DNA of 64,000 bases from Oribacterium sinus (GTDB taxonomy: Bacteria; Bacillota; Clostridia; Lachnospirales; Lachnospiraceae), in assembly GCF_014202695.1 (NCBI RefSeq), contig NZ_JACHHH010000010.1:1-64000 (forward strand), written 5' to 3'. How positions within the stretch are numbered: position 1 is the first letter of the stretch; each line of letters begins with the position of its first letter. Shown here in pieces: positions 1 through 64,000 of this stretch. The translations under genes and the position numbers were made by a program. A model generated the notes under the pieces. It was not told the origin of the DNA. It saw only the letters and a list, made by a program, of their open reading frames with translations, and did not search any database.

Positions 1-56
1 GATTTACTTAGATAATAGATTGTCTGATTTTTTGATTTTGATACAGATACTTTCAT
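1..56 (-). CDS. 5' end of a possible IS1634-type transposase (runs off the window)
   Basis: Only the first 18 codons are visible, reading MKVSVSKSKNQTIYYLSK on the minus strand. The start is well supported: a GGAGGG ribosome binding site at 65-70 lies 8 nt upstream of the ATG, and an extended -10 box lies just beyond. An N-terminus of the form 'VSKSKN..xxYYL' resembles IS1634-family DDE transposases as I remember them. With so few residues this is a suggestion, not an identification. A second IS1634-like fragment lies near 12.8 kb, which makes the family plausible in this genome. Confidence 0.4.
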   Translation of the reverse strand, partial: MKVSVSKSKNQTIYYLSK

Positions 57-78
57 GACGCAGTCCCTCCATGCGCCC

Positions 79-87
79 ATTATACCA
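79..87 (-). promoter_or_regulatory. extended -10 promoter of the minus-strand transposase-like gene
   Basis: On the minus strand the sequence TGGTATAAT (TGn plus a perfect TATAAT) lies about 22 bases upstream of the start codon. No good -35 box is seen 17 bases further up, which is usual for extended -10 promoters. Confidence 0.4.
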
Positions 88-268
88 TATATAGCCAAAT
101 ATAGCTAGTACTATTTTCATAAAATTTGACAAAAAAATACAGGCTTTTCAAGGCCTGAGGAGATTTTGGAACTATTTAACTGTCAAACTACCGCCAGTAT
201 ACCATTAGCTTTTTTGAAAATCAAGCATTATTTTTTAGAACTTTGCTGTATTTTTCGAAACGATACGT

Positions 269-274
269 TATAAT
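269..274 (+). promoter_or_regulatory. -10 box upstream of the first + strand gene
   Basis: A perfect TATAAT lies 30 bases before the start at 305, followed by the ribosome binding site AAAGGAGAGG at 291-300. The -35 region is weak. The transcript would cover the 377-residue gene and the PIN-like gene behind it. Confidence 0.4.
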
Positions 275-304
275 GAAGCTAACTAAAGAGAAAGGAGAGG
301 CTTC

Positions 305-1438
305 ATGCTGGAGTACTTGAATTTAAAGCTGGACGGACTGGGTGTAGGGGAAAGCTCATTGAACATTTGGATGAAGAATGGTCGGATTAAGTATGCCTAT
401 GATGCGCCTGTAGAGGATGAGGGTCCGGCTCTTGTCTTGAATGTGCCCAAAGAATCTTCGGAAAGCTTCTTAAACTCTTTAGATGAGTGTGCCATACCGA
501 AGTGGAAGCGTAGCTATTTTCAGGAAAAAAAAGGAGGTATTCCTGCATTTTCCTTCCGTTGGTTTTTGCTGTATAAAGAAGAGAATCAAGAGGCGAAAGA
601 GTATCAAGGGATTAATAGTGTTCCGGGAAGTTGGAACCGTTTTATTGCTTCTTTAAACAGACTGACGGCTGAGGTGAACAGCGCGAATTCTCATCAGATT
701 ATGCGTTTTTCCTTACGTGTGGAAGAGGAAAGGGAGAATGTAAGCTGGAATCCTTTGACACAGAAAGAAGAAAGAGAGGATGTCTTTTTTGAAGAAACCC
801 TGCTTCTTTCCAGAGAAAGTCAAAGCCTTGTTTACCTGCAGAACATGAATAAGCTTCCTTCGGTAAAGCATGAGTACTTTATACCCAAAATCGTGGATTA
901 TCTTTTGGGCAATATAGAACGCTATTTTCAACATTATGATCAGAGTGAGGGAAGCATAGGGGAAGAGAGTCCGGCCCTTTTAGAGATTACAATTCAATAT
1001 CGGGATGGTCGGTATTTTCAGGTAAAGAGGTCCTATGATCGCTATGGCCTTCCGGATGACTGGGAAGACTTATTGGAGGACTTTCATAAGACTCTGTCCT
1101 ACTACGGTGTATTCGGTTCTCTTTTTGATCCAAGACTGTATCGACATGGTGTGAAAGAAGGAGAACATATTTTTCTAAGCTGTTTATCTGAACCGAATGG
1201 AAAGCCTAGTTATTTTAGGAGCTTAGAGGACAATATTTCCGTGGGAGATTTTGTGTTGGTTCCCAGTCTGAAGCAGGAAAATGCGGAAACTGTGGTGATG
1301 ATTTCTGAAGTTCTATATTGTAAAGAGGGAGCACTGCCTTGTCCTTTGGAGGAAGCCAAGCTTATTCTCCGAAAACTGGATGAAGGAGAATTCTTCGGCT
1401 TTTTATCCCAGGATAATCATAACGATGACTTTATGTGA
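305..1438 (+). CDS. uncharacterised protein, first gene of a two-gene unit
   Basis: I do not recognise a named family over the full 377 residues. It is a soluble, acidic protein with no signal peptide or membrane segment. Residues 220-285 hold an aromatic-rich stretch (ITIQYRDGRYFQVKRSYDRY). Residues 305-370 read like the small beta-barrel often found at the C-terminus of uncharacterised clostridial proteins: 'VGDFVLVPSLKQENAETVVMIS' followed by a 'PCPLEEAKLILRK' helix. The start has a strong AAAGGAGAGG site. The gap to the next gene is only 16 bases, so the two are probably cotranscribed and may be linked to the RNA or DNA role suggested for the PIN-like partner. Confidence 0.8.
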   Translation: MLEYLNLKLDGLGVGESSLNIWMKNGRIKYAYDAPVEDEGPALVLNVPKESSESFLNSLDECAIPKWKRSYFQEKKGGIPAFSFRWFLLYKEENQEAKEYQGINSVPGSWNRFIASLNRLTAEVNSANSHQIMRFSLRVEEERENVSWNPLTQKEEREDVFFEETLLLSRESQSLVYLQNMNKLPSVKHEYFIPKIVDYLLGNIERYFQHYDQSEGSIGEESPALLEITIQYRDGRYFQVKRSYDRYGLPDDWEDLLEDFHKTLSYYGVFGSLFDPRLYRHGVKEGEHIFLSCLSEPNGKPSYFRSLEDNISVGDFVLVPSLKQENAETVVMISEVLYCKEGALPCPLEEAKLILRKLDEGEFFGFLSQDNHNDDFM

Positions 1439-1454
1439 AAAAGGAGAATAAGTT

Positions 1455-3260
1455 GTGATTTTTTTAGTGGATTTTGAAAATACCCATGCCAGCGGCTTTG
1501 AAGGGTATCATTATCTGACAGAGCAGGATACCTTGGTAGTGTACTACAGTGATGAAAATTCTGCTTTACAGAAGGGCGTAGTAGAGGATTTAAAGGAAAA
1601 GGCTGTCCATGTAAGAATGGTGAAGCTTTTAAAACAGCACAGCAATGCATTGGATATGTACATTGCTTCCACAACGGGAATGTTTTTGGATACAGGAGAA
1701 AAGATTTGCATTGTTTCCAAGGACAAGGGCTATGCAGCGGTTCGAGACTTTTGGCATAGCTTAAGAGGTGCGGAAATTCTTTTGGGAGAGACCATTGAAG
1801 AGTGTTTTCTCCATTCTGTGGCCAATGACGATGAAAGAATCAGAAGAGCCAAGGAGAGAAACCAAAAGGTACAGCTTATTGATGCCTTTGAAACCACCAA
1901 CAATGTTCCTACCAGACCGACATTAAGCTACAGAAACAATTACAGAAGAAGAAAAAATCAATTCCTGGACGTGAACAGTCATTTGGAGCCGGTAGAGCTC
2001 TTACCGAATCCTTTGGCAAAGGAAGATGTAAGCTATGCTTCTTTGGTGGAGGAGGAAAATGACGGAGAGCATTTTTCCGTGGATTATTCTGCAAGTATCA
2101 AGGAAGAAAAGCTTTATCCGGATGAGGATCATGCTGAAAGCTTCGAGAAAGAGCTATCTTCCGATAGAGCTACAGAAGAAACTGTTGTTACTAAAGAAAA
2201 AGAAGATTTGGATTCTCGAGAGGAAGCTAAAACCGCAGATAATACCAAGCCGGAAGAAGCGAAGCATGAGGATTCTTCCAAGAGTTCGATAGAAACCGTG
2301 AATCGTATTTATCCTAAGACGGAAAAGAAAGCAAATGCTGGAAGACCTTCTAATCAAATCCAGTATATTTATGATCCGGTTTTAAAAAGAATGAAGCGTG
2401 TGGATGTAGAGGAAGTAGCTGAAGATAGCATTTCCGAAACCCCGGAGGAAGAGTCTAAGAAAACGGAAGAGAAAAAGTCTTCCGATGCAGGAAAAGATGA
2501 GGCTGTACAGGAGGATGCCAGCGCTGTAACAGAAAATCGTCCTGTGGAGCAGAGGGAACGGCAAAGACATCATAATCGTAGAAGAAGACGTTCTAACGGA
2601 AAGAAGGAAAACGGAACACAGGCTTCCTTACAAGCCTCTAATCAGGAAGTAAGCCAGGACAATACTAAAGCGGTGTCGCAGGATAGTGCTAAAGTAGCAG
2701 CAAAGGACAATGCTAAAACAGTAGTAAAGGACAGTTCTAAAGAACATGGTAAGGATGTTTCTAAGGAACGTGGAAAGAATGCTTCCAAGGAGGAGTCCAA
2801 GTCTGTAAAGGAAAAGAAGACGGAGAAGCAAGGAAAAGCGGAATCAGAAGAGAAAAATGGAAAGACTGATAAAGCAGTAAAGGAAAAGAAAGCTAAGGCT
2901 AAGGACGCGGAGAAGACTGCAGAAAGCAAAAACGATTCCAAAGCTACAAAGGCAAAGCCGGTAAGAAAGTCTACGAAGTCTAAGGCAGGAGAGGAAAAGT
3001 CGGAAAGCAAGTCGACTCGGACCAAGACCACAGAAAAAAACGCTAAGGCAAAGACCGAAGAGAAGACAAGTACAGCGAAGGAAGAAAAAACAGCAAAATC
3101 AAAGACCGGTACTAAGACTTCCAATGAAAAGACCTCTGAAAAATCTGTAAAAGTGAAGGCTGATACAAAGAAAACAGAAACCGCAAGTGTGGAGAAGCCC
3201 GTTCGGAGAGGCAGAAAGAAAAAGGAAGAAACAAAGGCTGCCGACAATAAGTCGGAATAG
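1455..3260 (+). CDS. PIN-like (NYN-type) nuclease-fold protein with a long charged tail
   Basis: The first ~125 residues resemble PIN-like/NYN ribonuclease folds. The acidic positions expected at the metal site are present: FLVDFENTHASG at the N-terminus, NALDMYIAS near residue 65 and IVSKDKGYA near residue 86. A divergent linker follows, with a short basic RRRKN patch. From about residue 190 to the end (601) the protein is lysine/glutamate/alanine/threonine-rich low complexity with many SK, EK and KAK repeats, and it closes with a basic VRRGRKKK motif. The start is GTG with AAGGAG 8 nt upstream. The head suggests RNA binding or cleavage; the tail may bind nucleic acid or be disordered. No substrate can be deduced from sequence. 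Confidence 0.75.
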   Translation: MIFLVDFENTHASGFEGYHYLTEQDTLVVYYSDENSALQKGVVEDLKEKAVHVRMVKLLKQHSNALDMYIASTTGMFLDTGEKICIVSKDKGYAAVRDFWHSLRGAEILLGETIEECFLHSVANDDERIRRAKERNQKVQLIDAFETTNNVPTRPTLSYRNNYRRRKNQFLDVNSHLEPVELLPNPLAKEDVSYASLVEEENDGEHFSVDYSASIKEEKLYPDEDHAESFEKELSSDRATEETVVTKEKEDLDSREEAKTADNTKPEEAKHEDSSKSSIETVNRIYPKTEKKANAGRPSNQIQYIYDPVLKRMKRVDVEEVAEDSISETPEEESKKTEEKKSSDAGKDEAVQEDASAVTENRPVEQRERQRHHNRRRRRSNGKKENGTQASLQASNQEVSQDNTKAVSQDSAKVAAKDNAKTVVKDSSKEHGKDVSKERGKNASKEESKSVKEKKTEKQGKAESEEKNGKTDKAVKEKKAKAKDAEKTAESKNDSKATKAKPVRKSTKSKAGEEKSESKSTRTKTTEKNAKAKTEEKTSTAKEEKTAKSKTGTKTSNEKTSEKSVKVKADTKKTETASVEKPVRRGRKKKEETKAADNKSE

Positions 3261-3338
3261 TAGAAAAGCTAAAAAAGCTAATCATTTATTCGCCGGAATA
3301 AATTTGGCATAAACTTTTCGCTTCCGTAAGAAAAATAC

Positions 3339-3367
3339 TTGCACAGTAGAGGAAATTGTGATAGAAT
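3339..3367 (+). promoter_or_regulatory. promoter of tRNA-Leu(AAG)
   Basis: TTGCAC and TAGAAT are separated by exactly 17 bases, and the tRNA begins 12 bases after the -10 box. This is a standard vegetative promoter layout. Confidence 0.7.
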
Positions 3368-3379
3368 TTCCTCTGTTGC

Positions 3380-3462
3380 GCGGGAGTGCTGGAATGGCAG
3401 ACAGGCAAGACTAAGGATCTTGTGTCCGATAGGACGTGTGGGTTCAAGTCCCATCTCCCGCA
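3380..3462 (+). tRNA. tRNA-Leu (anticodon AAG)
   Basis: An 83-nt class II tRNA. The acceptor arms GCGGGAG and CTCCCGC pair perfectly, with discriminator A. The anticodon stem CAAGA/TCTTG encloses the loop CTAAGGA, giving anticodon AAG (reads CUU). A long variable arm (about TGTCCGATAGGACG) and the T-loop GGTTCAAGTCC are clear. CCA is not encoded. It has its own promoter and a nested-hairpin terminator. Confidence 0.95.
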
Positions 3463-3469
3463 GGAGTTG

Positions 3470-3517
3470 AAAAACCTAGGAATTAAGCCTACAATGGCTT
3501 GAAACCTAGGTTTTTTA
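3470..3517 (+). terminator. nested-hairpin terminator of tRNA-Leu(AAG), first of two near-identical copies
   Basis: The outer arms AAAACCTAGG and CCTAGGTTTT pair perfectly. Inside them AAGCC and GGCTT form a second stem, separated by AATT and GAAA internal loops. A T-run follows. The same sequence with only a few changes follows tRNA-Trp near 38.95 kb. Confidence 0.75.
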
Positions 3518-3824
3518 TTGCTTATTTGGTATCTGTTTTTACAGAAAAAGCAGGGATTTTCCTCATTTTACAGTGAATGTATCCCATGAATATCCCACGA
3601 AACTGCCTATGAAACTGCTTACGGAACTGTTCATGAAATTATGGGTATAGTCCGACAATTCGGAAAAGAGATTGAGATTATACTTTGAGTAAGCTATACT
3701 TAATTCAGTATTCAAGGAAGAGTGCCGTTGGTTCGGTGACTAAAATCTTCTTTGGGCTTCCTCTGCGTAGGCTTTACTAGTATAACAGGCCCAAGGAAGT
3801 GTAGCATATTTCATAGAATCTAGG
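3518..3824. other. gene-free stretch between tRNA-Leu and the SDR gene
   Basis: I find no convincing gene here. Around 3598-3642 there is a degenerate repeat of the form 'gaaactgcctat / gaaactgcttac / ggaactgttcat'. On the minus strand this reads as a short Ser/Phe/Gly-rich ORF ending near 3567, which could be a decayed coding remnant, but nothing proves it. The last 100 bases must carry the promoter of the SDR gene; no clear -35/-10 pair stands out. Confidence 0.4.
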
Positions 3825-4598
3825 ATGGATGGGATGAAAATAGCAATAATTACAGGGGCGAGTTCGGGAATAGGAAAAGAGATTTGTTTTGCATTGCAGG
3901 ATCGTATTCCGGCAATACAGGAATTTTGGCTTTTTTCCAGAAGGAAAGAAAGTCTGCAAGAGGTAGAAGAACAACTATTCAGACCGGTTCGTCTTTTTTC
4001 ATGGGATTTAACAAAAGAAGAGTGTTTTCAAAAGTATGAGGACTTGCTGAGAAAAGAAAATCCGGAAATTCTTTTTCTGGTCAATGCGGCTGGCTTCGGA
4101 AAGCTGGGGAGAGTGACGGAAATACCCGTTGAGGAACAGCTGAAGATGCTGGATTTAAATGTAAAGGCTTTAACGGCATTTACTTTGAAATCATTGGAGT
4201 ATATGGGCTCCAGTTCCCGGATTATTCAAATGGCTTCCGCCGCAGCTTTTTTACCCCAGGCTGAATTTTCCGTTTATGCGGCTACAAAGTCTTATGTATA
4301 CTCATTTTCCTTATCCTTAAGAGAAGAGTTACGAAATACAGGCGTTGGACTGACCGTGGTTTGTCCGGGACCGGTGGATACTCCCTTCTTTACGGTAGCG
4401 GGAGGTGGAGGAAGAATGCAAAAAATCAAGCAACTTTTTATGGCAAAGCCTAAGAAGGTGGCAAAGCTGGCGGTGATGGATGCGGTATTAAATCGTCCTA
4501 TTTCCATTTATGGCTTGCCGATGAAGGGATTTTATCTTCTATGTCAGATTTGTCCGGATATGCTTTTGATTCCTGTAGTTCGTAAATTTTATAGGTAG
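3825..4598 (+). CDS. short-chain dehydrogenase/reductase (SDR)
   Basis: A classical SDR of normal length (257 residues). The cofactor loop TGASSGIGK is at residues 10-18, an NAAG-type motif is at about 87-90, and the catalytic Tyr and Lys sit in the SVYAATKSY motif after a conserved Ser region (QMASAAAFLP). PGPVDTPF follows, as in the family. It should be a cytosolic NAD(P)H-dependent oxidoreductase acting on an unknown carbonyl substrate. ATG at 3825 and ATG at 3834 are both possible starts; the second gives MKIAIITGASSG, the more typical N-terminus. The next gene starts 3 bases after the stop, so the two are translationally coupled. Confidence 0.88.
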   Translation: MDGMKIAIITGASSGIGKEICFALQDRIPAIQEFWLFSRRKESLQEVEEQLFRPVRLFSWDLTKEECFQKYEDLLRKENPEILFLVNAAGFGKLGRVTEIPVEEQLKMLDLNVKALTAFTLKSLEYMGSSSRIIQMASAAAFLPQAEFSVYAATKSYVYSFSLSLREELRNTGVGLTVVCPGPVDTPFFTVAGGGGRMQKIKQLFMAKPKKVAKLAVMDAVLNRPISIYGLPMKGFYLLCQICPDMLLIPVVRKFYR

Positions 4599-4601
4599 AC
4601 T

Positions 4602-5624
4602 ATGCGAGAAATTCTGATATCACAAAACGAAAAGGAACAAAAGCTCTTAAAGCTTTTACAAAAATATTTTAAAGGACAGGCAGATTCCTTTCTTTACAAG
4701 ATGCTTCGAAAGAAAAATATCCTTTTAAACGGGAAAAAAGCCGATGGTAAAGAGATTTTACAGCTGGGAGATACCGTTCAGCTTTATTTCAGTGAAGAGA
4801 GCTTGGGCAAGCTGATTCAGGAGCGGGAGAGTGGGGAAAAGGAGCTTTGGACTCAGAAGTGGCAGAGCTTTATTCTTTATGAAGACAAACACTGTATTTT
4901 ATTTAATAAGCCGGTAGGACTTCTTTCTGAAAATGATGGAAGTTCTTCTTTTTCTGTAAATTCCCTGCTTTTATCCTATATGCGAACAAAGGGAGAGCTC
5001 AGTAAGGAACAAGAGAAAAGCTTCCGTCCGGGGATTGCCAATCGCTTGGATAGAAATACATCGGGAATCATCATTTTTGGAAAAAGCTTGGGGGGATTGC
5101 AGGCATTTGCCAAGCTTCTACAAAGCCATGATTTAGAGAAAAAATATTATGCCCTGGTGTATGGAGATTTTCAAAAAACAGGGCTGCAGGAGCATTTTCT
5201 GGAAAAAGATAAGGGGAAGAATAAGGCCTTAGAAAGTGAAAGAGGGAAAAGAGTCAAGAGTGCGTTTGAGAAGCTGGCTTGCGTGGAAAGCAGTGTGGGA
5301 TCCCTTTCCCTTCTTTCGGTACAGATTTTTACCGGAAAAACCCATCAAATTCGCACCCAGCTATCCCTTCTTTCCCATCCTATTGTGGGAGATGATAAGT
5401 ATGGAGATACAAGGAAAAATGCGAGATTAAGAAAAACTCTGCCCTTATCTTATCAGCTTCTTCACGCCTATTCTCTACGGTTTCCGAAATTACTGGAGAG
5501 CAGTGTGTTGTTTTCTCTTTCGGAAAAATGCTTTTTTGCTCCACTTCCAAAAGAATATTTTGAGATTTTAAAAAGCTTTCATTTGGATGCTTATCATATT
5601 GACAAGACTAAGGGGAAGGACTAA
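4602..5624 (+). CDS. RluA-family pseudouridine synthase
   Basis: 340 residues with an N-terminal S4-like RNA-binding domain (about 15-65, with FLYKMLRKKNILLNGKKA) and a RluA-type catalytic domain. The active-site motif RLDRNTSG lies near residues 147-154, with Asp as the nucleophile. The later GKTHQIRTQL motif and PIVGDDKYG are also typical. It should convert specific uridines in rRNA or tRNA to pseudouridine; whether it is RluC-, RluD- or RluA-like cannot be fixed. Its stop codon lies inside the left arm of the following terminator hairpin. Confidence 0.9.
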   Translation: MREILISQNEKEQKLLKLLQKYFKGQADSFLYKMLRKKNILLNGKKADGKEILQLGDTVQLYFSEESLGKLIQERESGEKELWTQKWQSFILYEDKHCILFNKPVGLLSENDGSSSFSVNSLLLSYMRTKGELSKEQEKSFRPGIANRLDRNTSGIIIFGKSLGGLQAFAKLLQSHDLEKKYYALVYGDFQKTGLQEHFLEKDKGKNKALESERGKRVKSAFEKLACVESSVGSLSLLSVQIFTGKTHQIRTQLSLLSHPIVGDDKYGDTRKNARLRKTLPLSYQLLHAYSLRFPKLLESSVLFSLSEKCFFAPLPKEYFEILKSFHLDAYHIDKTKGKD

Positions 5625-5656
5625 GATTATTTCTAGAGATAGTCTTAGTCTTTATT
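5619..5656 (+). terminator. terminator of the SDR-pseudouridine synthase operon
   Basis: GACTAAGA at 5619-5626 pairs perfectly with TCTTAGTC at 5643-5650, followed by TTTATTTAT. The left arm includes the stop codon of the upstream gene. Confidence 0.7.
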
Positions 5657-5933
5657 TATATATCTATATATCTATCGTTCTATTGCCTTTAGCTTCTATT
5701 GTTTTACATTCTATTGTTTTACATTCTATTGTTTTACATTCTATTATATTTTAATTCTGTTGCTTTCCTTTTCGATTGCTTTTTTTCAGCTCTTCTTTTC
5801 ATTGTATTTTTTCAGGATTTCATTTTTTACTTTTCTATTCTTATCATTCTATTTTTGTCATTTTTTTCTTGTCATTCTTTTGCTCTTGGTGTCTTTCAAT
5901 TTCTTTTTTAAAAAATGTATATGAGGTATTCGA
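5657..5933. other. T-rich gene-free stretch before the YifB gene
   Basis: About 280 bases of very T-rich sequence with few G residues. It contains a 15-base tandem repeat and no believable gene; open frames here encode only Phe/Leu/Ser/Ile runs. The ribosome binding site of the next gene is weak (TGAGG). Confidence 0.6.
5694..5745 (+). repeat. 15-bp tandem repeat, about 3.5 copies
   Basis: Three perfect copies of TTCTATTGTTTTACA plus a partial fourth (TTCTATT) stand head to tail. The unit is 15 bases, so copy number changes would not change spacing phase in any frame. Confidence 0.9.
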
Positions 5934-7514
5934 ATGTTATCTAAAGTCTATTCTGCTGCAATTCATGGGTTAAATGCTTATGTGGTTTCCGTTCAGGTGG
6001 ATGAAAGCAATGGGCTTCCCCGCTCCATGACTCTGGGAAATGTTTCTGCTTCCGTGAAGGAGGCGATAGAACGAGTGAGTATTGCCTTAAAAAATTTAGG
6101 CTTAGAGCTTCCGCCGAAGAAAATCACCATTAATTTACAACCTGCGGATCTGCGAAAAAACGGCAGTTCCTTCGATCTTCCCATTTTTATGGGAACCTTA
6201 CTGGCTCTCTATCCAAGCTGCGATTTTCCCTATGAAAACTATGGATTTTTGGGGGAACTAGGTTTAGATGGAGAGATTCGACCTGTATCCGGTGTGCTTC
6301 CCATGGTTCTGGCCTTGGAAGAGGCTGGAATGGAGGGGGTATTCGTTTCGAAAGACAATGAGCGGGAGGCTAGGAACAGTGAAAAATTAAAGGTAATTTC
6401 CTGCTCTCATATCACAGAGCTTTTGGATATTTGTAAAATTCCTTACGGAAAAAAGGAGAAGAGAAAAAATATAGGAGCAGGACCTTCTGTAGGAAGCAAT
6501 GATGAAAGCTATGCAAACGGTAATGAAGAAGATCAAAATTTAGATTTCCAAGATGTTTTGGGACAAAGCTATGGAGTTAGAGCGGCATTGATTGCAGCGG
6601 CAGGACATCATGCCCTTCTTTTTTCCGGTCCTGCCGGGTCGGGAAAGACGATGATTGCCAAGAGAATTCCCGGAATTTTACCAAAGATGAGTAAACAAGA
6701 GAAACTTGAGCTAACAAAGATTTATTCTATTGCATCTTGCCTTCCTTCTGAAAAGGGCTTAATAGAGAAACGCCCCTTTCGTGCCCCCCACTCTGCTGTC
6801 AGTCAAAATACCTTGCTTGGCGGGATGTCTTCCGGAAGATTGATTCCGGGAGAATTGGCATTGGCAGGGAAGGGGGTGCTATTCCTGGATGAATTACCTT
6901 TATTTAAAAAAGAAAGCATTGAAGCGTTAAGAGGTCCTATGGAGGAAAAAAGAGTTACCTTACATCGCCTGCAACAATTCTTCTCCTATCCGGTGGATTG
7001 TCTTTTTGTGGCGGCGATGAACCCCTGTCCCTGCGGATATTTTCCGGATCGAAATCGATGTCATTGTACGCCGGGACAGATTCGAGCTTATCAACGGGGA
7101 ATTTCCAAACCGATTCTGGAAAGAATGGATTTATGCGTATCCTTGCCGTCGATTACTTTGCAGGATGCATTGACCAAGGAAAAAGGAATTTCTTCGGCGG
7201 TTTTAAGAAAACAGGTGGAAAAGGCAAGGAAAATGCAGGAAAGACGCTTCTTTCAAGAAGAGAAGATACGTTGGAATGGAGATATGAATGTTAGGGCAGT
7301 AAACGAATACTGTGAACTGGGAAAAGAGGAAGCGGAATACATGGAGAATATTTTTAAGCTCAAAAATCTCTCCATGAGAACCTATCATAAAATATTAAAG
7401 CTTGCCAGAACCATTGCGGATTTGGAAGAAGAGGAGAAGATTAATATGAATCATCTGGCGGAAGCAGTTTCTTACCGAGGCCTGGAGGAGGTATTGTTTT
7501 CTTTTGAGGGATAA
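5934..7514 (+). CDS. YifB/ComM-family Mg-chelatase-like AAA+ ATPase
   Basis: 526 residues, the usual length. An N-terminal ChlI-like domain (MLSKVYSAAIHGLNAYVV, then PADLRKNGSSFDLP) precedes the AAA+ core with Walker A GPAGSGKT near 235. The conserved RPFRAPHSAVS, a FLDELPLF Walker B and the NPCPCGYFPD cysteine motif near 362-372 are all present, and a C-terminal helical domain has SMRTYHKILKLARTIADL. In Gram-negative relatives ComM promotes branch migration in natural transformation. The neighbouring dprA fits a role in handling incoming DNA. The gap to dprA is 2 bases. Confidence 0.92.
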   Translation: MLSKVYSAAIHGLNAYVVSVQVDESNGLPRSMTLGNVSASVKEAIERVSIALKNLGLELPPKKITINLQPADLRKNGSSFDLPIFMGTLLALYPSCDFPYENYGFLGELGLDGEIRPVSGVLPMVLALEEAGMEGVFVSKDNEREARNSEKLKVISCSHITELLDICKIPYGKKEKRKNIGAGPSVGSNDESYANGNEEDQNLDFQDVLGQSYGVRAALIAAAGHHALLFSGPAGSGKTMIAKRIPGILPKMSKQEKLELTKIYSIASCLPSEKGLIEKRPFRAPHSAVSQNTLLGGMSSGRLIPGELALAGKGVLFLDELPLFKKESIEALRGPMEEKRVTLHRLQQFFSYPVDCLFVAAMNPCPCGYFPDRNRCHCTPGQIRAYQRGISKPILERMDLCVSLPSITLQDALTKEKGISSAVLRKQVEKARKMQERRFFQEEKIRWNGDMNVRAVNEYCELGKEEAEYMENIFKLKNLSMRTYHKILKLARTIADLEEEEKINMNHLAEAVSYRGLEEVLFSFEG

Positions 7515-7516
7515 GT

Positions 7517-8419
7517 ATGGAAAAGAAAAATATAGAGCTGTCAATTAGAGAATTATTGCCTTTTCAAGAGGATTTTCCGAAACGATTAAGTGAAATTCCG
7601 GATAGTCCGGAATGCCTTTATTTAAAGGGCTTTCTTCCTAAAGAAGGAGAGCATACTGTGGGCATTATTGGAGCTAGAGATGGAACGGAATATGGAAAGG
7701 ATATTGCAAGGTCTATCGCGAAAACTTTGGCCAAAAAAGGGATAGGCATTGTGAGCGGAATGGCTTACGGCATTGATTCCGCGGCGCATGAAGGGGCATT
7801 GGAAGGAAAGGGCAAAACCTATGCGGTTTTAGGCTGCGGAGTAAATATCTGTTATCCAAGCTGCAATTTTAGACTGTATGAAAATATTGAGAAGAATGGA
7901 GGAATTCTCAGTGAGTATCCTTTACATTCCCCTCCTTTGCCCCATCATTTTGTGGAAAGAAACCGCCTGATTTCAGGACTCTCCGATGTGATCCTGGTGG
8001 TGGAAGCGAAGGAAAAATCCGGTACTTTTATTACGGTGGATAGAGCGTTGGAACAGGGAAAGCAGGTATTTGCCGTTCCCGGAAGAATCGTAGATCGTTT
8101 ATCTCAGGGCTGTAACAGATTAATTCGGGAGGGTGCATCGGTGTGTACCTCTGCCGAAGACATATTATCCTACTTTTCTTTAGAAGCGGAAAAGGAGGAA
8201 AGCAAAGAAGATGAGATTAAAAATTTTCCAAAGGAAAAACGAAGGATTTATCTTGCTTTGGGCTATGAAAGTAAGCATTTTCAAAGCCTTCAAGAGGAAT
8301 TAAAGCTTCCGAATTACATGCTGCATCGTTATCTTATTGAGCTGGAAGTGGAAGGTTATTGTGAATGTGTACAAGCTGCATATTATAGAAGAAAAAATCG
8401 GAACAGTTACTTTAACTAG
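7517..8419 (+). CDS. dprA: DprA/Smf DNA-processing protein
   Basis: 300 residues with the Rossmann-like DprA core. GARDGTEYG, SGMAYGIDSAAHEGAL, a GCG...CYPS segment and SEYPLHSPPLPHHF-ERNRLISGLS are followed by VVEAKEKSGTFITVDRALEQGKQVFAVPG. The C-terminal ~70 residues form a winged-helix-like tail. DprA binds incoming single-stranded DNA and loads RecA. The start follows the YifB stop by 2 bases, so the pair is coupled. The order yifB-dprA-topA is common in clostridia. Confidence 0.93.
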   Translation: MEKKNIELSIRELLPFQEDFPKRLSEIPDSPECLYLKGFLPKEGEHTVGIIGARDGTEYGKDIARSIAKTLAKKGIGIVSGMAYGIDSAAHEGALEGKGKTYAVLGCGVNICYPSCNFRLYENIEKNGGILSEYPLHSPPLPHHFVERNRLISGLSDVILVVEAKEKSGTFITVDRALEQGKQVFAVPGRIVDRLSQGCNRLIREGASVCTSAEDILSYFSLEAEKEESKEDEIKNFPKEKRRIYLALGYESKHFQSLQEELKLPNYMLHRYLIELEVEGYCECVQAAYYRRKNRNSYFN

Positions 8420-8817
8420 AAACTTAATTTCCTATAAAAATTATACTGATTTATGTTTCTATTTTGTTCACTGCTTCATCGAAATACCTGGAAGTGCCAA
8501 AAGTAAATCTCTGATTATTTCTTGCACTTTTCTTATAAAAGTATCAAAATCTTCCGATAAAGCTCTGAAATAGCTAAATTTCATGGAATCCGACTTGCTT
8601 TTTTTTTAGGATTCGTTTATAGTGTCCACGAATTTTTAGGAAAGCAGCTTTGTATTATTTTTTAATAATAAATTTTATCTTTAATAGCCTTTAAACATGA
8701 AGTAAGAGTGCTTTGACTTACTCAAAGAGAAAGACAAGGGCGCTTATTCATGCTATAGATAAAGGAAGTGTTCTTTCGCTTTACAGCAAGTTATACCGGA
8801 ACAGGAAAGGATAAGGA
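8420..8817. other. gene-free stretch between dprA and topA
   Basis: No gene is credible here. GAATCC and GGATTC flank a T-rich loop near 8586-8615 and may form a weak terminator for dprA. Near 8701-8721 AGTAAG/CTTACT form a short hairpin. A topA promoter must lie in the second half, but I cannot place it with confidence. Confidence 0.4.
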
Positions 8818-10827
8818 ATGGCAAATAATCTCATTATTGTAGAGTCACCCGCCAAGGTAAAAACCATCAGTAAGTTTTTAGGAAAGTCCTATACCATTGA
8901 TGCAACTATGGGACATTTAATTGATATGCCCAAAAGTTCCCTTGGAGTAGATGTGGAAAATGACTATGAGCCAAAGTACATTACCATTCGCGGAAAAGGG
9001 GAACTGCTGAGCAAGTTGAAAAAGGAAGCCAAAAAGGCGGATAAAATTTATCTGGCAACCGACCCGGATCGTGAGGGGGAGGCAATCAGCTGGCATTTGC
9101 AAAGAGAGTTGAATAAGGATGAGAAAAATGCAGCGAAAATCTCCCGTATAAGCTTTAACGAAATCACCAAGAATGCAGTGCAGAATGCCATCAAGAATCC
9201 CAGAGAAATCGATATGGATTTGGTCAATGCGCAGCAGGCCAGAAGAGTCATGGATCGCTTGGTGGGATATACCATCAGTCCATTGCTTTGGCAAAAGATT
9301 CGTAAAGGCTTATCTGCGGGAAGAGTGCAGTCCGTAGCACTGAAGATGATTTGCGACAGAGAGGCGGAGATTAATGCTTTTGAGCCGGAAGAGTATTGGA
9401 GCCTTAGTGCCAGCCTTGCTGTAGGCAAGAAGGAAGTAGAGGCGGTATTTTACGGAAAAGATAAGAAGCTTTCTTTGTCAAAGGAAGAGGATGTTCTTTC
9501 TGTTATTTCCGAAATTGGAAAAGAAAAGCTAAAGCTCATTGAGAAAAAGAAGGGGGAAAGAAGAAAGAAGGCTCCCCTTCCCTTTACCACCTCTACTTTA
9601 CAGCAGGAAGCGGCAAAGCTTCTTTCCTTCCCCACCCAAAAAACTATGCGAATAGCTCAGTCTTTGTATGAGGGCGTGAATGTCAAGGGCAGAGGAGTTG
9701 TAGGTTTAATTACCTACCTTCGTACGGACTCCACCAGAATTTCTGAAGAAGCCCATGCTGCGGTATTGGAAAAAATCGGACAAGAATATGGCCCTGAATA
9801 TTGTCAGAAGAATCAGGCTGAAGATAAAAAAGAAGGTAAAATTCAGGATGCCCACGAGGCTATCCGCCCCAGCTACCTGGAGATTACCCCCTTCGAGGCT
9901 AAAGAAAGCCTTGGAAAGGATGAGTACCGTTTATATCAGTTGATTTATAAGCGCTTTGTGGCGTCCAGAATGGAAGCGGCAGTTTATGAAACGGAAACGG
10001 TAAAATTTCAGGCAAAGGACTATATTTTCACCTTAAACGGCAGCCGTCTGCGTTTTGACGGATTCCTTGCCGTATATATGTCTGAGGAAGATAAGGCGGA
10101 GAAAAATGTCACTCTCCCTGAGATGAATGAGGGAGACTCCTTTAAGGTGGAAAAATGGAATAAGGAACAGCATTTTACCCAGGCACCGCCTCATTATACC
10201 GAGGCTTCCCTGGTAAAGGCCTTGGAGGAGGGCGGCATCGGAAGACCTTCTACCTATGCACCTACCATTGGAACCCTTCTTTTACGGCGCTACATTACCA
10301 AAGAGAAGAAGAACATCTTCGTTACCGAATTGGGAAATGCGGTAAATGAAATGATGTCCAAGAACTTCCCTACTATCGTAGACAAGGGCTTTACAGCGAA
10401 TCTTGAGTCCTTATTGGACTCTGTCAGTGTAGGGCAGACTTCTTGGAAAACCATTGTGGAAAATTTCTATCCGGATCTTTCCGAGGCTGTAGAAAAAGCC
10501 AAAGAAGAGGTGGAGAAGGTTAAAATAAACGAAGAAGAAACGGATGTAATCTGTGACAAGTGCGGCAGAAAGATGGTTATTAAGTATGGCCCTCACGGGA
10601 AATTTCTGGCTTGTCCCGGCTTTCCGGACTGTAAAAATACCAAGCCTTATGTGGAATACGCCGGTTTTCTCTGTCCGACCTGCGGTGCGGAGTGCGTAAA
10701 GAAGAGAAGTAAAAAGGGACGAATCTTCTATTCCTGTTCTCGTTATCCGGAGTGCGACTATATGACCTGGCAGAAGCCAAAGGACGCAGTAACCGGAGAG
10801 AAAAAAGAAGGGGAGATTATGGCGTAA
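8818..10827 (+). CDS. topA: DNA topoisomerase I (type IA)
   Basis: 669 residues, close to the Bacillus enzyme. It opens with the TOPRIM motif NNLIIVESPAKVKT and has DPDREGEA near residue 81. The catalytic tyrosine is Tyr300 in the TYLRTDSTR motif. Domains continue with GIGRPSTYAPTI and end in two four-cysteine zinc ribbons (CDKCGRK...CPGFPDC and CPTCGAEC...CSRYPEC). The enzyme relaxes negative supercoils. In many Firmicutes codY follows topA; here a toxin-antitoxin pair takes that place. Confidence 0.97.
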   Translation: MANNLIIVESPAKVKTISKFLGKSYTIDATMGHLIDMPKSSLGVDVENDYEPKYITIRGKGELLSKLKKEAKKADKIYLATDPDREGEAISWHLQRELNKDEKNAAKISRISFNEITKNAVQNAIKNPREIDMDLVNAQQARRVMDRLVGYTISPLLWQKIRKGLSAGRVQSVALKMICDREAEINAFEPEEYWSLSASLAVGKKEVEAVFYGKDKKLSLSKEEDVLSVISEIGKEKLKLIEKKKGERRKKAPLPFTTSTLQQEAAKLLSFPTQKTMRIAQSLYEGVNVKGRGVVGLITYLRTDSTRISEEAHAAVLEKIGQEYGPEYCQKNQAEDKKEGKIQDAHEAIRPSYLEITPFEAKESLGKDEYRLYQLIYKRFVASRMEAAVYETETVKFQAKDYIFTLNGSRLRFDGFLAVYMSEEDKAEKNVTLPEMNEGDSFKVEKWNKEQHFTQAPPHYTEASLVKALEEGGIGRPSTYAPTIGTLLLRRYITKEKKNIFVTELGNAVNEMMSKNFPTIVDKGFTANLESLLDSVSVGQTSWKTIVENFYPDLSEAVEKAKEEVEKVKINEEETDVICDKCGRKMVIKYGPHGKFLACPGFPDCKNTKPYVEYAGFLCPTCGAECVKKRSKKGRIFYSCSRYPECDYMTWQKPKDAVTGEKKEGEIMA

Positions 10828-10874
10828 GCTAGGAATATTAAGTTTGTTACAAAGGGAATATTGTTCTTGCGATA

Positions 10875-10890
10875 ATGAGTTTTATCTCAT
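10875..10890. promoter_or_regulatory. candidate operator of the toxin-antitoxin pair
   Basis: ATGAG and CTCAT form an inverted repeat separated by TTTTAT, 26 bases before the toxin start and overlapping the likely -10 box GATAAT. Autoregulation by the antitoxin at such a site is usual for this type of system, but this one is inferred from position and symmetry only. Confidence 0.35.
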
Positions 10891-10915
10891 ATAATAAATG
10901 AACGAGGTAGTAACA

Positions 10916-11272
10916 ATGAGATTCACTGTAGAGTTTTATGAGAAAGAAAATGGTGAAATTCCTGTAATAAACTTTATAGACTCCTTAGAACCTAAATTGG
11001 GATCAAAAGTATTATCTTTAATTGAAATACTAGAAGAGAAGGGTAATCAGTTGAGACTGCCTTATAGTGAATGTCTTGAGGATGGGATTTTTGAATTACG
11101 ATGTAAGTTTGGTTCAGATATTACACGTACTCTGTATTTCTTTTATGAAGGTGCGAATATTATTTTGACGAATGGTTTCGTCAAGAAAACTCAAAAAACT
11201 CCTGCGCAGGAAATAAAACTTGCGAAACTAAGGAGAGCTGACTACTTGTCACGAAAGGGAAAGTTGAAATGA
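10916..11272 (+). CDS. RelE/HigB-like toxin (phage-derived Gp49-like family)
   Basis: 118 residues of the Gp49/HigB type. It starts FTVEFYEKENGEIPVINFIDSL, has FELRCKFGSDITRTLYFFYEG in the core and ends with a basic helix rich in Lys and Arg (KTQKTPAQEIKLAKLRRADY). Members are ribosome-dependent mRNA interferases. I choose the ATG at 10916 because GAGG at 10904-10907 is properly spaced for it; an ATG at 10898 has no such site. The stop overlaps the antitoxin start as ATGA. The toxin-first order is that of hig-type modules. Confidence 0.85.
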   Translation: MRFTVEFYEKENGEIPVINFIDSLEPKLGSKVLSLIEILEEKGNQLRLPYSECLEDGIFELRCKFGSDITRTLYFFYEGANIILTNGFVKKTQKTPAQEIKLAKLRRADYLSRKGKLK

Positions 11273-11559
11273 AGCTTCAAGAGTATAAACAGAATAAGAT
11301 GCGAGATTCTGAATTTGCGAAAGCCTATGAAGAAGTACAGCCGGAAATGAATATCATTAGAGCTATTATTGATGCTCGAATAGCGAAGAATATGACACAA
11401 AAAGATTTATCTAATAAAACCGGCATTAATCAATCGGAGATTAGTAAGTTGGAGAATGGAACAAGAAATCCTTCTATAAAGCTGTTACAAAGATTGGCTG
11501 AAGGAATGGATATGGTGTTGGATGTATCTTTTAAAGAAAAAACTTTATCTAAGCCTTAA
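11269..11559 (+). CDS. HigA-like antitoxin with XRE helix-turn-helix
   Basis: 96 residues. The C-terminal half is a typical XRE/Cro helix-turn-helix (NMTQKDLSNKTGINQSEISK followed by LENGTRNPSIKLLQRLAEGM). The N-terminal helix is likely to contact the toxin. It should neutralise the toxin encoded just upstream and repress the shared promoter. The 4-base overlap with the toxin gene (ATGA) indicates coupled translation. No mobility genes accompany the pair, but its position where codY is often found suggests insertion or replacement. Confidence 0.88.
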   Translation: MKLQEYKQNKMRDSEFAKAYEEVQPEMNIIRAIIDARIAKNMTQKDLSNKTGINQSEISKLENGTRNPSIKLLQRLAEGMDMVLDVSFKEKTLSKP

Positions 11560-11593
11560 ATCTTTTGAAATCTTTTGATTGAAATTCTTTTTC

Positions 11594-11622
11594 TTGACGA
11601 AAAAAAACGATGGTGATATACT
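11594..11622 (+). promoter_or_regulatory. promoter of tRNA-Leu(CAG)
   Basis: TTGACG and TATACT are exactly 17 bases apart, ending 10 bases before the tRNA. Confidence 0.75.
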
Positions 11623-11632
11623 ACTTTCGTTT

Positions 11633-11715
11633 GCAGAAGTGGCGGAATGGCAGACGCGCACGGTTCAGGTCCGTGTGAGGTAACACTCATGTGGGTTCAA
11701 CTCCCATCTTCTGCA
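11633..11715 (+). tRNA. tRNA-Leu (anticodon CAG)
   Basis: An 83-nt class II tRNA. Acceptor GCAGAAG pairs with CTTCTGC, discriminator A. The anticodon stem CACGG/CCGTG holds loop TTCAGGT, anticodon CAG (reads CUG). The long variable arm and T-arm (GGGTTCAACTCCC) are present. CCA is not encoded. Confidence 0.95.
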
Positions 11716-11725
11716 GGAAAGAAGA

Positions 11726-11766
11726 GACTTGGAATAAGGGGATACCTTGTTCTAAGTCTTTTTTGA
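11726..11766 (+). terminator. terminator of tRNA-Leu(CAG)
   Basis: GACTTGGAATAAGG pairs with CCTTGTTCTAAGTC with two mismatched or wobble positions around a GGATA loop, followed by TTTTTT. It does not share sequence with the CCTAGG terminators of the other two + strand tRNAs. Confidence 0.75.
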
Positions 11767-11843
11767 TTCAAAGTCTACTTGTGAAAGATAGGAATCAAAG
11801 ATTTGTGTTAAAAAGTAATACTTTGTTTTAAGGAGTTTGGAAT

Positions 11844-12257
11844 ATGTTGAAGATTTCCAATTTTGAGCTTATGGCAATATTATATATGATTGCACTATTG
11901 CTAATACTTATGATATCTGCAATGATTACCTTTAAGAATTGGGCGAAAAGAGAACAGAAATATGATGTTTTCATGATTAAGAATAATGAATTGACGGTTC
12001 TGTCGGGAATACCGGTAAGATATTGCCTTAATGATATCGAAAGAGTTGAATTTTCAAAGATAGTAAGTCGAGGAAGTTATGGGGGAAGAATGAGAATATG
12101 GAAAAAGGGAGCTTTGTTTGGGCGTATTTTTTTGTTCGATGCCAGTGCCTATCGTAAAAAATTTGCTTTCAGCAGTACATACGAAGAGATAGAGCTTGTT
12201 ACGGACGATTTGATGAAAAAACTGAGAGAACATGGCATTACGTGCGTAAAGAAATAG
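11844..12257 (+). CDS. small single-pass membrane protein, unknown function
   Basis: 137 residues. One membrane helix near residues 9-31 (MAILYMIALLLILMISAM) is followed by a mixed alpha/beta cytosolic part whose pattern (VFMIKNNELTVLSGIPVRYCLNDIERVEF) looks like a PH-like domain. That is a fold impression only, and I recognise no named family. AAGGAG lies upstream of the ATG. It sits alone between two tRNA genes, in a zone with other accessory genes. Confidence 0.6.
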   Translation: MLKISNFELMAILYMIALLLILMISAMITFKNWAKREQKYDVFMIKNNELTVLSGIPVRYCLNDIERVEFSKIVSRGSYGGRMRIWKKGALFGRIFLFDASAYRKKFAFSSTYEEIELVTDDLMKKLREHGITCVKK

Positions 12258-12354
12258 TCTGTTAAGCGTGGTCGGTTTCGTGGTCGGCTTGTAGGGAAAT
12301 AGTACTGCTCGAAAGCGAAATGGTGCTTCATGCTCAATGCCTTGTAGACAAGCA

Positions 12355-12400
12355 AAAAGCCTAGTGTTTTAAGCTGTTTTGGCTTATACACTAGGCTTTA
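12355..12400 (-). terminator. terminator of tRNA-Ser(UGA), possibly bidirectional
   Basis: AAAGCCTAGTGT and ACACTAGGCTTT are perfectly complementary, with an inner TAAGC/GCTTA stem. On the minus strand the hairpin is followed by TTTTGC. On the plus strand it may also stop the upstream gene. Confidence 0.7.
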
Positions 12401-12407
12401 TCTTTAA

Positions 12408-12493
12408 CGCAGAGGGTGGGGTTCGAACCCACGTGCCCTTGCGGACAAACGGTTTTCAAGACCGCCTCGTTATGACCACTTCGATACCTCTGC
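12408..12493 (-). tRNA. tRNA-Ser (anticodon TGA)
   Basis: On the minus strand: acceptor GCAGAGG pairs with CCTCTGC, discriminator G. The anticodon stem GCGGT/ACCGT encloses loop CTTGAAA, anticodon TGA. There is a long variable arm, and the T-arm reads GTGGGTTCGAACCCCAC. 86 nt, no encoded CCA. It borders the repeat-bounded island, a usual position for inserted DNA. Confidence 0.95.
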
Positions 12494-12508
12494 AATAGAA
12501 CTTCTGCA

Positions 12509-12640
12509 TTATATAACTATTGTGAATTTATGTCAATCCTTAAAAATTTATCATAAAGGCTAGCTGAAAATTTATCATAAAACCGGAAATTCTTGGTTTT
12601 TCGTAGAGATTTTCCCCTAAATTAGCTTGCCCAACAATCC
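12509..12640. repeat. direct repeat A, left copy (truncated duplicate of a gene end)
   Basis: About 132 bases matching 15951-16084 at roughly 87% by eye. The last ~25 bases are the 3' end of the small export-family gene (stop codon and the codons for LLGKLI on the minus strand), cut off here after GCCCAACAATCC. So this copy is a duplicated fragment and the right copy is the intact locus. Confidence 0.85.
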
Positions 12641-12788
12641 CGTCTTTAGGATTTAGCACTATATTTCTTTAGGGATAACTTTATACGCACCTGCCTTTAA
12701 CCAGTATAAACACTGGTTTTTTATTTTTAAATATTTGACAAAAATATTTTTTAACTCTTTACTTTATAGTGTTATCATAGTCCTGGAA

Positions 12789-13145
12789 ATGATTTCTATA
12801 TCTTATTTTTTGAAAAAAACCAAAAATAAAAAAAGTACATACCTACAGATTTATGAAAGCTATTATGATCCCGAACGTAAATGTGGTGCACATCGTTCTT
12901 TCAAACCAGTCGGATATATCCACGAACTCATTGATAAAGGTATTGATGACCCTATATCCTTCTATTCTGATGAAATAAAAAAATTAAACAGTGAGTACAA
13001 AAAAACAAGAGAAAGAATAAGGTCAGACAGATTTCTAAAGAGTTCAGACTTTATAAAGAAACTAGCTATAAATACAACACTTCCACTGACATTATATTTT
13101 CTTAATAATGAAGATATAAATAAAATGCTAAGCCATAGGTTCTAA
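12789..13145 (+). pseudogene. truncated IS1634-like transposase fragment
   Basis: The stretch FLKKTKNKKSTYLQIYESYY, then a DPERK...HRS...VGYIHELIDKGIDDPISFY segment, matches the N-terminal region of IS1634-type transposases as I know them. After about 80 residues the similarity ends and the frame runs into repeat B, whose last ~28 codons are unrelated. The full protein should exceed 500 residues, so this is a decayed remnant. No clear ribosome binding site is seen; the ATG at 12789 is nominal, and the frame is open from 12735. Confidence 0.6.
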
Positions 13146-13191
13146 TCTGTGGCTTAGCACTATTTTTTAATCTCAACTCCAAAAGACAGGT
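13063..13191. repeat. direct repeat B, left copy
   Basis: 129 bases that recur at 15823-15951 with only 3 mismatches. It contains a hairpin, GCTAAGCCA/TGGCTTAGC, followed by ACTATTTTTTA, so each copy can also act as a terminator. The two copies bracket the ABC exporter cassette exactly. Confidence 0.92.
13127..13168 (+). terminator. terminator hairpin inside repeat B (left copy)
   Basis: GCTAAGCCA at 13127-13135 pairs with TGGCTTAGC at 13150-13158, then a T-rich tail. It lies right behind the transposase fragment. Confidence 0.6.
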
Positions 13192-13235
13192 AATATACAT
13201 GTCAAATAGAAAAAACAAGAGTAGAATGTAATGGT

Positions 13236-13264
13236 TTGAGATCAATATTTAGTGATATTATTAT
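13236..13264 (+). promoter_or_regulatory. candidate promoter of the ABC exporter cassette
   Basis: TTGAGA and TATTAT are 17 bases apart, within an AT-rich stretch just after repeat B and 29 bases before the ATP-binding gene. The ribosome binding site GTGGAGG follows. Confidence 0.4.
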
Positions 13265-13292
13265 TTTAATATAATCAGAGTGGAGGAATTGT

Positions 13293-14084
13293 ATGGATAC
13301 GGTAATTAGACTGACTAATGTGAATAAGAGCTTTGGAGAGCATCATGTTCTCCATGATGTGAGCTTTGAGGCAGGCAGGGGAGAGCTTATCGGCTACATA
13401 GGGCCAAACGGAAGTGGCAAGTCCACAACTGTTAAGCTGATGCTTGGAATCCTTGGTGGATACACAGGTACAATTGAGGTCTTTGGCAAGAATATAGAAG
13501 AAGATCTGGTAAGCTACAAGAGGAAGATAGGTTATGTTCCAGAGATTCTATCTCTCTATGAGAGCCTTACAGGGGAAGAATATATCTCTTTCTTATCCTC
13601 TGTCTATGAACTAAGCAACTGGAGAGGTAGGATGGAGGAGCTTGCGGAGATATTTCAGATAAATGATGCGCTCACCACTCGTATCTCTGGTTATTCAAAG
13701 GGTATGAAGCAAAAAATAGCCATCATAGGAAGCCTTATACATAACCCTGACATCCTCTTCCTTGATGAACCGCTTAACGGTATGGATACTAATAGCGTGG
13801 CTGTGTTTAAGGAGGTGCTTAAGACACTTACCAAGCAGGGGAAGACTATATTTTATTCTTCTCATATTATGGAAGTGGTGGAGCAAATGAGTAGCAGGGT
13901 TATCCTTCTTAAGGACGGTACTGTGATTGCAGACTCAACAGTTGAAGAGCTGAAAAAGAGTAACAAAGGAAGCAGTATGGAGGATATTTTCAATGACCTT
14001 ACAGGCTTTACAAAGGGACACGACCTTGCAGTCAAGTTTGTAGATACACTGACTGGAGGTGAGACTATTGAAGATGAAAAATAG
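13293..14084 (+). CDS. ABC transporter ATP-binding protein
   Basis: 263 residues, a single nucleotide-binding domain. Walker A GPNGSGKST is at residues 37-45, the signature SGYSKGMKQK near 131, Walker B ILFLDEPLNGMD near 150, and the H-loop (SSHIMEVVE) near 190. It should energise the permease encoded next, with which it overlaps by 11 bases. The family resembles the YhaQ/EcsA-type exporters of Firmicutes. Codon choice here looks richer in ACA, ATA and AGG than the surrounding genes, in keeping with acquisition of this cassette. Confidence 0.93.
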   Translation: MDTVIRLTNVNKSFGEHHVLHDVSFEAGRGELIGYIGPNGSGKSTTVKLMLGILGGYTGTIEVFGKNIEEDLVSYKRKIGYVPEILSLYESLTGEEYISFLSSVYELSNWRGRMEELAEIFQINDALTTRISGYSKGMKQKIAIIGSLIHNPDILFLDEPLNGMDTNSVAVFKEVLKTLTKQGKTIFYSSHIMEVVEQMSSRVILLKDGTVIADSTVEELKKSNKGSSMEDIFNDLTGFTKGHDLAVKFVDTLTGGETIEDEK

Positions 14085-15744
14085 CGAACCCTTTGTGCTT
14101 AAGGTAGTTGATAAATGCGTAAAACCATTTTTAAGTAAGGACCTAAACTATAGCCAGGTTAGGGAGATGCTTAGGCTAAAGCTAATTATGGATAGCAGAA
14201 GGGTTTCACAAGCTTTGCAAAATAACGGGAAGAAGATAGGAAAAGAGCCGAAAAAATCTATGATTTTAACCTGCCTGGTTTATATGGGCTTAGGAATTTT
14301 TATCGCTTCTATGCAGGTTATGCCAAATATGTTTGGAGCTAATACAATCAGCTTTGCCATGCTTATATTCATGTTATTTTCCGTCTATATCAGTGAGTAT
14401 TCAGCTGTACTCCTAGACACTACAGAAAAGTCATTTTACGGAGCACTGCCGATTGGAAAAAACGAGATAAGTACTGCAAAAAACATACATATAGCCTATT
14501 ATATAGGAACTATAGCAGCTGCTATGATGCTGCCATCTATAGTTGTCGGCTTTATTTCTAAGGGAATCCTATACGGCTTTGCGTTCACTCTGGTATCGAT
14601 TGTGATTGTTGTCGTTTGCCTCCACCTTGCAGGAGTTATTTACTACCTCCTTCTCAAGATATTTTCCGGAGAGAAGCTAAAGGACATATTAAGCGGCTTT
14701 CAGATATTTATGACAATAGCGATAATACTCTCGTATCAGATTGTGCCAAGAGTCGTAAGCATAGCAGGCTTCTCAAAGGGGGAACTTACATTTTCGCCGG
14801 TTTACTTTTTTCTGCCATCAGCTTGGTTCTCAGCTATACTGGAGAGCCTATTTGGTGCGGGTGGAGCATGGTATATATATGTACTGGCAGGAATCACAGT
14901 GCCTGCCGTCATCTTGCTTGAAGTAATATACAGGAAAAAGGCTATGCCGGAGTTTGAAGGAGAACTTGACAAGCTTACGGAAACAGCCAAGGAAAATAAA
15001 ACACTTTCAGCATTTTCATATCTTATGTGTAAGCTCCTCTCAAAGGATGAGCAGGAAAATGCCTTTATGAAGCTTGTGCTGATACAGGTGTCAAGAAACA
15101 GGGATATGAAGCTTAAGCTCTATCCACAGCTTGCCAATGTATTTATTCTGCCTATAATAATGGTTCTGCCACAGATTACAGGTGAAAAAGGACTTACAGG
15201 CTTTATAGAAAATCTCAGAGAAGGAAGATGGGGGCTGGCTCTGCTTTATTTTACAGGGCTTACTTCCGCAGCCATCTATGGGATAATAACTCAGACTGAG
15301 AATAAAGAGAGCATAATGTTCTATCAGATTCTTCCAATTGAGAATCTAAGTAAATGTATAAGGGCAGGAGTTAAGGTAGTATTGTTTCGCTATCTGACGC
15401 CTATCTTTGTGGCTCTGTCAGCTCTGCTTTTTGCGGTTTATGGAATTGCTATCCTACCCGACATAGTCATTGCCTACTTGTCGTTTATATTTGTAACAAG
15501 TCTTATGATAAGAGTAGGTACTTGGGAGCTTCCATTTTCTTCGGAATTCAATCCTGCAAATGTAGGACGGGGATTACTGTTGTTATTTATGAGTTTATTC
15601 ATACTTGCCTTATTTGGATGGACGCATATATTTTGGCTTAAAACCCTAGAGTTACAGCTAATAGGTATAGTGGTGATGATACTGGCTAACCTTGTATTAT
15701 GGAAGTTCTTTATGAATAAGAAATACATTATAGCCAGAGGATAA
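14074..15744 (+). CDS. ABC exporter membrane protein (about 12 helices)
   Basis: 556 residues from the ATG chosen here, which follows a strong GGAGGTGAG site; a GTG 15 bases upstream is less likely. Hydrophobic segments run along most of the length: MILTCLVYMGLGIFIASMQ near 65, several between 85 and 250, then again between 365 and 555. It is the partner of the ATP-binding protein and likely an exporter; the substrate is unknown. No peptide, lantibiotic or regulator gene accompanies it, so neither bacteriocin immunity nor drug export can be assigned. Confidence 0.85.
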   Translation: MKNSEPFVLKVVDKCVKPFLSKDLNYSQVREMLRLKLIMDSRRVSQALQNNGKKIGKEPKKSMILTCLVYMGLGIFIASMQVMPNMFGANTISFAMLIFMLFSVYISEYSAVLLDTTEKSFYGALPIGKNEISTAKNIHIAYYIGTIAAAMMLPSIVVGFISKGILYGFAFTLVSIVIVVVCLHLAGVIYYLLLKIFSGEKLKDILSGFQIFMTIAIILSYQIVPRVVSIAGFSKGELTFSPVYFFLPSAWFSAILESLFGAGGAWYIYVLAGITVPAVILLEVIYRKKAMPEFEGELDKLTETAKENKTLSAFSYLMCKLLSKDEQENAFMKLVLIQVSRNRDMKLKLYPQLANVFILPIIMVLPQITGEKGLTGFIENLREGRWGLALLYFTGLTSAAIYGIITQTENKESIMFYQILPIENLSKCIRAGVKVVLFRYLTPIFVALSALLFAVYGIAILPDIVIAYLSFIFVTSLMIRVGTWELPFSSEFNPANVGRGLLLLFMSLFILALFGWTHIFWLKTLELQLIGIVVMILANLVLWKFFMNKKYIIARG

Positions 15745-16060
15745 GAAATATTTTTCTTAAAGGTTAAGAAAAATGAAGAGCTAAGTGACTTATGACGTAT
15801 AAAAGCTTGTAGGAAGAGTATTTAGCTATAAATACAAAACTTCCATTGACATTGTATTTTCTTAATAATGAAGATATAAATAAAATGCTAAGCCATAGGT
15901 TCTAATCTGTGGCTTAGCACTATTTTTTAATCTCAACTCCAAAAGACAGGTTATATAACTATTGTGAATTTATGTCAATCCTTAAAAATATATCATGAAA
16001 GTTAAATGAAAATTTATTAGAAAACCGAAAATCCTCAGTTTTTTGTAGATATTCCCCCCC
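15745..16060. other. gene-free junction holding repeats B and A (right copies)
   Basis: About 80 bases of AT-rich sequence after the permease, then right repeat B directly abutting right repeat A (they share the base at 15951). There is no gene. The right end carries a weak hairpin (AAAACCGAAAATCCTCAGTTTT) that may terminate the minus-strand gene. Confidence 0.8.
15823..15951. repeat. direct repeat B, right copy
   Basis: Same orientation as the copy at 13063-13191, 3 mismatches in 129 bases. The terminator hairpin is kept (15887-15928) and would serve the ABC cassette. Recombination between the copies would remove about 2.76 kb carrying both ABC genes. Confidence 0.92.
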
Positions 16061-16084
16061 CTAAATTAGCTTGCCCAACAATCC
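15951..16084. repeat. direct repeat A, right copy (intact locus)
   Basis: Matches 12509-12640 at roughly 87%. It includes the true 3' end of the minus-strand export-family gene, which continues beyond the repeat. The left copy stops here, so the duplication boundary lies inside the gene. Confidence 0.85.
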
Positions 16085-16558
16085 ATAGCTGAGTAGGGAC
16101 ATAATCCCTGCCGCTAGGCATACTCCGATACTGATGGCTAAGAAGGCTTTTTTTCTATTCATCTTTAAAAGACTGGCTACCATAGCCCCTGTCCAAGCTC
16201 CGGTTCCGGGAAGGGGAATTCCCACAAAAAGAACCAGACCCCAGAAGTCCACCTTATCAATGGCATCCTTATGCTTATCTACCTTTTTTCTAAACCAGGA
16301 TGCCAAAGGTCTTGTGAAAGAGGACTTCTCCATAAGCTCCACAATCTTGGCAAAGAAAAAAAGGACAAAGGGGATGGGAAGGATATTTCCGATTAAACAA
16401 TATAACAAGCCCTGTATATAATTTACCTTTAGTAAGGAGGCGGCAATCAAACCGCCACGCAGTTCAATAACGGGCATCATGGATAAAAAGAAGACCATCA
16501 TTTCCCGAGAAAGAAATTTTTCAAAATGTGCTGTAAAAAATGTAATAAAACTTTCCAT
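16061..16558 (-). CDS. small multidrug-export family membrane protein (COG2426-like)
   Basis: 165 residues with about four membrane helices. The family hallmark PVIELRGGLIAASLL sits near residue 32, followed by NILPIPFVLFFFAKIVE, and the second half has FVGIPLPGTGAWTGAMVASLLKM. The annotated export role of this family is weakly founded, so the true substrate is unknown. I place the start at the second ATG (MESFITFF) because AAAGGG precedes it by 5 nt; an ATG 30 bases upstream lacks a site. Its last codons are duplicated in repeat A. Confidence 0.85.
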   Translation of the reverse strand: MESFITFFTAHFEKFLSREMMVFFLSMMPVIELRGGLIAASLLKVNYIQGLLYCLIGNILPIPFVLFFFAKIVELMEKSSFTRPLASWFRKKVDKHKDAIDKVDFWGLVLFVGIPLPGTGAWTGAMVASLLKMNRKKAFLAISIGVCLAAGIMSLLSYGLLGKLI

Positions 16559-16760
16559 AATTCCCTTTTCTCTAAACTTGAATGCCATTTTGACTTATGT
16601 TAGAATTTCATGCAAAGGCATTTTCCCATTGAAACTGTTTGGGATTCTATAAAAGAAGTATAGGGGAGTCAATGCTTTTCACAAAAACTGCACATTTGCA
16701 AAGTAAAGTGCAAACTGTTCTTTTTTAAAAATTGAGCAGTTTTAAAAATAAAGGAGTGCA

Positions 16761-16916
16761 ATGATTAATTTCGAGGATGAGATAAAAAGGTTTAAACCCA
16801 GCTTGGATGTGGATCAGTTAGAGGATGCCATTCTCAAGGTGGACCTTACCGATATGAATGATTTGATGACACAGCTTATGGAAGAGGCTTTAAAGAAGGG
16901 GAACGATCCGTCATGA
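16761..16916 (+). CDS. 51-residue acidic protein, first gene of the TPR-cdaA operon
   Basis: A short gene with a strong AAGGAG site 4-9 bases upstream of its ATG. It encodes MINFEDEIKRFKPSLDVDQL, continuing to ...EEALKKGNDPS. Its stop overlaps the start of the TPR gene as ATGA, the classic sign of coupled translation. It is acidic, helical and without a membrane segment. I recognise no family. Coupling and composition make it a real gene, probably a partner of the TPR protein. Confidence 0.75.
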   Translation: MINFEDEIKRFKPSLDVDQLEDAILKVDLTDMNDLMTQLMEEALKKGNDPS

Positions 16917-18214
16917 AATATGATATTACCCTGGAACGGATAGCCAACTGTTATTATAACCTGGGACTGGAAAGAGCCAGACTTCGGGACTTAAGCGGTG
17001 CCGCAGAGCTGTTGAAGAAGGCCTTGCATTTTGATAAGTACCAAAGGGAAGCAAGAAATCTGTTGGGGCTTATTTTTTTTGAGATGGGAGAAGTGGCGGA
17101 TGCCTTGGTGCAATGGGTCATCAGCATGAATCTTTTGCCGGAGGATAATCCTGCGGATTATTTTTTGGAGCAGATTCAAAGAAAGCCGGCGATTTTGCGC
17201 ATTTGCTCTGATAATGTAAAGCGCTACAATCAAGCCTTGGACTATGCCCAGCATAATAACGAAGACTTAGCGGTTTTTCAGTTGAATCAGGTTATCGGAG
17301 ACAGCCCGAACTATGTGAAGGCCCACATTTTACTTTCTCTTCTCTATATGAGACGAAGCGAGTGGGTAAAGGCTGGAAAAAGTCTTTATCTGGTGCTGAA
17401 GATTGATAGAAACAATCCCAAGGCTCTCGTCCTTATGGACTATGTGAAGAAGAAGACCGGTAGAGCGGAGGTGGAGCAGAGTCGCCTTAGGAATGTTTTT
17501 TCCCATAGGAAAATGATGGATGACGATGTGATGATGCCTCAGGAGGTTAAGCAGATTTCTCCCTGGGCGGTTTCTGCCCTGCTCCTTTTGGGTGTGGTGA
17601 TTGCCCTTTTTGTATTCTATCTTTTGATGCTTCCGGCAGGAATCAGAAGAGCCAATAGCAAAAACAATCAGGAAATGATATCCTATACGGAAAAGCTGGA
17701 TGCGGCGAATCAGAAGATGGGAGATTTGTCTGCGGCCAATGCCGGTTTACAAAAAGAGTATGATGAAATGAAGGAGAAGCTGGATCGCTATGAGAATCAA
17801 AATGCTTCTTTTATGGCGCAATATCAGAGCCTTGTAGGGATTAACAATGCTCTTTCCACAGGGGATTTGACACAGGCGGCTCAGTTGTATACTGCCTTGG
17901 ATCAAAGCGCCATTACGGATGAAAGTCTGGTCTCCATGCTATCTTCCATTAAGTCCCAGATGGAGGGAAGTGTGTACCTGCGTTTGCAGGAATTGGGTAG
18001 CACTGCATGGAATGCAGGTCGTCTGGAGGAAGCTTTACAGGATTATACCTGGAGTGTAAAGATTCGAAGAGAAGCGGAGAACTTATTCCTGCTGGCAAGA
18101 ATACAGCAAACCATGGGCAATACTACGGAGGCGAATCAGAACTTTGACTCGGTGGTAGGGGAATTCCCAAGTTCGCCTTATGCGGAAAGGGCCAGACAGG
18201 CAAGGGGATATTGA
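16913..18214 (+). CDS. membrane-anchored TPR protein
   Basis: 433 residues. TPR units occupy about 10-185 (for example NLGLERARLRDLSGAAELLKKALHFD and NEDLAVFQLNQVIGDSPNYVKAH). One membrane helix is near 222-245 (WAVSALLLLGVVIALFVFYLL), then comes a coiled coil (about 255-300), and a second TPR block closes the protein (about 360-433). The N-terminal TPRs should face the cytosol and the C-terminal ones the outside. It likely scaffolds an envelope complex. It overlaps both the small gene before it and the membrane protein gene after it. Confidence 0.85.
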   Translation: MKYDITLERIANCYYNLGLERARLRDLSGAAELLKKALHFDKYQREARNLLGLIFFEMGEVADALVQWVISMNLLPEDNPADYFLEQIQRKPAILRICSDNVKRYNQALDYAQHNNEDLAVFQLNQVIGDSPNYVKAHILLSLLYMRRSEWVKAGKSLYLVLKIDRNNPKALVLMDYVKKKTGRAEVEQSRLRNVFSHRKMMDDDVMMPQEVKQISPWAVSALLLLGVVIALFVFYLLMLPAGIRRANSKNNQEMISYTEKLDAANQKMGDLSAANAGLQKEYDEMKEKLDRYENQNASFMAQYQSLVGINNALSTGDLTQAAQLYTALDQSAITDESLVSMLSSIKSQMEGSVYLRLQELGSTAWNAGRLEEALQDYTWSVKIRREAENLFLLARIQQTMGNTTEANQNFDSVVGEFPSSPYAERARQARGY

Positions 18215-18858
18215 TGTTGGATCAGAGGAAAATCATAGCCATGGTGCAGGTCGCCATGCTGGAAAAGGAAATAGGGCAGGAGGCCCTGGATACGGCCAAG
18301 TACTATAGGGAAGATTATATTTCCAATCGGGTACTGCGGGGAATCCTTCAATATACAGGAATTTTCTTCCTGCTTCTGTTTGCCTATTTTTTTATGGAAA
18401 TAGAAAACATTCTCCAAAAGCTGGATTTTCAATATATGATGGATTTGGGAAAACGAATTTCCCTTCTCTATTTCCTGGGCATGGTTTGTACCATTGTGCT
18501 TATTTCCATTGTGTCCTATTATTCCTATGAAAGAGCCTATGAAGACAGTTTACTTTATCGTGAACGCTTGGAGGATCTGCTTCTTTTGTCTACAGCAAAG
18601 AGAACGGAAAAGCTTAGAAAAAAGGAGGAGAAAGACACTATCGTTCAAAAAGCCAGAGAAGAGGCTCAGGAAGTGGTACTGCAAATGAAGAAAGAGGGAG
18701 CTAAACTGGATTTAGCGCCGCTTTATACAAGATCGGAAAGATTAGCTAAGCTTAGAAGGCTGAAGGACGGAGGAAAAGCTGTTCAGAAAAATGCTGCTCC
18801 CAAACAAAAGGGAGAAGAAGAGTGGCTGGATGATGAGGCGGATTGGTTGGACGAGTAA
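18214..18858 (+). CDS. membrane protein with two helices and a charged C-terminal tail, unknown
   Basis: 214 residues from the ATG that overlaps the TPR stop; AAGGGGAT precedes it. Two hydrophobic helices lie near 48-68 (YTGIFFLLLFAYFFM) and 88-110 (YFLGMVCTIVLISIVSYYS). A long Lys/Glu coiled coil follows (EKLRKKEEKDTIVQKAREEA), then an acidic end (WLDDEADWLDE). No family recognised. Its tight coupling to the TPR protein suggests that the two act together at the membrane. Confidence 0.75.
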   Translation: MLDQRKIIAMVQVAMLEKEIGQEALDTAKYYREDYISNRVLRGILQYTGIFFLLLFAYFFMEIENILQKLDFQYMMDLGKRISLLYFLGMVCTIVLISIVSYYSYERAYEDSLLYRERLEDLLLLSTAKRTEKLRKKEEKDTIVQKAREEAQEVVLQMKKEGAKLDLAPLYTRSERLAKLRRLKDGGKAVQKNAAPKQKGEEEWLDDEADWLDE

Positions 18859-18878
18859 GATAGGGAGAGAGTAGGAGT

Positions 18879-19787
18879 ATGAACGGTTTTCGACTTTTTA
18901 AAGAAAAATGTCAAAAAATATATGGACAGCAGGATTATTGGATGGTTCCTATCTTTCGTTCCTGCCTGGCCTTTCTTATCTTTTTTTCCTTAACCCGCCA
19001 TTTTTCCATGGTGGGAAAACTGGCGCATCCGATTTTTCTTTTGTTTTTTAGTTTGATATCCTTTTTTCTTCCCTTTTCGACTTTGCCTATACTTCTGGGC
19101 GTAATATTGATGTCCTATTTTTATCAGCAATCCCTTTTGCTCTTAATTGTTTCCGGGGGCATCTTTTTGTTCTTGTTTTTATTGCAAAGCAGTATCAGAG
19201 GAAAATATGCCATCCTCATTGCCTTGATGCCTTTTTGCTTTCTTTTGAAAATCCATTATTTTTTGCCGATTTTTGTAGGGCTCACTATGGGTTTTACGGC
19301 CTTTCTGCCTCTGGCTTTGGGATGCTTTTTATATTTTTTCCTGAGCTTTATTCAGCAGAATGAAAAGCTTTTTACGGCCTCTGCCGATCTTACGGAACAG
19401 TTGGAATCCTTGACGAAAACCCTGCTTCCCTTTTTTAAAGATAAGGAAATGATCCTTGTATTGGTTCTTTTTTCTGCTGTGGTAGTGACGGTTTATCTGC
19501 TGAGAAACGGAAGTTTTCAGTATTCCTGGCACATTGCCGTAACGGTGGGGCTGGTAATGGAGGCGTTGCTTTGGATATTGTATCCTTTACTTTCCTTGAA
19601 GATGAATTTCCTGATTAGTATTATTGCCTATTTCATTTCTGCCTTGCTGTCTGTATTCACCCTGTTTTTCTTCCATGATGTGGATTACCGGGGAACAAAG
19701 TTTTTGCAGATGGAAGATGATGACTACTACTATTTTGTAAAGGCTGTACCGAAGAATAAAGGAGAACATTTTCCTTCTTCGGATTAA
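18879..19787 (+). CDS. polytopic membrane protein, unknown, upstream of cdaA
   Basis: 302 residues with about eight hydrophobic segments in two blocks (30-165 and 200-270) separated by a soluble loop (QQNEKLFTASADLTEQLESLTK). It ends in an acidic tyrosine-rich tail (QMEDDDYYYFVKAVPK). I cannot assign a family. It is 20 bases after the previous gene and about 80 bases before cdaA, in the same orientation, so a link to envelope homeostasis is likely. Confidence 0.75.
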   Translation: MNGFRLFKEKCQKIYGQQDYWMVPIFRSCLAFLIFFSLTRHFSMVGKLAHPIFLLFFSLISFFLPFSTLPILLGVILMSYFYQQSLLLLIVSGGIFLFLFLLQSSIRGKYAILIALMPFCFLLKIHYFLPIFVGLTMGFTAFLPLALGCFLYFFLSFIQQNEKLFTASADLTEQLESLTKTLLPFFKDKEMILVLVLFSAVVVTVYLLRNGSFQYSWHIAVTVGLVMEALLWILYPLLSLKMNFLISIIAYFISALLSVFTLFFFHDVDYRGTKFLQMEDDDYYYFVKAVPKNKGEHFPSSD

Positions 19788-19866
19788 GAAATTTTCTCCA
19801 TAGAGAAAAGAGAATTTTTGTGTGAACTTGATCATTTGTTGCTACGAGGAGAAAGGAGTATCGGAA

Positions 19867-20706
19867 TTGGATTTCTTTACAAAGATTAAGGGGTGGGTAA
19901 GTTTACTTCCTGCGTTTAGTCTGTCAGGACTTGTAGAAATAGCAATTTTGGCAGGGATTATTTATGTCGTCCTTCTTTGGATTCAGAACACGAGAGCCTG
20001 GCAGTTACTGAAAGGAATTCTGGTGCTTCTTTTGTTTACGGCATTTGCCGTTTTCTTTCGTTTGAATACGATTGTTTGGTTAATTGAAAGAATTTCCACA
20101 GCGGCTATTATTGCAGCCGTTATCATTTTTCAACCGGAACTACGAAAGGCTTTGGAGCAATTAGGCTCTAAGAATCTTTTCGGGCAGTTCCAAAGGGAAG
20201 ATAGCAAAGGCAGCGTCAGAGTCAATGAAGAATTAATTTCCGCATGTCAGGAAATGTCAAGATACAAGACCGGTGCATTGATTGTTATTGAGCAAAACCA
20301 AAGTCTTAAAGAGGTGGAGGATACCGGAATTTATGTGGATGGTATTGTGACGGCGGCCTTACTCATTAATATTTTTGAAAAAAATACCCCCTTGCATGAC
20401 GGAGCGGTTGTGATTTCCGGAGACAGAGTGGTTTCCGCTACCTGTTATCTCCCCCTGTCCGATACCGGAATTTCCAAGGCCTATGGCACCAGACATAGGG
20501 CGGCGTTGGGAATTTCGGAAAGTACGGATGCCATCACTCTGGTAGTATCCGAGGAGACGGGACGAATCTCCGTAGCCTGTCAGGGAAAGCTTTTACATGT
20601 CAAAGAGGCAGGAGAATTAATACGTTATCTTCCGAAGCAAGAGCAGGAAGAGCAGAAGAAAACTTTATTTTCCCGCATTCTTCCCAGAAAAAAGGAGGAG
20701 AGATAA
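19867..20706 (+). CDS. cdaA: diadenylate cyclase CdaA (membrane c-di-AMP synthase)
   Basis: 280 residues from the TTG start I prefer: AAGGAG lies exactly 8 nt before it, and the length then matches CdaA of Bacillus (about 273). A GTG 45 bases upstream has no such site. Three N-terminal membrane helices (about 15-85) precede the DAC domain. The catalytic DGA is at about 178-180 (PLHDGAVV) and RHR at about 209-211 (GTRHRAA). The enzyme makes c-di-AMP from two ATP, controlling potassium and turgor. The regulator gene cdaR follows directly, as in other Firmicutes; glmM, usually third, is absent here. Confidence 0.95.
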   Translation: MDFFTKIKGWVSLLPAFSLSGLVEIAILAGIIYVVLLWIQNTRAWQLLKGILVLLLFTAFAVFFRLNTIVWLIERISTAAIIAAVIIFQPELRKALEQLGSKNLFGQFQREDSKGSVRVNEELISACQEMSRYKTGALIVIEQNQSLKEVEDTGIYVDGIVTAALLINIFEKNTPLHDGAVVISGDRVVSATCYLPLSDTGISKAYGTRHRAALGISESTDAITLVVSEETGRISVACQGKLLHVKEAGELIRYLPKQEQEEQKKTLFSRILPRKKEER

Positions 20707-21891
20707 ATGAAGTTTTTTAAAGAGAATCTTATATTAAAGCTGGTGAGTGTGGTTCTGGCTTTGCTGCTTTGGCTGATTGTTTTCAATGTGTCCAATCCGG
20801 AGCAAAAGGAAAGTAGAACCGTGGAATTACAAATTTTGAATCAGGATACCTTTTCCGCAGAGAATAAAACCTGGGAGGTGGATCGGAGTACGGTTACCGT
20901 TAGTTATACCGTGCGAAGCAATCTGGCTTCCTCTGTAAAGGCTTCCGATTTTAAGGCCTATATCGATTTAAGCGATTATTCTATTACAGGTTCCGTACCG
21001 GTCTATGTGGAGCTTGTCAATCAGGAAAATGCTTCCAGTATTTCGGATATCGTGGCCAGACCTTCCGTTGTTCATGTCAGCATAGAAGATTTACAAAAGA
21101 AAAAATTTGATTTACAGGTGCATCAACAGGGCAATGTGGCTGAGGGCTATACCGTTTCGTCCATTACTGTTGATCCTACCACCATTTATGTAAACGGTCC
21201 GGAGTCATCCGTGGGAAGAATTTCTTCTCTTGGGCTGGTGGTTAATGTGGATGGCATGAATCAAAATACCGATGGTACCGGAAAGATTGTTTTTTACGAT
21301 GCTAACGGAAAGATTATTCAAAATCTGCCGAATGTCAGCCTGTCTCAGGAGCAGGTGGATTATACGGTGGTGATTCACAAGAAGAAGGATCTTATTCTAT
21401 CCGCAACAACAGAAGGAAATGTTCAAAACGGTTATACGGTGGAGGAGCTTCAGATTTCTCCAAAAAGCATCAGTGTTTCCGGCAGTGAATCTGTTTTGGA
21501 TGGGATCAATCAGCTGACTCTTCCTGCCCTGGATGTATCCAATGCCAAGGAGGATGTGAGTGTAAGCTTGCGGCTTAAGGATTATTTGCCCAGCGGTTTG
21601 TCTCTTGCAGAGCCCAACAGTACAGTCTATATTCATGCCACTATCAAAAAGCTTCCGGAAAGCACAAAGGAAGAAGTGGAGCAGAATACCAAGGCAAGTA
21701 CTACGGAAGAGAGTACGGAGGGCACAACAGAAAGCAGCAAATCCTCGGAAAGCACGAAGACCACAGAGGAGGAAAACTCGGCGGAAACAAAGGGAAGCGG
21801 TAATGGAGATAGTAAAGGAAGCGGAGCGGATAGTGGAGAATCTACAGAAAACAAAGGGCCCAGCGCTGAACGGAAAGCAAAATCACAGTAG
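20707..21891 (+). CDS. cdaR: CdaR-like regulator with YbbR domains
   Basis: 394 residues. An N-terminal membrane anchor (LKLVSVVLALLLWLIVFNVS) is followed by about four extracellular YbbR repeats, recognisable from recurring units such as GYTVSSITVDPTTIYVNGPE and GYTVEELQISPKSISVSGSE. The last ~70 residues are Ser/Thr/Glu/Lys-rich and disordered. CdaR binds CdaA at the membrane and tunes its activity. The start directly abuts the cdaA stop. Confidence 0.92.
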   Translation: MKFFKENLILKLVSVVLALLLWLIVFNVSNPEQKESRTVELQILNQDTFSAENKTWEVDRSTVTVSYTVRSNLASSVKASDFKAYIDLSDYSITGSVPVYVELVNQENASSISDIVARPSVVHVSIEDLQKKKFDLQVHQQGNVAEGYTVSSITVDPTTIYVNGPESSVGRISSLGLVVNVDGMNQNTDGTGKIVFYDANGKIIQNLPNVSLSQEQVDYTVVIHKKKDLILSATTEGNVQNGYTVEELQISPKSISVSGSESVLDGINQLTLPALDVSNAKEDVSVSLRLKDYLPSGLSLAEPNSTVYIHATIKKLPESTKEEVEQNTKASTTEESTEGTTESSKSSESTKTTEEENSAETKGSGNGDSKGSGADSGESTENKGPSAERKAKSQ

Positions 21892-23257
21892 AAATAGTCT
21901 GTTTTTTGACCTTTGCTTATATACGGTATTGTATGGCATGGCATATCTTTTGAAGGAAAAGGGATATGCCGTGCTTTCCTTTTTCTGCTTTCTGATTTTG
22001 TCTCTTTATCTTTTTCTTCGAGAAAGAGAGAGAGAGGGAAGTAGTGTAACATTGTCCGGTCTTCTTGCTTTGGGATTACTTTTTGGAGAGGGGGTGGCTA
22101 CTTTACAGCTTAGCAAGCTTTCTTCTCCCTGGACCATTCATACCTGGCTGAGCTTTTATTTGGCTTACCTTTTATTCTATTTGGGCTATCACGGTAGAAC
22201 GTATTTATCTGAATTCGCGGCTTCTCGTTTTCTGAAAAATACAAAAATCTTCTCGGAAGAAGCAAAGAAGATGGATTTATCCGGGAAAGAATATCGGTGG
22301 AACTGTACAGAAGGACAATTTTTAAAGCTTTGTATTTTAGGACTTCTTTTGCTTTCTTATTTTTCTTTTGTGATAGAGGCATTGGCTCTTGGCTATATTC
22401 CTTTATTTACGGAGCATACCCCCCACGCATATTCTTATTTTCATTTAAAGGGACTCCATTATTTCACCACTCTTTTTGTGCTGGTTCCTATGCTTCTTCC
22501 TTTTTTATATCAAAAAGAGGGCAGCCTAAAGCTGTTTTCAGGCATCAGTTTATTTTTAGCTCTTCTTTTACCAATCCTTTTGGTTTCCCGTTTTCAGCTT
22601 CTGTTTTCCCTGTTTTTATTTGTGTTTTCTGCCTTGTATCAGGGCTTAAGGATTCGGAAAAGATATCTGCTTTTATTATTTCTTTTTTTGCTGTCTGCCT
22701 ATGTTTTTCTTACGATAGAGAGAGCCCATTCCGTTTCCTATCTTATGGGAATCTTTGAAATGAAAAATGATAAGCTTCCCATCTTTTTGGTACAGCCCTA
22801 TATGTACATTGCCAATAATTATGAGAATTTCAATTTGCTGACAAAAAACATAGAGGAACATTCCCATGGTTTTCGTATGGCCTATCCATTTTTAACCCTT
22901 TCCGGGGCGAAATTCTTTTTTGATTTTCCCTTGGCCTATCCGGTCTATTTAACCAAGGAGGAGCTGTCTACCTTGGGGATTCTGTACGATGCCTACTATG
23001 ATTTCGGACTTTTGGGCGTTATGCTTTTCTCTTTAATTTTGGGGCTGCTTTCTTCCTGGATTAAAGAGCTTTCAGGGAAAGAGAAAAATCCTTTTGGAGG
23101 CGCATTATATATCCAATTTGCTTTTTATTTTCTATTTTCCTTTTTTACAACCTGGTTTTCCAATGCCTCCAGCATTTTTTACTTTGCTGTGACGCTCGTA
23201 CTTGCAGTTCTATGGAAGGGCTTTGTTCATGAAAAAAATTCTGCTGTATCTATATAA
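21803..23257 (+). CDS. Wzy/O-antigen-polymerase-like membrane protein
   Basis: About 484 residues with ten or more membrane segments. The large loop region with YIPLFTEHTPHAYSYFHLKG and LHYFTTLFVLVPM matches the pattern of 'oligosaccharide repeat unit polymerases' as I know them. It should link or polymerise surface-polysaccharide units outside the membrane. I start it at an ATG inside the cdaR tail (MEIVKEAERIVENL); the frame is open further upstream, but there it only mirrors the low-complexity end of cdaR. The exact start is uncertain. It overlaps the next gene by 29 bases. Confidence 0.75.
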   Translation: MEIVKEAERIVENLQKTKGPALNGKQNHSRNSLFFDLCLYTVLYGMAYLLKEKGYAVLSFFCFLILSLYLFLREREREGSSVTLSGLLALGLLFGEGVATLQLSKLSSPWTIHTWLSFYLAYLLFYLGYHGRTYLSEFAASRFLKNTKIFSEEAKKMDLSGKEYRWNCTEGQFLKLCILGLLLLSYFSFVIEALALGYIPLFTEHTPHAYSYFHLKGLHYFTTLFVLVPMLLPFLYQKEGSLKLFSGISLFLALLLPILLVSRFQLLFSLFLFVFSALYQGLRIRKRYLLLLFLFLLSAYVFLTIERAHSVSYLMGIFEMKNDKLPIFLVQPYMYIANNYENFNLLTKNIEEHSHGFRMAYPFLTLSGAKFFFDFPLAYPVYLTKEELSTLGILYDAYYDFGLLGVMLFSLILGLLSSWIKELSGKEKNPFGGALYIQFAFYFLFSFFTTWFSNASSIFYFAVTLVLAVLWKGFVHEKNSAVSI

Positions 23258-24353
23258 AATGCTTTTTCCTTTGGGAGTATGTGTTTTCTTTCTGTATTTT
23301 CTCCCCAAGCTATTGTTCTTTTTTCTCCCCTTTACCCTGGGGGCGATAATTGCCTTTTGCTTAAATCCCCTGATTTCTTTTTTGCAAAAGAGCTTCCCGT
23401 TTTTAAAGAAAAAGCAAATATCCCTGGTGCTGACCTTAACTATTTTCGCTTTGTTTTTTTATCTTTGTTTTTGTCTTATGCAGTTGGGACTTCCCATGCT
23501 TAAGCAGCGCATTTCTCGTTTGCCTTTGGAGATTCAGGATTTAAAGCGTCAACTGGAGAAAATGATAGAGGAAAATTTGCCCTACTTTCCTCCATTCATC
23601 CAAAATCTACTGTCGGATCTTCCCGGTACTTTGGACGGTATAGGAAGAACCATGATGAATAAATGGACTTCTCCGGCCCTGCAATTTTCTCTGCAAGTGG
23701 TTAGCGGCTTGCCTGAGTTGTTTCTTTACCTGATTATTACTATACTGTCTGCTCTTTGTTTTTCTCAGGAAGGGGCAAAGCTGTTATCGATTCTGCATCG
23801 AAATATTCCGGAGCAGTTCAGAAAATATATGCAGCTTCTTAAGGAGGACGGAAAAAAGATTTTAAAGGGCTATGTTTGGGCGCAAATCCAAATCATGTTT
23901 TGTGTGTTTATTCTCTTAAGCGTCGGTTTTTCCTTATTGAGAGTGGAGCTTGCGATTCCTTTGGCTTTTTTAACCGCTTTTTTGGATGCCCTCCCTGTTT
24001 TTGGCGTGGGTTTTATTATGTGGCCCTGGATGGCTCTGATTTTATTAAAAGGAAAATTTTTATTCTTTTTAGCTCTCTTATTGATTTACATTCTAAGCCA
24101 GATGATTCGACAGATTTTGCAACCGAAGATTATTGGGGATGCAGTGGGCTTGCCCCCTTTACTGGCTCTGATTTTCCTGTTTTTAGGATATAAGCTTTAC
24201 GGGATTTCCGGAATGGTTTTAGCCCTGCCTGTTGGCATGCTGCTGGTACGTTTTTATCATTATGGAGCGTTTTCCGGATTTTTCTCTGCCGGAAAGACCC
24301 TTGGCAAAATGCTTTTAGACTATGCAGGTGTAAAAAAGGATGAGGAAGTGTAA
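23229..24353 (+). CDS. AI-2E/YtvI-family permease
   Basis: 374 residues from MKKILLYLYK. It has the family layout: two to three N-terminal helices, a long amphipathic region (about 85-150, RLPLEIQDLKRQLEKMIEEN), then five helices with FLDALPVFGVGFIMWPWM near 255 and a final QPKIIGDAVGLPPLLAL block. YtvI-like members are linked to sporulation in Bacillus, other AI-2E members to ion or signal transport; the role here is unknown. The start overlaps the polymerase gene, and the stop abuts rsmF. Confidence 0.85.
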   Translation: MKKILLYLYKMLFPLGVCVFFLYFLPKLLFFFLPFTLGAIIAFCLNPLISFLQKSFPFLKKKQISLVLTLTIFALFFYLCFCLMQLGLPMLKQRISRLPLEIQDLKRQLEKMIEENLPYFPPFIQNLLSDLPGTLDGIGRTMMNKWTSPALQFSLQVVSGLPELFLYLIITILSALCFSQEGAKLLSILHRNIPEQFRKYMQLLKEDGKKILKGYVWAQIQIMFCVFILLSVGFSLLRVELAIPLAFLTAFLDALPVFGVGFIMWPWMALILLKGKFLFFLALLLIYILSQMIRQILQPKIIGDAVGLPPLLALIFLFLGYKLYGISGMVLALPVGMLLVRFYHYGAFSGFFSAGKTLGKMLLDYAGVKKDEEV

Positions 24354-25838
24354 ATGAAGGAGAGCTGTCAGAAAAATCATATTTCATTGCCTGAGGAGTT
24401 TAGCGAAAGAATGAAAATCAGGCTGGGGCAGGAGTGGGAGGCTTTTTTAGAAGCCTGTTCTCTGCCTCCGAAGCGAGGGCTTCGGCTGAATTTACAGAAG
24501 GCGGAGGCTAATCCGGATTTTCCTTTAGAGAAATGGAAGGAAAATTGGAAGCTGGAAGAGTTAAAATCGGAAAGCTTAAAACTAGAAAATTCAAAGAACG
24601 AATACGGTCTCGCCTTGGCTAGAGAATACCTTTGTGATGAAGAGTATTTGCAAAGTATAGGGGTGCAAATCGGTCACGATGCCTACCATGAGGCGGGGCT
24701 TTATTATATTCAGGACCCTTCCGCCATGTCTGTGGTTCCTTATATGGAAATTCGCCCCTTTGACAGATGTCTGGATCTTTGTGCCAGTCCGGGAGGAAAG
24801 AGCTTGCAGATGGCAGACCGGCTTAAGACAGAGGAAGGCGGAATTCTTCTCTCAAACGAATTCATTATGGAAAGAGCTAAAAATCTTTCCAAAAATGTGG
24901 AACGTATGGGCTATAGCCATGTGGCGGTGAGCTCCTGCTCCGCTGAAGAGCTGGAAGCGCAATTTCCGGCATTCTTTTCCAGAATTTTGGTAGATGCACC
25001 TTGTTCCGGAGAAGGAATGTTTCGGAAAAATCCGGAGGCCATAGCGGATTGGTCTTTAGAGAAGGTTTCGCAATGTGCAGGTCTACAAAGAGATATTCTT
25101 GGTCATGCCCTGGGAATGCTTAGGGAAGGTGGGCTTTTGGCCTATTCCACCTGTACATTTTCCGAGGAGGAAAATGAAGAAATGCGGGAATGGATTTTAG
25201 AAAAGCATCCGGAGCTCAGATTTTTAGGAGAGAGGCATCTTTATTTTCATAACAGTGTGGGAGAGGGACAGTATTTTTCTCTTTTTCGGAAAGAGGGAAA
25301 GGATCTTGAGAGAGAGGATATGGATATTTCTAAGCTTTCCATGCTTTGGGAGAAGAAGGCTAAAAAATATTTTTATTATCCCTCTTCTTTAAAATGCTTT
25401 TTATCCCTGCCTTTGCTTCGAATCGGTATTGCGGTTTTGGAGGAAGGTAAGAAGAGCTGGGAATGGAGTCATAGCCTAAGCCACGCTATAGACCTTCCTA
25501 AATGGGGGGATGCTCTTACAAAGCTTCCTGAAAAATCGCCGGAGACCAAATTGCTTTACAGACTTTCCTTGTACGGAGAAGACAGAAGGGTAGAGGCCTA
25601 TCTCAATGGACAAGAAATAGCGGTGGAGAAAGAAGAGCTAGAGAATTTTCTTATGGCCGACAGAAAAGGAAACGTAAACAATAAAAAAAGCGATAAAGAA
25701 AGCGATAAAGAAGGCGATAAAAAAAGTGATAAAGGATTGGTTCTTTGTACTTGTGACGGACTTCCTTTGGGCTTTGGATATTACCGAAACGGACGACTAA
25801 GAAACCTCTATCCTAAGGGAATACGCTTTAAAAAATAG
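24354..25838 (+). CDS. RsmF-like rRNA m5C methyltransferase
   Basis: 494 residues. The SAM-binding core shows LDLCASPGGKS near residue 140, the PC motif DAPCSGEGMFRKNPEA near 221-236 and the catalytic-cysteine motif YSTCTFSEEEN near 264. The C-terminal domain (about 300-494) is the RsmF-type RNA-binding extension and ends with LPLGFGYYRNGRLRNLYPKG. It should methylate a cytosine in 16S rRNA with SAM. A run of four KSDK/ESDK/EGDK/KSDK units interrupts the C-terminal domain near 445-460. It is the last gene of the long operon that starts at 16.76 kb. Confidence 0.9.
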   Translation: MKESCQKNHISLPEEFSERMKIRLGQEWEAFLEACSLPPKRGLRLNLQKAEANPDFPLEKWKENWKLEELKSESLKLENSKNEYGLALAREYLCDEEYLQSIGVQIGHDAYHEAGLYYIQDPSAMSVVPYMEIRPFDRCLDLCASPGGKSLQMADRLKTEEGGILLSNEFIMERAKNLSKNVERMGYSHVAVSSCSAEELEAQFPAFFSRILVDAPCSGEGMFRKNPEAIADWSLEKVSQCAGLQRDILGHALGMLREGGLLAYSTCTFSEEENEEMREWILEKHPELRFLGERHLYFHNSVGEGQYFSLFRKEGKDLEREDMDISKLSMLWEKKAKKYFYYPSSLKCFLSLPLLRIGIAVLEEGKKSWEWSHSLSHAIDLPKWGDALTKLPEKSPETKLLYRLSLYGEDRRVEAYLNGQEIAVEKEELENFLMADRKGNVNNKKSDKESDKEGDKKSDKGLVLCTCDGLPLGFGYYRNGRLRNLYPKGIRFKK

Positions 25839-25871
25839 AAGCATATATTAAATGTTTGTTATTTCTTTGGC

Positions 25872-25900
25872 TTGAATTAGATTTTGCTATCGTTTACAAT
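25872..25900 (+). promoter_or_regulatory. promoter of the transcarboxylase/sodium pump operon
   Basis: TTGAAT and TACAAT with a 17-base spacer, about 50 bases before the first gene, which has a GGAGG site. Confidence 0.55.
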
Positions 25901-25951
25901 AAGCCATGTTAAAAGGGTAATTTGCCCTCAAAATAGAAATGGAGGAAGATT

Positions 25952-27325
25952 ATGGATCAGCGTAATTCTTTGGCAAGGAAGCGTATAGAGGCCTTGCTGG
26001 ATGAATCCAGTTTTGTGGAAATCGGTGCTCATGTTTGCAGCAGAAGTACAGATTTTAATTCCGGTGAGAAACAGGAAGCATCGGATGGAGTCATTTGTGG
26101 GTATGGCAGTATTTCCGGGAAGCCGGTATATATTTATGCACAAGATAGAGAAGTACTCTCCGGAAGTATTGGAGAGATGCATGGAAAGAAGATTGCAAAT
26201 CTCTATGATACAGCAATGAAAATGGGATGCCCGGTGGTGGAATTACTGGATTCCAGCGGACTTCGTATTCCGGAAGCTACAGATGCTATTTTTGCCCTTT
26301 CTACCATTTACGAGAAGAAGGCAAAGGCAAAGGGCTTGATTCCCCAATATACCGTGATTTTCGGACAGGTAGGAGGAGGACTTGCCATTCTTCCTTCTCT
26401 TTCCGATTTTTCCTTTATGGAAAAGGAAGAGGCAAGACTCTTCCTTACTGCTCCTGACGGCGTAGAGGGAAATAAGGATGAGGCTTTTGCTAAGGCTGAA
26501 GCCCAGGCTAAGCAGGGAAATCTTGATTTTTACGGTACGGAAGAAGAGATTTTTGATGAAGTTCGTAAGGCGTTTGCCTTTTTACCTGCCAATAATGAAG
26601 ATGCAGCTTATCAGGAGGATATGGAAGATAGCCTAAACCGTAGTGTGGAGGGCTTCTTCGCATTGGCACCGAGAGAGGCGCTGGAAACTCTTTCAGATGA
26701 AGGAAGAATCTTTGAAGTAAAGTCTCATTTTGGAGAGGGGGCAGTTACTGCTTTTATTTCTCTAAACGGACAGACTGTGGGGGCGGTGGCAACCAATGGG
26801 GAGCCTCTGCATTGGAAGGCAGTGGAAAAGATGGATCAATTCCTTCGTTTCTGCAACAGCTATTCTATTCCTATTTTGACAGTGTGTGATGTGCCGGGCT
26901 TTGAAAACTGCTCTTGCAATGAAAAGCATATGGCAAAGGCTATGGCAAGTCTTCTTTCCATCTATGGAAATGCTTCCGTGCCTATGGTGAGCCTCGTGAA
27001 GAAAGCTATCGGTTCCGCAGGAGCGGCAATTGGCAGTAAGGGACTGGGCGTGGACTTGGTTTATGCTTATCCCGAGTCTGAAATTTCCATTATGGATGCC
27101 AAGTATGCAGCGGATATTTTGTATCCTGAAAAATCCGCCTCCGAGAGAGAAGAGGAAAGCAAGAAATTTTTAGCGGAGAAATCCTCTGCCTTAGCGGCGG
27201 CAAAGAGAGGATATGTGGATGATTTGATTTTACCGGAGGAAAGTCGTCAAAGAATTATTTCCGCCTTTGAAATGTTATACGGAAAGGCTAACTTTGATTT
27301 TCATAAAAAATTCGGAAGCAACTAG
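25952..27325 (+). CDS. acyl-CoA carboxyltransferase subunit (MmdA/PccB/12S type)
   Basis: 457 residues with the two-part carboxyltransferase fold. The first half has SLARKRIEALLDESSFVEIG, a SGSIGEMHGKKIANLYDTAM segment and DSSGLRIPEATDA. The second half has GEGAVTAFISLNGQTVGAVA, TVCDVPGFENC and KKAIGSAGAAIGSKGLGVDL. The family moves a carboxyl group between biotin and an acyl-CoA such as methylmalonyl-CoA. It is about 50 residues shorter than typical MmdA at the N-terminus, and the GGGA-type motif of the first half is changed to GGGLAILPSLSDF. With the other four genes it should form a biotin-dependent sodium-linked complex. Confidence 0.88.
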   Translation: MDQRNSLARKRIEALLDESSFVEIGAHVCSRSTDFNSGEKQEASDGVICGYGSISGKPVYIYAQDREVLSGSIGEMHGKKIANLYDTAMKMGCPVVELLDSSGLRIPEATDAIFALSTIYEKKAKAKGLIPQYTVIFGQVGGGLAILPSLSDFSFMEKEEARLFLTAPDGVEGNKDEAFAKAEAQAKQGNLDFYGTEEEIFDEVRKAFAFLPANNEDAAYQEDMEDSLNRSVEGFFALAPREALETLSDEGRIFEVKSHFGEGAVTAFISLNGQTVGAVATNGEPLHWKAVEKMDQFLRFCNSYSIPILTVCDVPGFENCSCNEKHMAKAMASLLSIYGNASVPMVSLVKKAIGSAGAAIGSKGLGVDLVYAYPESEISIMDAKYAADILYPEKSASEREEESKKFLAEKSSALAAAKRGYVDDLILPEESRQRIISAFEMLYGKANFDFHKKFGSN

Positions 27326-27334
27326 GAGGGGAAA

Positions 27335-28132
27335 ATGAAGAAGATAAATAAAATATTCCTCCTATGTGCTTTGCTCCTGTCCTTCTTTTTACTTTCCTGC
27401 GGAAATCAGACTGTGGAAGCGGAAGCCTTGGATCCTTCCACATTGGCTGAACTGGAACAAACGATAGAGCAGTATTTTACCTCTATGGTAACCCAGGATG
27501 AGAGCAGTCTTAACCAGGGGATTGAGGAGGCCTACAAGGCTAAGGAAGAGGTTCTCTATAATGCCCTAAATAATTTTAAGAATGACAAAGAGGAGCTGGG
27601 AGAATTTCAGGAGGTCAAGGAGAACATTGTTACAAAAGAAGATGGAGAATACAAGTTCCATCTTGTGGCACAGTTCGAAAAAAGAAAATTAGACTTTGAT
27701 GCATCCTTAAAAGAGGATTACAGCGGCTTTACCTCCATGAGTTTTGTTCCGGAGTACAGTATGGAAGAGAAGATGGCTTCCGCAGGACAAAACTTATTGG
27801 TGGGAATGGGAATGGTTTTTGCCGTACTCATTTTCATTGCCTGGATTATCAGCCTCTTTAAGTACATTCACATTTGGGAAGAAAAGCACCGGGAGAAAAA
27901 GGCTAAGAGAAAGATGCCGGCTCCTACAGCTAAGGCGGTAGAAAAGCAAGTTCCCAAGCGCGTGGTTCCTGTTATAGAAAAAGAAGAGGGTATCCCCGAG
28001 GATGTATTAAGCATTGTAATGATGGCGGCTATTGAGGCCTATGAAGCGGAGCAGGTCGTGGAAAATCCTTTTAAGGATGCCAAGGAATTAAACAACGGTC
28101 TGGTGGTTCGTTCGATTAGAAGACGGAGATAA
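27335..28132 (+). CDS. OadG/MmdD-like small subunit with a lipoprotein-type signal
   Basis: 265 residues. The N-terminus has a signal ending in a lipobox (LLSCG, Cys at about 22). A predicted extracellular domain (25-145) resembles the extracellular part seen in clostridial OadG-like proteins. One membrane helix (about 155-180, LLVGMGMVFAVLIFIAWII) and a basic linker follow, and the end (IVMMAAIEAYEAEQV...VVRSIRRRR) is typical of decarboxylase gamma/delta subunits. It should anchor the soluble subunits to the OadB-like pump. A lipidated N-terminus plus a membrane helix is unusual. Gene spacing is 9 bases on both sides. Confidence 0.8.
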   Translation: MKKINKIFLLCALLLSFFLLSCGNQTVEAEALDPSTLAELEQTIEQYFTSMVTQDESSLNQGIEEAYKAKEEVLYNALNNFKNDKEELGEFQEVKENIVTKEDGEYKFHLVAQFEKRKLDFDASLKEDYSGFTSMSFVPEYSMEEKMASAGQNLLVGMGMVFAVLIFIAWIISLFKYIHIWEEKHREKKAKRKMPAPTAKAVEKQVPKRVVPVIEKEEGIPEDVLSIVMMAAIEAYEAEQVVENPFKDAKELNNGLVVRSIRRRR

Positions 28133-28141
28133 GGAGAGATT

Positions 28142-28519
28142 ATGAAGCAGTATACAATTACAGTAAACGGTGTAGCTTATGATGTAACAGTAGAGGAGAA
28201 AAACGGCGGTGTTGTTTCCGCGCCAAAGGCAGTGGAGAAATCTGCTCCCGTAGCTTCTGCTCCTGTAGCCTCCGCACCTGCAGCATCTGCTGCCAAGGAA
28301 GGCAATGTGGCAGTATCCGCGCCTATGCCCGGAAAGATTCTGGCGGTAAAGGCGAAGGAAGGGGATAGCGTAAAGGCGGGAGATGTACTTCTTGTTTTGG
28401 AAGCCATGAAGATGGAAAACGATATTGTAGCTCCCCAGGATGGTGTTGTAGCAAGCATTAACGTAAAGGTGGGAGACAGCGTGGAATCCGGTGCGAAATT
28501 GGCCAGCTTAAACGCATAA
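28142..28519 (+). CDS. biotin carboxyl carrier protein of the decarboxylase/transcarboxylase
   Basis: 125 residues. A short N-terminal segment (YTITVNGVAYDVTVEEK) is followed by an Ala/Pro/Ser linker (about 30-60) and a biotinyl domain. The biotin-accepting lysine lies in LVLEAMKMEND near residue 84. It shuttles carboxyl groups between the two carboxyltransferases and the membrane decarboxylase. It corresponds to the 1.3S subunit of propionibacterial transcarboxylase and to GcdC/MmdC of decarboxylases. Confidence 0.95.
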   Translation: MKQYTITVNGVAYDVTVEEKNGGVVSAPKAVEKSAPVASAPVASAPAASAAKEGNVAVSAPMPGKILAVKAKEGDSVKAGDVLLVLEAMKMENDIVAPQDGVVASINVKVGDSVESGAKLASLNA

Positions 28520-28541
28520 GTTAGGATAGGAGGATATTTTC

Positions 28542-29690
28542 ATGAATATAGTAGAGACCTTATCCAATCTACTACAGCAAACGGCCTTCTTTCATCTAAC
28601 TCCGGGAAATTACCTGATGATTCTTGTTGCCCTGGTTTTCCTGTATCTGGGAATTGCCAAGGGCTTTGAGCCCCTATTGATGGTACCTATTGCTTTCGGA
28701 ATGCTTTTGGTAAATATCTATCCGGATATTATGTTAAGTCCGGAAAAGTCCATCAACGGAACCGGGGGGCTTTTATGGTATTTCTTCCGCTTAGATGAGT
28801 GGACCATTTTACCGTCTTTGATTTTCCTGGGAGTGGGAGCCCAGACGGACTTCTCCCCGTTGATTGCTAACCCCATCAGCTTCTTACTGGGAGCGGCGGC
28901 ACAGTTTGGTATTTACGCAGCCTACTTTATTGCTATTTTTCTTGGCTTTAACGGAGCGGCTGCTGCGGCAATTTCCATCATCGGAGGAGCGGACGGTCCA
29001 ACCTCCATCTTCCTTTGCAACAAGCTGGGACAGACGGCGCTGCTTGGACCTATTGCGGTTGCGGCATACAGCTATATGTCTTTGGTGCCAATCATCCAGC
29101 CGCCTATTATGCGGGCTTTAACCACGAAGGAAGAGCGGATGTGTAAGATGGAGCAGTTAAGACCGGTTTCCAAGCTGGAAAAAATTCTGTTCCCCATTGT
29201 GGTAACCATTGTGGTTTGTTTGATTTTACCGACAACAGCTCCCCTTGTGGGAATGCTGATGCTGGGAAATCTTTTTAAAGAGTCCGGTGTGGTAAAGCAG
29301 TTAACGGATACTGCGGCAAATGCCATGATGTATATTGTGGTTATTTTACTGGGAACCTCTGTAGGAGCAACCACCTCTGCAGAAGCCTTTTTAAATGTAA
29401 ATACCTTAAAGATTGTGTTCTTGGGACTGGTAGCCTTTGCCTTCGGAACAGCGGCAGGTGTACTTCTCGGAAAAGTGATGTACTATGCTTCCGGAAAGAA
29501 GATTAATCCGTTAATCGGTTCCGCCGGCGTTTCCGCAGTGCCTATGGCGGCAAGAGTATCCCAAAAGGTGGGAGCGGAATCAGACCCGACCAACTTCCTT
29601 TTAATGCATGCCATGGGACCAAATGTGGCAGGTGTTATCGGAACGGCGGTTGCAGCAGGAATCTTTATGGCTGTGTTTGGAGTGAAATAG
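28542..29690 (+). CDS. sodium-translocating decarboxylase beta subunit (OadB/MmdB/GcdB)
   Basis: 382 residues, about ten membrane helices. The family motifs are clear: IIGGADGPTSIFLCNKLG near 146-163, where the Asp is thought to bind Na+ and carboxybiotin, and later GSAGVSAVPMAARVSQKVG and MGPNVAGVIGTAVAAG. It decarboxylates carboxybiotin and exports Na+, giving the cell a sodium gradient. The gene follows the biotin carrier by 22 bases and precedes the 5S-type gene by 12. Confidence 0.96.
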   Translation: MNIVETLSNLLQQTAFFHLTPGNYLMILVALVFLYLGIAKGFEPLLMVPIAFGMLLVNIYPDIMLSPEKSINGTGGLLWYFFRLDEWTILPSLIFLGVGAQTDFSPLIANPISFLLGAAAQFGIYAAYFIAIFLGFNGAAAAAISIIGGADGPTSIFLCNKLGQTALLGPIAVAAYSYMSLVPIIQPPIMRALTTKEERMCKMEQLRPVSKLEKILFPIVVTIVVCLILPTTAPLVGMLMLGNLFKESGVVKQLTDTAANAMMYIVVILLGTSVGATTSAEAFLNVNTLKIVFLGLVAFAFGTAAGVLLGKVMYYASGKKINPLIGSAGVSAVPMAARVSQKVGAESDPTNFLLMHAMGPNVAGVIGTAVAAGIFMAVFGVK

Positions 29691-29702
29691 AAAGGGGAAA
29701 AT

Positions 29703-31100
29703 ATGGCAAAAGTTAAGATTACGGAGACCGTGCTGAGAGACGCACATCAGTCCTTGATTGCCACAAGAATGCCCAGTGAATTAATGGAGCCGATTTTGGA
29801 CAAGATGGATCAGGTAGGATACCATGCGGTGGAATGTTGGGGAGGAGCAACCTTTGATGCCTGCCTTCGTTTCCTAAAGGAAGATCCCTGGGAAAGACTT
29901 CGGATGTTGAAAAGACATTTTAAGAATACGAAGCTGCAAATGTTATTTCGCGGACAGAACATCTTAGGCTACAATCACTATGCCGATGATGTGGTGGAGT
30001 ACTTTGTAGAAAAATCCATTGCCAACGGTATTGATGTCATTCGAATTTTCGACTGTTTAAATGATATTCGAAATCTGGAAACTGCCGTTAAGGCCACCAG
30101 AAAAGAGGGAGGACATGCTCAGATTGCCCTTTGCTATACTCTGGGAGATGCTTATACCCTGGAATACTGGGAGAACCTGGCAAGAGATGTGGAAAATCTC
30201 GGTGCGGATTCCCTTTGCATTAAGGATATGGCGGGATTACTTCTTCCGAAGGAGGCTACAGAGCTTGTTGGGGCTTTAAAGAGAGGAACTTCACTTCCTA
30301 TCGAAATGCATACCCACTACACCTCCGGTATGGCTTCCATGACCTATTTAAAGGCTATCGAAGCGGGAGCGGATATTATTGATACCGCATCCACTCCCCT
30401 GGCTATGGGAACCTCCCAGCCCTCCACGGAGGTTATGGTGGCGGCTTTGCAGGGCACCGAATATGATACAGGCCTTGATCTGGACAAGCTCATCGAGATT
30501 TCCAACTATTTCCAGCCCTACCGTGAGGAATGTATCAAATCCGGCCTTCTTTCCACAAAGGTTTTGGGTGTAGACATTAAGGCCTTAAAGTATCAGGTTC
30601 CGGGAGGAATGTTATCCAATCTGATTTCCCAGCTTCATCAGGCAGGAAAGGACGAGAAGCTTCAGGAGGTTTTGGAAGAGGTTCCAAGAGTGCGTAAGGA
30701 CTTTGGAGAGCCGCCACTGGTTACCCCTTCTTCTCAGATTGTAGGAACCCAGGCAGTAATGAATGTGATTACCGGAGAGCGGTATAAGATGGTTCCCAAG
30801 GAGTCTTATAAGCTGGTTGCAGGAGAGTTCGGTAGAACTGTAAAGCCTATGGATGAAGAAATGCTGAAGAAGGTCTTAAAGGGAGAGAAGCAGATGACAG
30901 ATCGCCCTGCAGACCACATTCCGCCACAGCTTGAGCAGTTTAAAGAAGAGTGTAAGGAATGGATGCAGCAGCCGGAGGACGTACTGTCTTATGCATTATT
31001 CCCTCAGGTAGCCAAGGACTTCTTCCAGTACAGAGATGCCCAGAAATCCGGCATTGCGTTAAAGAACGCAGACAAAGAAAATAAAGCCTACCCGGTGTAA
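29703..31100 (+). CDS. oxaloacetate/pyruvate carboxyltransferase subunit (OadA/PycB/5S type)
   Basis: 465 residues without an attached biotin domain. The TIM-barrel metal site is visible: TVLRDAHQSLIATRM near the start, CIKDMAGLL near 172-180 and MHTHYTSGMA near 200. The lysine expected to be carbamylated lies in the KDMAG motif. The C-terminal carboxylase domain (about 290-400) has YQVPGGMLSNLISQL and VTPSSQIVGTQAV. It transfers carboxyl groups between pyruvate/oxaloacetate and biotin. Its presence next to an acyl-CoA carboxyltransferase and one biotin carrier resembles the transcarboxylase of propionibacteria. Confidence 0.94.
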   Translation: MAKVKITETVLRDAHQSLIATRMPSELMEPILDKMDQVGYHAVECWGGATFDACLRFLKEDPWERLRMLKRHFKNTKLQMLFRGQNILGYNHYADDVVEYFVEKSIANGIDVIRIFDCLNDIRNLETAVKATRKEGGHAQIALCYTLGDAYTLEYWENLARDVENLGADSLCIKDMAGLLLPKEATELVGALKRGTSLPIEMHTHYTSGMASMTYLKAIEAGADIIDTASTPLAMGTSQPSTEVMVAALQGTEYDTGLDLDKLIEISNYFQPYREECIKSGLLSTKVLGVDIKALKYQVPGGMLSNLISQLHQAGKDEKLQEVLEEVPRVRKDFGEPPLVTPSSQIVGTQAVMNVITGERYKMVPKESYKLVAGEFGRTVKPMDEEMLKKVLKGEKQMTDRPADHIPPQLEQFKEECKEWMQQPEDVLSYALFPQVAKDFFQYRDAQKSGIALKNADKENKAYPV

Positions 31101-31120
31101 AACGAGGTAGAAAAAACAAT

Positions 31121-31360
31121 ACAGAAGGAAGCAAAAAAGACTGTAAAAAATTAAGCTCTTAAAGAAATTTCAGCAATATAGGTCTGAAACGGGGCACGCT
31201 CTCGCTAGCCTCGCCTCACATCGGATACTAAGCGAAAAACTGCGTTCCACTTGTTTTTCGCAAGTACTGGTGGGCTCAGACTACCCCGCATTCAGACCTA
31301 TATTGTCGAAAATTTCTTCCGAATTTTGATTTTTGCAGCCCTTTTTTGCTTCCTTCTACA
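31121..31360 (+). repeat. structured element 1 (long stem, conserved internal loop, apical hairpin)
   Basis: The outer arms pair over some 70 bases with interruptions: AGAAGGAAGCAAAAAAG with CTTTTTTGCTTCCTTCT, then GAAATTT with AAATTTC, AATATAGGTCTGAA with TTCAGACCTATATT, and GGGG with CCCC. Between them lie a conserved left strand (ACGCTCTCGCTAGCCTCGCC), an apical hairpin (GCGAAAAAC/GTTTTTCGC) and a conserved right strand (GGGCTCAGA). It may be a non-coding RNA, a mobile repeat or a complex terminator of the decarboxylase operon. Confidence 0.7.
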
Positions 31361-31377
31361 TTATTTTAGAGTCTATA

Positions 31378-31549
31378 AGCAGAGGAGAATCAGACTTATC
31401 CCTTCTAGGATAGCTTTTGATAAGGGACAATCTGAGCCCGTCGGCACTTAGCTTTTGTTTTGTAAAAGCTTAGAGCCGTTACCTGGCGAGGTTAGCGAGA
31501 GCGTGTCCTGTTCCAAAAGCTATCCTAGAAGGGATGCATTCTCTCTGCT
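31378..31549 (-). repeat. structured element 2, same family, opposite orientation
   Basis: Read on the minus strand it has the same order as element 1: outer arm (CCCTTCTAGGATAGCTTTTG), ACGCTCTCGCTAACCTCGCC, an apical hairpin (AAGCTTTT/AAAAGCT region), GGGCTCAGA, and the complementary outer arm (CAAAAGCTATCCTAGAAGGG). The loops match element 1 almost exactly, while both stems have different bases but still pair. This is the pattern expected of a conserved folded molecule. Confidence 0.7.
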
Positions 31550-31651
31550 GCTAGCCCCGTTCATTACGTTTCTTTGTCATTTGTCTGAATAATTCCAAGA
31601 AGCATTGACGGAAGGAAATAAAAAAATTAAAATGATGCAAGAAAATCTTCA

Positions 31652-31679
31652 TTGAAAATTATTTTTTAATCTTTATAAT
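31652..31679 (+). promoter_or_regulatory. promoter of the glucosaminidase gene
   Basis: TTGAAA and a perfect TATAAT with a 16-base spacer, about 110 bases upstream of the gene. Confidence 0.5.
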
Positions 31680-31787
31680 TTCCGATAGAATTGCAGATGT
31701 ATAAAGACAGGGATTTTTTCCCTGATGAATCACAAAGAGATGCTTCTTCAAGAACATCCTTCTTTGGCGTAAAGGGCAGGGAGAAAA

Positions 31788-33383
31788 ATGAGAAGAACAA
31801 GTTGGAGACGTTTTATAAGTTTAGGATTAATCTTGAGCAGCGTTTTTGCTACGCAAGCTTTTGCTACAGAAAAGGATGCCGTAATTAAGGGCAGTATGGT
31901 CAATGTAAGGGCTGAAGCCAACAAGAACAGTAAAAAGGTGACGAACCTTTATTCCAATACAGCCGTTAAAGTAGGGGATCCGGTGCAAAACTCTTCCGGA
32001 GAAAGCTGGTATCCGGTTAATTTCCAAGGGGGAAGCGGATATATTCGTTCCGATTTTGTAAAATTTCCGGTTCAATACCAAAGGGATGAGGCCTTTGAGA
32101 ACGCTTTAAATCAACAGGGCTTTCCGGAAGCTTATAAGGACGGCCTAAGAGCTCTCCATGCAGAGTTTCCCAACTGGCAGTTTAAGGCTTTACATACCAA
32201 TTTGGATTGGCAGAGAGTTTTAGACGGAGAGATGGAAGGAACCGGCAGTCTTGTGGACAAGAATGCTATTTCATCCTGGAAGTCCACCGATCAGGGAAAA
32301 TATGACTGGAATACAGGAACATGGGTAGGATTTGACGGTCCTACCTGGGTTGGTGCCTCCAGACAATTAACAGCATACTATATGGATCCCAGAAACTTTT
32401 TGGATGAGTCCTACATTTTCCAATTCTTACTCCACAGCTATAATCCGGAGGAACAGACGAGAGACGGTTTGGCAGCCATGCTAATGGGCAGCTTTATGGA
32501 TAGCGGAAGTCAAGGCAGTGGAAATGGGGGAAACAGCGGAAGCGGAGATGCTTCCTCTACCCAGAATTCAACGGAAACAGTAGTCATTTCCAATGATGGA
32601 CCGGGAGCAAACATATCAAATGCGGAGGGAACGGTTATTCCTTCCGGAACCACAGCGGCATCTGCAGACAATTCCAATACAAGTAACGGAACAAATGCAG
32701 GCGGTGTGGATTACGTGAGTATTATTATGAAGGCTGCGGAGCAGTCTAAGCAGAATCCCTATGTTCTTGCTTCCATGATTTTACAGGAGCAGGGAAAAGG
32801 AACCAGCGGTTCTATTTCCGGAAGTAGCGGACATTATAATTATTTTAATATCGGAGCTTACCAGGACGGAAAGATGGGAGCCATCGAGAGAGGGATCTGG
32901 TATGCCAAGCAAAGTGGCAGCTATATGCGTCCCTGGAATACCAGAGAAAAGTCCATTGTGGGCGGAGCGCAGTTCTTTGCGGAAAATTATATGAATGCGG
33001 GACAGAATACTTTGTATCTGAAGAAATGGAATGTACAGGGTTCCAACCTGTTTAAGCATCAGTACATGACCAATGTACAGGGCGCTGCAGAGGAAGGGGC
33101 CAAGTTATCCTCCGCTTACAGCAAGGATATGAAAAATAAAGCGCTGGTTTTCTCCATCCCTGTATATAAGGATATGCCGGGACAGAAAGAGCCGATTCCT
33201 ACCGGTGATGAGAAGCCCACAAGAAAAGACAGTGGAAGCAGTTCCGGAAATACCTCGGGAAGCGGAAACGGCGCAGCAAACAATGCCGGAAATACAAGCG
33301 CCAATGGAAACAGCAGTAGCACAGCAGGGAAGACTGAAAGCGGTGTAGAAGTAGTGGAGATCGGGAAGAGTCCTCTTGGTTAA
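31788..33383 (+). CDS. secreted SH3-domain N-acetylglucosaminidase
   Basis: 531 residues. The signal peptide ends near FATQAFA (about 27). A bacterial SH3 domain (about 30-90, SMVNVRAEANKNSKKVTNLY, then SGYIRSDFVKFP) is followed by a conserved region with FPNWQFKALHTNLDW and DPRNFLDE. After a Gly/Ser/Asn linker (about 240-305) comes a glucosaminidase-type domain (YVSIIMKAAEQSKQNPYVLA, ILQEQG, GHYNYFNIGAY, then GGAQFFAENY). The Glu in ILQEQG is a likely catalytic residue. It should cleave peptidoglycan glycan strands during wall turnover. The tail is Ser/Gly/Asn-rich and has no anchor motif. Confidence 0.88.
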   Translation: MRRTSWRRFISLGLILSSVFATQAFATEKDAVIKGSMVNVRAEANKNSKKVTNLYSNTAVKVGDPVQNSSGESWYPVNFQGGSGYIRSDFVKFPVQYQRDEAFENALNQQGFPEAYKDGLRALHAEFPNWQFKALHTNLDWQRVLDGEMEGTGSLVDKNAISSWKSTDQGKYDWNTGTWVGFDGPTWVGASRQLTAYYMDPRNFLDESYIFQFLLHSYNPEEQTRDGLAAMLMGSFMDSGSQGSGNGGNSGSGDASSTQNSTETVVISNDGPGANISNAEGTVIPSGTTAASADNSNTSNGTNAGGVDYVSIIMKAAEQSKQNPYVLASMILQEQGKGTSGSISGSSGHYNYFNIGAYQDGKMGAIERGIWYAKQSGSYMRPWNTREKSIVGGAQFFAENYMNAGQNTLYLKKWNVQGSNLFKHQYMTNVQGAAEEGAKLSSAYSKDMKNKALVFSIPVYKDMPGQKEPIPTGDEKPTRKDSGSSSGNTSGSGNGAANNAGNTSANGNSSSTAGKTESGVEVVEIGKSPLG

Positions 33384-33499
33384 AAAGTCTTGAAAGAATT
33401 CTCTTCTTTCAGTAAAATATAACGGAATATGTCGAGTAAAACTTCGGGTACTGTCAGAGGATGGAAAGACTCGAATCAGAGGAATTTGAGGAAATAATA

Positions 33500-34759
33500 A
33501 TGAAATCATTACAATATATACTATATACTTGCCTGCTCAGCCTTCTGTTTTCCATGGCTGTGTTTGCGGCAGACGGACAACTGAGCTTTTCCGATCCGAC
33601 GGGTAAGGTAGGAGAAGAAATCACGGTAAATATGAAGATTAAAAGTGATACTCCCTTAGCCAGAGTGGATATCACCCTTCGCTATGACAGTAATGCTTTA
33701 CAGTTTGTCAGCGGAACGAACACTGATGGAGGCGCAGGAACACTGCGTGTACATGGTACCGGCGATAATTCCGTAGCCAATACTTTGGCCTTTGCTTTGA
33801 AATTCAAGGCAGCTTCCGCAGGACAGTCCAGTATTACGGTAGAAAAACAGGAAATATACAGCGGGGATGAAAGTCTTTTGAACCTTACCCATGTGGGAAA
33901 GGGCGCCGTAAATATTACTGCGGAAGAAACAAGCAGTGAAAGTGCGGCGGAAACCTCGGCCTCTGCAGAAGAAAGTGAAGAGGCGGAGACCAAGAACGAG
34001 GGGGTTAAGCTTACCGCAAAGGATAAGAGCATTACCATTATGAATCCCGGTTCCGATGTAAAGATTCCGGATGGCTTTTGGGAAAGCACCATTGATGTAG
34101 ACGGCCATCAGGTAAAGGGATGGGTATGGAAGGCTGATACAGAGCATCAGTACATCATTGTTTATGGAATGAATGATGCGGGAGATTTACATTTTTATCG
34201 TTATGACTTAAAGGAAAAAACCATTCAGCGGTATTTTCAGGATCCTTTAGAGGCTGAGCAGAAGAAAAATGCGGAAAGCTATCCGACTTTATTGACTCAA
34301 TATGATGCTTTGGTAGGAAAATATAATGTTCAGACCATATTAAGCATAGTTTTTGCCTTAGTGGCTTTGCTTCTTGCCGCCCTATCCATCTTCCTGTGGC
34401 AGTCACGTAGCAGATTGAAGAAAGTTATTGCCTTCCAGAAAGAAACCTTGGAGCGAGAGCGAAAGGAAAGCCGACCCAATGTAGAGCGTTTCTCTTTAAA
34501 GGAAGAATTTCCCATGAAGGAAAAGGATTTCCCCGAGGAAGAGGAAGAAGAGGGAAGAACCAAGCTGATTGGACGTAGACCCAATGTGCATCATGAGGGT
34601 GAAAACGGATCCGATATTGAAGATGCGGATTTAGGAGCCACCAGAGCGATTTCTTTATCTGCGGAAGATAAGAAGCGATTGGCGGATAAAGAGAAGCATA
34701 AAAAAGAGGATTCTTTGGAGCATACCAAAGAAGTAGAGCTGGAAATCGAAGAACTGTAA
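33500..34759 (+). CDS. cohesin-domain membrane protein
   Basis: 419 residues from the ATG preceded by GAGG at 8 nt. The signal peptide ends near MAVFAAD. The next ~125 residues form a cohesin-like beta domain (KVGEEITVNMKIKSDTPLAR, VDITLRYDSNALQFVSG, LAFALKFKAASAG). A Ser/Glu linker follows, then a small domain with YIIVYGMNDAGDLHFYRYD and one membrane helix (about 285-310, TILSIVFALVALLLAALSIF), and a charged cytosolic tail of about 105 residues. No dockerin partner is visible in this window. Cohesin folds outside cellulosomes usually mediate surface protein contacts. Confidence 0.78.
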   Translation: MKSLQYILYTCLLSLLFSMAVFAADGQLSFSDPTGKVGEEITVNMKIKSDTPLARVDITLRYDSNALQFVSGTNTDGGAGTLRVHGTGDNSVANTLAFALKFKAASAGQSSITVEKQEIYSGDESLLNLTHVGKGAVNITAEETSSESAAETSASAEESEEAETKNEGVKLTAKDKSITIMNPGSDVKIPDGFWESTIDVDGHQVKGWVWKADTEHQYIIVYGMNDAGDLHFYRYDLKEKTIQRYFQDPLEAEQKKNAESYPTLLTQYDALVGKYNVQTILSIVFALVALLLAALSIFLWQSRSRLKKVIAFQKETLERERKESRPNVERFSLKEEFPMKEKDFPEEEEEEGRTKLIGRRPNVHHEGENGSDIEDADLGATRAISLSAEDKKRLADKEKHKKEDSLEHTKEVELEIEEL

Positions 34760-34771
34760 GAGACTGTTTAT

Positions 34772-34830
34772 CATGCAGTATAGCCATAAAAGTAGGATTT
34801 ATCCTGGAGCTATACTGCATGAATTTTTTT
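34772..34830 (+). terminator. terminator after the cohesin-domain gene
   Basis: CATGCAGTATAGC and GCTATACTGCATG are perfectly complementary (13 bp) around a 24-base loop, followed by AATTTTTTT. Confidence 0.85.
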
Positions 34831-34926
34831 ATCCATGAAAATTTTTCTCATGGGACTCCTTCACAGATTATTCAAAAAGCTTTGCTATCATGATAAAATA
34901 TTTAGATTCAATCAGAAAATTTTAAC

Positions 34927-34955
34927 TGGACAACACTGCTTTTAGGGACTATAAA
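34927..34955 (+). promoter_or_regulatory. candidate promoter of clpC-radA
   Basis: TGGACA and TATAAA are 17 bases apart and 41 bases before clpC. I see no CtsR heptad repeat (GGTCAAA type) and no CIRCE inverted repeat near it, so heat-shock control is not evident. Confidence 0.4.
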
Positions 34956-34996
34956 AGCAGAAACGGTATTGTATAGAAAAGGATAGGGTGGAGAAG

Positions 34997-37471
34997 ATGA
35001 ATCAGTTTACGATACAGGCGCAAAGGTCTTTACAACTTGCCATAGAGGTGGCTGAAGAGTGTCATCATCAATATATTGGAACAGAGCATATCCTCTTAGG
35101 TCTTGTACGGGAAGGTACAGCCGTTGCAGGGAAGGTTTTAAAGGCAAATGGTGTAACGGAAGAAAAGATTGCGGATATGATTGCCAAGTTTATGGTTAGC
35201 GGAGAAAGCGGTGTTTCCCTTGCAGATCCCAGCGGTTATACCCCATCTGCCAAGAGAGTTCTGGAGCAGGCAATGCAGGAAGCCAGAGAGGGACAGTCCC
35301 GTCTTGTGGGAACCGAACATTTATTAATGGCGATATTAAAGGATGGAAACTGTGTAGCATCCCGTATTATTTCCACCTTGGGTGTTTCCATGCAAAAGAT
35401 TTATACCCAGCTGAATTCCGCCATTGGAAGAGACAATCTGGTGGAAGAGAGAAATAATAGAGAGAAGGAAGTACGATCCGTGCAAACCCCAACTTTGGAT
35501 CAGTACTCCAGAGATCTTACCGCGTTGGCAAAGGAAGGAAAGCTGGATCCGGTGGTTGGTCGCGGACAGGAAATTATGCGTATGATTCAGATTCTGTCCA
35601 GAAGAACCAAGAATAATCCTTGTCTTGTGGGAGAACCGGGGGTAGGAAAGACGGCTGTGGTGGAAGGTCTGGCCAATAAAATTGCGGCAAAGGATGTTCC
35701 GGACAGTATTTTGAAAAAGCGTTTATTAACCTTGGATTTATCTGCCATGGTGGCAGGCTCCAAATACCGTGGAGAGTTTGAGGAAAGAATTAAAAAGGTG
35801 ATTCAAGAGGCAAGAACAGACGGGGAAGTGCTTCTATTTATTGATGAGATTCATACCATTATCGGAGCGGGAGGCGCTGAGGGAGCCTTGGATGCTGCCA
35901 ATATTTTAAAGCCTGCCTTAGCCAGAGGAGAGCTGCAGATTATCGGTGCAACCACCTTGGAGGAGTATAGAAAGCATATCGAAAAAGATGCGGCACTGGA
36001 AAGACGTTTTCAGCCGATTACGATTGAAGAACCAACAGAAGAAGAAAGCATCAAGATTCTGGAAGGGATTAAAGAGCGCTACGAAGAGCATCATCAGGTA
36101 GTGATTGAAGAAGAGGCTATTTTAGCAGCGGTGAAGCTTAGTGCCCGCTATATTAATGATCGGTATTTGCCGGATAAGGCTATTGATTTAATTGATGAGG
36201 CTGCTTCCAAAATCCGCATTTTAAATAGTGGAGAGCCTGCAGCAATCAAGAAATTAAGAGCTCAGATTGCCGAGTTTGAAGAAGAAAAGGAAGATTGCAT
36301 TCGCAGGGAGGATTTTGAAGGCGCTTCTCAGATTAAGAAAAAACAGGAGCAGAGAAGAAAACGACTGAGTAAGGAGCTGGAGCTTTGGAAGACTGAAAGA
36401 GAAGAGAACCGTCTTCACGTACGGGAGTCAGATATTGCTCAGGTAGTTTCCGATTGGACCAAGATTCCTACCAAGAAGTTGGAAGAAACGGAGACGGAAA
36501 GGCTGAAGAATCTGGAGAATCTTCTTCATGAAAGAGTGATTGGTCAGAATGAGGCGGTGAAGGCTGTTGCGCAAGCTATTAAGAGAGGACGCGTAGGCTT
36601 AAAGGATCCTAAGCGCCCCATTGGTTCCTTTATGTTCCTGGGACCCACCGGAGTGGGAAAGACAGAGCTGTCCAAGGCTATTGCGGAGGTGATTTTCGGC
36701 TCTGAACAGAATCTGATTCGTGTAGATATGTCGGAGTACATGGAAAAATACAGTGTTTCCAAGATGATCGGTTCCCCTCCCGGATATGTGGGTTATGATG
36801 AGGGGGGACAGCTTTCCGAGAAGGTAAGAAGAAATCCTTACTCTGTTATTCTATTTGATGAGATTGAGAAGGCCCATCCGGATGTGCTGAACATTCTTTT
36901 ACAGGTGTTGGATGACGGACATATCACCGACTCTCAGGGACGAAAGGTTTCCTTTAAGAACACCATCATTATCATGACCTCCAATGCAGGGGCGGAACAG
37001 ATTATCAGCCCGAAAAAGTTAGGCTTTGAAACCACTCCCGGACAGCTAGATAAAGACTATCAATATATGAAGAATAAGGTCTTGGAAGAGCTGAAAAACC
37101 TCTTTAGACCGGAGTTTTTGAATCGTATTGATGAAATCATTGTCTTTAGACCCATCAGTAAGGAAGATATGTCCAAGATTTTGGATATTCTTCTGTCCCA
37201 GCTGTATAAGCGTGCAAAGGGCGAACTGGATCTTGGTTTACGCTTAGATAAGGGGGCAAAGGACTTCCTGGTGGAAAAGGGCTATGATCCTAAGTTTGGT
37301 GCAAGACCTTTAAAGAGAACCATCCAAACCCAGGTGGAGGACTTACTGTCTGAAGCCATTTTAGAGGGAGAGATTCCCCAGGGCTCTTTGGTTACCGTGA
37401 AAATGGATAGATCCGGAGAGAAATTAAAGACCAGCATTAGAAAAAGGAAGGAAGAATGCCAAAAAGTTTAA
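34997..37471 (+). CDS. clpC: ClpC-type AAA+ protease subunit
   Basis: 824 residues. Two Clp_N repeats ([35 protein letters not shown]) precede two AAA+ rings: Walker A GEPGVGKT near 211 and GPTGVGKT near 548, Walker [11 protein letters not shown] and [14 protein letters not shown] motif lies between them ([20 protein letters not shown]). The protein unfolds substrates for ClpP. ATG 34997 gives the typical N-terminus, though a GTG 9 bases upstream is possible. The usual ctsR-mcsA-mcsB genes are not upstream. The 3' end overlaps radA by 16 bases. Confidence 0.95.
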
Positions 37472-38829
37472 ATCTTTTTTTCTGTAAGGAATGTGGGTAT
37501 GAGACCATCAAGTGGTTGGGACAGTGTCCTTCCTGTAAGGCCTGGAACTCTATGGTGGAGGCTCCAAAGGAAAGTAAAAAAAGACTGGGGGGAGCAGGCT
37601 CTATGCTTCCCCTGAAAAAAGCAGAGGCGAAAAAGCTGGAGGAAATTCCATTAGATAAGGAAGATCGTATTTCTACCGGCTATGGAGAGCTGGATAGAGT
37701 ATTGGGAGGTGGCCTGGTGGCCGGCTCCCTCGTTTTATTAGGGGGAGATCCGGGAATCGGAAAATCCACCATTTTCCTCTCCGTAAGCCTGCATTTGGCT
37801 TCCAAGGGAGGGAAGAGAGTTCTCTATGTCTCCGGCGAGGAATCGTTAAAGCAGATTAAGCTTAGGGCCAATCGCATGGGAGAAGTGGAAGGGGAGCTTT
37901 ATTTTCTGTCCGAAAGTAACTTGAATCAACTCTTGGAGGTGGTGGAGGAAAGAGAGATTGATTTTCTGGTGATTGACTCCATCCAAACCATGTTCTTGGA
38001 GGAGGTAACTGCCTCTCCCGGTTCCGTCAGTCAGGTGCGGGAATGTACCTCCTTCTTGCTTCGTCTTGCTAAGGATCGAGGAATTACCATAGCGGTGATT
38101 GGTCATGTGACCAAGGATGGAAATGTTGCCGGGCCGAAGATTTTAGAGCATATGGTGGATGTGGTGTTGTATTTTGAGGGAGAACAGAACAGCCAGCTAC
38201 GTATTCTGCACGGACAAAAAAATCGTTTTGGTTCCACCAATGAAATTGCCGTTTTCACGATGGAAGAGAAGGGGCTTTGTGAGGTGGAAAATCCCTCTGC
38301 TTTACTTTTGGCAGGCCGTGCTCTGGACTGCTCAGGCTCCATAGTTTCCTGCGGTCTGGAAGGAACAAGACCGATTCTTATGGAAATTCAGGCACTTTTG
38401 GTGGCCACCAACTTCGGCCTCCCCAGAAGAACCGCAAACGGTATGGATTATAATCGTTTGCATATGCTCCTTGCGGTAATGGAAAGGCGCTTAGGCATTG
38501 AGTGCTCTAAGTTCGATGCCTATATCAATATTGCCGGAGGCTTAAAGATTTCGGAGCCTTCTATTGATTTGGCAGTGCTTTTGGCTCTTGTTTCCAGCTA
38601 TAGAAACCTTTCTATTCCGGAAGATACCATGGTTTTTGGAGAGGTGGGATTGTCCGGTGAAATTCGCGGCGTGAGCCATAGTGAAGCCAGAATCGAAGAA
38701 GCCATTCGACTGGGCTTTAAAAGGATTCTCTTACCTGCCTATCATGCACCGGCAAAGGGAAAAAAGAAAGATATTGAACTGATTCCGGTAAAAAATATAA
38801 GAGAGGCATTGACAATCTTCAAAAAATAG
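37456..38829 (+). CDS. radA: DNA repair protein RadA/Sms
   Basis: 457 residues, full length. The N-terminal four-cysteine zinc finger (CKECGYETIKWLGQCPSC), Walker A GGDPGIGKS near 96-104, the RadA signature KNRFGSTNE near 254-262 and the C-terminal Lon-like domain (FDAYINIAGGLKISEPSIDL, VFGEVGLSGEIRGV) are all present. RadA drives branch migration in recombination. clpC-radA is a common pair. The -35 box of the tRNA-Trp promoter lies in its last codons. Confidence 0.97.
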   Translation: MPKSLNLFFCKECGYETIKWLGQCPSCKAWNSMVEAPKESKKRLGGAGSMLPLKKAEAKKLEEIPLDKEDRISTGYGELDRVLGGGLVAGSLVLLGGDPGIGKSTIFLSVSLHLASKGGKRVLYVSGEESLKQIKLRANRMGEVEGELYFLSESNLNQLLEVVEEREIDFLVIDSIQTMFLEEVTASPGSVSQVRECTSFLLRLAKDRGITIAVIGHVTKDGNVAGPKILEHMVDVVLYFEGEQNSQLRILHGQKNRFGSTNEIAVFTMEEKGLCEVENPSALLLAGRALDCSGSIVSCGLEGTRPILMEIQALLVATNFGLPRRTANGMDYNRLHMLLAVMERRLGIECSKFDAYINIAGGLKISEPSIDLAVLLALVSSYRNLSIPEDTMVFGEVGLSGEIRGVSHSEARIEEAIRLGFKRILLPAYHAPAKGKKKDIELIPVKNIREALTIFKK

Positions 38830-38837
38830 CATAGAAT
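38809..38837 (+). promoter_or_regulatory. promoter of tRNA-Trp, starting inside radA
   Basis: A perfect TTGACA and TAGAAT with a 17-base spacer. The -35 box is within the last seven codons of radA; the -10 box follows the stop codon. Confidence 0.75.
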
Positions 38838-38861
38838 CATACCGTTGATTTTTTAAAGCAA

Positions 38862-38932
38862 AGGGGATTAGTTCAATGGTAGAGCAACGGTCTCCAAAAC
38901 CGCCGATGGGGGTTCGAATCCCTCATCCCCTG
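38862..38932 (+). tRNA. tRNA-Trp (anticodon CCA)
   Basis: 71 nt. Acceptor AGGGGAT pairs with ATCCCCT, discriminator G. The anticodon stem CGGT/ACCG encloses CTCCAAA, anticodon CCA. The T-arm is GGGGGTTCGAATCCCTC. The 3' CCA is not encoded. Confidence 0.95.
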
Positions 38933-38940
38933 CTACCAAG

Positions 38941-38987
38941 AAACCCTAGGAATTAAGCCTAAAGTGGCTTGAAACCTAGGGTTTTTG
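38941..38987 (+). terminator. nested-hairpin terminator of tRNA-Trp, second copy
   Basis: Outer arms AAACCCTAGG/CCTAGGGTTT, inner arms AAGCC/GGCTT, with the same AATT and GAAA internal loops as after tRNA-Leu(AAG). The T-run reaches to within ten bases of the stop of the convergent CPBP gene. The outer stem has a compensating change (ACC to CCC, GGT to GGG). Confidence 0.8.
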
Positions 38988-38994
38988 CTTGTTC

Positions 38995-39810
38995 CTAGAA
39001 CCTTGCAAACAGATACACAAATCCCGAACCGAACATATCCGCCATGGAGTGCACCAGAACCACCGGAAGAAGATTTTTGATTCTATAGGTATAGAAGTAG
39101 TAATACATAAGTCCAAATACCACACCGATAATAATGGCGGAAGTCATGCCCTGATAGGTATGGAAGGATATACGAATCATTGTGGAGTAAAGCAGGGTTT
39201 GCCATTTGTACTTTTGGTCTACGGTGCCCAGTAAGCCTAAAAAGAAGAATTCTTCGTAGAAGGCATTTAATAAAGCATAGATAATGGCAATGGGGCTTAA
39301 GGCGGCTATTTTCCGAAATAACTCAAAGAAATCCACGGAAAGGAGAACTTCTTTGGTGAAGTAGTTATAGCCGTTATCAAAGAGAAGGTAAAGAACGTCT
39401 GCACTTAGTCCCATAATGGCAAGTAAAACAAAGTACCAGGGAATCACAGAGAGCTTAAATCGAAAGGGGATTTGCTTAAAATCAAAGTTACGAACAATCA
39501 GATAGAGAAAAACCAAAAGCAGCATAAAGAACTGGAATTGCAGGTTACTGGAATAAGCTACCCCTTCAGTGGCTGTATCCACAGTTTCCGCTACCGTTTC
39601 CGTAATGCTTTCCGTATTTTGGCTAAGAAGGATGGGGGAGAGGGGGAAAGCGTAAAACATAGCGGATTTTACAGCATTTAAGCTGTCTAGAAATAGCTGG
39701 TTGGAGCGAATAATAAATTCTCCGAATAAAATCAAGCTAATGATGATGACATCATAGAAACGAAGATTCTTGGTTTTTTCTTTGGGGAAAATGAATTGAC
39801 GAATAGACAT
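38995..39810 (-). CDS. CPBP-family intramembrane metalloprotease
   Basis: 271 residues with about seven helices. The Abi/CPBP motifs are visible: NAFYEEFFFLGLLG (the EE pair) near 180, SFHTYQGMTS and VVLVHSMADMFG near the end, whose Glu and His residues bind the metal. Members cleave membrane proteins or prenylated peptides; some give bacteriocin immunity. It stands alone, convergent with tRNA-Trp and divergent from the ABC-F gene. The role here is unknown. Confidence 0.85.
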   Translation of the reverse strand: MSIRQFIFPKEKTKNLRFYDVIIISLILFGEFIIRSNQLFLDSLNAVKSAMFYAFPLSPILLSQNTESITETVAETVDTATEGVAYSSNLQFQFFMLLLVFLYLIVRNFDFKQIPFRFKLSVIPWYFVLLAIMGLSADVLYLLFDNGYNYFTKEVLLSVDFFELFRKIAALSPIAIIYALLNAFYEEFFFLGLLGTVDQKYKWQTLLYSTMIRISFHTYQGMTSAIIIGVVFGLMYYYFYTYRIKNLLPVVLVHSMADMFGSGFVYLFARF

Positions 39811-39947
39811 GCTGCTCCTTTCTTTCCGCTAAGCAATTTAAAGGATAGAAAACTTACAGTTCCATCAGTGCATTGCTATTTTAGCCGTATCTTTGCTATT
39901 ATAGCAAGGAAAAATCTCTTAAAAAGGAGAGGAAAGAGGAAAATTCT

Positions 39948-41792
39948 ATGGCAGGAAGTATTGTAAATATAGAAAAAGGCAGCAAAAGCTTTCAAAATAA
40001 AGTTTTGTTTTCCGATGCCCAGTTCTCGATTCAAGAAGGAGAGAAGGTGGCATTAATCGGAAGAAACGGAGGAGGAAAGTCTACTTTGCTTCGGATTATT
40101 GCCGGAGAAGAGGAGCTGGATAGCGGAAGCATTGTACGAAGAAGGAGCTTGAAAATCAGCTATCTTACCCAGGAAAGTCATTTTCCGGAGGAGAAGAGTA
40201 TTTTGGAGGCTCTGGTAGAGAACTTTGCCCTTCGTATGGGAGAGCAGGAAAGAGAGGCCTTTGGAAAGAAGGTTATGCAGGAGATTGGCTTGGAGGATTT
40301 CTATTCTCCCTGCAAGATTTTATCCGGAGGACAGAAGAAACAGCTGGCTCTTTTGGCGGCCCTAAACACAGAGCCGGATTTGCTGCTTTTGGACGAGCCT
40401 ACAAACCACTTGGACGAGGAAATGGCGGAGTGGCTGGAGGAAAAATTAAAGCGCTTTAAGGGAGCGATTTTGCTGGTGAGTCATGACCGCTATTTTTTGG
40501 ATACGGTTTGTGATGTGATTGTGGAGCTGGAAAGAGAAGGCTTTACTCGCTACGAATGCTCCTACTCCTCTTATTTGGAAAGAAAGGCGGAGCGATTCAA
40601 TATCGAAAAGGCTCAGGAAAGAGCCAGACAAAGTCTGCTTCGGAAAGAATTGGCTTGGGTGCGAAGAGGCGCAAAGGCCAGAACCACCAAACAAAAGGGA
40701 CGACTGCAACGCTATGAAAAGCTTTACCAAATGCATGGTCCAACGGAGGAGGAAGAGCTGAGCCTTGCCTCCATTTTCGTGCGTCTGGGGAAGAGTACCA
40801 TAAACTGTGAAAACCTGACAAAACGCTATGGGGATAAATTATTATTCTCTGATTTCAGCTATAATTTTTTACGGAATGACCGTATCGGCATTATCGGGAA
40901 GAACGGGGCAGGAAAGTCTACCCTGATGAAGGCTATTTTGGGAGAGATTCCGGTGGATGAGGGAAAGGTGGAAATCGGACAAACCGTGCGGATTGCCTAT
41001 TTTCGTCAGGAAAATGAAGATTTGCCGGAAAAGGAAAGGGTAATCGACAGCATTAAGGAGATTGCGGAATATCTGCCTACAAAGGAAGGTTTGATTTCCG
41101 CCTCCCAAATGGCGGAGCGTTTCCTTTTTTCTCCGGAAATGCAGTACGCCCCCATTGAGAAGCTTTCCGGCGGAGAAAAGAGAAGACTGTATCTACTTCG
41201 TATTTTGATGTCCGCCCCCAATGTGCTGTTCCTGGATGAGCCCAGCAATGACCTGGATTTAAGCAGCCTGATTGTTCTGGAGGATTTTTTGGACAGCTTT
41301 CCGGGCATTGTTTTTGTGATTAGCCATGATCGATATTTTCTGGATCGTACGGTGAATCGTCTCTTCATTTTTCAGGAAAATGGACAGATTCGCCAGTTTG
41401 AGGGAGGCTATACCGACTATCAGGTACAGCTTTTGAAGGAAAAGGAAGAGGCGGAAAATGTAGAAAAGGGTAGTAAAGCAGAGTCCAAAGAGGATAGAGG
41501 AGAAGAAAAGTCCGAGGGGGATAAGAAGAAATCCTGGCAGGGAGCAAGGCTTTTAAAGATGACTTATCAGGAGAAGAAGGACTTTGAGCATATCGAAGAG
41601 GAGATTGCCAAATTGGAGGAGGAGCTTGCTTTTATTGAAAAGGAAAGTGAATTAAACGGCAGGGACTATGTATATCTTGCGAAACTACAGGAGCAGAAGG
41701 AAGAAGCCGAGGGAAAGCTTTTGGAAAAGTATGAGCGCTTCGAGTATTTGACGGAGCTTCAGAAACGAATTGATGCCGGGGAAAAGGTTTAA
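39948..41792 (+). CDS. ABC-F family ATPase
   Basis: 614 residues with two ABC domains and no membrane part. The first has Walker A GRNGGGKST, signature LSGGQKKQLA and LLLDEPTNHLDEE. The second has GKNGAGKST, LSGGEKRRLY and LFLDEPSNDLDL. The linker between them (about 240-280) is basic, and the C-terminal ~90 residues form a coiled coil as in Uup/YdiF-like members. ABC-F proteins act on the ribosome, as translation factors or in antibiotic resistance; no resistance subtype can be called. It has its own AGGAGAGGAAAG site. Confidence 0.93.
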   Translation: MAGSIVNIEKGSKSFQNKVLFSDAQFSIQEGEKVALIGRNGGGKSTLLRIIAGEEELDSGSIVRRRSLKISYLTQESHFPEEKSILEALVENFALRMGEQEREAFGKKVMQEIGLEDFYSPCKILSGGQKKQLALLAALNTEPDLLLLDEPTNHLDEEMAEWLEEKLKRFKGAILLVSHDRYFLDTVCDVIVELEREGFTRYECSYSSYLERKAERFNIEKAQERARQSLLRKELAWVRRGAKARTTKQKGRLQRYEKLYQMHGPTEEEELSLASIFVRLGKSTINCENLTKRYGDKLLFSDFSYNFLRNDRIGIIGKNGAGKSTLMKAILGEIPVDEGKVEIGQTVRIAYFRQENEDLPEKERVIDSIKEIAEYLPTKEGLISASQMAERFLFSPEMQYAPIEKLSGGEKRRLYLLRILMSAPNVLFLDEPSNDLDLSSLIVLEDFLDSFPGIVFVISHDRYFLDRTVNRLFIFQENGQIRQFEGGYTDYQVQLLKEKEEAENVEKGSKAESKEDRGEEKSEGDKKKSWQGARLLKMTYQEKKDFEHIEEEIAKLEEELAFIEKESELNGRDYVYLAKLQEQKEEAEGKLLEKYERFEYLTELQKRIDAGEKV

Positions 41793-41803
41793 AGTTCATA
41801 CAA

Positions 41804-41917
41804 AAGATTAAGGAAAAGCTCAAGGAAAAGACCAAGGAAAAGACCAAGAGAAAGATTAAGTCAAAGCTCAAGGAAAAGATCAAGAAAAAGATCAAGTAAA
41901 GATTAAGCGTAAGATTA
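41804..41917 (+). repeat. degenerate ~12-bp tandem repeat behind the ABC-F gene
   Basis: Units close to AAGGAAAAGACC and AAGATCAAGAAA repeat about nine times with decay between the ABC-F stop and the next terminator. One forward frame reads as Lys-rich (KEKLKEKTKEKTK) but has no start codon. It may be a remnant of a lysine-rich tail. Confidence 0.7.
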
Positions 41918-41952
41918 AGCAAACATTTTTAGAACAAATGTTTGCTTTTTTA
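41918..41952 (+). terminator. terminator of the ABC-F gene
   Basis: AGCAAACATTT and AAATGTTTGCT are perfectly complementary (11 bp) around TTAGAAC, followed by TTTTTATTT. The right arm includes a LexA-like box. Confidence 0.85.
41932..41943. promoter_or_regulatory. candidate LexA box 1 (GAACAAATGTTT)
   Basis: It differs by one base from the Firmicute GAAC-N4-GTTC core. It shares the 12-mer AACAAATGTTTG with a second site 27 bases downstream. It overlaps the ABC-F terminator. Confidence 0.4.
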
Positions 41953-41981
41953 TTTACAAAACAAATGTTTGGTTTTAGAAT
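41953..41981 (+). promoter_or_regulatory. promoter of the Y-family polymerase gene with LexA-like box 2 in the spacer
   Basis: TTTACA and TAGAAT are 17 bases apart. The spacer contains AACAAATGTTTG (41960-41971), placed so that a bound repressor would block RNA polymerase. SOS control of this gene type is usual in Firmicutes; the control here is inferred. Confidence 0.5.
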
Positions 41982-42015
41982 AAGAGAAGAAAGGAAGAAG
42001 AATGGAGATAGAGCC

Positions 42016-43632
42016 ATGGATGTGTATGGGGAAGTGCAAAAGGAAAGAAAATGTCACTATATGGCCATTGATTTAAAGTCTTTTTATGCTTCCTGCGAGT
42101 GCAGAGAAAGAGGCTTGGATCCTATGGATGCTTATTTGGTGGTGGCGGATGGAGAAAGGACGGAAAAAACCATCTGCCTTGCAGTAAGTCCTGCCCTAAA
42201 GGCTTACGGTGTTCCGGGAAGAGCCAGACTTTTTGAGGTGGTAGAAAAGGTACGAAAGATCAATTATCAAAGGTCGAAGCTTTACGGAGGACAGCCTCTT
42301 GTGGGAAAGTCCTGCTTTGATTCAGATTGTAAAGCCTATCCTTTTTTGGCAGTAAACTATATTACGGCTCCTCCCAGGATGGCTTTATACATGGCTTACA
42401 GCAGGCGTGTTTATGAGGTGTATTTGGAATTTGTTTCCAAGGAGGATATTCACGTCTATTCCGTGGATGAGGTTTTTATGGATCTTAAGCCCTATGAAAG
42501 AATTTATCAAAAAAGCAGTAGAGCCTTGGCGGAGGAGATTTGCAGAAGAGTTTATGAGGAGGTAGGGATGATTGCCACCGTCGGTTTAGGGGAGAATCTC
42601 TATCTGGCCAAGGTAGCTATGGATATCGAAGCAAAACACATGCAAGCCTCTAAGGAAGGGATTCGTTTGGCTATGTTGACGGAGCAATCTTATCGGGAAA
42701 GTCTTTGGCAGCATAAGCCCCTCCATGATTTTTGGCGGATTGGCCGAGGAATTGAGAATCGTTTGGCTCACTATGGAATCTATACTATGGGAGATATTGC
42801 CATGGCGGCTCTTTCCGGCAGTAAAGAAAAGAAAAATCAGGCACTCCTGTATAAGCTTTTTGGAATACAGGCAGAGCTTTTGATTGACCATGCCTTTGGC
42901 TATGAAACTTGCAAGATAGAGGATATTAAGGCCTTTCACAGTAAAAGCAATAGCCTGCATAGCGGGCAAGTGTTGCCGTCTCCCTACGGCTTTTCCGAGG
43001 GAAGGATGGTGGCAGAGGAGATGGCGGAGGATTTGGCGCTGGATTTACTGAAGAAAGGGAAGGATTCCGCCTTTGTACAGCTCTATCTCTCCTTTGATGA
43101 AGAGAATGGGGGAGAAAGCTATGAGGGGAATCTTGTTCGGAATCACTATGGAAAAAGAGTACCGAAATCGGTCCATGGTCTCTATCATTTTCCGAAAAGA
43201 AGCAATCAGGGCAGAGCCTTTCGAGAGGCGGTTTTGGATATCTATGACAGGATTATGGACAGAAGATTAAGAATTAGAAAGCTCAGTATTTCCGCAGAGG
43301 ATGTAAGGGACTGTGAAGCCTTACCGGAGGGGCAGCTGGATTTGTTTCAGCATTTTTTGACCTCGGCTGAGAAAGAGCAGGAGCTTACAGAAAAGAGGCA
43401 GTTTCTGGAAAAGGAGGAGAAGGCTAGAGGAGCAGCTTTAGCGGTAATGGAGAAATTCGGAAAGAATGCCTTACTGAAGGGCTACCAGTATCTGGAGGGA
43501 GCCAGAGGGAGGGAGCGGAACCGACAGATTGGAGGCCATAGTAGCGGCGTTTCGGACATGGCTTCTATCAGGAGAAAGGAGGAAGCAACTATAGCGAAGA
43601 ATATAGTGGAAGAAGAGGATTATGAAAGATAG
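42016..43632 (+). CDS. Y-family DNA polymerase (UmuC-like)
   Basis: 538 residues from the ATG at 42016, preceded by GGAGATAG. Catalytic carboxylates lie in MAIDLKSFYASCECRERGLD and in YSVDEVFMDL. The thumb helix-hairpin region (FWRIGRGIENRLAHYGIYTM) and a little-finger domain follow. The clostridial UmuC-like group carries a C-terminal extension such as the one here. It should copy past DNA lesions during the SOS response. A YolD-like gene overlaps its end by 11 bases, the usual partnership. Confidence 0.92.
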   Translation: MDVYGEVQKERKCHYMAIDLKSFYASCECRERGLDPMDAYLVVADGERTEKTICLAVSPALKAYGVPGRARLFEVVEKVRKINYQRSKLYGGQPLVGKSCFDSDCKAYPFLAVNYITAPPRMALYMAYSRRVYEVYLEFVSKEDIHVYSVDEVFMDLKPYERIYQKSSRALAEEICRRVYEEVGMIATVGLGENLYLAKVAMDIEAKHMQASKEGIRLAMLTEQSYRESLWQHKPLHDFWRIGRGIENRLAHYGIYTMGDIAMAALSGSKEKKNQALLYKLFGIQAELLIDHAFGYETCKIEDIKAFHSKSNSLHSGQVLPSPYGFSEGRMVAEEMAEDLALDLLKKGKDSAFVQLYLSFDEENGGESYEGNLVRNHYGKRVPKSVHGLYHFPKRSNQGRAFREAVLDIYDRIMDRRLRIRKLSISAEDVRDCEALPEGQLDLFQHFLTSAEKEQELTEKRQFLEKEEKARGAALAVMEKFGKNALLKGYQYLEGARGRERNRQIGGHSSGVSDMASIRRKEEATIAKNIVEEEDYER

Positions 43633-43828
43633 AAAAAAAGAAAAGATAGGAGAAATCTCCTATCAATCCATTTTATACACCACCTATCCCATCCCCCTTC
43701 TTCGGAAGAGGATGTCCAAGGAAAGTCGAGCGGCACAATTTGCTCCCTTTGCTGCCCTAAAGGGTTATGAGGAGATGCTGGAGGAGGAAAATCCTAGTCC
43801 TTTTTCTGTACCAGTAAAGACTGGATAA
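43622..43828 (+). CDS. short YolD-like protein, probably truncated
   Basis: 68 residues. The core RKRMSKESRAAQFAPFAALKGYEEML matches the start of YolD-like partners of UmuC-type polymerases, which usually run well over 100 residues. Here the frame ends soon after the conserved block, and its last 35 bases overlap the convergent DUF815 gene. It overlaps the polymerase gene (ATG within TATGAAAGATAG). It may be a shortened form or the result of a rearrangement at the convergent junction. Confidence 0.7.
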   Translation: MKDRKKEKIGEISYQSILYTTYPIPLLRKRMSKESRAAQFAPFAALKGYEEMLEEENPSPFSVPVKTG

Positions 43829-45068
43829 ATTGTTCTGCTGTTCGTCCTGTGGCGGCTCCTCTTCGGATAGACCAGGCATTGGCCATGGTCAGAATCTTCT
43901 CCTCAGAAATGGAAAGCTTGTATTTATTGGCCAGAGAAAGTACGATTTTCTGATAAAGGGTATAGGCCGGCTTTTGGAAGAGGATGGAAAGACCAAAACG
44001 ATCTGCCAGGGAAAGTTTTTCCTCTGTGGTATCGGAATGGTGCAGGTCTTCCTGATATTCGATATCATTTTTATCGGAAAGATTTTCTTTTACCAGATGT
44101 CTTCGGTTGGAGGTAGCGTAAAGCAGGATATTGTCTGCTCTTCCCTCTAAACCGCCCTCCATTACGGCCTTCAGCAGTTTATATTCCACTTCAAAATTCT
44201 CAAAGGAAAGGTCATCAAAATAAAGAATAAAGGAATAGGGTCTTTCTCTAAGAGTCTGTAAGAGGAAGGGAATTCCTTCCAGATCCTTTTTGAAAAGAGA
44301 AACAAAGCGGAGTCCTTTGGACTGATATTCTTCCAAAAGCGCCTTCATACAGCTGGATTTTCCGGTTCCCGCATCTCCGTAGAGCAGGACATGGTTTGCC
44401 TTCTTTCCCGCTAAAAAGGCCTCTGTATTTTCTTTCAAGGCGGAAATTTCCTTTTCATAGCCCAAAAGAGTGGAGAATCCGGGATACTTCTGCAAAGGAA
44501 GACCTTTCAAATAGTATTCGGAAGAGCTTGTACCAAAAATATTTTCTTTTTCCAAGCTAAAGGCGGAATGACAGCGGAAAAGTCCTACGCCATGTTCCTT
44601 ATACTCCATTTCTAAAATAGAGGAGAATTCTAAAGCATCCTTAGCTGCTTCCAGCTTATTGTTAAAGGAAAGCAGCTGTGCTTCGTAGGAATAGGAGGGA
44701 AAATGCTCTGTTTTGGCAGCTTTTCCTTTAAATACAGAGTCGATAGCCTTTTGTTCCTTTGGAAAGAAGAAAGACAGATTTAAATGGTAGAGAGAATAGA
44801 GAATTTCCATTTCTCTTTGGATAAATTCAGGATAAGAGAAATGCTCCCAGCCCTTTTTTTCGGCAGATAAGCTTAGAGAATTTTCGTCCTGCAAAAGAAA
44901 ATCGGCAAGAAAAATATGCCAAAGGTTTGTTTCCTTTGGCATAGTGGAATAATTTTGAAAGAGACGGGAGAGGGAAGCATAAGGAGCATCTGCCTTTAAA
45001 TCCTGCACGAAATCTGTTTCTAAAAGATTTCGGTAAAACAATAATTCTTCCATTCTTTCTAGATTCAT
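43794..45068 (-). CDS. DUF815-family ATP-binding protein
   Basis: 424 residues. The C-terminal half is an AAA-like ATPase: GYEKEISALKENTEAFLAGK, Walker A YGDAGTGKSS near 232, Walker B FILYFDDLSFE near 280, then YATSNRRHLVKE and LADRFGLSILFQKP. The N-terminal half is helical and variable. This family is widespread in clostridia and its function is unknown. It is monocistronic, converging on the YolD-like gene with a 35-base overlap. Confidence 0.88.
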   Translation of the reverse strand: MNLERMEELLFYRNLLETDFVQDLKADAPYASLSRLFQNYSTMPKETNLWHIFLADFLLQDENSLSLSAEKKGWEHFSYPEFIQREMEILYSLYHLNLSFFFPKEQKAIDSVFKGKAAKTEHFPSYSYEAQLLSFNNKLEAAKDALEFSSILEMEYKEHGVGLFRCHSAFSLEKENIFGTSSSEYYLKGLPLQKYPGFSTLLGYEKEISALKENTEAFLAGKKANHVLLYGDAGTGKSSCMKALLEEYQSKGLRFVSLFKKDLEGIPFLLQTLRERPYSFILYFDDLSFENFEVEYKLLKAVMEGGLEGRADNILLYATSNRRHLVKENLSDKNDIEYQEDLHHSDTTEEKLSLADRFGLSILFQKPAYTLYQKIVLSLANKYKLSISEEKILTMANAWSIRRGAATGRTAEQFIQSLLVQKKD

Positions 45069-45146
45069 CCCTTGTACTCCTATTCTTTATTTACTATAAA
45101 AGCTTGCTGCTGGATATTTTCTATTCCCTAATAGATGATAGTTTAT

Positions 45147-46094
45147 CTAGTTTGACTTGCTTTTTCCGGAACTACTCTTGCTGTTATCGTGAGAGGAATT
45201 CTTTTCCGAAGTATTCTTGGAAGAGCTCTTTTCGGAGCTGTTCTTTTCGGAGCTGTTCTTTTCGGAATTATCACCGGTATGATTTTTGGAAGAGCCGGTT
45301 TTTTCAGAGCTGCTTTCCTCCTCCTTATTTCCTGACTTACCGTTATGTGTGTTGCTCTTACTGTCTTTGTTTTTGCTGTTTTCGTTCTTGCTGTTTTCGT
45401 TCTTGCTATCTTCGTCCTTAGCAGTTTCTTCATCCGCCTTGGTTTTCGGATAAGGAGATTCTTCTAAAGTGAAGTTACCGGTCACCTGATTTCCCGATTT
45501 GTCAGAAACATACACGGTAAGTCCATTACTTTTCATGGAAAATGTCACCTTGCCGGTAGCTTCATCAATGTTGGTGGGTTTAAGATTGTCTCCATCCTTA
45601 TCGATTCCGTAAATTGTGGCATAATCCACTCCGGACTGATCATCGCTTACAGTAAACTCAACATATCCGGAGCCGAGAACAACATTATCCTCATCGATGA
45701 CGGGAGGATTTTCATCAAAACTATTGATTTGGGTATTGCTGACTTGCATCATTCCGTTGATGGATTTTGCGGAAATTCGAAGATTTCCATTTCCGGTAAG
45801 AGAAATGATGTAATTTTGATTTTCCTTTGTGAAATTTTGCTCTTTTCCTTCTAATTTTGCGGTGAACTCTTTAATAGGAAGAATGGAATCCACATGAACC
45901 AAAAGAGTTCTTACAGCAGGATCATCCGTTTCCGTGGCTTCATTCACCTTTAACTTAGGAGTCGCTAAAACAAAAAACAAAATAATGGAATTAATCACCA
46001 GATAAGGCAGGACATAATGAAGAAGTATGGAAAGAAAGCCGGACTTCTTTTTCTGTGACCCTTTGGAACTTCTATAATCTTTTTGGTTGGACAT
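45147..46094 (-). CDS. single-pass membrane protein with Ser/Lys/Asn/Glu-rich repeat tail, unknown
   Basis: 315 residues from the ATG preceded by GAGGAG; an upstream ATG has no site. One helix near 27-47 (LHYVLPYLVINSIILFFVLA) is followed by an extracellular beta-rich region (about 60-210, with DDQSGVDYATIYGIDKDGDN, typical of Ig-like surface modules). The last ~100 residues are disordered repeats (KNENSKNENSKNKDSK; SEKNSSEKSSSKN). No family is named. The tail repeats suggest length variation between strains. Confidence 0.7.
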   Translation of the reverse strand: MSNQKDYRSSKGSQKKKSGFLSILLHYVLPYLVINSIILFFVLATPKLKVNEATETDDPAVRTLLVHVDSILPIKEFTAKLEGKEQNFTKENQNYIISLTGNGNLRISAKSINGMMQVSNTQINSFDENPPVIDEDNVVLGSGYVEFTVSDDQSGVDYATIYGIDKDGDNLKPTNIDEATGKVTFSMKSNGLTVYVSDKSGNQVTGNFTLEESPYPKTKADEETAKDEDSKNENSKNENSKNKDSKSNTHNGKSGNKEEESSSEKTGSSKNHTGDNSEKNSSEKNSSEKSSSKNTSEKNSSHDNSKSSSGKSKSN

Positions 46095-46344
46095 GTTTTT
46101 CTCCTCAGCTTTTCTAGATACTACGGCAAAAAAGTATACCAAATCTTCCTTTTGCTTACAAGATAACTTCTATGCAATTAGGACTTCCTATCGAAATTGT
46201 TAAGAAATATCAGTGCATTCGCTGAAATTAAAAATAACCGGCAACAAGATTTAACAAAAGACATTCCTAAAGACATTCCCTCTGAACCCTAGGCAAAAGA
46301 GAAAGAGAATGTTAGAATGAAAAGACTAATCTTGGAGGGGTGTT

Positions 46345-47205
46345 ATGAAATTTGATACGAAAAGAGATATAAAAAGGCTACTTGGCGTTTTGGCGGGAGC
46401 CACCTTGTTGGCTTTAAACTTGAAAACCTTCGTTTCAGCCGGAGGACTTTTTCCGGGAGGTGCCACGGGACTCACAGTCCTGTTACAAAGAGTAGCGTTA
46501 CGCTATTTTAACTTAGCGCTTCCGTATTCTGTACTGAATATCATTATCAATATTATTCCTGTTTACATCGGCTTTCGGTATGTGGGAAAAAAATTCACAA
46601 TCTTATCTTTGATTATGATTTTATTCACAGGCTTTGTTACGGATAGTGTGAATTTACAGCCCATTACCTCGGATATGCTTTTAATATCTATCTTTGGAGG
46701 AATCTTAAATGCCTGTGCCATTACGCTTTGCCTCAGGATGGATGCCACTTCCGGGGGAACGGATTTTATTGCGATTTATCTGTCTCAGAAAAAGGGAGTG
46801 GACACCTGGAATTTGATTTTCTATTTTAACGCCGCCCTTTTGGCTGTTGCCGGATATCTTTTCGGTTGGGAGAAGGCGTTATACTCCATCATATTCCAAT
46901 ATGTGTCTACACAAACCATTTCCGCGCTTTACAGAAATTATCAAAAGCTTACGCTTTTTGTGATTACGGATTATCCCAATGAAATAGCAGCGGGAATCCA
47001 TGAGGTCTGTCATCACGGCGCCTCTATTATGCACGCCATGGGAGCATTTGAAAGAAAAGACCATTATATGGTGTATTCTGTGATTTCTTCAGCGGATATC
47101 AAGAAGGTGAAAATGAAGATTAACGAGATTGATCCGAAGTCCTTTGTGAACACCATTCGTTCTCAGGATATTACCGGGCATTTCTATATGAGACCGAAGG
47201 ATTAA
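46345..47205 (+). CDS. YitT-family membrane protein (DUF161/DUF2179)
   Basis: 286 residues. Five or six helices (about 15-175) begin with LLGVLAGATLLALNLKTFVS and include the family segment SAGGLFPGGATGLTVLL. DATSGGTDFIAIYLS lies near 132. The cytosolic C-terminal DUF2179 domain has LTLFVITDYPNEIAAGIHEV and MVYSVISSADIKKVK. Function is unknown. It has a GGAGGGG site. The HAD phosphatase gene follows 85 bases later. Confidence 0.92.
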   Translation: MKFDTKRDIKRLLGVLAGATLLALNLKTFVSAGGLFPGGATGLTVLLQRVALRYFNLALPYSVLNIIINIIPVYIGFRYVGKKFTILSLIMILFTGFVTDSVNLQPITSDMLLISIFGGILNACAITLCLRMDATSGGTDFIAIYLSQKKGVDTWNLIFYFNAALLAVAGYLFGWEKALYSIIFQYVSTQTISALYRNYQKLTLFVITDYPNEIAAGIHEVCHHGASIMHAMGAFERKDHYMVYSVISSADIKKVKMKINEIDPKSFVNTIRSQDITGHFYMRPKD

Positions 47206-47290
47206 AAGAGTAGGGGATGATATTTCTGTTTGAAGCAAAAGGACTTAAAGGGCAGAAAGTAACAGTAGAGAAAAGGGAGAAGAAGTACTT

Positions 47291-47935
47291 ATGAAAAAGA
47301 AGTATCAGAATATATTTTTGGATCTGGACGGAACCATTATGGATTCCGGCTCCGGAATTATGAAGTCGGTGCAATATGCCTTGGATCATTTTTCCTTGCC
47401 CAATGAACCGGAGGAAAAGCTGAGAAGATTTGTGGGACCTTCCTTGCAGGATTCTTTTATGCGATTCTACGGTTTTTCCGAAGAAAAGGCTAAAGAAGCC
47501 ATTTCTTATTATCGGGAATATTATCCTGAGAAGGGAATGTATGACGCCTTTTTATATCCCGGGATGGAGGAATGCATGAAGAAGATGCATGAAGGAAGGA
47601 AGAAGCTGGTGCTTTTAACCTCTAAGCCTCTGTTTTTTGCCACTCAGATTATAGCCCACTTTGGTTTATCCCCTTATTTTTTTCTGGAAATCGGCACGGA
47701 GCTTAAAGAGCAACATTCCGACAAGAGTTTCTTGATGGAGCAAGCTATAGAAAAGGGCTGTTTTCAAAGAGAAGATTGTCTTATGGTAGGAGATACCGTT
47801 TACGATATTCAAGGGGCGAAGGATGCAGGAATCGACTCTGTGGCAGCGCTCTACGGCTATGGAGAACGAAAAGAAATCGAAACGGCAAATTATTTCATTG
47901 AAAAGCCTTTGGATTTATTGAAGATTGTTTTTTAA
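47291..47935 (+). CDS. HAD-superfamily phosphatase, phosphoglycolate phosphatase-like
   Basis: 214 residues. Motif I FLDLDGTIMDS (nucleophile Asp) is at about 7-17, motif II is the LLTSKP region near 100, a Lys follows (EQHSDKSF), and motif IV is MVGDTVYDIQGAKDAG near 160-175. The alpha-helical cap sits between motifs I and II, typical of the PGP/PpaX subfamily. It should dephosphorylate small phosphorylated metabolites; the substrate is open. Confidence 0.9.
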   Translation: MKKKYQNIFLDLDGTIMDSGSGIMKSVQYALDHFSLPNEPEEKLRRFVGPSLQDSFMRFYGFSEEKAKEAISYYREYYPEKGMYDAFLYPGMEECMKKMHEGRKKLVLLTSKPLFFATQIIAHFGLSPYFFLEIGTELKEQHSDKSFLMEQAIEKGCFQREDCLMVGDTVYDIQGAKDAGIDSVAALYGYGERKEIETANYFIEKPLDLLKIVF

Positions 47936-48036
47936 TAGAGTAAATTTACTCGGTGTACCCGCTGCTGAATGAAGAGGGAAAATTATGGCAGGATAGCGGT
48001 AAAATTATATTTACAGTTCAAGAAGAAAGGATGTAT

Positions 48037-49101
48037 ATGAAAAGAAATCTTTGGAAATGGCTGTTACTTTGTCTTCTTTGCCTTGGTCTTTTTGCCTGTA
48101 CAAAGGGCGGAGAGAGCTCTACGGAAGCAAAGAAGGGATCTACTCCTGCTGTAGAAGAAAAGAGCTCTTCGGTAGAAAGTTCTGAAAATGCGGAAGAATC
48201 TAAGGCAGAGAATAAGACTGAGACAGGAGAAGGCCCGACGATTTTAAGCCTTAAGGGACCCACTACCATAGGCCTTGTGCATTTGATGGAGAAAAGTGAA
48301 GAGGAAAAACTTCCTTACCAATTTCAAATGGAAGCAAGCCCGGATGCTTTACTTCCGGATTTTGTAGCGGGAAAGGGACAGATTGCTACAGTTCCGGCCA
48401 ATATGGCGGCAGTTTTATACCAAAAGCTGGATAAGGATGTGGAAGTTCTGAATATCAATACGCTGGGAATCCTGTATGTGATTACCGGAAATGAGGAAGT
48501 GAACAGCATTGCGGATTTAGCCGGAAAGGATATTTATATGCCGGGACAGGGAGCCACACCGGAGTATGTGCTTCGTGCCCTGCTTTCCAAGAACAATGTG
48601 GAGGGAAATCTCAACTTTGTAACGGAACCTGCTGAGGCAGTAGCGCATTTACAGGTGAATCCCAACGACGTGGCAATTCTTCCTGAGCCCTTTGCTACTG
48701 CAACCCTTTTACAAAACAGTAATTTACAAAGAAAAATCTCTATTACAGAGGAGTGGAAGAAGTCCTTTGACGGGGTAGAGTTGCCCACAGCGGTAACCAT
48801 TGTCAGAAAATCCTATGCCAAGGAACACCCTGAAATTGTGAAGGCTTTTTTGGAGGAGGAAAAAGAAAGCATTGCCGCTGTGGAAAAGGATGTTCAGAAG
48901 ACGGCAGAACTTGTGGTGAAACAGGGAATCCTGGAGAAGGAAGCTTTGGCTGCCAAGGCTATCCCAAACTGTAATATTCATTTCATTGACGGAGAAGAGA
49001 TGAAGAAAGCTTTGGAGCAGTACTATCAAGTTCTTTTTGCATCTAATCCGAAGTCGGTGGGAGGAGTCTTACCGGAAGAGGGATTTTATGCAGAGCCTTA
49101 A
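48037..49101 (+). CDS. substrate-binding lipoprotein of an NMT1/SsuA-type ABC importer
   Basis: 354 residues from the second nearby ATG, which has AAAGGA 5 nt upstream. The signal ends at lipobox LGLFAC. A Ser/Glu linker is followed by a periplasmic-binding fold with TIGLVHLMEKSEEEKLPYQF, AKGQIA-like and NMAAVLYQKL segments, and SIADLAGKDIYMPGQGATPE. This matches the NMT1/THI5-TauA-SsuA family, which binds sulfonates, thiamine precursors or similar small molecules. The following permease and ATPase complete the importer. No riboswitch is seen upstream. Confidence 0.9.
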   Translation: MKRNLWKWLLLCLLCLGLFACTKGGESSTEAKKGSTPAVEEKSSSVESSENAEESKAENKTETGEGPTILSLKGPTTIGLVHLMEKSEEEKLPYQFQMEASPDALLPDFVAGKGQIATVPANMAAVLYQKLDKDVEVLNINTLGILYVITGNEEVNSIADLAGKDIYMPGQGATPEYVLRALLSKNNVEGNLNFVTEPAEAVAHLQVNPNDVAILPEPFATATLLQNSNLQRKISITEEWKKSFDGVELPTAVTIVRKSYAKEHPEIVKAFLEEEKESIAAVEKDVQKTAELVVKQGILEKEALAAKAIPNCNIHFIDGEEMKKALEQYYQVLFASNPKSVGGVLPEEGFYAEP

Positions 49102-49189
49102 TAGAGGGGAAGTGACAGTTCTTTTTGAAAGCCATAGCTTGGATATAGAAAAGAACGAAATGCATTCCTGTTATTAGGAAGGAAAGAAT

Positions 49190-49930
49190 GTGAAACAATG
49201 GCGTAAAGCGGGAATTATAATATTTTGGTTGCTTCTATGGGAATTGTTTGCCGGATTGGTGAACAATTCCTTTCTTTTGGTTGGACCTATAGAAAGTGTT
49301 AAAGCCTTAAGTCGACTATTACAGCAGCAAGAATTCTACGGAATACTGTGGAAAAGCTCTCGGGGAATTCTCTCGGCCTATCTTCTGAGTTTTCTCCTGG
49401 CTTTAATCCTTTCTTATCTTTCCTATAGAAATTCTTTGTTGGAGGATTTTTTGAAGCCGGGAGTTTTTGTGTTAAGAAGTTTACCGGTGGCCAGTTTTAT
49501 CATTATCCTTTTGTTCTTTTTGGGAAGAGACAAGCTTTCTTTCACTATAAGCGGTTTTATGTCCTTTCCGATTTTCTACATTAACCTTCTGGAGGGCTTT
49601 CATAAAACAGACCATAAATTACTGGAAATGGCGGAAGTCTTTCATTTTTCCCTATATCGAAGACTTCGGTATATCCATCTTCCGGCAGTATATCCCTTAT
49701 TGCTTGGGGCAGCGAAATTAGCCATGGGACTTTCCTGGAAGAGCGGAATTGCGGCGGAGCTGATTGGTCAAGTGGGGAAAAGTATAGGCTATCAGTTGAT
49801 GGAGGCCAAGGTGAGCCTGGAAATGGCGGATGTCTTTGCCTGGAGTATCGTGATTATTGCCTTGTCTCAGTGCTGGGAAATCCTGGTAATACTGCTGATT
49901 AAGGGCTTGTGCAGGAAGGGATGTGCGTAA
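49190..49930 (+). CDS. ABC importer permease (SsuC/TauC type)
   Basis: 246 residues, about six helices. It begins at GTG with GGAAAGGA upstream. The EAA-type loop is visible as EMAEVFHFSLYRRLRYIHLPA near 145-165, and GLSWKSGIAAELIGQ follows as in this family. It should form the channel for the substrate delivered by the upstream lipoprotein. Its stop overlaps the ATPase start (TAATG). Confidence 0.9.
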   Translation: MKQWRKAGIIIFWLLLWELFAGLVNNSFLLVGPIESVKALSRLLQQQEFYGILWKSSRGILSAYLLSFLLALILSYLSYRNSLLEDFLKPGVFVLRSLPVASFIIILLFFLGRDKLSFTISGFMSFPIFYINLLEGFHKTDHKLLEMAEVFHFSLYRRLRYIHLPAVYPLLLGAAKLAMGLSWKSGIAAELIGQVGKSIGYQLMEAKVSLEMADVFAWSIVIIALSQCWEILVILLIKGLCRKGCA

Positions 49931-50526
49931 TGGAGATTCGAATTGAAAATGGAGAGAAGCGCTTTGGAGAAAAAGTCCTTTTTTCCAATTTTTCCTGCCA
50001 AATGGATTTTCACAAACATTCTCTTTATAGAATTTCCGGTGAATCCGGAAAAGGGAAGACCAGCTTACTTCGGATTTTGGCTTCTCTGGAAAAACTGGAT
50101 CGGGGCGAGCTACAGTTTCTATTCGGGGAGGCAGCCAGAGGAGAGGGGAGCTTTAAGGTTTCCATGCTATTTCAGGAAAATCGACTGCTGGAAAAATGTA
50201 GCGCATTGGAAAATCTTCAGATTGCTTTGCCGATGCTGTCTAAAAAAGAAATTCTAACAGAAATGACTGTTTTTTTCGAAGAAGAAGATTTCAGAAAAAA
50301 AGTAGAGAAATATTCCGGGGGAATGAAGAGGCGATTAAGCTTTCTAAGGGCAATGCTTTTTCCCTTTGACTTCCTGCTTCTGGACGAACCCTTTACAGGC
50401 TTGGATAAGGCAAATAGAAAGATAATGGAGGAGTATCTGCTTTCCCATCAAAGAAAACGTCCGGTAATCTTTGCCAGCCATGAAAATCCACTGCTATGGA
50501 AAGATTACGGAACTATCGCGTTATAA
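49930..50526 (+). CDS. ABC importer ATP-binding protein
   Basis: 198 residues, shorter than the usual ~250 because the end after the H-loop is missing or reduced. Walker A SGESGKGKTS is near 35, signature YSGGMKRRLS near 126, Walker B FDFLLLDEPFTGLD near 147, and FASHENP holds the H-loop His. It ends soon after. It powers the importer and is coupled to the permease through TAATG. The first ATG of the frame lies 21 bases upstream inside the permease gene and is less likely. Confidence 0.9.
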   Translation: MEIRIENGEKRFGEKVLFSNFSCQMDFHKHSLYRISGESGKGKTSLLRILASLEKLDRGELQFLFGEAARGEGSFKVSMLFQENRLLEKCSALENLQIALPMLSKKEILTEMTVFFEEEDFRKKVEKYSGGMKRRLSFLRAMLFPFDFLLLDEPFTGLDKANRKIMEEYLLSHQRKRPVIFASHENPLLWKDYGTIAL

Positions 50527-50641
50527 ATTGAAGGGCCTTGTATGATAAAAAACTTAAAATCGCAGTTTTAAATACTTAAAAAGAAAAACTGTAAAGAAAA
50601 TTTTATGAAATGGCAGAAAACTTGTAACACATGAAGAAAGA

Positions 50642-50677
50642 CTTTTGTCTATACTTTTGATAGCAAATAGACAAAAG
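50642..50677 (+). promoter_or_regulatory. inverted repeat that reaches into a ribosome binding site
   Basis: CTTTTGTCTA (50642-50651) and TAGACAAAAG (50668-50677) are perfect 10-bp arms around a 16-base loop. The right arm covers the first bases of the ribosome binding site AAAAGGAGG of the wall-binding protein gene. The hairpin could hide the site in the mRNA, or the repeat could be an operator. Confidence 0.5.
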
Positions 50678-50686
50678 GAGGTTTCT

Positions 50687-51643
50687 ATGAAAGCTAAATC
50701 ATTTTTAAAAGGAATGGCAGTGTTTATGAGTATTATGGCGGTCTCCGCATTTTCCGCCTTTGCCGCAGGAAACAAGGCAGAAATCGGATCGGTGAATTTA
50801 CAGATTGACAGTTCGGACATCGAAATCGGGTCGGCTGCAAAGAAGATTTCCGTAAGTAGCGGTGATGACGGCTTCACCATTCAAAATGATGAAGGAACCG
50901 CTTTGAATATGCAGGGAAATGTTTGGAAAAGTAACACGACTCCCCAGTTCAAGGTGATTTTAAAGGCGGATTCCGAGCATAAGTTCAACACCAACAATTT
51001 AAAGACTGCGAATTTTTATAAATTTAGCGGAGCTGAGGTAGGATTTGTAAAGGCTACAGGTACTGCAAATTCCATCACCCTCACCATCAAAACCAAGAAG
51101 CTGAAGGCAAATCCCGGTGACTTGACAGTAGGAGATGTAAGCTGGAGAGATGAAAACGGTGTGGCAGAATGGTCCGGGGTGGATAATGCGGAAAAATATC
51201 TGGTAAAGCTCTATAGAGGAAGTCAGTTTATCACCAGCGGAGAAACTACCGGAACCAGCTATGATTTTCGCTCTGCGATTACCCAGAACGGAAACTACAG
51301 CTACAAGATTAGAGCCTATGCTTACGGAAGCTATGGAGACTGGGTAAGCTCCGAAGAACTGGAGATGAGAGCAAGCTCTTCTCAAGGCGGTACGGAGAAT
51401 GGACGTTGGATTTTAGATGCAAATGGTTGGTGGTTCTTAAATCCGGACCGTTCTTATCCTGCCAATACTTGGAAGATGATTAACGGAAAGTGGTATTATT
51501 TCAATAAGTCCGGCTATATGAAGACCGGTTGGGTACAGACCAACGGAATTTGGTATTATCTTGGTGCAGACGGTGCGATGCTCAGCAATACCAGAACACC
51601 GGACGGCTATTATGTAAATCAAAGTGGAGCATGGGTAGCGTAA
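50687..51643 (+). CDS. secreted protein with FN3-like domain and choline-binding-type wall repeats
   Basis: 318 residues. The signal peptide ends near AFSAFAAG (about 27). A beta-rich domain (30-150) and an FN3-like domain (about 155-240, DVSWRDENGVAEWSGVDNAE, then YSYKIRAYAYGSYGDW) precede about four 20-residue wall-binding repeats (GRWILDANGWWFLNPDRS, INGKWYYFNKSGYMKTGWVQ, NGIWYYLGADGAM). These aromatic repeats bind choline or related wall polymers. The AAAGGAGG site is strong, but see the inverted repeat over it. Confidence 0.88.
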   Translation: MKAKSFLKGMAVFMSIMAVSAFSAFAAGNKAEIGSVNLQIDSSDIEIGSAAKKISVSSGDDGFTIQNDEGTALNMQGNVWKSNTTPQFKVILKADSEHKFNTNNLKTANFYKFSGAEVGFVKATGTANSITLTIKTKKLKANPGDLTVGDVSWRDENGVAEWSGVDNAEKYLVKLYRGSQFITSGETTGTSYDFRSAITQNGNYSYKIRAYAYGSYGDWVSSEELEMRASSSQGGTENGRWILDANGWWFLNPDRSYPANTWKMINGKWYYFNKSGYMKTGWVQTNGIWYYLGADGAMLSNTRTPDGYYVNQSGAWVA

Positions 51644-51698
51644 ACCCCACAGAATCATAAAAAATGCAAAAGTTATAGCAGATATAATGAAAAGTTTC

Positions 51699-51727
51699 TT
51701 GACAGAGAAATAAGCCTATGGGATAAT
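51699..51727 (+). promoter_or_regulatory. promoter of the ilv leader and ilvB operon
   Basis: A perfect TTGACA and GATAAT with a 17-base spacer, 31 bases before the leader ORF. Confidence 0.75.
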
Positions 51728-51757
51728 TCCTTCATATTTTTCAAGGAGGAAAGGGTT

Positions 51758-51853
51758 ATGCAGAACATTTGGCTGGCAATTATTATGATTCTTGCAGTCA
51801 TTATTGTCTTACACGATAATGTTTGTTTGCGTAACGCCACTTTTGAAAGATAA
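51758..51853 (+). CDS. 31-residue Ile/Leu/Val-rich leader peptide of the ilvB operon
   Basis: A short ORF with a strong AAGGAGG site. It encodes MQNIWLAIIMILAVIIVLHD and then NVCLRNATFER; half of the residues are Ile, Leu or Val, concentrated in codons 8-18. It lies between a good promoter and a terminator hairpin just ahead of ilvB, as in attenuator leaders of branched-chain amino-acid operons. Stalling on the Ile/Val/Leu codons would free the segment 51829-51837 to pair with the terminator. A small membrane protein is the alternative reading. Confidence 0.7.
   Translation: MQNIWLAIIMILAVIIVLHDNVCLRNATFER
51829..51837 (+). promoter_or_regulatory. candidate antiterminator strand (GCGTAACGC)
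   Basis: Perfectly complementary to GCGTTACGC at 51882-51890, the tip of the terminator hairpin. It lies in the leader ORF 17 bases after the last Ile/Val/Leu-rich codon, so a ribosome stalled on those codons would leave it free. Confidence 0.55.
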
Positions 51854-51872
51854 AGACATGATTTGAGCCTTT

Positions 51873-51904
51873 AGCCTTACAGCGTTACGCTGTAAGGCTT
51901 TTTC
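51873..51904 (+). terminator. attenuator terminator before ilvB
   Basis: AGCCTTACAGCG (51873-51884) and CGCTGTAAGGCT (51888-51899) form a perfect 12-bp stem with a TTA loop, followed by TTTTTC. ilvB starts 19 bases later, so the operon can only be expressed by readthrough. Confidence 0.8.
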
Positions 51905-51922
51905 AATGAAACGGGAGAGAAA

Positions 51923-53569
51923 ATGAAATTATCAGGGGCAAGGCTATTAATTGAAGAGTTGATTCATCAGGGGGTGGATACCGTATTCGGCTATCCCGGA
52001 GGCGCAGTTTTACAGATTTATGATGAGCTGTATAAGTGTAAGGATCGGATTCATCATGTTCTTACCGCCCATGAGCAGGGGGCAGCCCATGCTGCAGACG
52101 GCTATGCCAGAGCCAGTGGTAAGGTTGGCGTGGTTATTGCGACTTCCGGTCCGGGAGCTACGAATCTGGTAACGGGCATTGCCAATGCTTATCTGGATTC
52201 CGTTCCTATGGTGGCCATTACCGGCAATGTAGCCACGGAAGCACTGGGAAGAGACAGCTTCCAGGAGGTGGATATCGTATCCATTACCCAGCCTGTGGTG
52301 AAGCATAACTTCATGGTAAAGGATGTTACGGAGCTGGAGCAGACGATTAAAGAGGCTTTTCAAATTGCCAATTCCGGAAGAAAAGGTCCGGTACTTATTG
52401 ATATCCCTAAGGACGTACAGATTAGTGAATGTGAATATGGAGTAGCCGTTCTTCCGAAGATGCCGGATAAGCCGAAGCTTCCCTATGATCAGGAAGGGGT
52501 TATTGCCTTACTGAGTCAGGCGAAGAAACCATTAATTTATGCCGGTGGAGGTATTACGGCGGCTAAGGCGGAGAAAGAGCTGATTGCCTTGGCGGAGAAG
52601 CTGAATATTCCGGTTACCGTCAGTATTATGGGAAGGACAGCATTTCCCGACTCTCATCCCTTGAGTCTTGGTTTGGTGGGAATGCACGGAAGCTATGTGG
52701 CGGCAAAAACCCAGTCGGAATGTGATGTTTTGCTTGCTTTAGGAGTTCGTTTTTCCGATCGTGCCACCGGAAATATTGCCCGGTATACCCAAAATTGTAA
52801 AGTCATTCATGTAGACATCGATAAGGCGGAAATCGGGAAGAACATAAGTCCGGATTATTCCGTACAAGGAGATGTGAAGAAGTGGATTAAAGAAATTCTT
52901 CCAAAGTTGAAGGAGCAAAAGCATCCTAAGTGGTGGGAAGAAATCCATGGCTTCGAAAAAACCAAGAGTAAAGTGGAGGGAGATTTCCATCCCAAGCATA
53001 TCTTGGAGACTTTACGGAAGTATACGGAAGACGATACAGTGGTAGCTACCGATGTGGGACAGCATCAGATGTGGACAGCACAGTACTATCGTTTTGAAAA
53101 AGGCAGAACCTTCCTAAGCTCCGGCGGATTGGGAACCATGGGGTATGGCTTAGGGGCAGCCATCGGAGCTTGTTTTGGAAGAAAGAAGGCTCATACCGTT
53201 TTAATTACTTCCGAGGGTTCCTTCGGCATGAACTGTAACGAGCTTTGTACAGCGGTTCATGAAAATCTACCGATTACCATTATTCTGATGAACAATCGAG
53301 TTTTGGGTATGGTGAGACAGTGGCAGACAGCCTTTTTCGGAAAGCGTTATTCCGAAACGGTTTTGGATAGAAGCACGGACTTTGTAAAGCTGATGGAAGC
53401 TTACGGCGGAAAAGGCTTTAATGCAAAAAATTGCAAGGAGCTGGAAGACGCTTTAAAGGAAAGAGAGCATTATAACGGACCAATATTGATTAATTGCTCC
53501 ATTAATCCGGATGAAAAGGTGCTTCCGATGATTCCTCCCGGAAAATCCGTGGATGATATTATTTTATAA
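51923..53569 (+). CDS. ilvB: acetolactate synthase large subunit
   Basis: 548 residues with the three ThDP-enzyme domains. Catalytic Glu51 is in TAHEQGAAHAADGYARASGK; FQEVDIVSIT, LGLVGMHGS and GMVRQWQTAFFGKRYSET are typical of anabolic AHAS. It joins two pyruvates, or pyruvate with 2-oxobutyrate, for valine, leucine and isoleucine. The Mg/ThDP motif, normally GDGS, reads SEGS at 430-433, an Asp-to-Glu change. It is cotranscribed with ilvN and ilvC and controlled by the upstream attenuator. Confidence 0.94.
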   Translation: MKLSGARLLIEELIHQGVDTVFGYPGGAVLQIYDELYKCKDRIHHVLTAHEQGAAHAADGYARASGKVGVVIATSGPGATNLVTGIANAYLDSVPMVAITGNVATEALGRDSFQEVDIVSITQPVVKHNFMVKDVTELEQTIKEAFQIANSGRKGPVLIDIPKDVQISECEYGVAVLPKMPDKPKLPYDQEGVIALLSQAKKPLIYAGGGITAAKAEKELIALAEKLNIPVTVSIMGRTAFPDSHPLSLGLVGMHGSYVAAKTQSECDVLLALGVRFSDRATGNIARYTQNCKVIHVDIDKAEIGKNISPDYSVQGDVKKWIKEILPKLKEQKHPKWWEEIHGFEKTKSKVEGDFHPKHILETLRKYTEDDTVVATDVGQHQMWTAQYYRFEKGRTFLSSGGLGTMGYGLGAAIGACFGRKKAHTVLITSEGSFGMNCNELCTAVHENLPITIILMNNRVLGMVRQWQTAFFGKRYSETVLDRSTDFVKLMEAYGGKGFNAKNCKELEDALKEREHYNGPILINCSINPDEKVLPMIPPGKSVDDIIL

Positions 53570-53583
53570 GGAGGGGAGGAAAG

Positions 53584-53835
53584 ATGAAGAAGTTTACCAT
53601 TGACCTTTTTGTGAATAACCGCTTCGGCGTTTTGAATCGGATTACAGGACTTTACTGTAAAAGAGCTTACAATATTGAATCTATCCAAGCCGGCCCTACA
53701 GAAATTCCCGGGTGTACCAAGATTGAAATCGTTTCCACCGGGGATGACTATATGCGTACTCAGGTAATTTCTCAGTTGGAGAAATTATATGACGTACGGA
53801 AGGTAGAGCTTCTTTCGGAGATGGATGGTGAATAA
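53584..53835 (+). CDS. ilvN: short acetolactate synthase regulatory subunit (ACT domain only)
   Basis: 83 residues. It is one ACT domain (FTIDLFVNNRFGVLNRITGL, RAYNIESIQAGPTE, KIEIVSTGDD) with nothing after it. Most IlvN/IlvH subunits are about 160 residues and have a second domain, as the other small subunit here does. Short forms exist (IlvM, about 85 residues). It should bind the IlvB encoded just upstream and affect feedback inhibition. Confidence 0.9.
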   Translation: MKKFTIDLFVNNRFGVLNRITGLYCKRAYNIESIQAGPTEIPGCTKIEIVSTGDDYMRTQVISQLEKLYDVRKVELLSEMDGE

Positions 53836-54969
<1,134 letters not shown>

Positions 54970-54982
54970 TTGCCCTAGGCCA

Positions 54983-55008
54983 GCGGCACATTTTGTGCCG
55001 CTTTTTTT
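54983..55008 (+). terminator. terminator of ilvB-ilvN-ilvC
   Basis: GCGGCACA and TGTGCCGC pair perfectly around TTT, followed by seven T residues. The ilvA start is 23 bases further, so part of ilvA expression may come from readthrough. Confidence 0.85.
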
Positions 55009-55030
55009 AAAAGAAAAAGGAAGTAGAAAG

Positions 55031-56227
55031 ATGGAATTAACATTGGATCGGGTATATCAGGCAGCCCATGTTTTAAAGCCCGTAATACATAAGACGGATT
55101 TGGTACATGCAACAAGAATTCAAACAGATTGTGATTTATACTTAAAGACGGAAAATTTACAAAATACCGGTTCTTTTAAGATTCGAGGGGCTTACTTTAA
55201 GATATCCACCCTATCCGAGGAAGAGAGAAAAAAGGGAGTGGTAGCCTGCTCCGCAGGAAATCATGCCCAAGGAGTGGCTTTGGCTGCTCAGGCCAGCGGC
55301 ACCAAGTCCACCATCTTTTTACCGGCCATTGCCCCTATTTCCAAAGTGGAGGCTACCAGAAGCTACGGGGCCAGTGTGAAAATGATAGACGGTGTTTATG
55401 ACGATGCCTATGAAGCGGCGGTGAAATTCCAGGAGGAGCATGGATCTGTCTTTATTCATCCCTTTAATGATGTGGATGTTATGGCAGGACAGGGGACTAT
55501 CGGAATGGAAATCTTGGATCAGCTGGAGGATGCGGATGCGGTAGTCGTTCCTGTAGGCGGAGGCGGACTCATTTCCGGTATTTCCTTTGTAATTAAGAAA
55601 TTAAATCCAAAATGTAAGGTGTACGGCGTACAGGCACAGGGCGCGGCTTCCATGGTGCAGGCGGTGAAGGATCATCATCTGGAGAGTCTGGAAGAAGTAC
55701 ATACCTTTGCGGATGGTATTGCGGTAAAATCTCCGGGCAGCTTAAGTTATGCCATGGTAGAAAAATATGTGGATGAGCTGGTGACGGTTACAGACGATGA
55801 AACTGCCGCAGCGATTTTAACTCTTATGGAAAGACAAAAAATTGTTTCCGAGGGTGCGGGAGCGGTTTCCGTAGCGGCAGTCCTTTTCAATAAGATTCCG
55901 GTAAAAGGCAAAAAGGTCGTTGCGGTTATTTCCGGCGGAAATATCGATGTGAATATCCTGGCCCGTGTAATTAACCGTGGTCTATTAAAAACCGGAAGAA
56001 AAGCAAGTCTTACCATTCCTCTTTTGGACAAGCCCGGACAGCTGGAAGAAGTTTCCAAGATTATTGCCGAGCAGGGAGCCAATGTGACCAAGGTGGATCA
56101 CAATAACAATGTGGAGGATTCCGACATTAACGGATGTCATCTGACCTTACAGATTGATACCAGAGACTTTGCCCATATTGAGCAAATTAAGCAAGCCTTT
56201 ATTCAAAGAGGATTTACTATTCTTTAG
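55031..56227 (+). CDS. ilvA: threonine ammonia-lyase
   Basis: 398 residues. The PLP lysine is Lys50 in NTGSFKIRGAYF; SAGNHAQGVA and the PLP-phosphate loop VPVGGGGLISG follow. A single C-terminal ACT domain (about 325-398, SLTIPLLDKPGQLEEVSKII) makes it the short IlvA type rather than the 500-residue form. It deaminates threonine to 2-oxobutyrate through reactive enamines; ridA downstream fits. The start ATG has AGGAAG upstream. The next AHAS gene starts 50 bases later with no terminator between. Confidence 0.93.
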   Translation: MELTLDRVYQAAHVLKPVIHKTDLVHATRIQTDCDLYLKTENLQNTGSFKIRGAYFKISTLSEEERKKGVVACSAGNHAQGVALAAQASGTKSTIFLPAIAPISKVEATRSYGASVKMIDGVYDDAYEAAVKFQEEHGSVFIHPFNDVDVMAGQGTIGMEILDQLEDADAVVVPVGGGGLISGISFVIKKLNPKCKVYGVQAQGAASMVQAVKDHHLESLEEVHTFADGIAVKSPGSLSYAMVEKYVDELVTVTDDETAAAILTLMERQKIVSEGAGAVSVAAVLFNKIPVKGKKVVAVISGGNIDVNILARVINRGLLKTGRKASLTIPLLDKPGQLEEVSKIIAEQGANVTKVDHNNNVEDSDINGCHLTLQIDTRDFAHIEQIKQAFIQRGFTIL

Positions 56228-56277
56228 AGCGTTGAAAGAGTTTATCCAAGGATTGGAAAAATAGAGTAGGAGGAGAG

Positions 56278-57912
56278 ATGACAGGAGCTGCTGCCATTGT
56301 AAAATGTTTGGAGTTGGAAAAGGTGGACTTTGTTTTCGGCTATCCCGGGGTAGCGATATGTCCCTTTTATGATAGTTTGGAAGACAGCGAAATCCGTTCC
56401 ATTTTGGTGCGTACGGAACAGAATGCAGCCCACGAAGCCAACGGGTATGCCAGAATCAGCGGAAAGCCGGGGGTCTGTGCGGTAACCTCAGGACCGGGTG
56501 CTACCAACATTATCACAGGAATCGCCACTGCCTTTGCAGACAGTATTCCTTTGGTTGTAATCACAGGACAGGTGGAGAGTGCTTTACTGGGATCCGATGT
56601 ATTCCAGGAGGCGGATATTTGCGGTGCCTGTGAATCCTTTGTAAAATACAGCTATACCGTACGAAATGTAGAGGAAATTCCTAAGATTTTCAAGGAAGCC
56701 TTTCATATTGCCATGACCGGAAGAAAGGGACCGGTTCTGATTGATATCCCTATTGATGTACAAAATGCTTCTCTTCGGAAATTCCAGTATCCGGAGGAGG
56801 TTAAGATGAGAACCTACAAGCCTACGGTACAGGGAAATCCGGTGCAGATTAAAAAGATGTTCCAGAGATTGGCAGCTACAAAGCGTCCTATTCTTTGCGT
56901 GGGCGGTGGCGTACATCTGGCAGATGCTAAGGAGAGGGTTCGGGCATTTTCCAAGAAATTCAATATTCCTGTGGTTTGTACCATGATGGGACTTGGTGTA
57001 ATGGAGGAAAATGATCCCCTTTTCTTCGGTATGGTGGGGAATAACGGAAAGCCCTACGGAAATAAGGCTATGAATCATGCAGACCTTATCATTATGATGG
57101 GCGCCAGAGTAGCAGATCGTTCCATTAGTCAGCCGGACTTGATTACAGATAATAAGACCTTGATTCACATCGACGTGGATCCCGCGGAAATCGGAAAGAA
57201 TGCAGGACCGGAGATTCCATTGGTGGGAGATATTGCCAGCGTGTTGGATGCCTGCCTGGAGGAAGAGGGAGAATTTCATTATTCCTCCTGGATTTCCGAA
57301 TTGGAGAATATTAAGGGAGAAATTCAAAAAGTTCTTCAAAAGAAGAAAGAAGAGGGAATGACTAAAAATCATTTGGTTCATCCCGAATATTTCCTGGAAG
57401 AGCTGAACAAGCAGTTGAATCAGGACGCGGTTTATGTGGCCGATGTAGGACAGAATCAGCTGTGGTCCTGTGCCAATTATCAAATGAAAGACGGGCGCTT
57501 CCTTACTTCAGGCGGTATGGGTACGATGGGATATTCTACGCCGGCAGCTATCGGTGCTTACCTTGCCGATCCGAAGAAGCAGGTGGTGGCAGTTATGGGA
57601 GACGGTTCCTTCCAGATGAGTATGATGGAATTGGCTACCATGAAACAATATAATATCCCCATTAAGCTAATTGTCTTCCATAATGGAGTATTGGGCTTGG
57701 TGCACCAATATCAGCACAAAACCTATCATGACCGTTTCACCATGGTGGATCTTACAGGAAATCCCGACCTTTCCATTTTGGCTAAGGCCTACGGACTTTC
57801 CTATGATGCCATTTCAAAAAATGAGGAAGTTTCTTCTAAAATCACTGCGTTCCTTAGCAAGAAGGAAGGCGGAATTTTAGAAGTGTATATTGACAGTCAT
57901 GAGGTAGTGTGA
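56278..57912 (+). CDS. ilvB: second acetolactate synthase large subunit
   Basis: 544 residues. The catalytic Glu lies in VRTEQNAAHEANGYARISGK. The ThDP motif is standard here (AVMGDGSFQMSMMELA). FQEADICGACESFVKYSY and GLVHQYQHKTYHDR differ from the usual GMVRQWQ loop of the first copy, so substrate preference or regulation may differ. It pairs with the full-length small subunit encoded next. It carries AGGAGGAGAG as ribosome binding site. Confidence 0.92.
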   Translation: MTGAAAIVKCLELEKVDFVFGYPGVAICPFYDSLEDSEIRSILVRTEQNAAHEANGYARISGKPGVCAVTSGPGATNIITGIATAFADSIPLVVITGQVESALLGSDVFQEADICGACESFVKYSYTVRNVEEIPKIFKEAFHIAMTGRKGPVLIDIPIDVQNASLRKFQYPEEVKMRTYKPTVQGNPVQIKKMFQRLAATKRPILCVGGGVHLADAKERVRAFSKKFNIPVVCTMMGLGVMEENDPLFFGMVGNNGKPYGNKAMNHADLIIMMGARVADRSISQPDLITDNKTLIHIDVDPAEIGKNAGPEIPLVGDIASVLDACLEEEGEFHYSSWISELENIKGEIQKVLQKKKEEGMTKNHLVHPEYFLEELNKQLNQDAVYVADVGQNQLWSCANYQMKDGRFLTSGGMGTMGYSTPAAIGAYLADPKKQVVAVMGDGSFQMSMMELATMKQYNIPIKLIVFHNGVLGLVHQYQHKTYHDRFTMVDLTGNPDLSILAKAYGLSYDAISKNEEVSSKITAFLSKKEGGILEVYIDSHEVV

Positions 57913-58400
57913 TGAAAAAAATATATTCTATTTTAGTGGAAAACCAGTCCGGTGTTTTGGCAAAGGTTGCAGGATTGTTCTGGAGAAGATGCTTTAATAT
58001 CGATTCCTTGACGGTAGGAGAAACTGAGGATCATTCCGTTTCCAACATGGTGATTGTCTCCAGCGGCGAGAAAAAGACACTGGAACAGGTGGAAAAGCAG
58101 CTGAATAAAAAGCTGGATATTATTAAGGTTCGTACCTTTACGGAAACACAGGGCATTACCAGAGAATTACTTTTGGTAAAGCTTCGTTATAATCGGGAAA
58201 ACCGAAAAGACATTATGGAAAACTGTCAGATTCTGGGGGCTAAGATTCTGGAGCTTAGTAAGAACCAGATGGTGATTGAAATGTGTGATACTCCGGAAAG
58301 AATCCAGATGTTTCTCGACACTTTAAAGACGGTGAGTATTTTGGAATGTGCCAGAACCGGAACCTTAGCCATGTTAAAGCTGTCGGAAGGAAATGCCTAA
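57912..58400 (+). CDS. ilvH: second acetolactate synthase small subunit (full length)
   Basis: 162 residues from the ATG that overlaps the preceding stop (TGATG), with GAGG 7 nt upstream. The N-terminal ACT domain (SILVENQSGVLAKVAGLFWR, RCFNIDSLTVGETEDHSVSN) is followed by the C-terminal regulatory domain (ITRELLLVKLRYNRENRKDI, FLDTLKTVSILECARTG). It should confer feedback control by valine on its partner. Confidence 0.94.
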   Translation: MKKIYSILVENQSGVLAKVAGLFWRRCFNIDSLTVGETEDHSVSNMVIVSSGEKKTLEQVEKQLNKKLDIIKVRTFTETQGITRELLLVKLRYNRENRKDIMENCQILGAKILELSKNQMVIEMCDTPERIQMFLDTLKTVSILECARTGTLAMLKLSEGNA

Positions 58401-58506
58401 GAGGAGAAGAGGCAGAAATTCCGGATTATAAGAAAAAAATAATAATTTTTCCATAGAACAGGGAGAAAAATAGGAAGAAAATAAAAAAGAAGCCATAGAG
58501 TATTTC

Positions 58507-58535
58507 TTGTATTTTCACAAAAGATTTGCGATAAT
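58507..58535 (+). promoter_or_regulatory. promoter of ridA
   Basis: TTGTAT and GATAAT are 17 bases apart, 44 bases before the ridA start. Confidence 0.55.
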
Positions 58536-58578
58536 ATCAAAGATGTTCAATTGTTTTCCACAGAAAAGGAGATGTACA

Positions 58579-58950
58579 ATGAAAAACGTATCAACAACAA
58601 ATGCACCGGCAGCTATCGGACCTTATTCTCAGGGCTATGTTGTAGGAAATTTAGTATTTGCTTCCGGACAGATTCCTGTAGATCCTGCTACAGGAGAGGT
58701 TGCAGGACCGGACATCGCAGCACAGGCTGAGCAGAGCTGCAAGAATGTTAAGGCTGTAATCGAGGCAGGCGGAAGTGATATTTCCAAGGTTTTCAAGACC
58801 ACTTGTTTCCTTGCTGATATGGCTGATTTTGCTACCTTTAACAGCATTTATGAGAAGTACTTTACTTCCAAGCCGGCACGTTCCTGCGTGGCAGTAAAGA
58901 CCTTACCAAAGAATGTTCTTTGCGAAATCGAGGCTATTGCGGAGATCTAA
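58579..58950 (+). CDS. ridA: RidA family enamine/imine deaminase
   Basis: 123 residues, the usual length. Motifs are NAPAAIGPYSQGYVVGNLVF, ASGQIPVDPATGE, PARSCVAVKTLPKNV (the conserved Arg) and a final CEIEAIAEI. RidA hydrolyses the 2-aminoacrylate and related enamines that IlvA releases, so it belongs functionally with ilvA upstream. The ATG has AAGGAGATG upstream. Confidence 0.96.
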   Translation: MKNVSTTNAPAAIGPYSQGYVVGNLVFASGQIPVDPATGEVAGPDIAAQAEQSCKNVKAVIEAGGSDISKVFKTTCFLADMADFATFNSIYEKYFTSKPARSCVAVKTLPKNVLCEIEAIAEI

Positions 58951-58951
58951 T

Positions 58952-59404
58952 ATGAAATTTTATTCCTATGAATATTTATTAAGTAGGATAGAAGTGACCA
59001 ACTGGCTGCAAATCACCTTTGCAGCCATTTCGGCACTTCTATTGTTGTTTGCACTGCTTATGTCTTTCAGAGACAAAAAGACCAGCAAGTATAGAGAGCT
59101 ATCATTAATTGCTCTTTTATTAGTGGTCATCGCTATCGGAGTCCATATTAATAACTATCAAAGTCATAAGAGGATTGATGATCAATATAGTACTGCCTTA
59201 AGAGTAGTTGAGCAGGTTTCAGAACTTTTAGGGGTAGATAAGGACGAGCTCTATATCAATACACAGGCAGCCCGGGACGGGGCAATTGTTAAAACAAAAG
59301 ATGACCGGTATTATCGTATCATTTCAGTAGACAGCGATGTTCTTCTGGAGAAAATGGAATTGTATAATCCACAGATAGAAATTGTTGATGTGGAACAAAA
59401 GTAA
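58952..59404 (+). CDS. DUF3290-family membrane protein
   Basis: 150 residues. Two hydrophobic helices (about 18-40 and 50-68) precede a small soluble domain with HKRIDDQYSTALRVVEQVSE. This fits the DUF3290 family, commonly found next to DUF421 genes, as here. Function is unknown. The gene starts one base after the ridA stop, so it may be cotranscribed with ridA. Confidence 0.78.
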   Translation: MKFYSYEYLLSRIEVTNWLQITFAAISALLLLFALLMSFRDKKTSKYRELSLIALLLVVIAIGVHINNYQSHKRIDDQYSTALRVVEQVSELLGVDKDELYINTQAARDGAIVKTKDDRYYRIISVDSDVLLEKMELYNPQIEIVDVEQK

Positions 59405-59546
59405 GAAAAAGAGAAGCTGTAATGTAGTAGTATGGGAAAATTAGCTTTAGCGTTTAGAAAAAATAAAAGTAATTCCTTTAAGAATATTGTATCGGAGAAG
59501 TATCAGTAACTTTAAAATGAAATTGGAAATTGTGGAGAAAATGTAA

Positions 59547-60179
59547 ATGATTGTATCTTACATTAGTATAGCTATAAAACTGGCTTTGGGACTTCTGTCT
59601 CTTGTCATGGTTATCAACTTTACCGGAAAGGGAAATTTAGCGCCTTCCTCTGCCAGTGATCAGGTACAGAATTATGTATTGGGTGGTATTATTGGCGGTA
59701 TGATTTATAACGAAAATATCGGGATTTTACAATTTATGATTATCCTGATGATTTGGTTTTGTCTTGTTCTTAGTATAAGATGGTTAAAAACCAATAATAC
59801 TTTTTTAAAAAAGGCAATTGACGGAGAACCTGCGCTGCTGATTTCCAGAGGAAAGTTGGATACGGAGGCTTGCAGAAAAGCAGGACTGACCGCCCATGAT
59901 ATTATGTTTAAACTGCGTAGCAATAATATTTATAGCATTAAGAAGGTTAAGCAGGCTGTTTTAGAGCAAAACGGGCAACTGATTTTGGTTATGTCAGGAG
60001 AGGAAAACCCAAGGTATCCTCTGGTTACGGACGGTACCGTTCAGATGCAAGCCTTAGATAGTATAGACAAAACAGAAGAATGGCTTTTGGAGAAGCTAAA
60101 GGAGCAAGGAGTAGAATCTGTTTCCGAAGTATTCTTGGCTGAATATGAAAATGGAAACCTGAACATTGTCCTGTATTAA
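59547..60179 (+). CDS. DUF421 (YetF/YcaP-type) membrane protein
   Basis: 210 residues. Three N-terminal helices are followed by the cytosolic DUF421 domain (DGEPALLISRGKLDTEACRK, HDIMFKLRSNNIYSIKKVKQ, AVLEQNGQLILV). Members of this family are implicated in spore or membrane biology in some Firmicutes, but no firm function is known. It pairs with the DUF3290 gene 142 bases upstream. Confidence 0.88.
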   Translation: MIVSYISIAIKLALGLLSLVMVINFTGKGNLAPSSASDQVQNYVLGGIIGGMIYNENIGILQFMIILMIWFCLVLSIRWLKTNNTFLKKAIDGEPALLISRGKLDTEACRKAGLTAHDIMFKLRSNNIYSIKKVKQAVLEQNGQLILVMSGEENPRYPLVTDGTVQMQALDSIDKTEEWLLEKLKEQGVESVSEVFLAEYENGNLNIVLY

Positions 60180-60199
60180 AGCGAAAAAAGGAGGAGTGC

Positions 60200-62734
60200 A
60201 TGAAGTGTAAAGTTTGCGGTACGGAAGTAAAAGAAAATCAACGGTTTTGTCCTACCTGTGGCTTGTTGCTGGATCTTTCTTTCTCCCCCTTTCAAAACAT
60301 TGAAGTTCAGCCGGAGCCGGAAAAGGATGAGGATCCTGAATTTTTAAAACAACAAATGCTGGCACAGGAAGAGGCGGAGAGCGAGGAAGAGTCTTTAGAA
60401 AATCTTCCTTTGAAGAAAAATGTTGATGAATTCCTGGAGGAACAAAAAGAGGCCGGAGAGCTGGAATATGCGCCGGAGGAAGAAGCTTCACAGGAAGAAC
60501 TTGATACGAAAGCTATACAAGCAGAGGCTGTAAAGGAGTCTGTAGATTCGGAAGAGAAAGAAGAATCAGATGCCGATACACTTTCAAGAGGACCGGAAGA
60601 AATCAATACTGATGCTCTTTCAGAAGAACCGGAAGAAATCAATACAGATACTCTTTCCGAGTACCAGGAAGAAATTAACACCGATGCTTTTTCCGGAGAA
60701 CCGGAAGAAATCAATACAGATACTCTTTCCGAGTACCGGGAAGAAATCAACACCGATGCTTTTTCCGAGGAAAAGGAAGAAATTAATACCGATGCCCTTT
60801 CCGAGGAACAGGAAGAAGCCAGCTTTATTGAAGCTTTTTTCCGAGAGAAGGAGAATGCATCGGGACATCCCGAGAAAGAAGCTGTTGATGCGGAGGAAGC
60901 TCTGTCTAAGGATACTAAAGAACAGGAACCGGAACAGAATGAGTCTAAAATAGAAGACATTGCGGAGGAGAATCCGGTAGAGGCGGGAATAAGGTCAGAA
61001 GATTCTGAAGAGGAAGATTCTGAAGAGGAAGAGCCTGAAAAGGAAGAGTCTAAAGAGGAAGAGCCTGAAAAGGAAGAGTCTAAAGAGGAAGAGCCTAAAA
61101 AGGAAGAGTCTAAAGTGGAAGGCCTTCACGAGGACGAGATTCAACAGGAAGACTCTCAACAGGTGGAAGAGCAAGAGCCGGAGGAGAGAGATTCTTTAAA
61201 AGAGAATCTTCAGCCTGAGGATTCTGCCGTGGCTTCAGAGGAATTTCCTTTAGAGGATGAGCCCATTACAGTTATTGAAAGAGGACTTTTCCGGGAAGAA
61301 GTACAGGAAGAGGAAGAAGAGCCGGAGGAGAAAATCCTTTCCTTACAAGAAAAGCGTAAGGAAATGGAGGAAAAGCTTGCTTTTGAGGGGGAAATTCCGG
61401 ATGATCCTGATGATTTCCAGGATAAGGCAGCCATCCCTCCCACCTCTGTAGGAGAATGGAAAAAGGGCTGGCAGAAATGGAAAAAGGCAGCTCCGTTAGC
61501 AATTATTCCTGTTTTGGGAATTGCTTATCTTTGTTATCAAAACTTGCCCGCTACCCAATATGACAACTTACTGAAGAAGGGAACAAAGCTTATTCAGACT
61601 GAAAAGGGAGAAGAGGCTATAGCTCTTTTAGAGGGAATGCCACAAAACCTTACGAAGAACAGCAAATATTATCTTCTTTTGTCAGAGGCCTATGGTAAGG
61701 CAGGAAGACATCAGGAGGCGGTAAAGGCCTTAGAAGAAGCGAAAAAACTGTATCCGGAGGATACAGAGGTTCAGACAGCATTGTTTCTTTTGGATCCCAA
61801 GGTGGAATCGGATTTACAGGGAGACAGTTTTACCGACCCTGTGGAAATCAGCTTAAAAAGCAGTGGAAAGAAAATCATTTACAGCATAAGCGGAGGAAAA
61901 GAGGATATTCAGAAAGAAGAATATCGTGCTCCGATAAAGCTGAGTCGAAACGGTGATTATACTTTGACAGCCTATGCACAAGCCAGTGACGGTAGTATGG
62001 GAGAAAGCTACAGTAAGAGCTTTAGCATTAGTCTGGATCCGGAGAAGTATCATCTGTCCCAGTTTGTGGATGAAGAGGGAGGACGTTCCTATATCGATGA
62101 AAATGGAGATAGAGTCACCGGATGGAAGGAAATTGCCGGAAAGTACTACTATTTTGATGAAAATGGTATTATGCAAAGCGGTTTCCAAGATATCGGAGGA
62201 GAGCGCTACTATCTCAATGCCGATGGAACCATGCAGACCGGTCGTCTGGACTTGGAAGGAAAGACCTACTTCTTCGATCAGGATGGGCATATGATTAAGG
62301 ATGCCTGGGTTGATAATCTTTACTATGTAGGGGAAGATGGCGTAATGCTTCGGAATCAGGAAAATAAGGAAGGGGTACATTTTGATGAGGATGGAAGGCG
62401 TGCCTTCCTAGCCGCTGATTTGTATGCCGCTCATCCGGACAGTATCGTCGTAGTGGAAAGTAAACAGAGAAAAGAAAAGTCTTCTTACTATCTTTTCCCG
62501 GCAAAGATTTACTATCAGAAGAAAAACGGCAGAGCCAGCGGTAAAGTGGCTTATGAGACGGAAATCAAGGTTTCTAAGATGGCCATAATGAGTTACTTGG
62601 ATGAGAATCTGCCCAGCATTACCGCAAAGGACGCCGTATCCTTCCTGCCGACTTTGTCCATGCAAAATATTAAGCAGAATAAAGACGGTGTTGTTACAAG
62701 CTTTGCTTTTGTTTTGGGAGAGAGGCGCAGTTAA
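60200..62734 (+). CDS. zinc-ribbon membrane protein with acidic repeats, TPR and wall-binding repeats
   Basis: 844 residues, a multi-part protein. It opens with a zinc ribbon (CKVCGTEVKENQRFCPTCG). Residues 30-410 are acidic and repetitive: about six units around EEINTDTLSEY or EEINTDAFSEE (135-215), and EEEPEKEESKEEE units (270-310). One membrane helix is near 430-447 (APLAIIPVLGIAYLCYQNL), then come TPR-like helices (450-530). An Ig-like part and four or five choline-binding-type repeats follow (GWKEIAGKYYYFDENGIMQSG; GGERYYLNADGTMQTG). The zinc ribbon should be cytosolic and the wall repeats outside. The combination suggests a wall sensor or anchor. Confidence 0.85.
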   Translation: MKCKVCGTEVKENQRFCPTCGLLLDLSFSPFQNIEVQPEPEKDEDPEFLKQQMLAQEEAESEEESLENLPLKKNVDEFLEEQKEAGELEYAPEEEASQEELDTKAIQAEAVKESVDSEEKEESDADTLSRGPEEINTDALSEEPEEINTDTLSEYQEEINTDAFSGEPEEINTDTLSEYREEINTDAFSEEKEEINTDALSEEQEEASFIEAFFREKENASGHPEKEAVDAEEALSKDTKEQEPEQNESKIEDIAEENPVEAGIRSEDSEEEDSEEEEPEKEESKEEEPEKEESKEEEPKKEESKVEGLHEDEIQQEDSQQVEEQEPEERDSLKENLQPEDSAVASEEFPLEDEPITVIERGLFREEVQEEEEEPEEKILSLQEKRKEMEEKLAFEGEIPDDPDDFQDKAAIPPTSVGEWKKGWQKWKKAAPLAIIPVLGIAYLCYQNLPATQYDNLLKKGTKLIQTEKGEEAIALLEGMPQNLTKNSKYYLLLSEAYGKAGRHQEAVKALEEAKKLYPEDTEVQTALFLLDPKVESDLQGDSFTDPVEISLKSSGKKIIYSISGGKEDIQKEEYRAPIKLSRNGDYTLTAYAQASDGSMGESYSKSFSISLDPEKYHLSQFVDEEGGRSYIDENGDRVTGWKEIAGKYYYFDENGIMQSGFQDIGGERYYLNADGTMQTGRLDLEGKTYFFDQDGHMIKDAWVDNLYYVGEDGVMLRNQENKEGVHFDEDGRRAFLAADLYAAHPDSIVVVESKQRKEKSSYYLFPAKIYYQKKNGRASGKVAYETEIKVSKMAIMSYLDENLPSITAKDAVSFLPTLSMQNIKQNKDGVVTSFAFVLGERRS

Positions 62735-62986
62735 ATGAATAGAAGTGTGGTGTTGGCGATTGCCATCAATGCCAAGTGGCTCCTTCCCTTCCTGCTTTTA
62801 TCTTTCTTGTTTATCGTAATTCTTACAGCGGTTATCTATAAAATCATGTGGTTCCGCTTGGAAAAGATAATTAAAGAGAAAGAGAAAGAAAAAGACGGTG
62901 TTGAAAAAATAGAAGAAGATTCTTTTAAGAAGGAAGAAAAAGCGGTTCTTAGCAAAATGAATGAAATTCTTCAGAAAGAAGAGTAG
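62735..62986 (+). CDS. small membrane protein with charged tail, unknown
   Basis: 83 residues. One helix (about 15-42, WLLPFLLLSFLFIVILTAVI) is followed by a Lys/Glu-rich cytosolic coiled coil. It starts right after the stop of the wall-repeat protein, so it is probably its partner in the same operon. No family recognised. Confidence 0.65.
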   Translation: MNRSVVLAIAINAKWLLPFLLLSFLFIVILTAVIYKIMWFRLEKIIKEKEKEKDGVEKIEEDSFKKEEKAVLSKMNEILQKEE

Positions 62987-62991
62987 AGAAA

Positions 62992-63034
62992 AAAGGGCTG
63001 AAAAAATCAAAATATTTTGATTTTTTAGCCCTTT
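62992..63034. terminator. bidirectional terminator between the wall-repeat operon and xpt
   Basis: AAAGGGCT and AGCCCTTT enclose AAAAAATCAAAA/TTTTGATTTTTT, giving a near-perfect 20-bp palindrome with a TA loop. Both strands offer T-rich exits. Confidence 0.85.
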
Positions 63035-63049
63035 ACTTATGCATCATTT

Positions 63050-63631
63050 TTATGGAGTCTCTCTGAAAGTAATATTTCCATCATCTGTCATCTCATCAAT
63101 GATGGCCAAACTATAAACTTCATGCCCCATTTCTCTAAGTTCCTTACCACCGCACTGGAAGCCTTTTTCGATGGCAATACCGATGCCGGAAATTTCCGCA
63201 TTGGCCTGCTTACAGATATCAATAAGACCTCTCATGGCCTTTCCTACAGCCAGGAAATCGTCAATCAGCAAAACCTTGTCCTCAGGTCCCAAGAATTTCT
63301 TGGAAAGGGTTACGGTGAAATCTTTATTGTAGGTAAAAGAATGTACAGTGGAGGTGTAAAGATCGCCGTCAAGATTTTTACTCTTTGCTTTTTTGGCAAA
63401 AACAACCGGAACATGAAAATACTGTGCTGCACAACAGGCAAGGGCGATTCCGGAAGCTTCAATGGTTAAAATACGAGTAATCCCTTTGTCCTTAAAACGC
63501 TCATAGAATTCTTTTCCCAGTTCTTCCAAAAGAGAAACGTCCAACTGATGGTTTAAAAAGCTATCCACCTTTAAAATATTTCCCGGTCTGACTTGTCCAT
63601 CCGCCTTGATTCTTTCTTCCAGCAGCTTCAT
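63050..63631 (-). CDS. xpt: xanthine phosphoribosyltransferase
   Basis: 193 residues, full length. The N-terminus [20 protein letters not shown], the [20 protein letters not shown] segment and the PRPP-binding motif [16 protein letters not shown] (about 120-135) are typical of Xpt. It converts xanthine plus PRPP to XMP. In Bacillus it is governed by a purine riboswitch; in the 250 bases upstream here I see no aptamer-like pattern. It is monocistronic. Confidence 0.95.
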
Positions 63632-63883
63632 TTGATCCCTCCATTTTATCCTTGACTCAGCCTATGATTCTACTCCTCTCAAAGTTCCCTGATTTCCTTT
63701 ATTTAGGAAAACAAAAATGAACTTGTTTCAGAATAGTATGTATAGTAAAACATATTGTAGAAAAAAGAAAGGGGTTGGAAAGAAGATAATAGAGAAAAGC
63801 AAAGAAATTACGCAAATTTCTCAAAAGCAATTCCCTTTCCCGGAATAGAAGCTCATTTTTGGAAAAATAAGAAAGGAAAGAAA

Positions 63884-64000
63884 ATGGATCAATGGAGCAT
63901 CCCCATAGGGTATCAAGAGGTATTAGAAGATTATGCACAGAAAAATGCAGTGACAAGAGAAACGGCGTTTTCCAATCTGATGGATTTTATTCAATTAAAG
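63884..64000 (+). CDS. N-terminal part of an unidentified protein (cut by window end)
   Basis: The 39 visible codons begin MDQWSIPIGYQEVLEDYAQK, with AAAGGAAAG a few bases upstream. There is no signal peptide. Too little is present to name a family. Confidence 0.5.
   Translation, partial: MDQWSIPIGYQEVLEDYAQKNAVTRETAFSNLMDFIQLK

Follow-up and report, generated by a model that had tools for sequence, protein, structure and literature searches.

A probable leader-peptide attenuator before ilvB in Oribacterium sinus and its relatives

Is the ilvB operon of Oribacterium sinus controlled through the translation of a short leader peptide, and if so, by what arrangement of RNA strands? In Firmicutes, control of amino acid operons is generally ascribed to the T-box or CodY, and leader-peptide attenuators are few and scattered; in enterobacteria, ilv leader-peptide attenuators (the ilvGMEDA, ilvB and leu leaders) are established. 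The window analysed here (the whole stretch of 64,000 nucleotides) carries, on its forward strand, ilvB (51923-53569), the acetolactate synthase large subunit, assigned by a profile match (TIGR00118), followed by an 83-aa ORF (53584-53835) without an NCBIfam match at 1e-30, which from its resemblance is a probable small regulatory subunit (ilvN/ilvH-like), and by ilvC (53845-54969), the ketol-acid reductoisomerase, also assigned by a profile match. The regulated unit probably ends at an intrinsic terminator predicted 3' of ilvC (54982-55002). About 2.7 kb 3' of ilvB, beyond ilvC and ilvA, another acetolactate synthase large subunit is encoded together with a small subunit of its own (56278-58400).

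The absence of a T-box, pointed out in an earlier note on this DNA, was borne out: no match to RF00230 was obtained before ilvB or elsewhere in the window at the gathering score, at which the Rfam families found in the window are four tRNAs only, and neither the amino-acid operon leaders of Rfam 15 nor the ppGpp-type riboswitch matched the window at that score. Rfam searches by E-value over seven congener loci and nine relatives gave sub-threshold matches only; a His_leader match over the leader L165 is of this kind (31 bits against a cut-off of 49, E 0.19). In the window's own genome (G000), T-box matches occur at C1:21523, C2:219941 and C11:16995, before pheS, trpE and trpB (downstream genes named by eye; two of the three matches over the cut-off, the trpB one below it), and this genome therefore probably mixes T-box and leader-peptide control.

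Between ilvB and the upstream gene for a choline-binding-repeat protein (50645-51643, same direction as the leader), the promoter, ORF and terminator described earlier were recovered on the forward strand. The sigma-70-type promoter (51699-51727) comprises TTGACA (51699-51704) and GATAAT (51722-51727) spaced by 17 nt, with TG before the -10 hexamer; it agrees with the consensus at 11 of 12 positions and is the top-scoring promoter-like site within 50-58 kb of the window, and a comparable TTGACA...TGGGATAAT lies 5' of the leader at L005 and L004. A strong Shine-Dalgarno sequence, AAGGAGG (51743-51749; duplex energy with the anti-SD -11.2), precedes an ORF of 31 codons (51758-51853) with the translation MQNIWLAIIMILAVIIVLHDNVCLRNATFER. 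Ile, Leu and Val make up 13 of its 31 residues (42%) and 11 of the 15 within codons 4-18, so the peptide is rich in these residues as claimed, at slightly below the half that had been given. A predicted intrinsic terminator with a U tract (51873-51903) stands between the ORF and the first gene; its perfect stem of 12 pairs (51873-51899, loop TTA, then TTTTC) ends 23 nt 5' of ilvB. The RNA elements discussed below are strand 1 (51755-51764), which contains the start codon; the hairpin P1 over the Ile-Ile-Val codons (51799-51821; 51799-51806 with 51814-51821), seen in the aligned leaders; strand 2, the antiterminator strand (51829-51837, GCGTAACGC), which lies towards the 3' end of the ORF, with the stop codon 13 nt 3' of it; and strand 3, the terminator tip GCGTTACGC (51882-51890), made of the loop and three closing pairs, the terminator being the pairing 3:4.

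The leader is present in all 13 congeners that have this ilvB, its own genome included. Among 17 congeneric genomes (again with the window's own), 12 hold a full-length ilvB of 65-100% identity, each with the leader, and in a thirteenth (G008) ilvB is split by contig ends and the leader is present; G011, G014, G015 and G016 gave no ilvB match above 51% identity, and no leader was found 5' of the 51% ilvB of G011. Across 397 Lachnospiraceae genomes, ilvB was found at E <= 1e-199 in ten, eight of which have the leader (G000, G001, G035, G064, G079, G243, G295 and G298), while G308 and G408 have none within 700 nt of their close ilvB. G284 and G377 carry the leader at a truncated ilvB. Genus searches placed it in G412; those limited to a single genome gave no R1 match in G413 and no ilvB match in G357. 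A phage search gave no match.

Over the 397 genomes, at least nine matches reached E <= 0.001 with the model R1, eight being leaders; with the broader model R2, at least 15 reached E <= 0.01, of which ten are ilvB leaders, two are Phe-rich ones and three were judged to be non-leaders. In 392 genomes of the order, R2 matched at least 12: two congeners, five ilvB leaders of family f17, a tandem of f16, an ilvB leader of f5 and three non-leaders. These counts are lower bounds, since 6 or 7 candidates per genome were scored, under strict filters, when more than 40 genomes were searched. More diverged ilvB leaders thus occur beyond Lachnospiraceae in six genomes of two families (f17 and f5), with the downstream ilvB named by resemblance and profile-confirmed for L165. 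Weak R1 or R2 matches at L041, L170, L172, L173, L184, L186, L187 and L189 were rejected by eye and left uncounted; at L041 (G244), an ILV-rich ORF of 32 codons with a terminator stands before an IMP-dehydrogenase-like gene and is probably unrelated. An IlvB search of genome contigs found at least 80 relatives (46-55% identity among the matches listed), at whose loci R1 found nothing significant (best L078, E 0.093), and these loci therefore served as background rather than as members. At L078 (Lentisphaerae MAG SUVU01000076.1, 2540-3000), two tandem ILV-rich short ORFs, each with a terminator after it, precede ilvB.

The earlier note had regarded conservation of the ORF as a protein away from ilvB as evidence against attenuation. 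The ORF was found to occur with ilvB, the two exceptions being L168, a tandem pair, and L174 (G503:C5:47163-47366), a second, orphan copy with a terminator and with no same-strand ORF of more than 80 aa within 1.5 kb downstream. A scan for ORFs of 14-45 codons with at least 38% ILV, a Shine-Dalgarno sequence and a terminator starting no more than 85 nt from the stop returned one match in the 64-kb window, namely the ilvB leader, and one in 579,099 bases of background (the 80 other ilvB loci), about 1 kb 5' of its ilvB. In-frame pN/pS of the leader ORF was lowest among six close congeners (0.30), intermediate for eight leaders of other genera (0.48) and highest for seven diverged congeners (0.70), against 0.72-2.24 in shifted frames, which indicates that the ORF is under frame-specific codon selection and probably read. 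Its Ile/Val/Leu content is conserved in relatives, as the earlier note had proposed to check: over a 17-codon core in 21 leaders (near-identical ones included), these residues amount to 68% (Ile 32%, Val 22%, Leu 13%). The leader thus has a short ORF that is apparently translatable and in which codons for the operon's end products abound.

The earlier claim that a 9-nt strand of the ORF is exactly complementary to the terminator tip was correct, GCGTAACGC being the exact reverse complement of GCGTTACGC. The pairing is real; its reach as an antiterminator is narrower than had been supposed, as it takes the tip and loop and, of the stem, only about 2-3 pairs. Where the terminator loop of a congener has 8 nt, GTAAAGC pairs with GCTTTAC, nearly all inside the loop; in other genera, GCGTTATGC pairs with GCATAGCGC, or, with an additional A, GCGTTTTGC pairs with GCAAAAACGC. 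The 10-bp table of strand 2:3 was drawn up with a script that applied one fixed rule, because MAFFT left the tip unaligned across groups, and four near-identical leaders (L008, L011, L013 and L014) were dropped from 22 for the pairing tests. In the 18 representatives, 156 of 180 positions were paired (135.7 +/- 3.9 on permutation), and in the 15 distinct combinations 129 of 150, with 0 of 100,000 permutations reaching the native value in either case; position 7 of these combinations is C-G in five, A-T in four and T-A in six, without mismatch. The duplex energy was -14.6 for native and -11.2 for swapped partners (0 of 20,000 permutations reached native), and permutation within congeners only gave p 0.0003. 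Within the eight-member group of other genera (group B), native partners were not better than swapped ones (p 0.097); this group is low in variation, and a one-position mismatch is kept in five of the eight.

Permutation of partners leaves shared ancestry in, and the identifiable double changes are few but clear: the C-G, A-T and T-A of position 7, GCGATTTG:CAAATCGC (L167) vs GCGTTTGG:CCAAACGC (L169) in family f17, a position 10 that has gone from U-A to C-G in L037, where the terminator stem changes along, and T-A in L040. A second set of ten leaders gave -15.0 kcal/mol for native vs -11.0 kcal/mol for swapped partners (0 of 20,000 permutations); two of its members are tandem copies from one genome, one is a second copy in another and two are Phe leaders, so that it does not amount to ten independent events, and in L164 strand 2 sits 3' of the stop codon, outside the stretch tested. 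The diverged leader L171 (G620, family f5, reverse strand, match 1501-1618; MRSRNIPLNGNNLDLVGVIIFGVIVLDNAVLRCADE), found before ilvB and included in none of the pairing tests, has the textbook position: its ORF end is complementary over 10 nt, exactly, to the terminator 5' arm rather than the tip (CGCCGATGAA with TTCATCGGCG). Tip-binding is therefore the rule in Lachnospiraceae and f17, not everywhere. Conservation of the antiterminator pairing in relatives, a check suggested by the earlier note, was thus found together with compensatory changes. The comparisons point to a conserved alternative pairing incompatible with the terminator; since it overlaps mainly the tip, exclusion of the full stem would follow indirectly.

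The earlier note missed a further strand: in the window leader, the Shine-Dalgarno and start region ties up the antiterminator strand when no ribosome is present. In the minimum-energy fold, 51755-51764 pairs with 51826-51835, and an outer helix joins 51735-51745 with 51840-51852. In 17 leaders (L044, the 5' part of which is missing at a contig end, was left out of the strand 1 tests), strand 1:2 had an energy of -17.8 for native vs -14.6 for swapped partners, with 0 of 20,000 permutations reaching native, and native was better than swapped inside each group (p 0.0013, n=9; p 0.0011, n=8). Both-side changes in the outer helix separate close relatives: TTTGG:CCAAA (L038), TCTGG:CCAGA (L155) and TCAGG:CCTGA (L153). 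The alignment-based count for group B is weak, with several rows misaligned in the outer helix (in 500 shuffles, the paired percentage was reached 12 times and the covariation score 35 times). In the second set of ten leaders, mostly from other families, native was not better than swapped (p 0.27); therefore, strand 1:2 is claimed only for the Lachnospiraceae ilvB leaders, where duplex energies, folding and covariation argue for a pairing that protects the leader in the absence of a ribosome.

Over 20 aligned leaders, 95% of the cells of P1 are paired, with one both-side change (U-A to C-G) and one pair broken in 8 of the 20, and the terminator shows both-side changes in six of ten stem pairs. 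Taken together, P1 and the terminator have 97.5% of cells paired and seven both-side-changed pairs, which 0 of 500 shuffles reach. Against shuffles, the leader folds with z -4.75 when the terminator is included and with a modest z -1.9 without it. When ribosome footprints were imposed in a nested folding model, with the RNA transcribed to 51890, a ribosome at codons 4-6 or 8-9 led to strand 2:3, as did one at codons 15-17 with a second on the start site; no ribosome, a ribosome at the stop, or a stall at codons 15-17 alone led to strand 1:2. The proposal that a ribosome stalled at the Ile/Val/Leu run leaves strand 2 free holds in this model for codons 4-9, and for codons 15-17 only if the start region is occupied. 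For RNA that includes the complete terminator, the equilibrium model favours the terminator in every ribosome state tried; antitermination must therefore be kinetic, decided with the polymerase still near, as is the switch in other attenuators.

Conservation of the parts, covariation of strands 2:3 and 3:4 (and of 1:2 within Lachnospiraceae) and coding selection on the ORF are observed here. They make it very probable that the leader is a ribosome-mediated transcription attenuator which sets ilvB-(ilvN)-ilvC expression according to how much charged Ile-, Val- and Leu-tRNA is available; the classic ilv attenuation put forward earlier is upheld as an attenuator, with an unusual layout. As the ORF is rich in Ile, Leu and Val and the alternative pairings are conserved, the cell probably senses amino acid shortage via ribosome transit of the short ORF. 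With no ribosome, or with one that has finished and gone, strand 2 would lie on strand 1, leader translation would be shut and the terminator would form. With plentiful amino acids, the ribosome would reach the stop, strand 2 would be kept from the terminator and transcription would stop. With Ile-, Val- or Leu-tRNA in short supply, a ribosome would stall at early or middle codons, a second may load behind it and strand 1 would be kept away, so that the free strand 2 would grip the terminator tip as it emerges from the polymerase and, by kinetic competition, readthrough into ilvB would ensue in response to the shortage. That strand 3 is placed at the tip suggests that the effect of strand 2 would be to prevent the hairpin from nucleating.

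The same RNA plan was found with Phe codons before DAHP synthase in two genomes. The leaders L185 (G256, about 1500-1760) and L183 (G339, reverse strand, 1328-1467) have Phe-rich ORFs (MREFLFSAAYFFFYFFGFSFSGF...; ...SYFFFTGSFARTFAGKAF...) and terminators, and in L185 the ORF 3' strand and the terminator pair at 16 positions, wobbles included. The locus L168 of G475 (family f16; match on the reverse strand at 1501-1689 and beyond) has a tandem of two ILV-rich leaders 5' of an SBP_bac_5 oligopeptide-binding protein gene; both leaders include a P1-like hairpin and a terminator. It is conceivable, though on balance doubtful, that all these leaders derive from one ancestral RNA scaffold of the order, in which the ORF 3' end grips either its own ribosome binding site or the terminator loop or tip, and which was re-coded (Ile/Val/Leu before ilvB and the peptide transporter, Phe before DAHP synthase) and tandem-duplicated, its antiterminator blocking hairpin nucleation rather than stealing the 5' arm.

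Other readings of the leader have to be weighed against attenuation by slow decoding. A riboswitch-like leader, in which a bound ligand or protein switches strands 1:2 and 2:3 and the ORF is incidental, would account for the conserved long-range helix and alternative pairings, and riboswitch candidates and ppGpp riboswitches before branched-chain amino acid genes are described elsewhere (excerpts of PMC11109978 and PMC8632094). The frame-specific codon selection and 68% Ile/Val/Leu core, the strong Shine-Dalgarno sequence in the window, the replacement of Ile/Val/Leu codons by Phe where DAHP synthase comes next and the lack of an Rfam riboswitch match in the searches above make this explanation very unlikely. 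It is even less credible that the ORF encodes a small hydrophobic membrane protein, with a terminator that is constitutive or ends an upstream transcript. The peptide is indeed hydrophobic and the 50645-51643 gene lies upstream in the same direction, but a promoter separates that gene from the ORF, the C-terminal part of the peptide is variable and ends early in L010, L013 and L014 (where the RNA strand is retained), the peptide has no Pfam or NCBIfam match and strand 2:3 covaries.

Another reading is a switch driven by an arrest peptide such as TnaC, whose nascent chain stalls the ribosome; here, too, the nascent chain and not slow decoding would be responsible. A run of the type I-[IL]-V-[NS]-I-I-V is common to many leaders, and in seven diverged congeners Ile, Leu and Val positions are not freely exchanged (10 ILV-to-ILV replacements vs 60 ILV-to-other). 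However, part of the run would be kept by RNA pairing alone, since the 5' arm of P1 overlaps it; the run is broken in L003, L005 and L156; and in group B the positions drift among Ile, Leu and Val (44 ILV-to-ILV replacements vs 33 ILV-to-other). An arrest peptide is for these reasons highly improbable, and attenuation by slow decoding of Ile, Val and Leu codons is retained.

As a kind of system, such an attenuator is known, since ilv leader-peptide attenuators are established in enterobacteria, reported in Listeria and supported in Staphylococcus aureus and Corynebacterium. The enterobacterial ilvGMEDA, ilvB and leu leaders share with the present one the control codons, four mutually exclusive strands and a pause-like hairpin; the classic arrangement has strand 1 at the control codons and the terminator 5' arm as strand 3, whereas here these are the Shine-Dalgarno and start region and the tip. 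The remaining comparisons refer to excerpts of the reports cited. The Corynebacterium ilvBNC attenuator (ilvB-II / uORFC-75-1; PMC11857589, PMC11109978, PMC10272879) likewise places an ILV-rich uORF, a terminator, an antiterminator and an anti-antiterminator before ilvB, a likeness of layout, and differs from the present leader, in which the antiterminator is directed to the terminator tip and strand 1 to the leader start site; in the excerpts of PMC11857589 and PMC11109978, this motif is reported from Corynebacterium only. Rli60 of Listeria monocytogenes, before ilvD, is also a leader of a Firmicute with a peptide rich in branched-chain amino acids and ribosome-mediated attenuation, the latter supported by mutants of the RBS, ATG and terminator; it differs in its peptide of 13 residues, its ilvD-led operon and the additional action of CodY in Listeria (PMC5864092). 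The ilvD leader of S. aureus, another Firmicute, shares a Leu-rich attenuator peptide and a terminator, but the antiterminator proposed there binds the poly-U tail, with the hairpin kept whole (PMC5794164), whereas here the partner is the tip. By layout, the Phe leaders L183 and L185 resemble uORFC-13-1 before aroF of Acholeplasma, a Phe-coding uORF with a terminator before DAHP synthase (PMC8632094). His leader peptides are reported in Firmicutes (PMC2965389), and His attenuators are predicted in some Eubacteriales and Erysipelotrichales (PMC9413887). No description of an ilv or DAHP-synthase leader of the source lineage was found in searches of the open-access literature. What appears new, to us at least, is the lineage, together with a strand 1 at the start site, an antiterminator directed to the tip and sister leaders coded for Phe, the last three of which call for experiments.

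The leader can be followed through several families within a single order, with covariation that can be measured, and its start-site strand and tip-binding antiterminator offer a layout that can be tested against the textbook one. Should the Phe version prove to be a true homologue, it would show that codon changes can replace what an attenuator senses while its RNA switch is kept.
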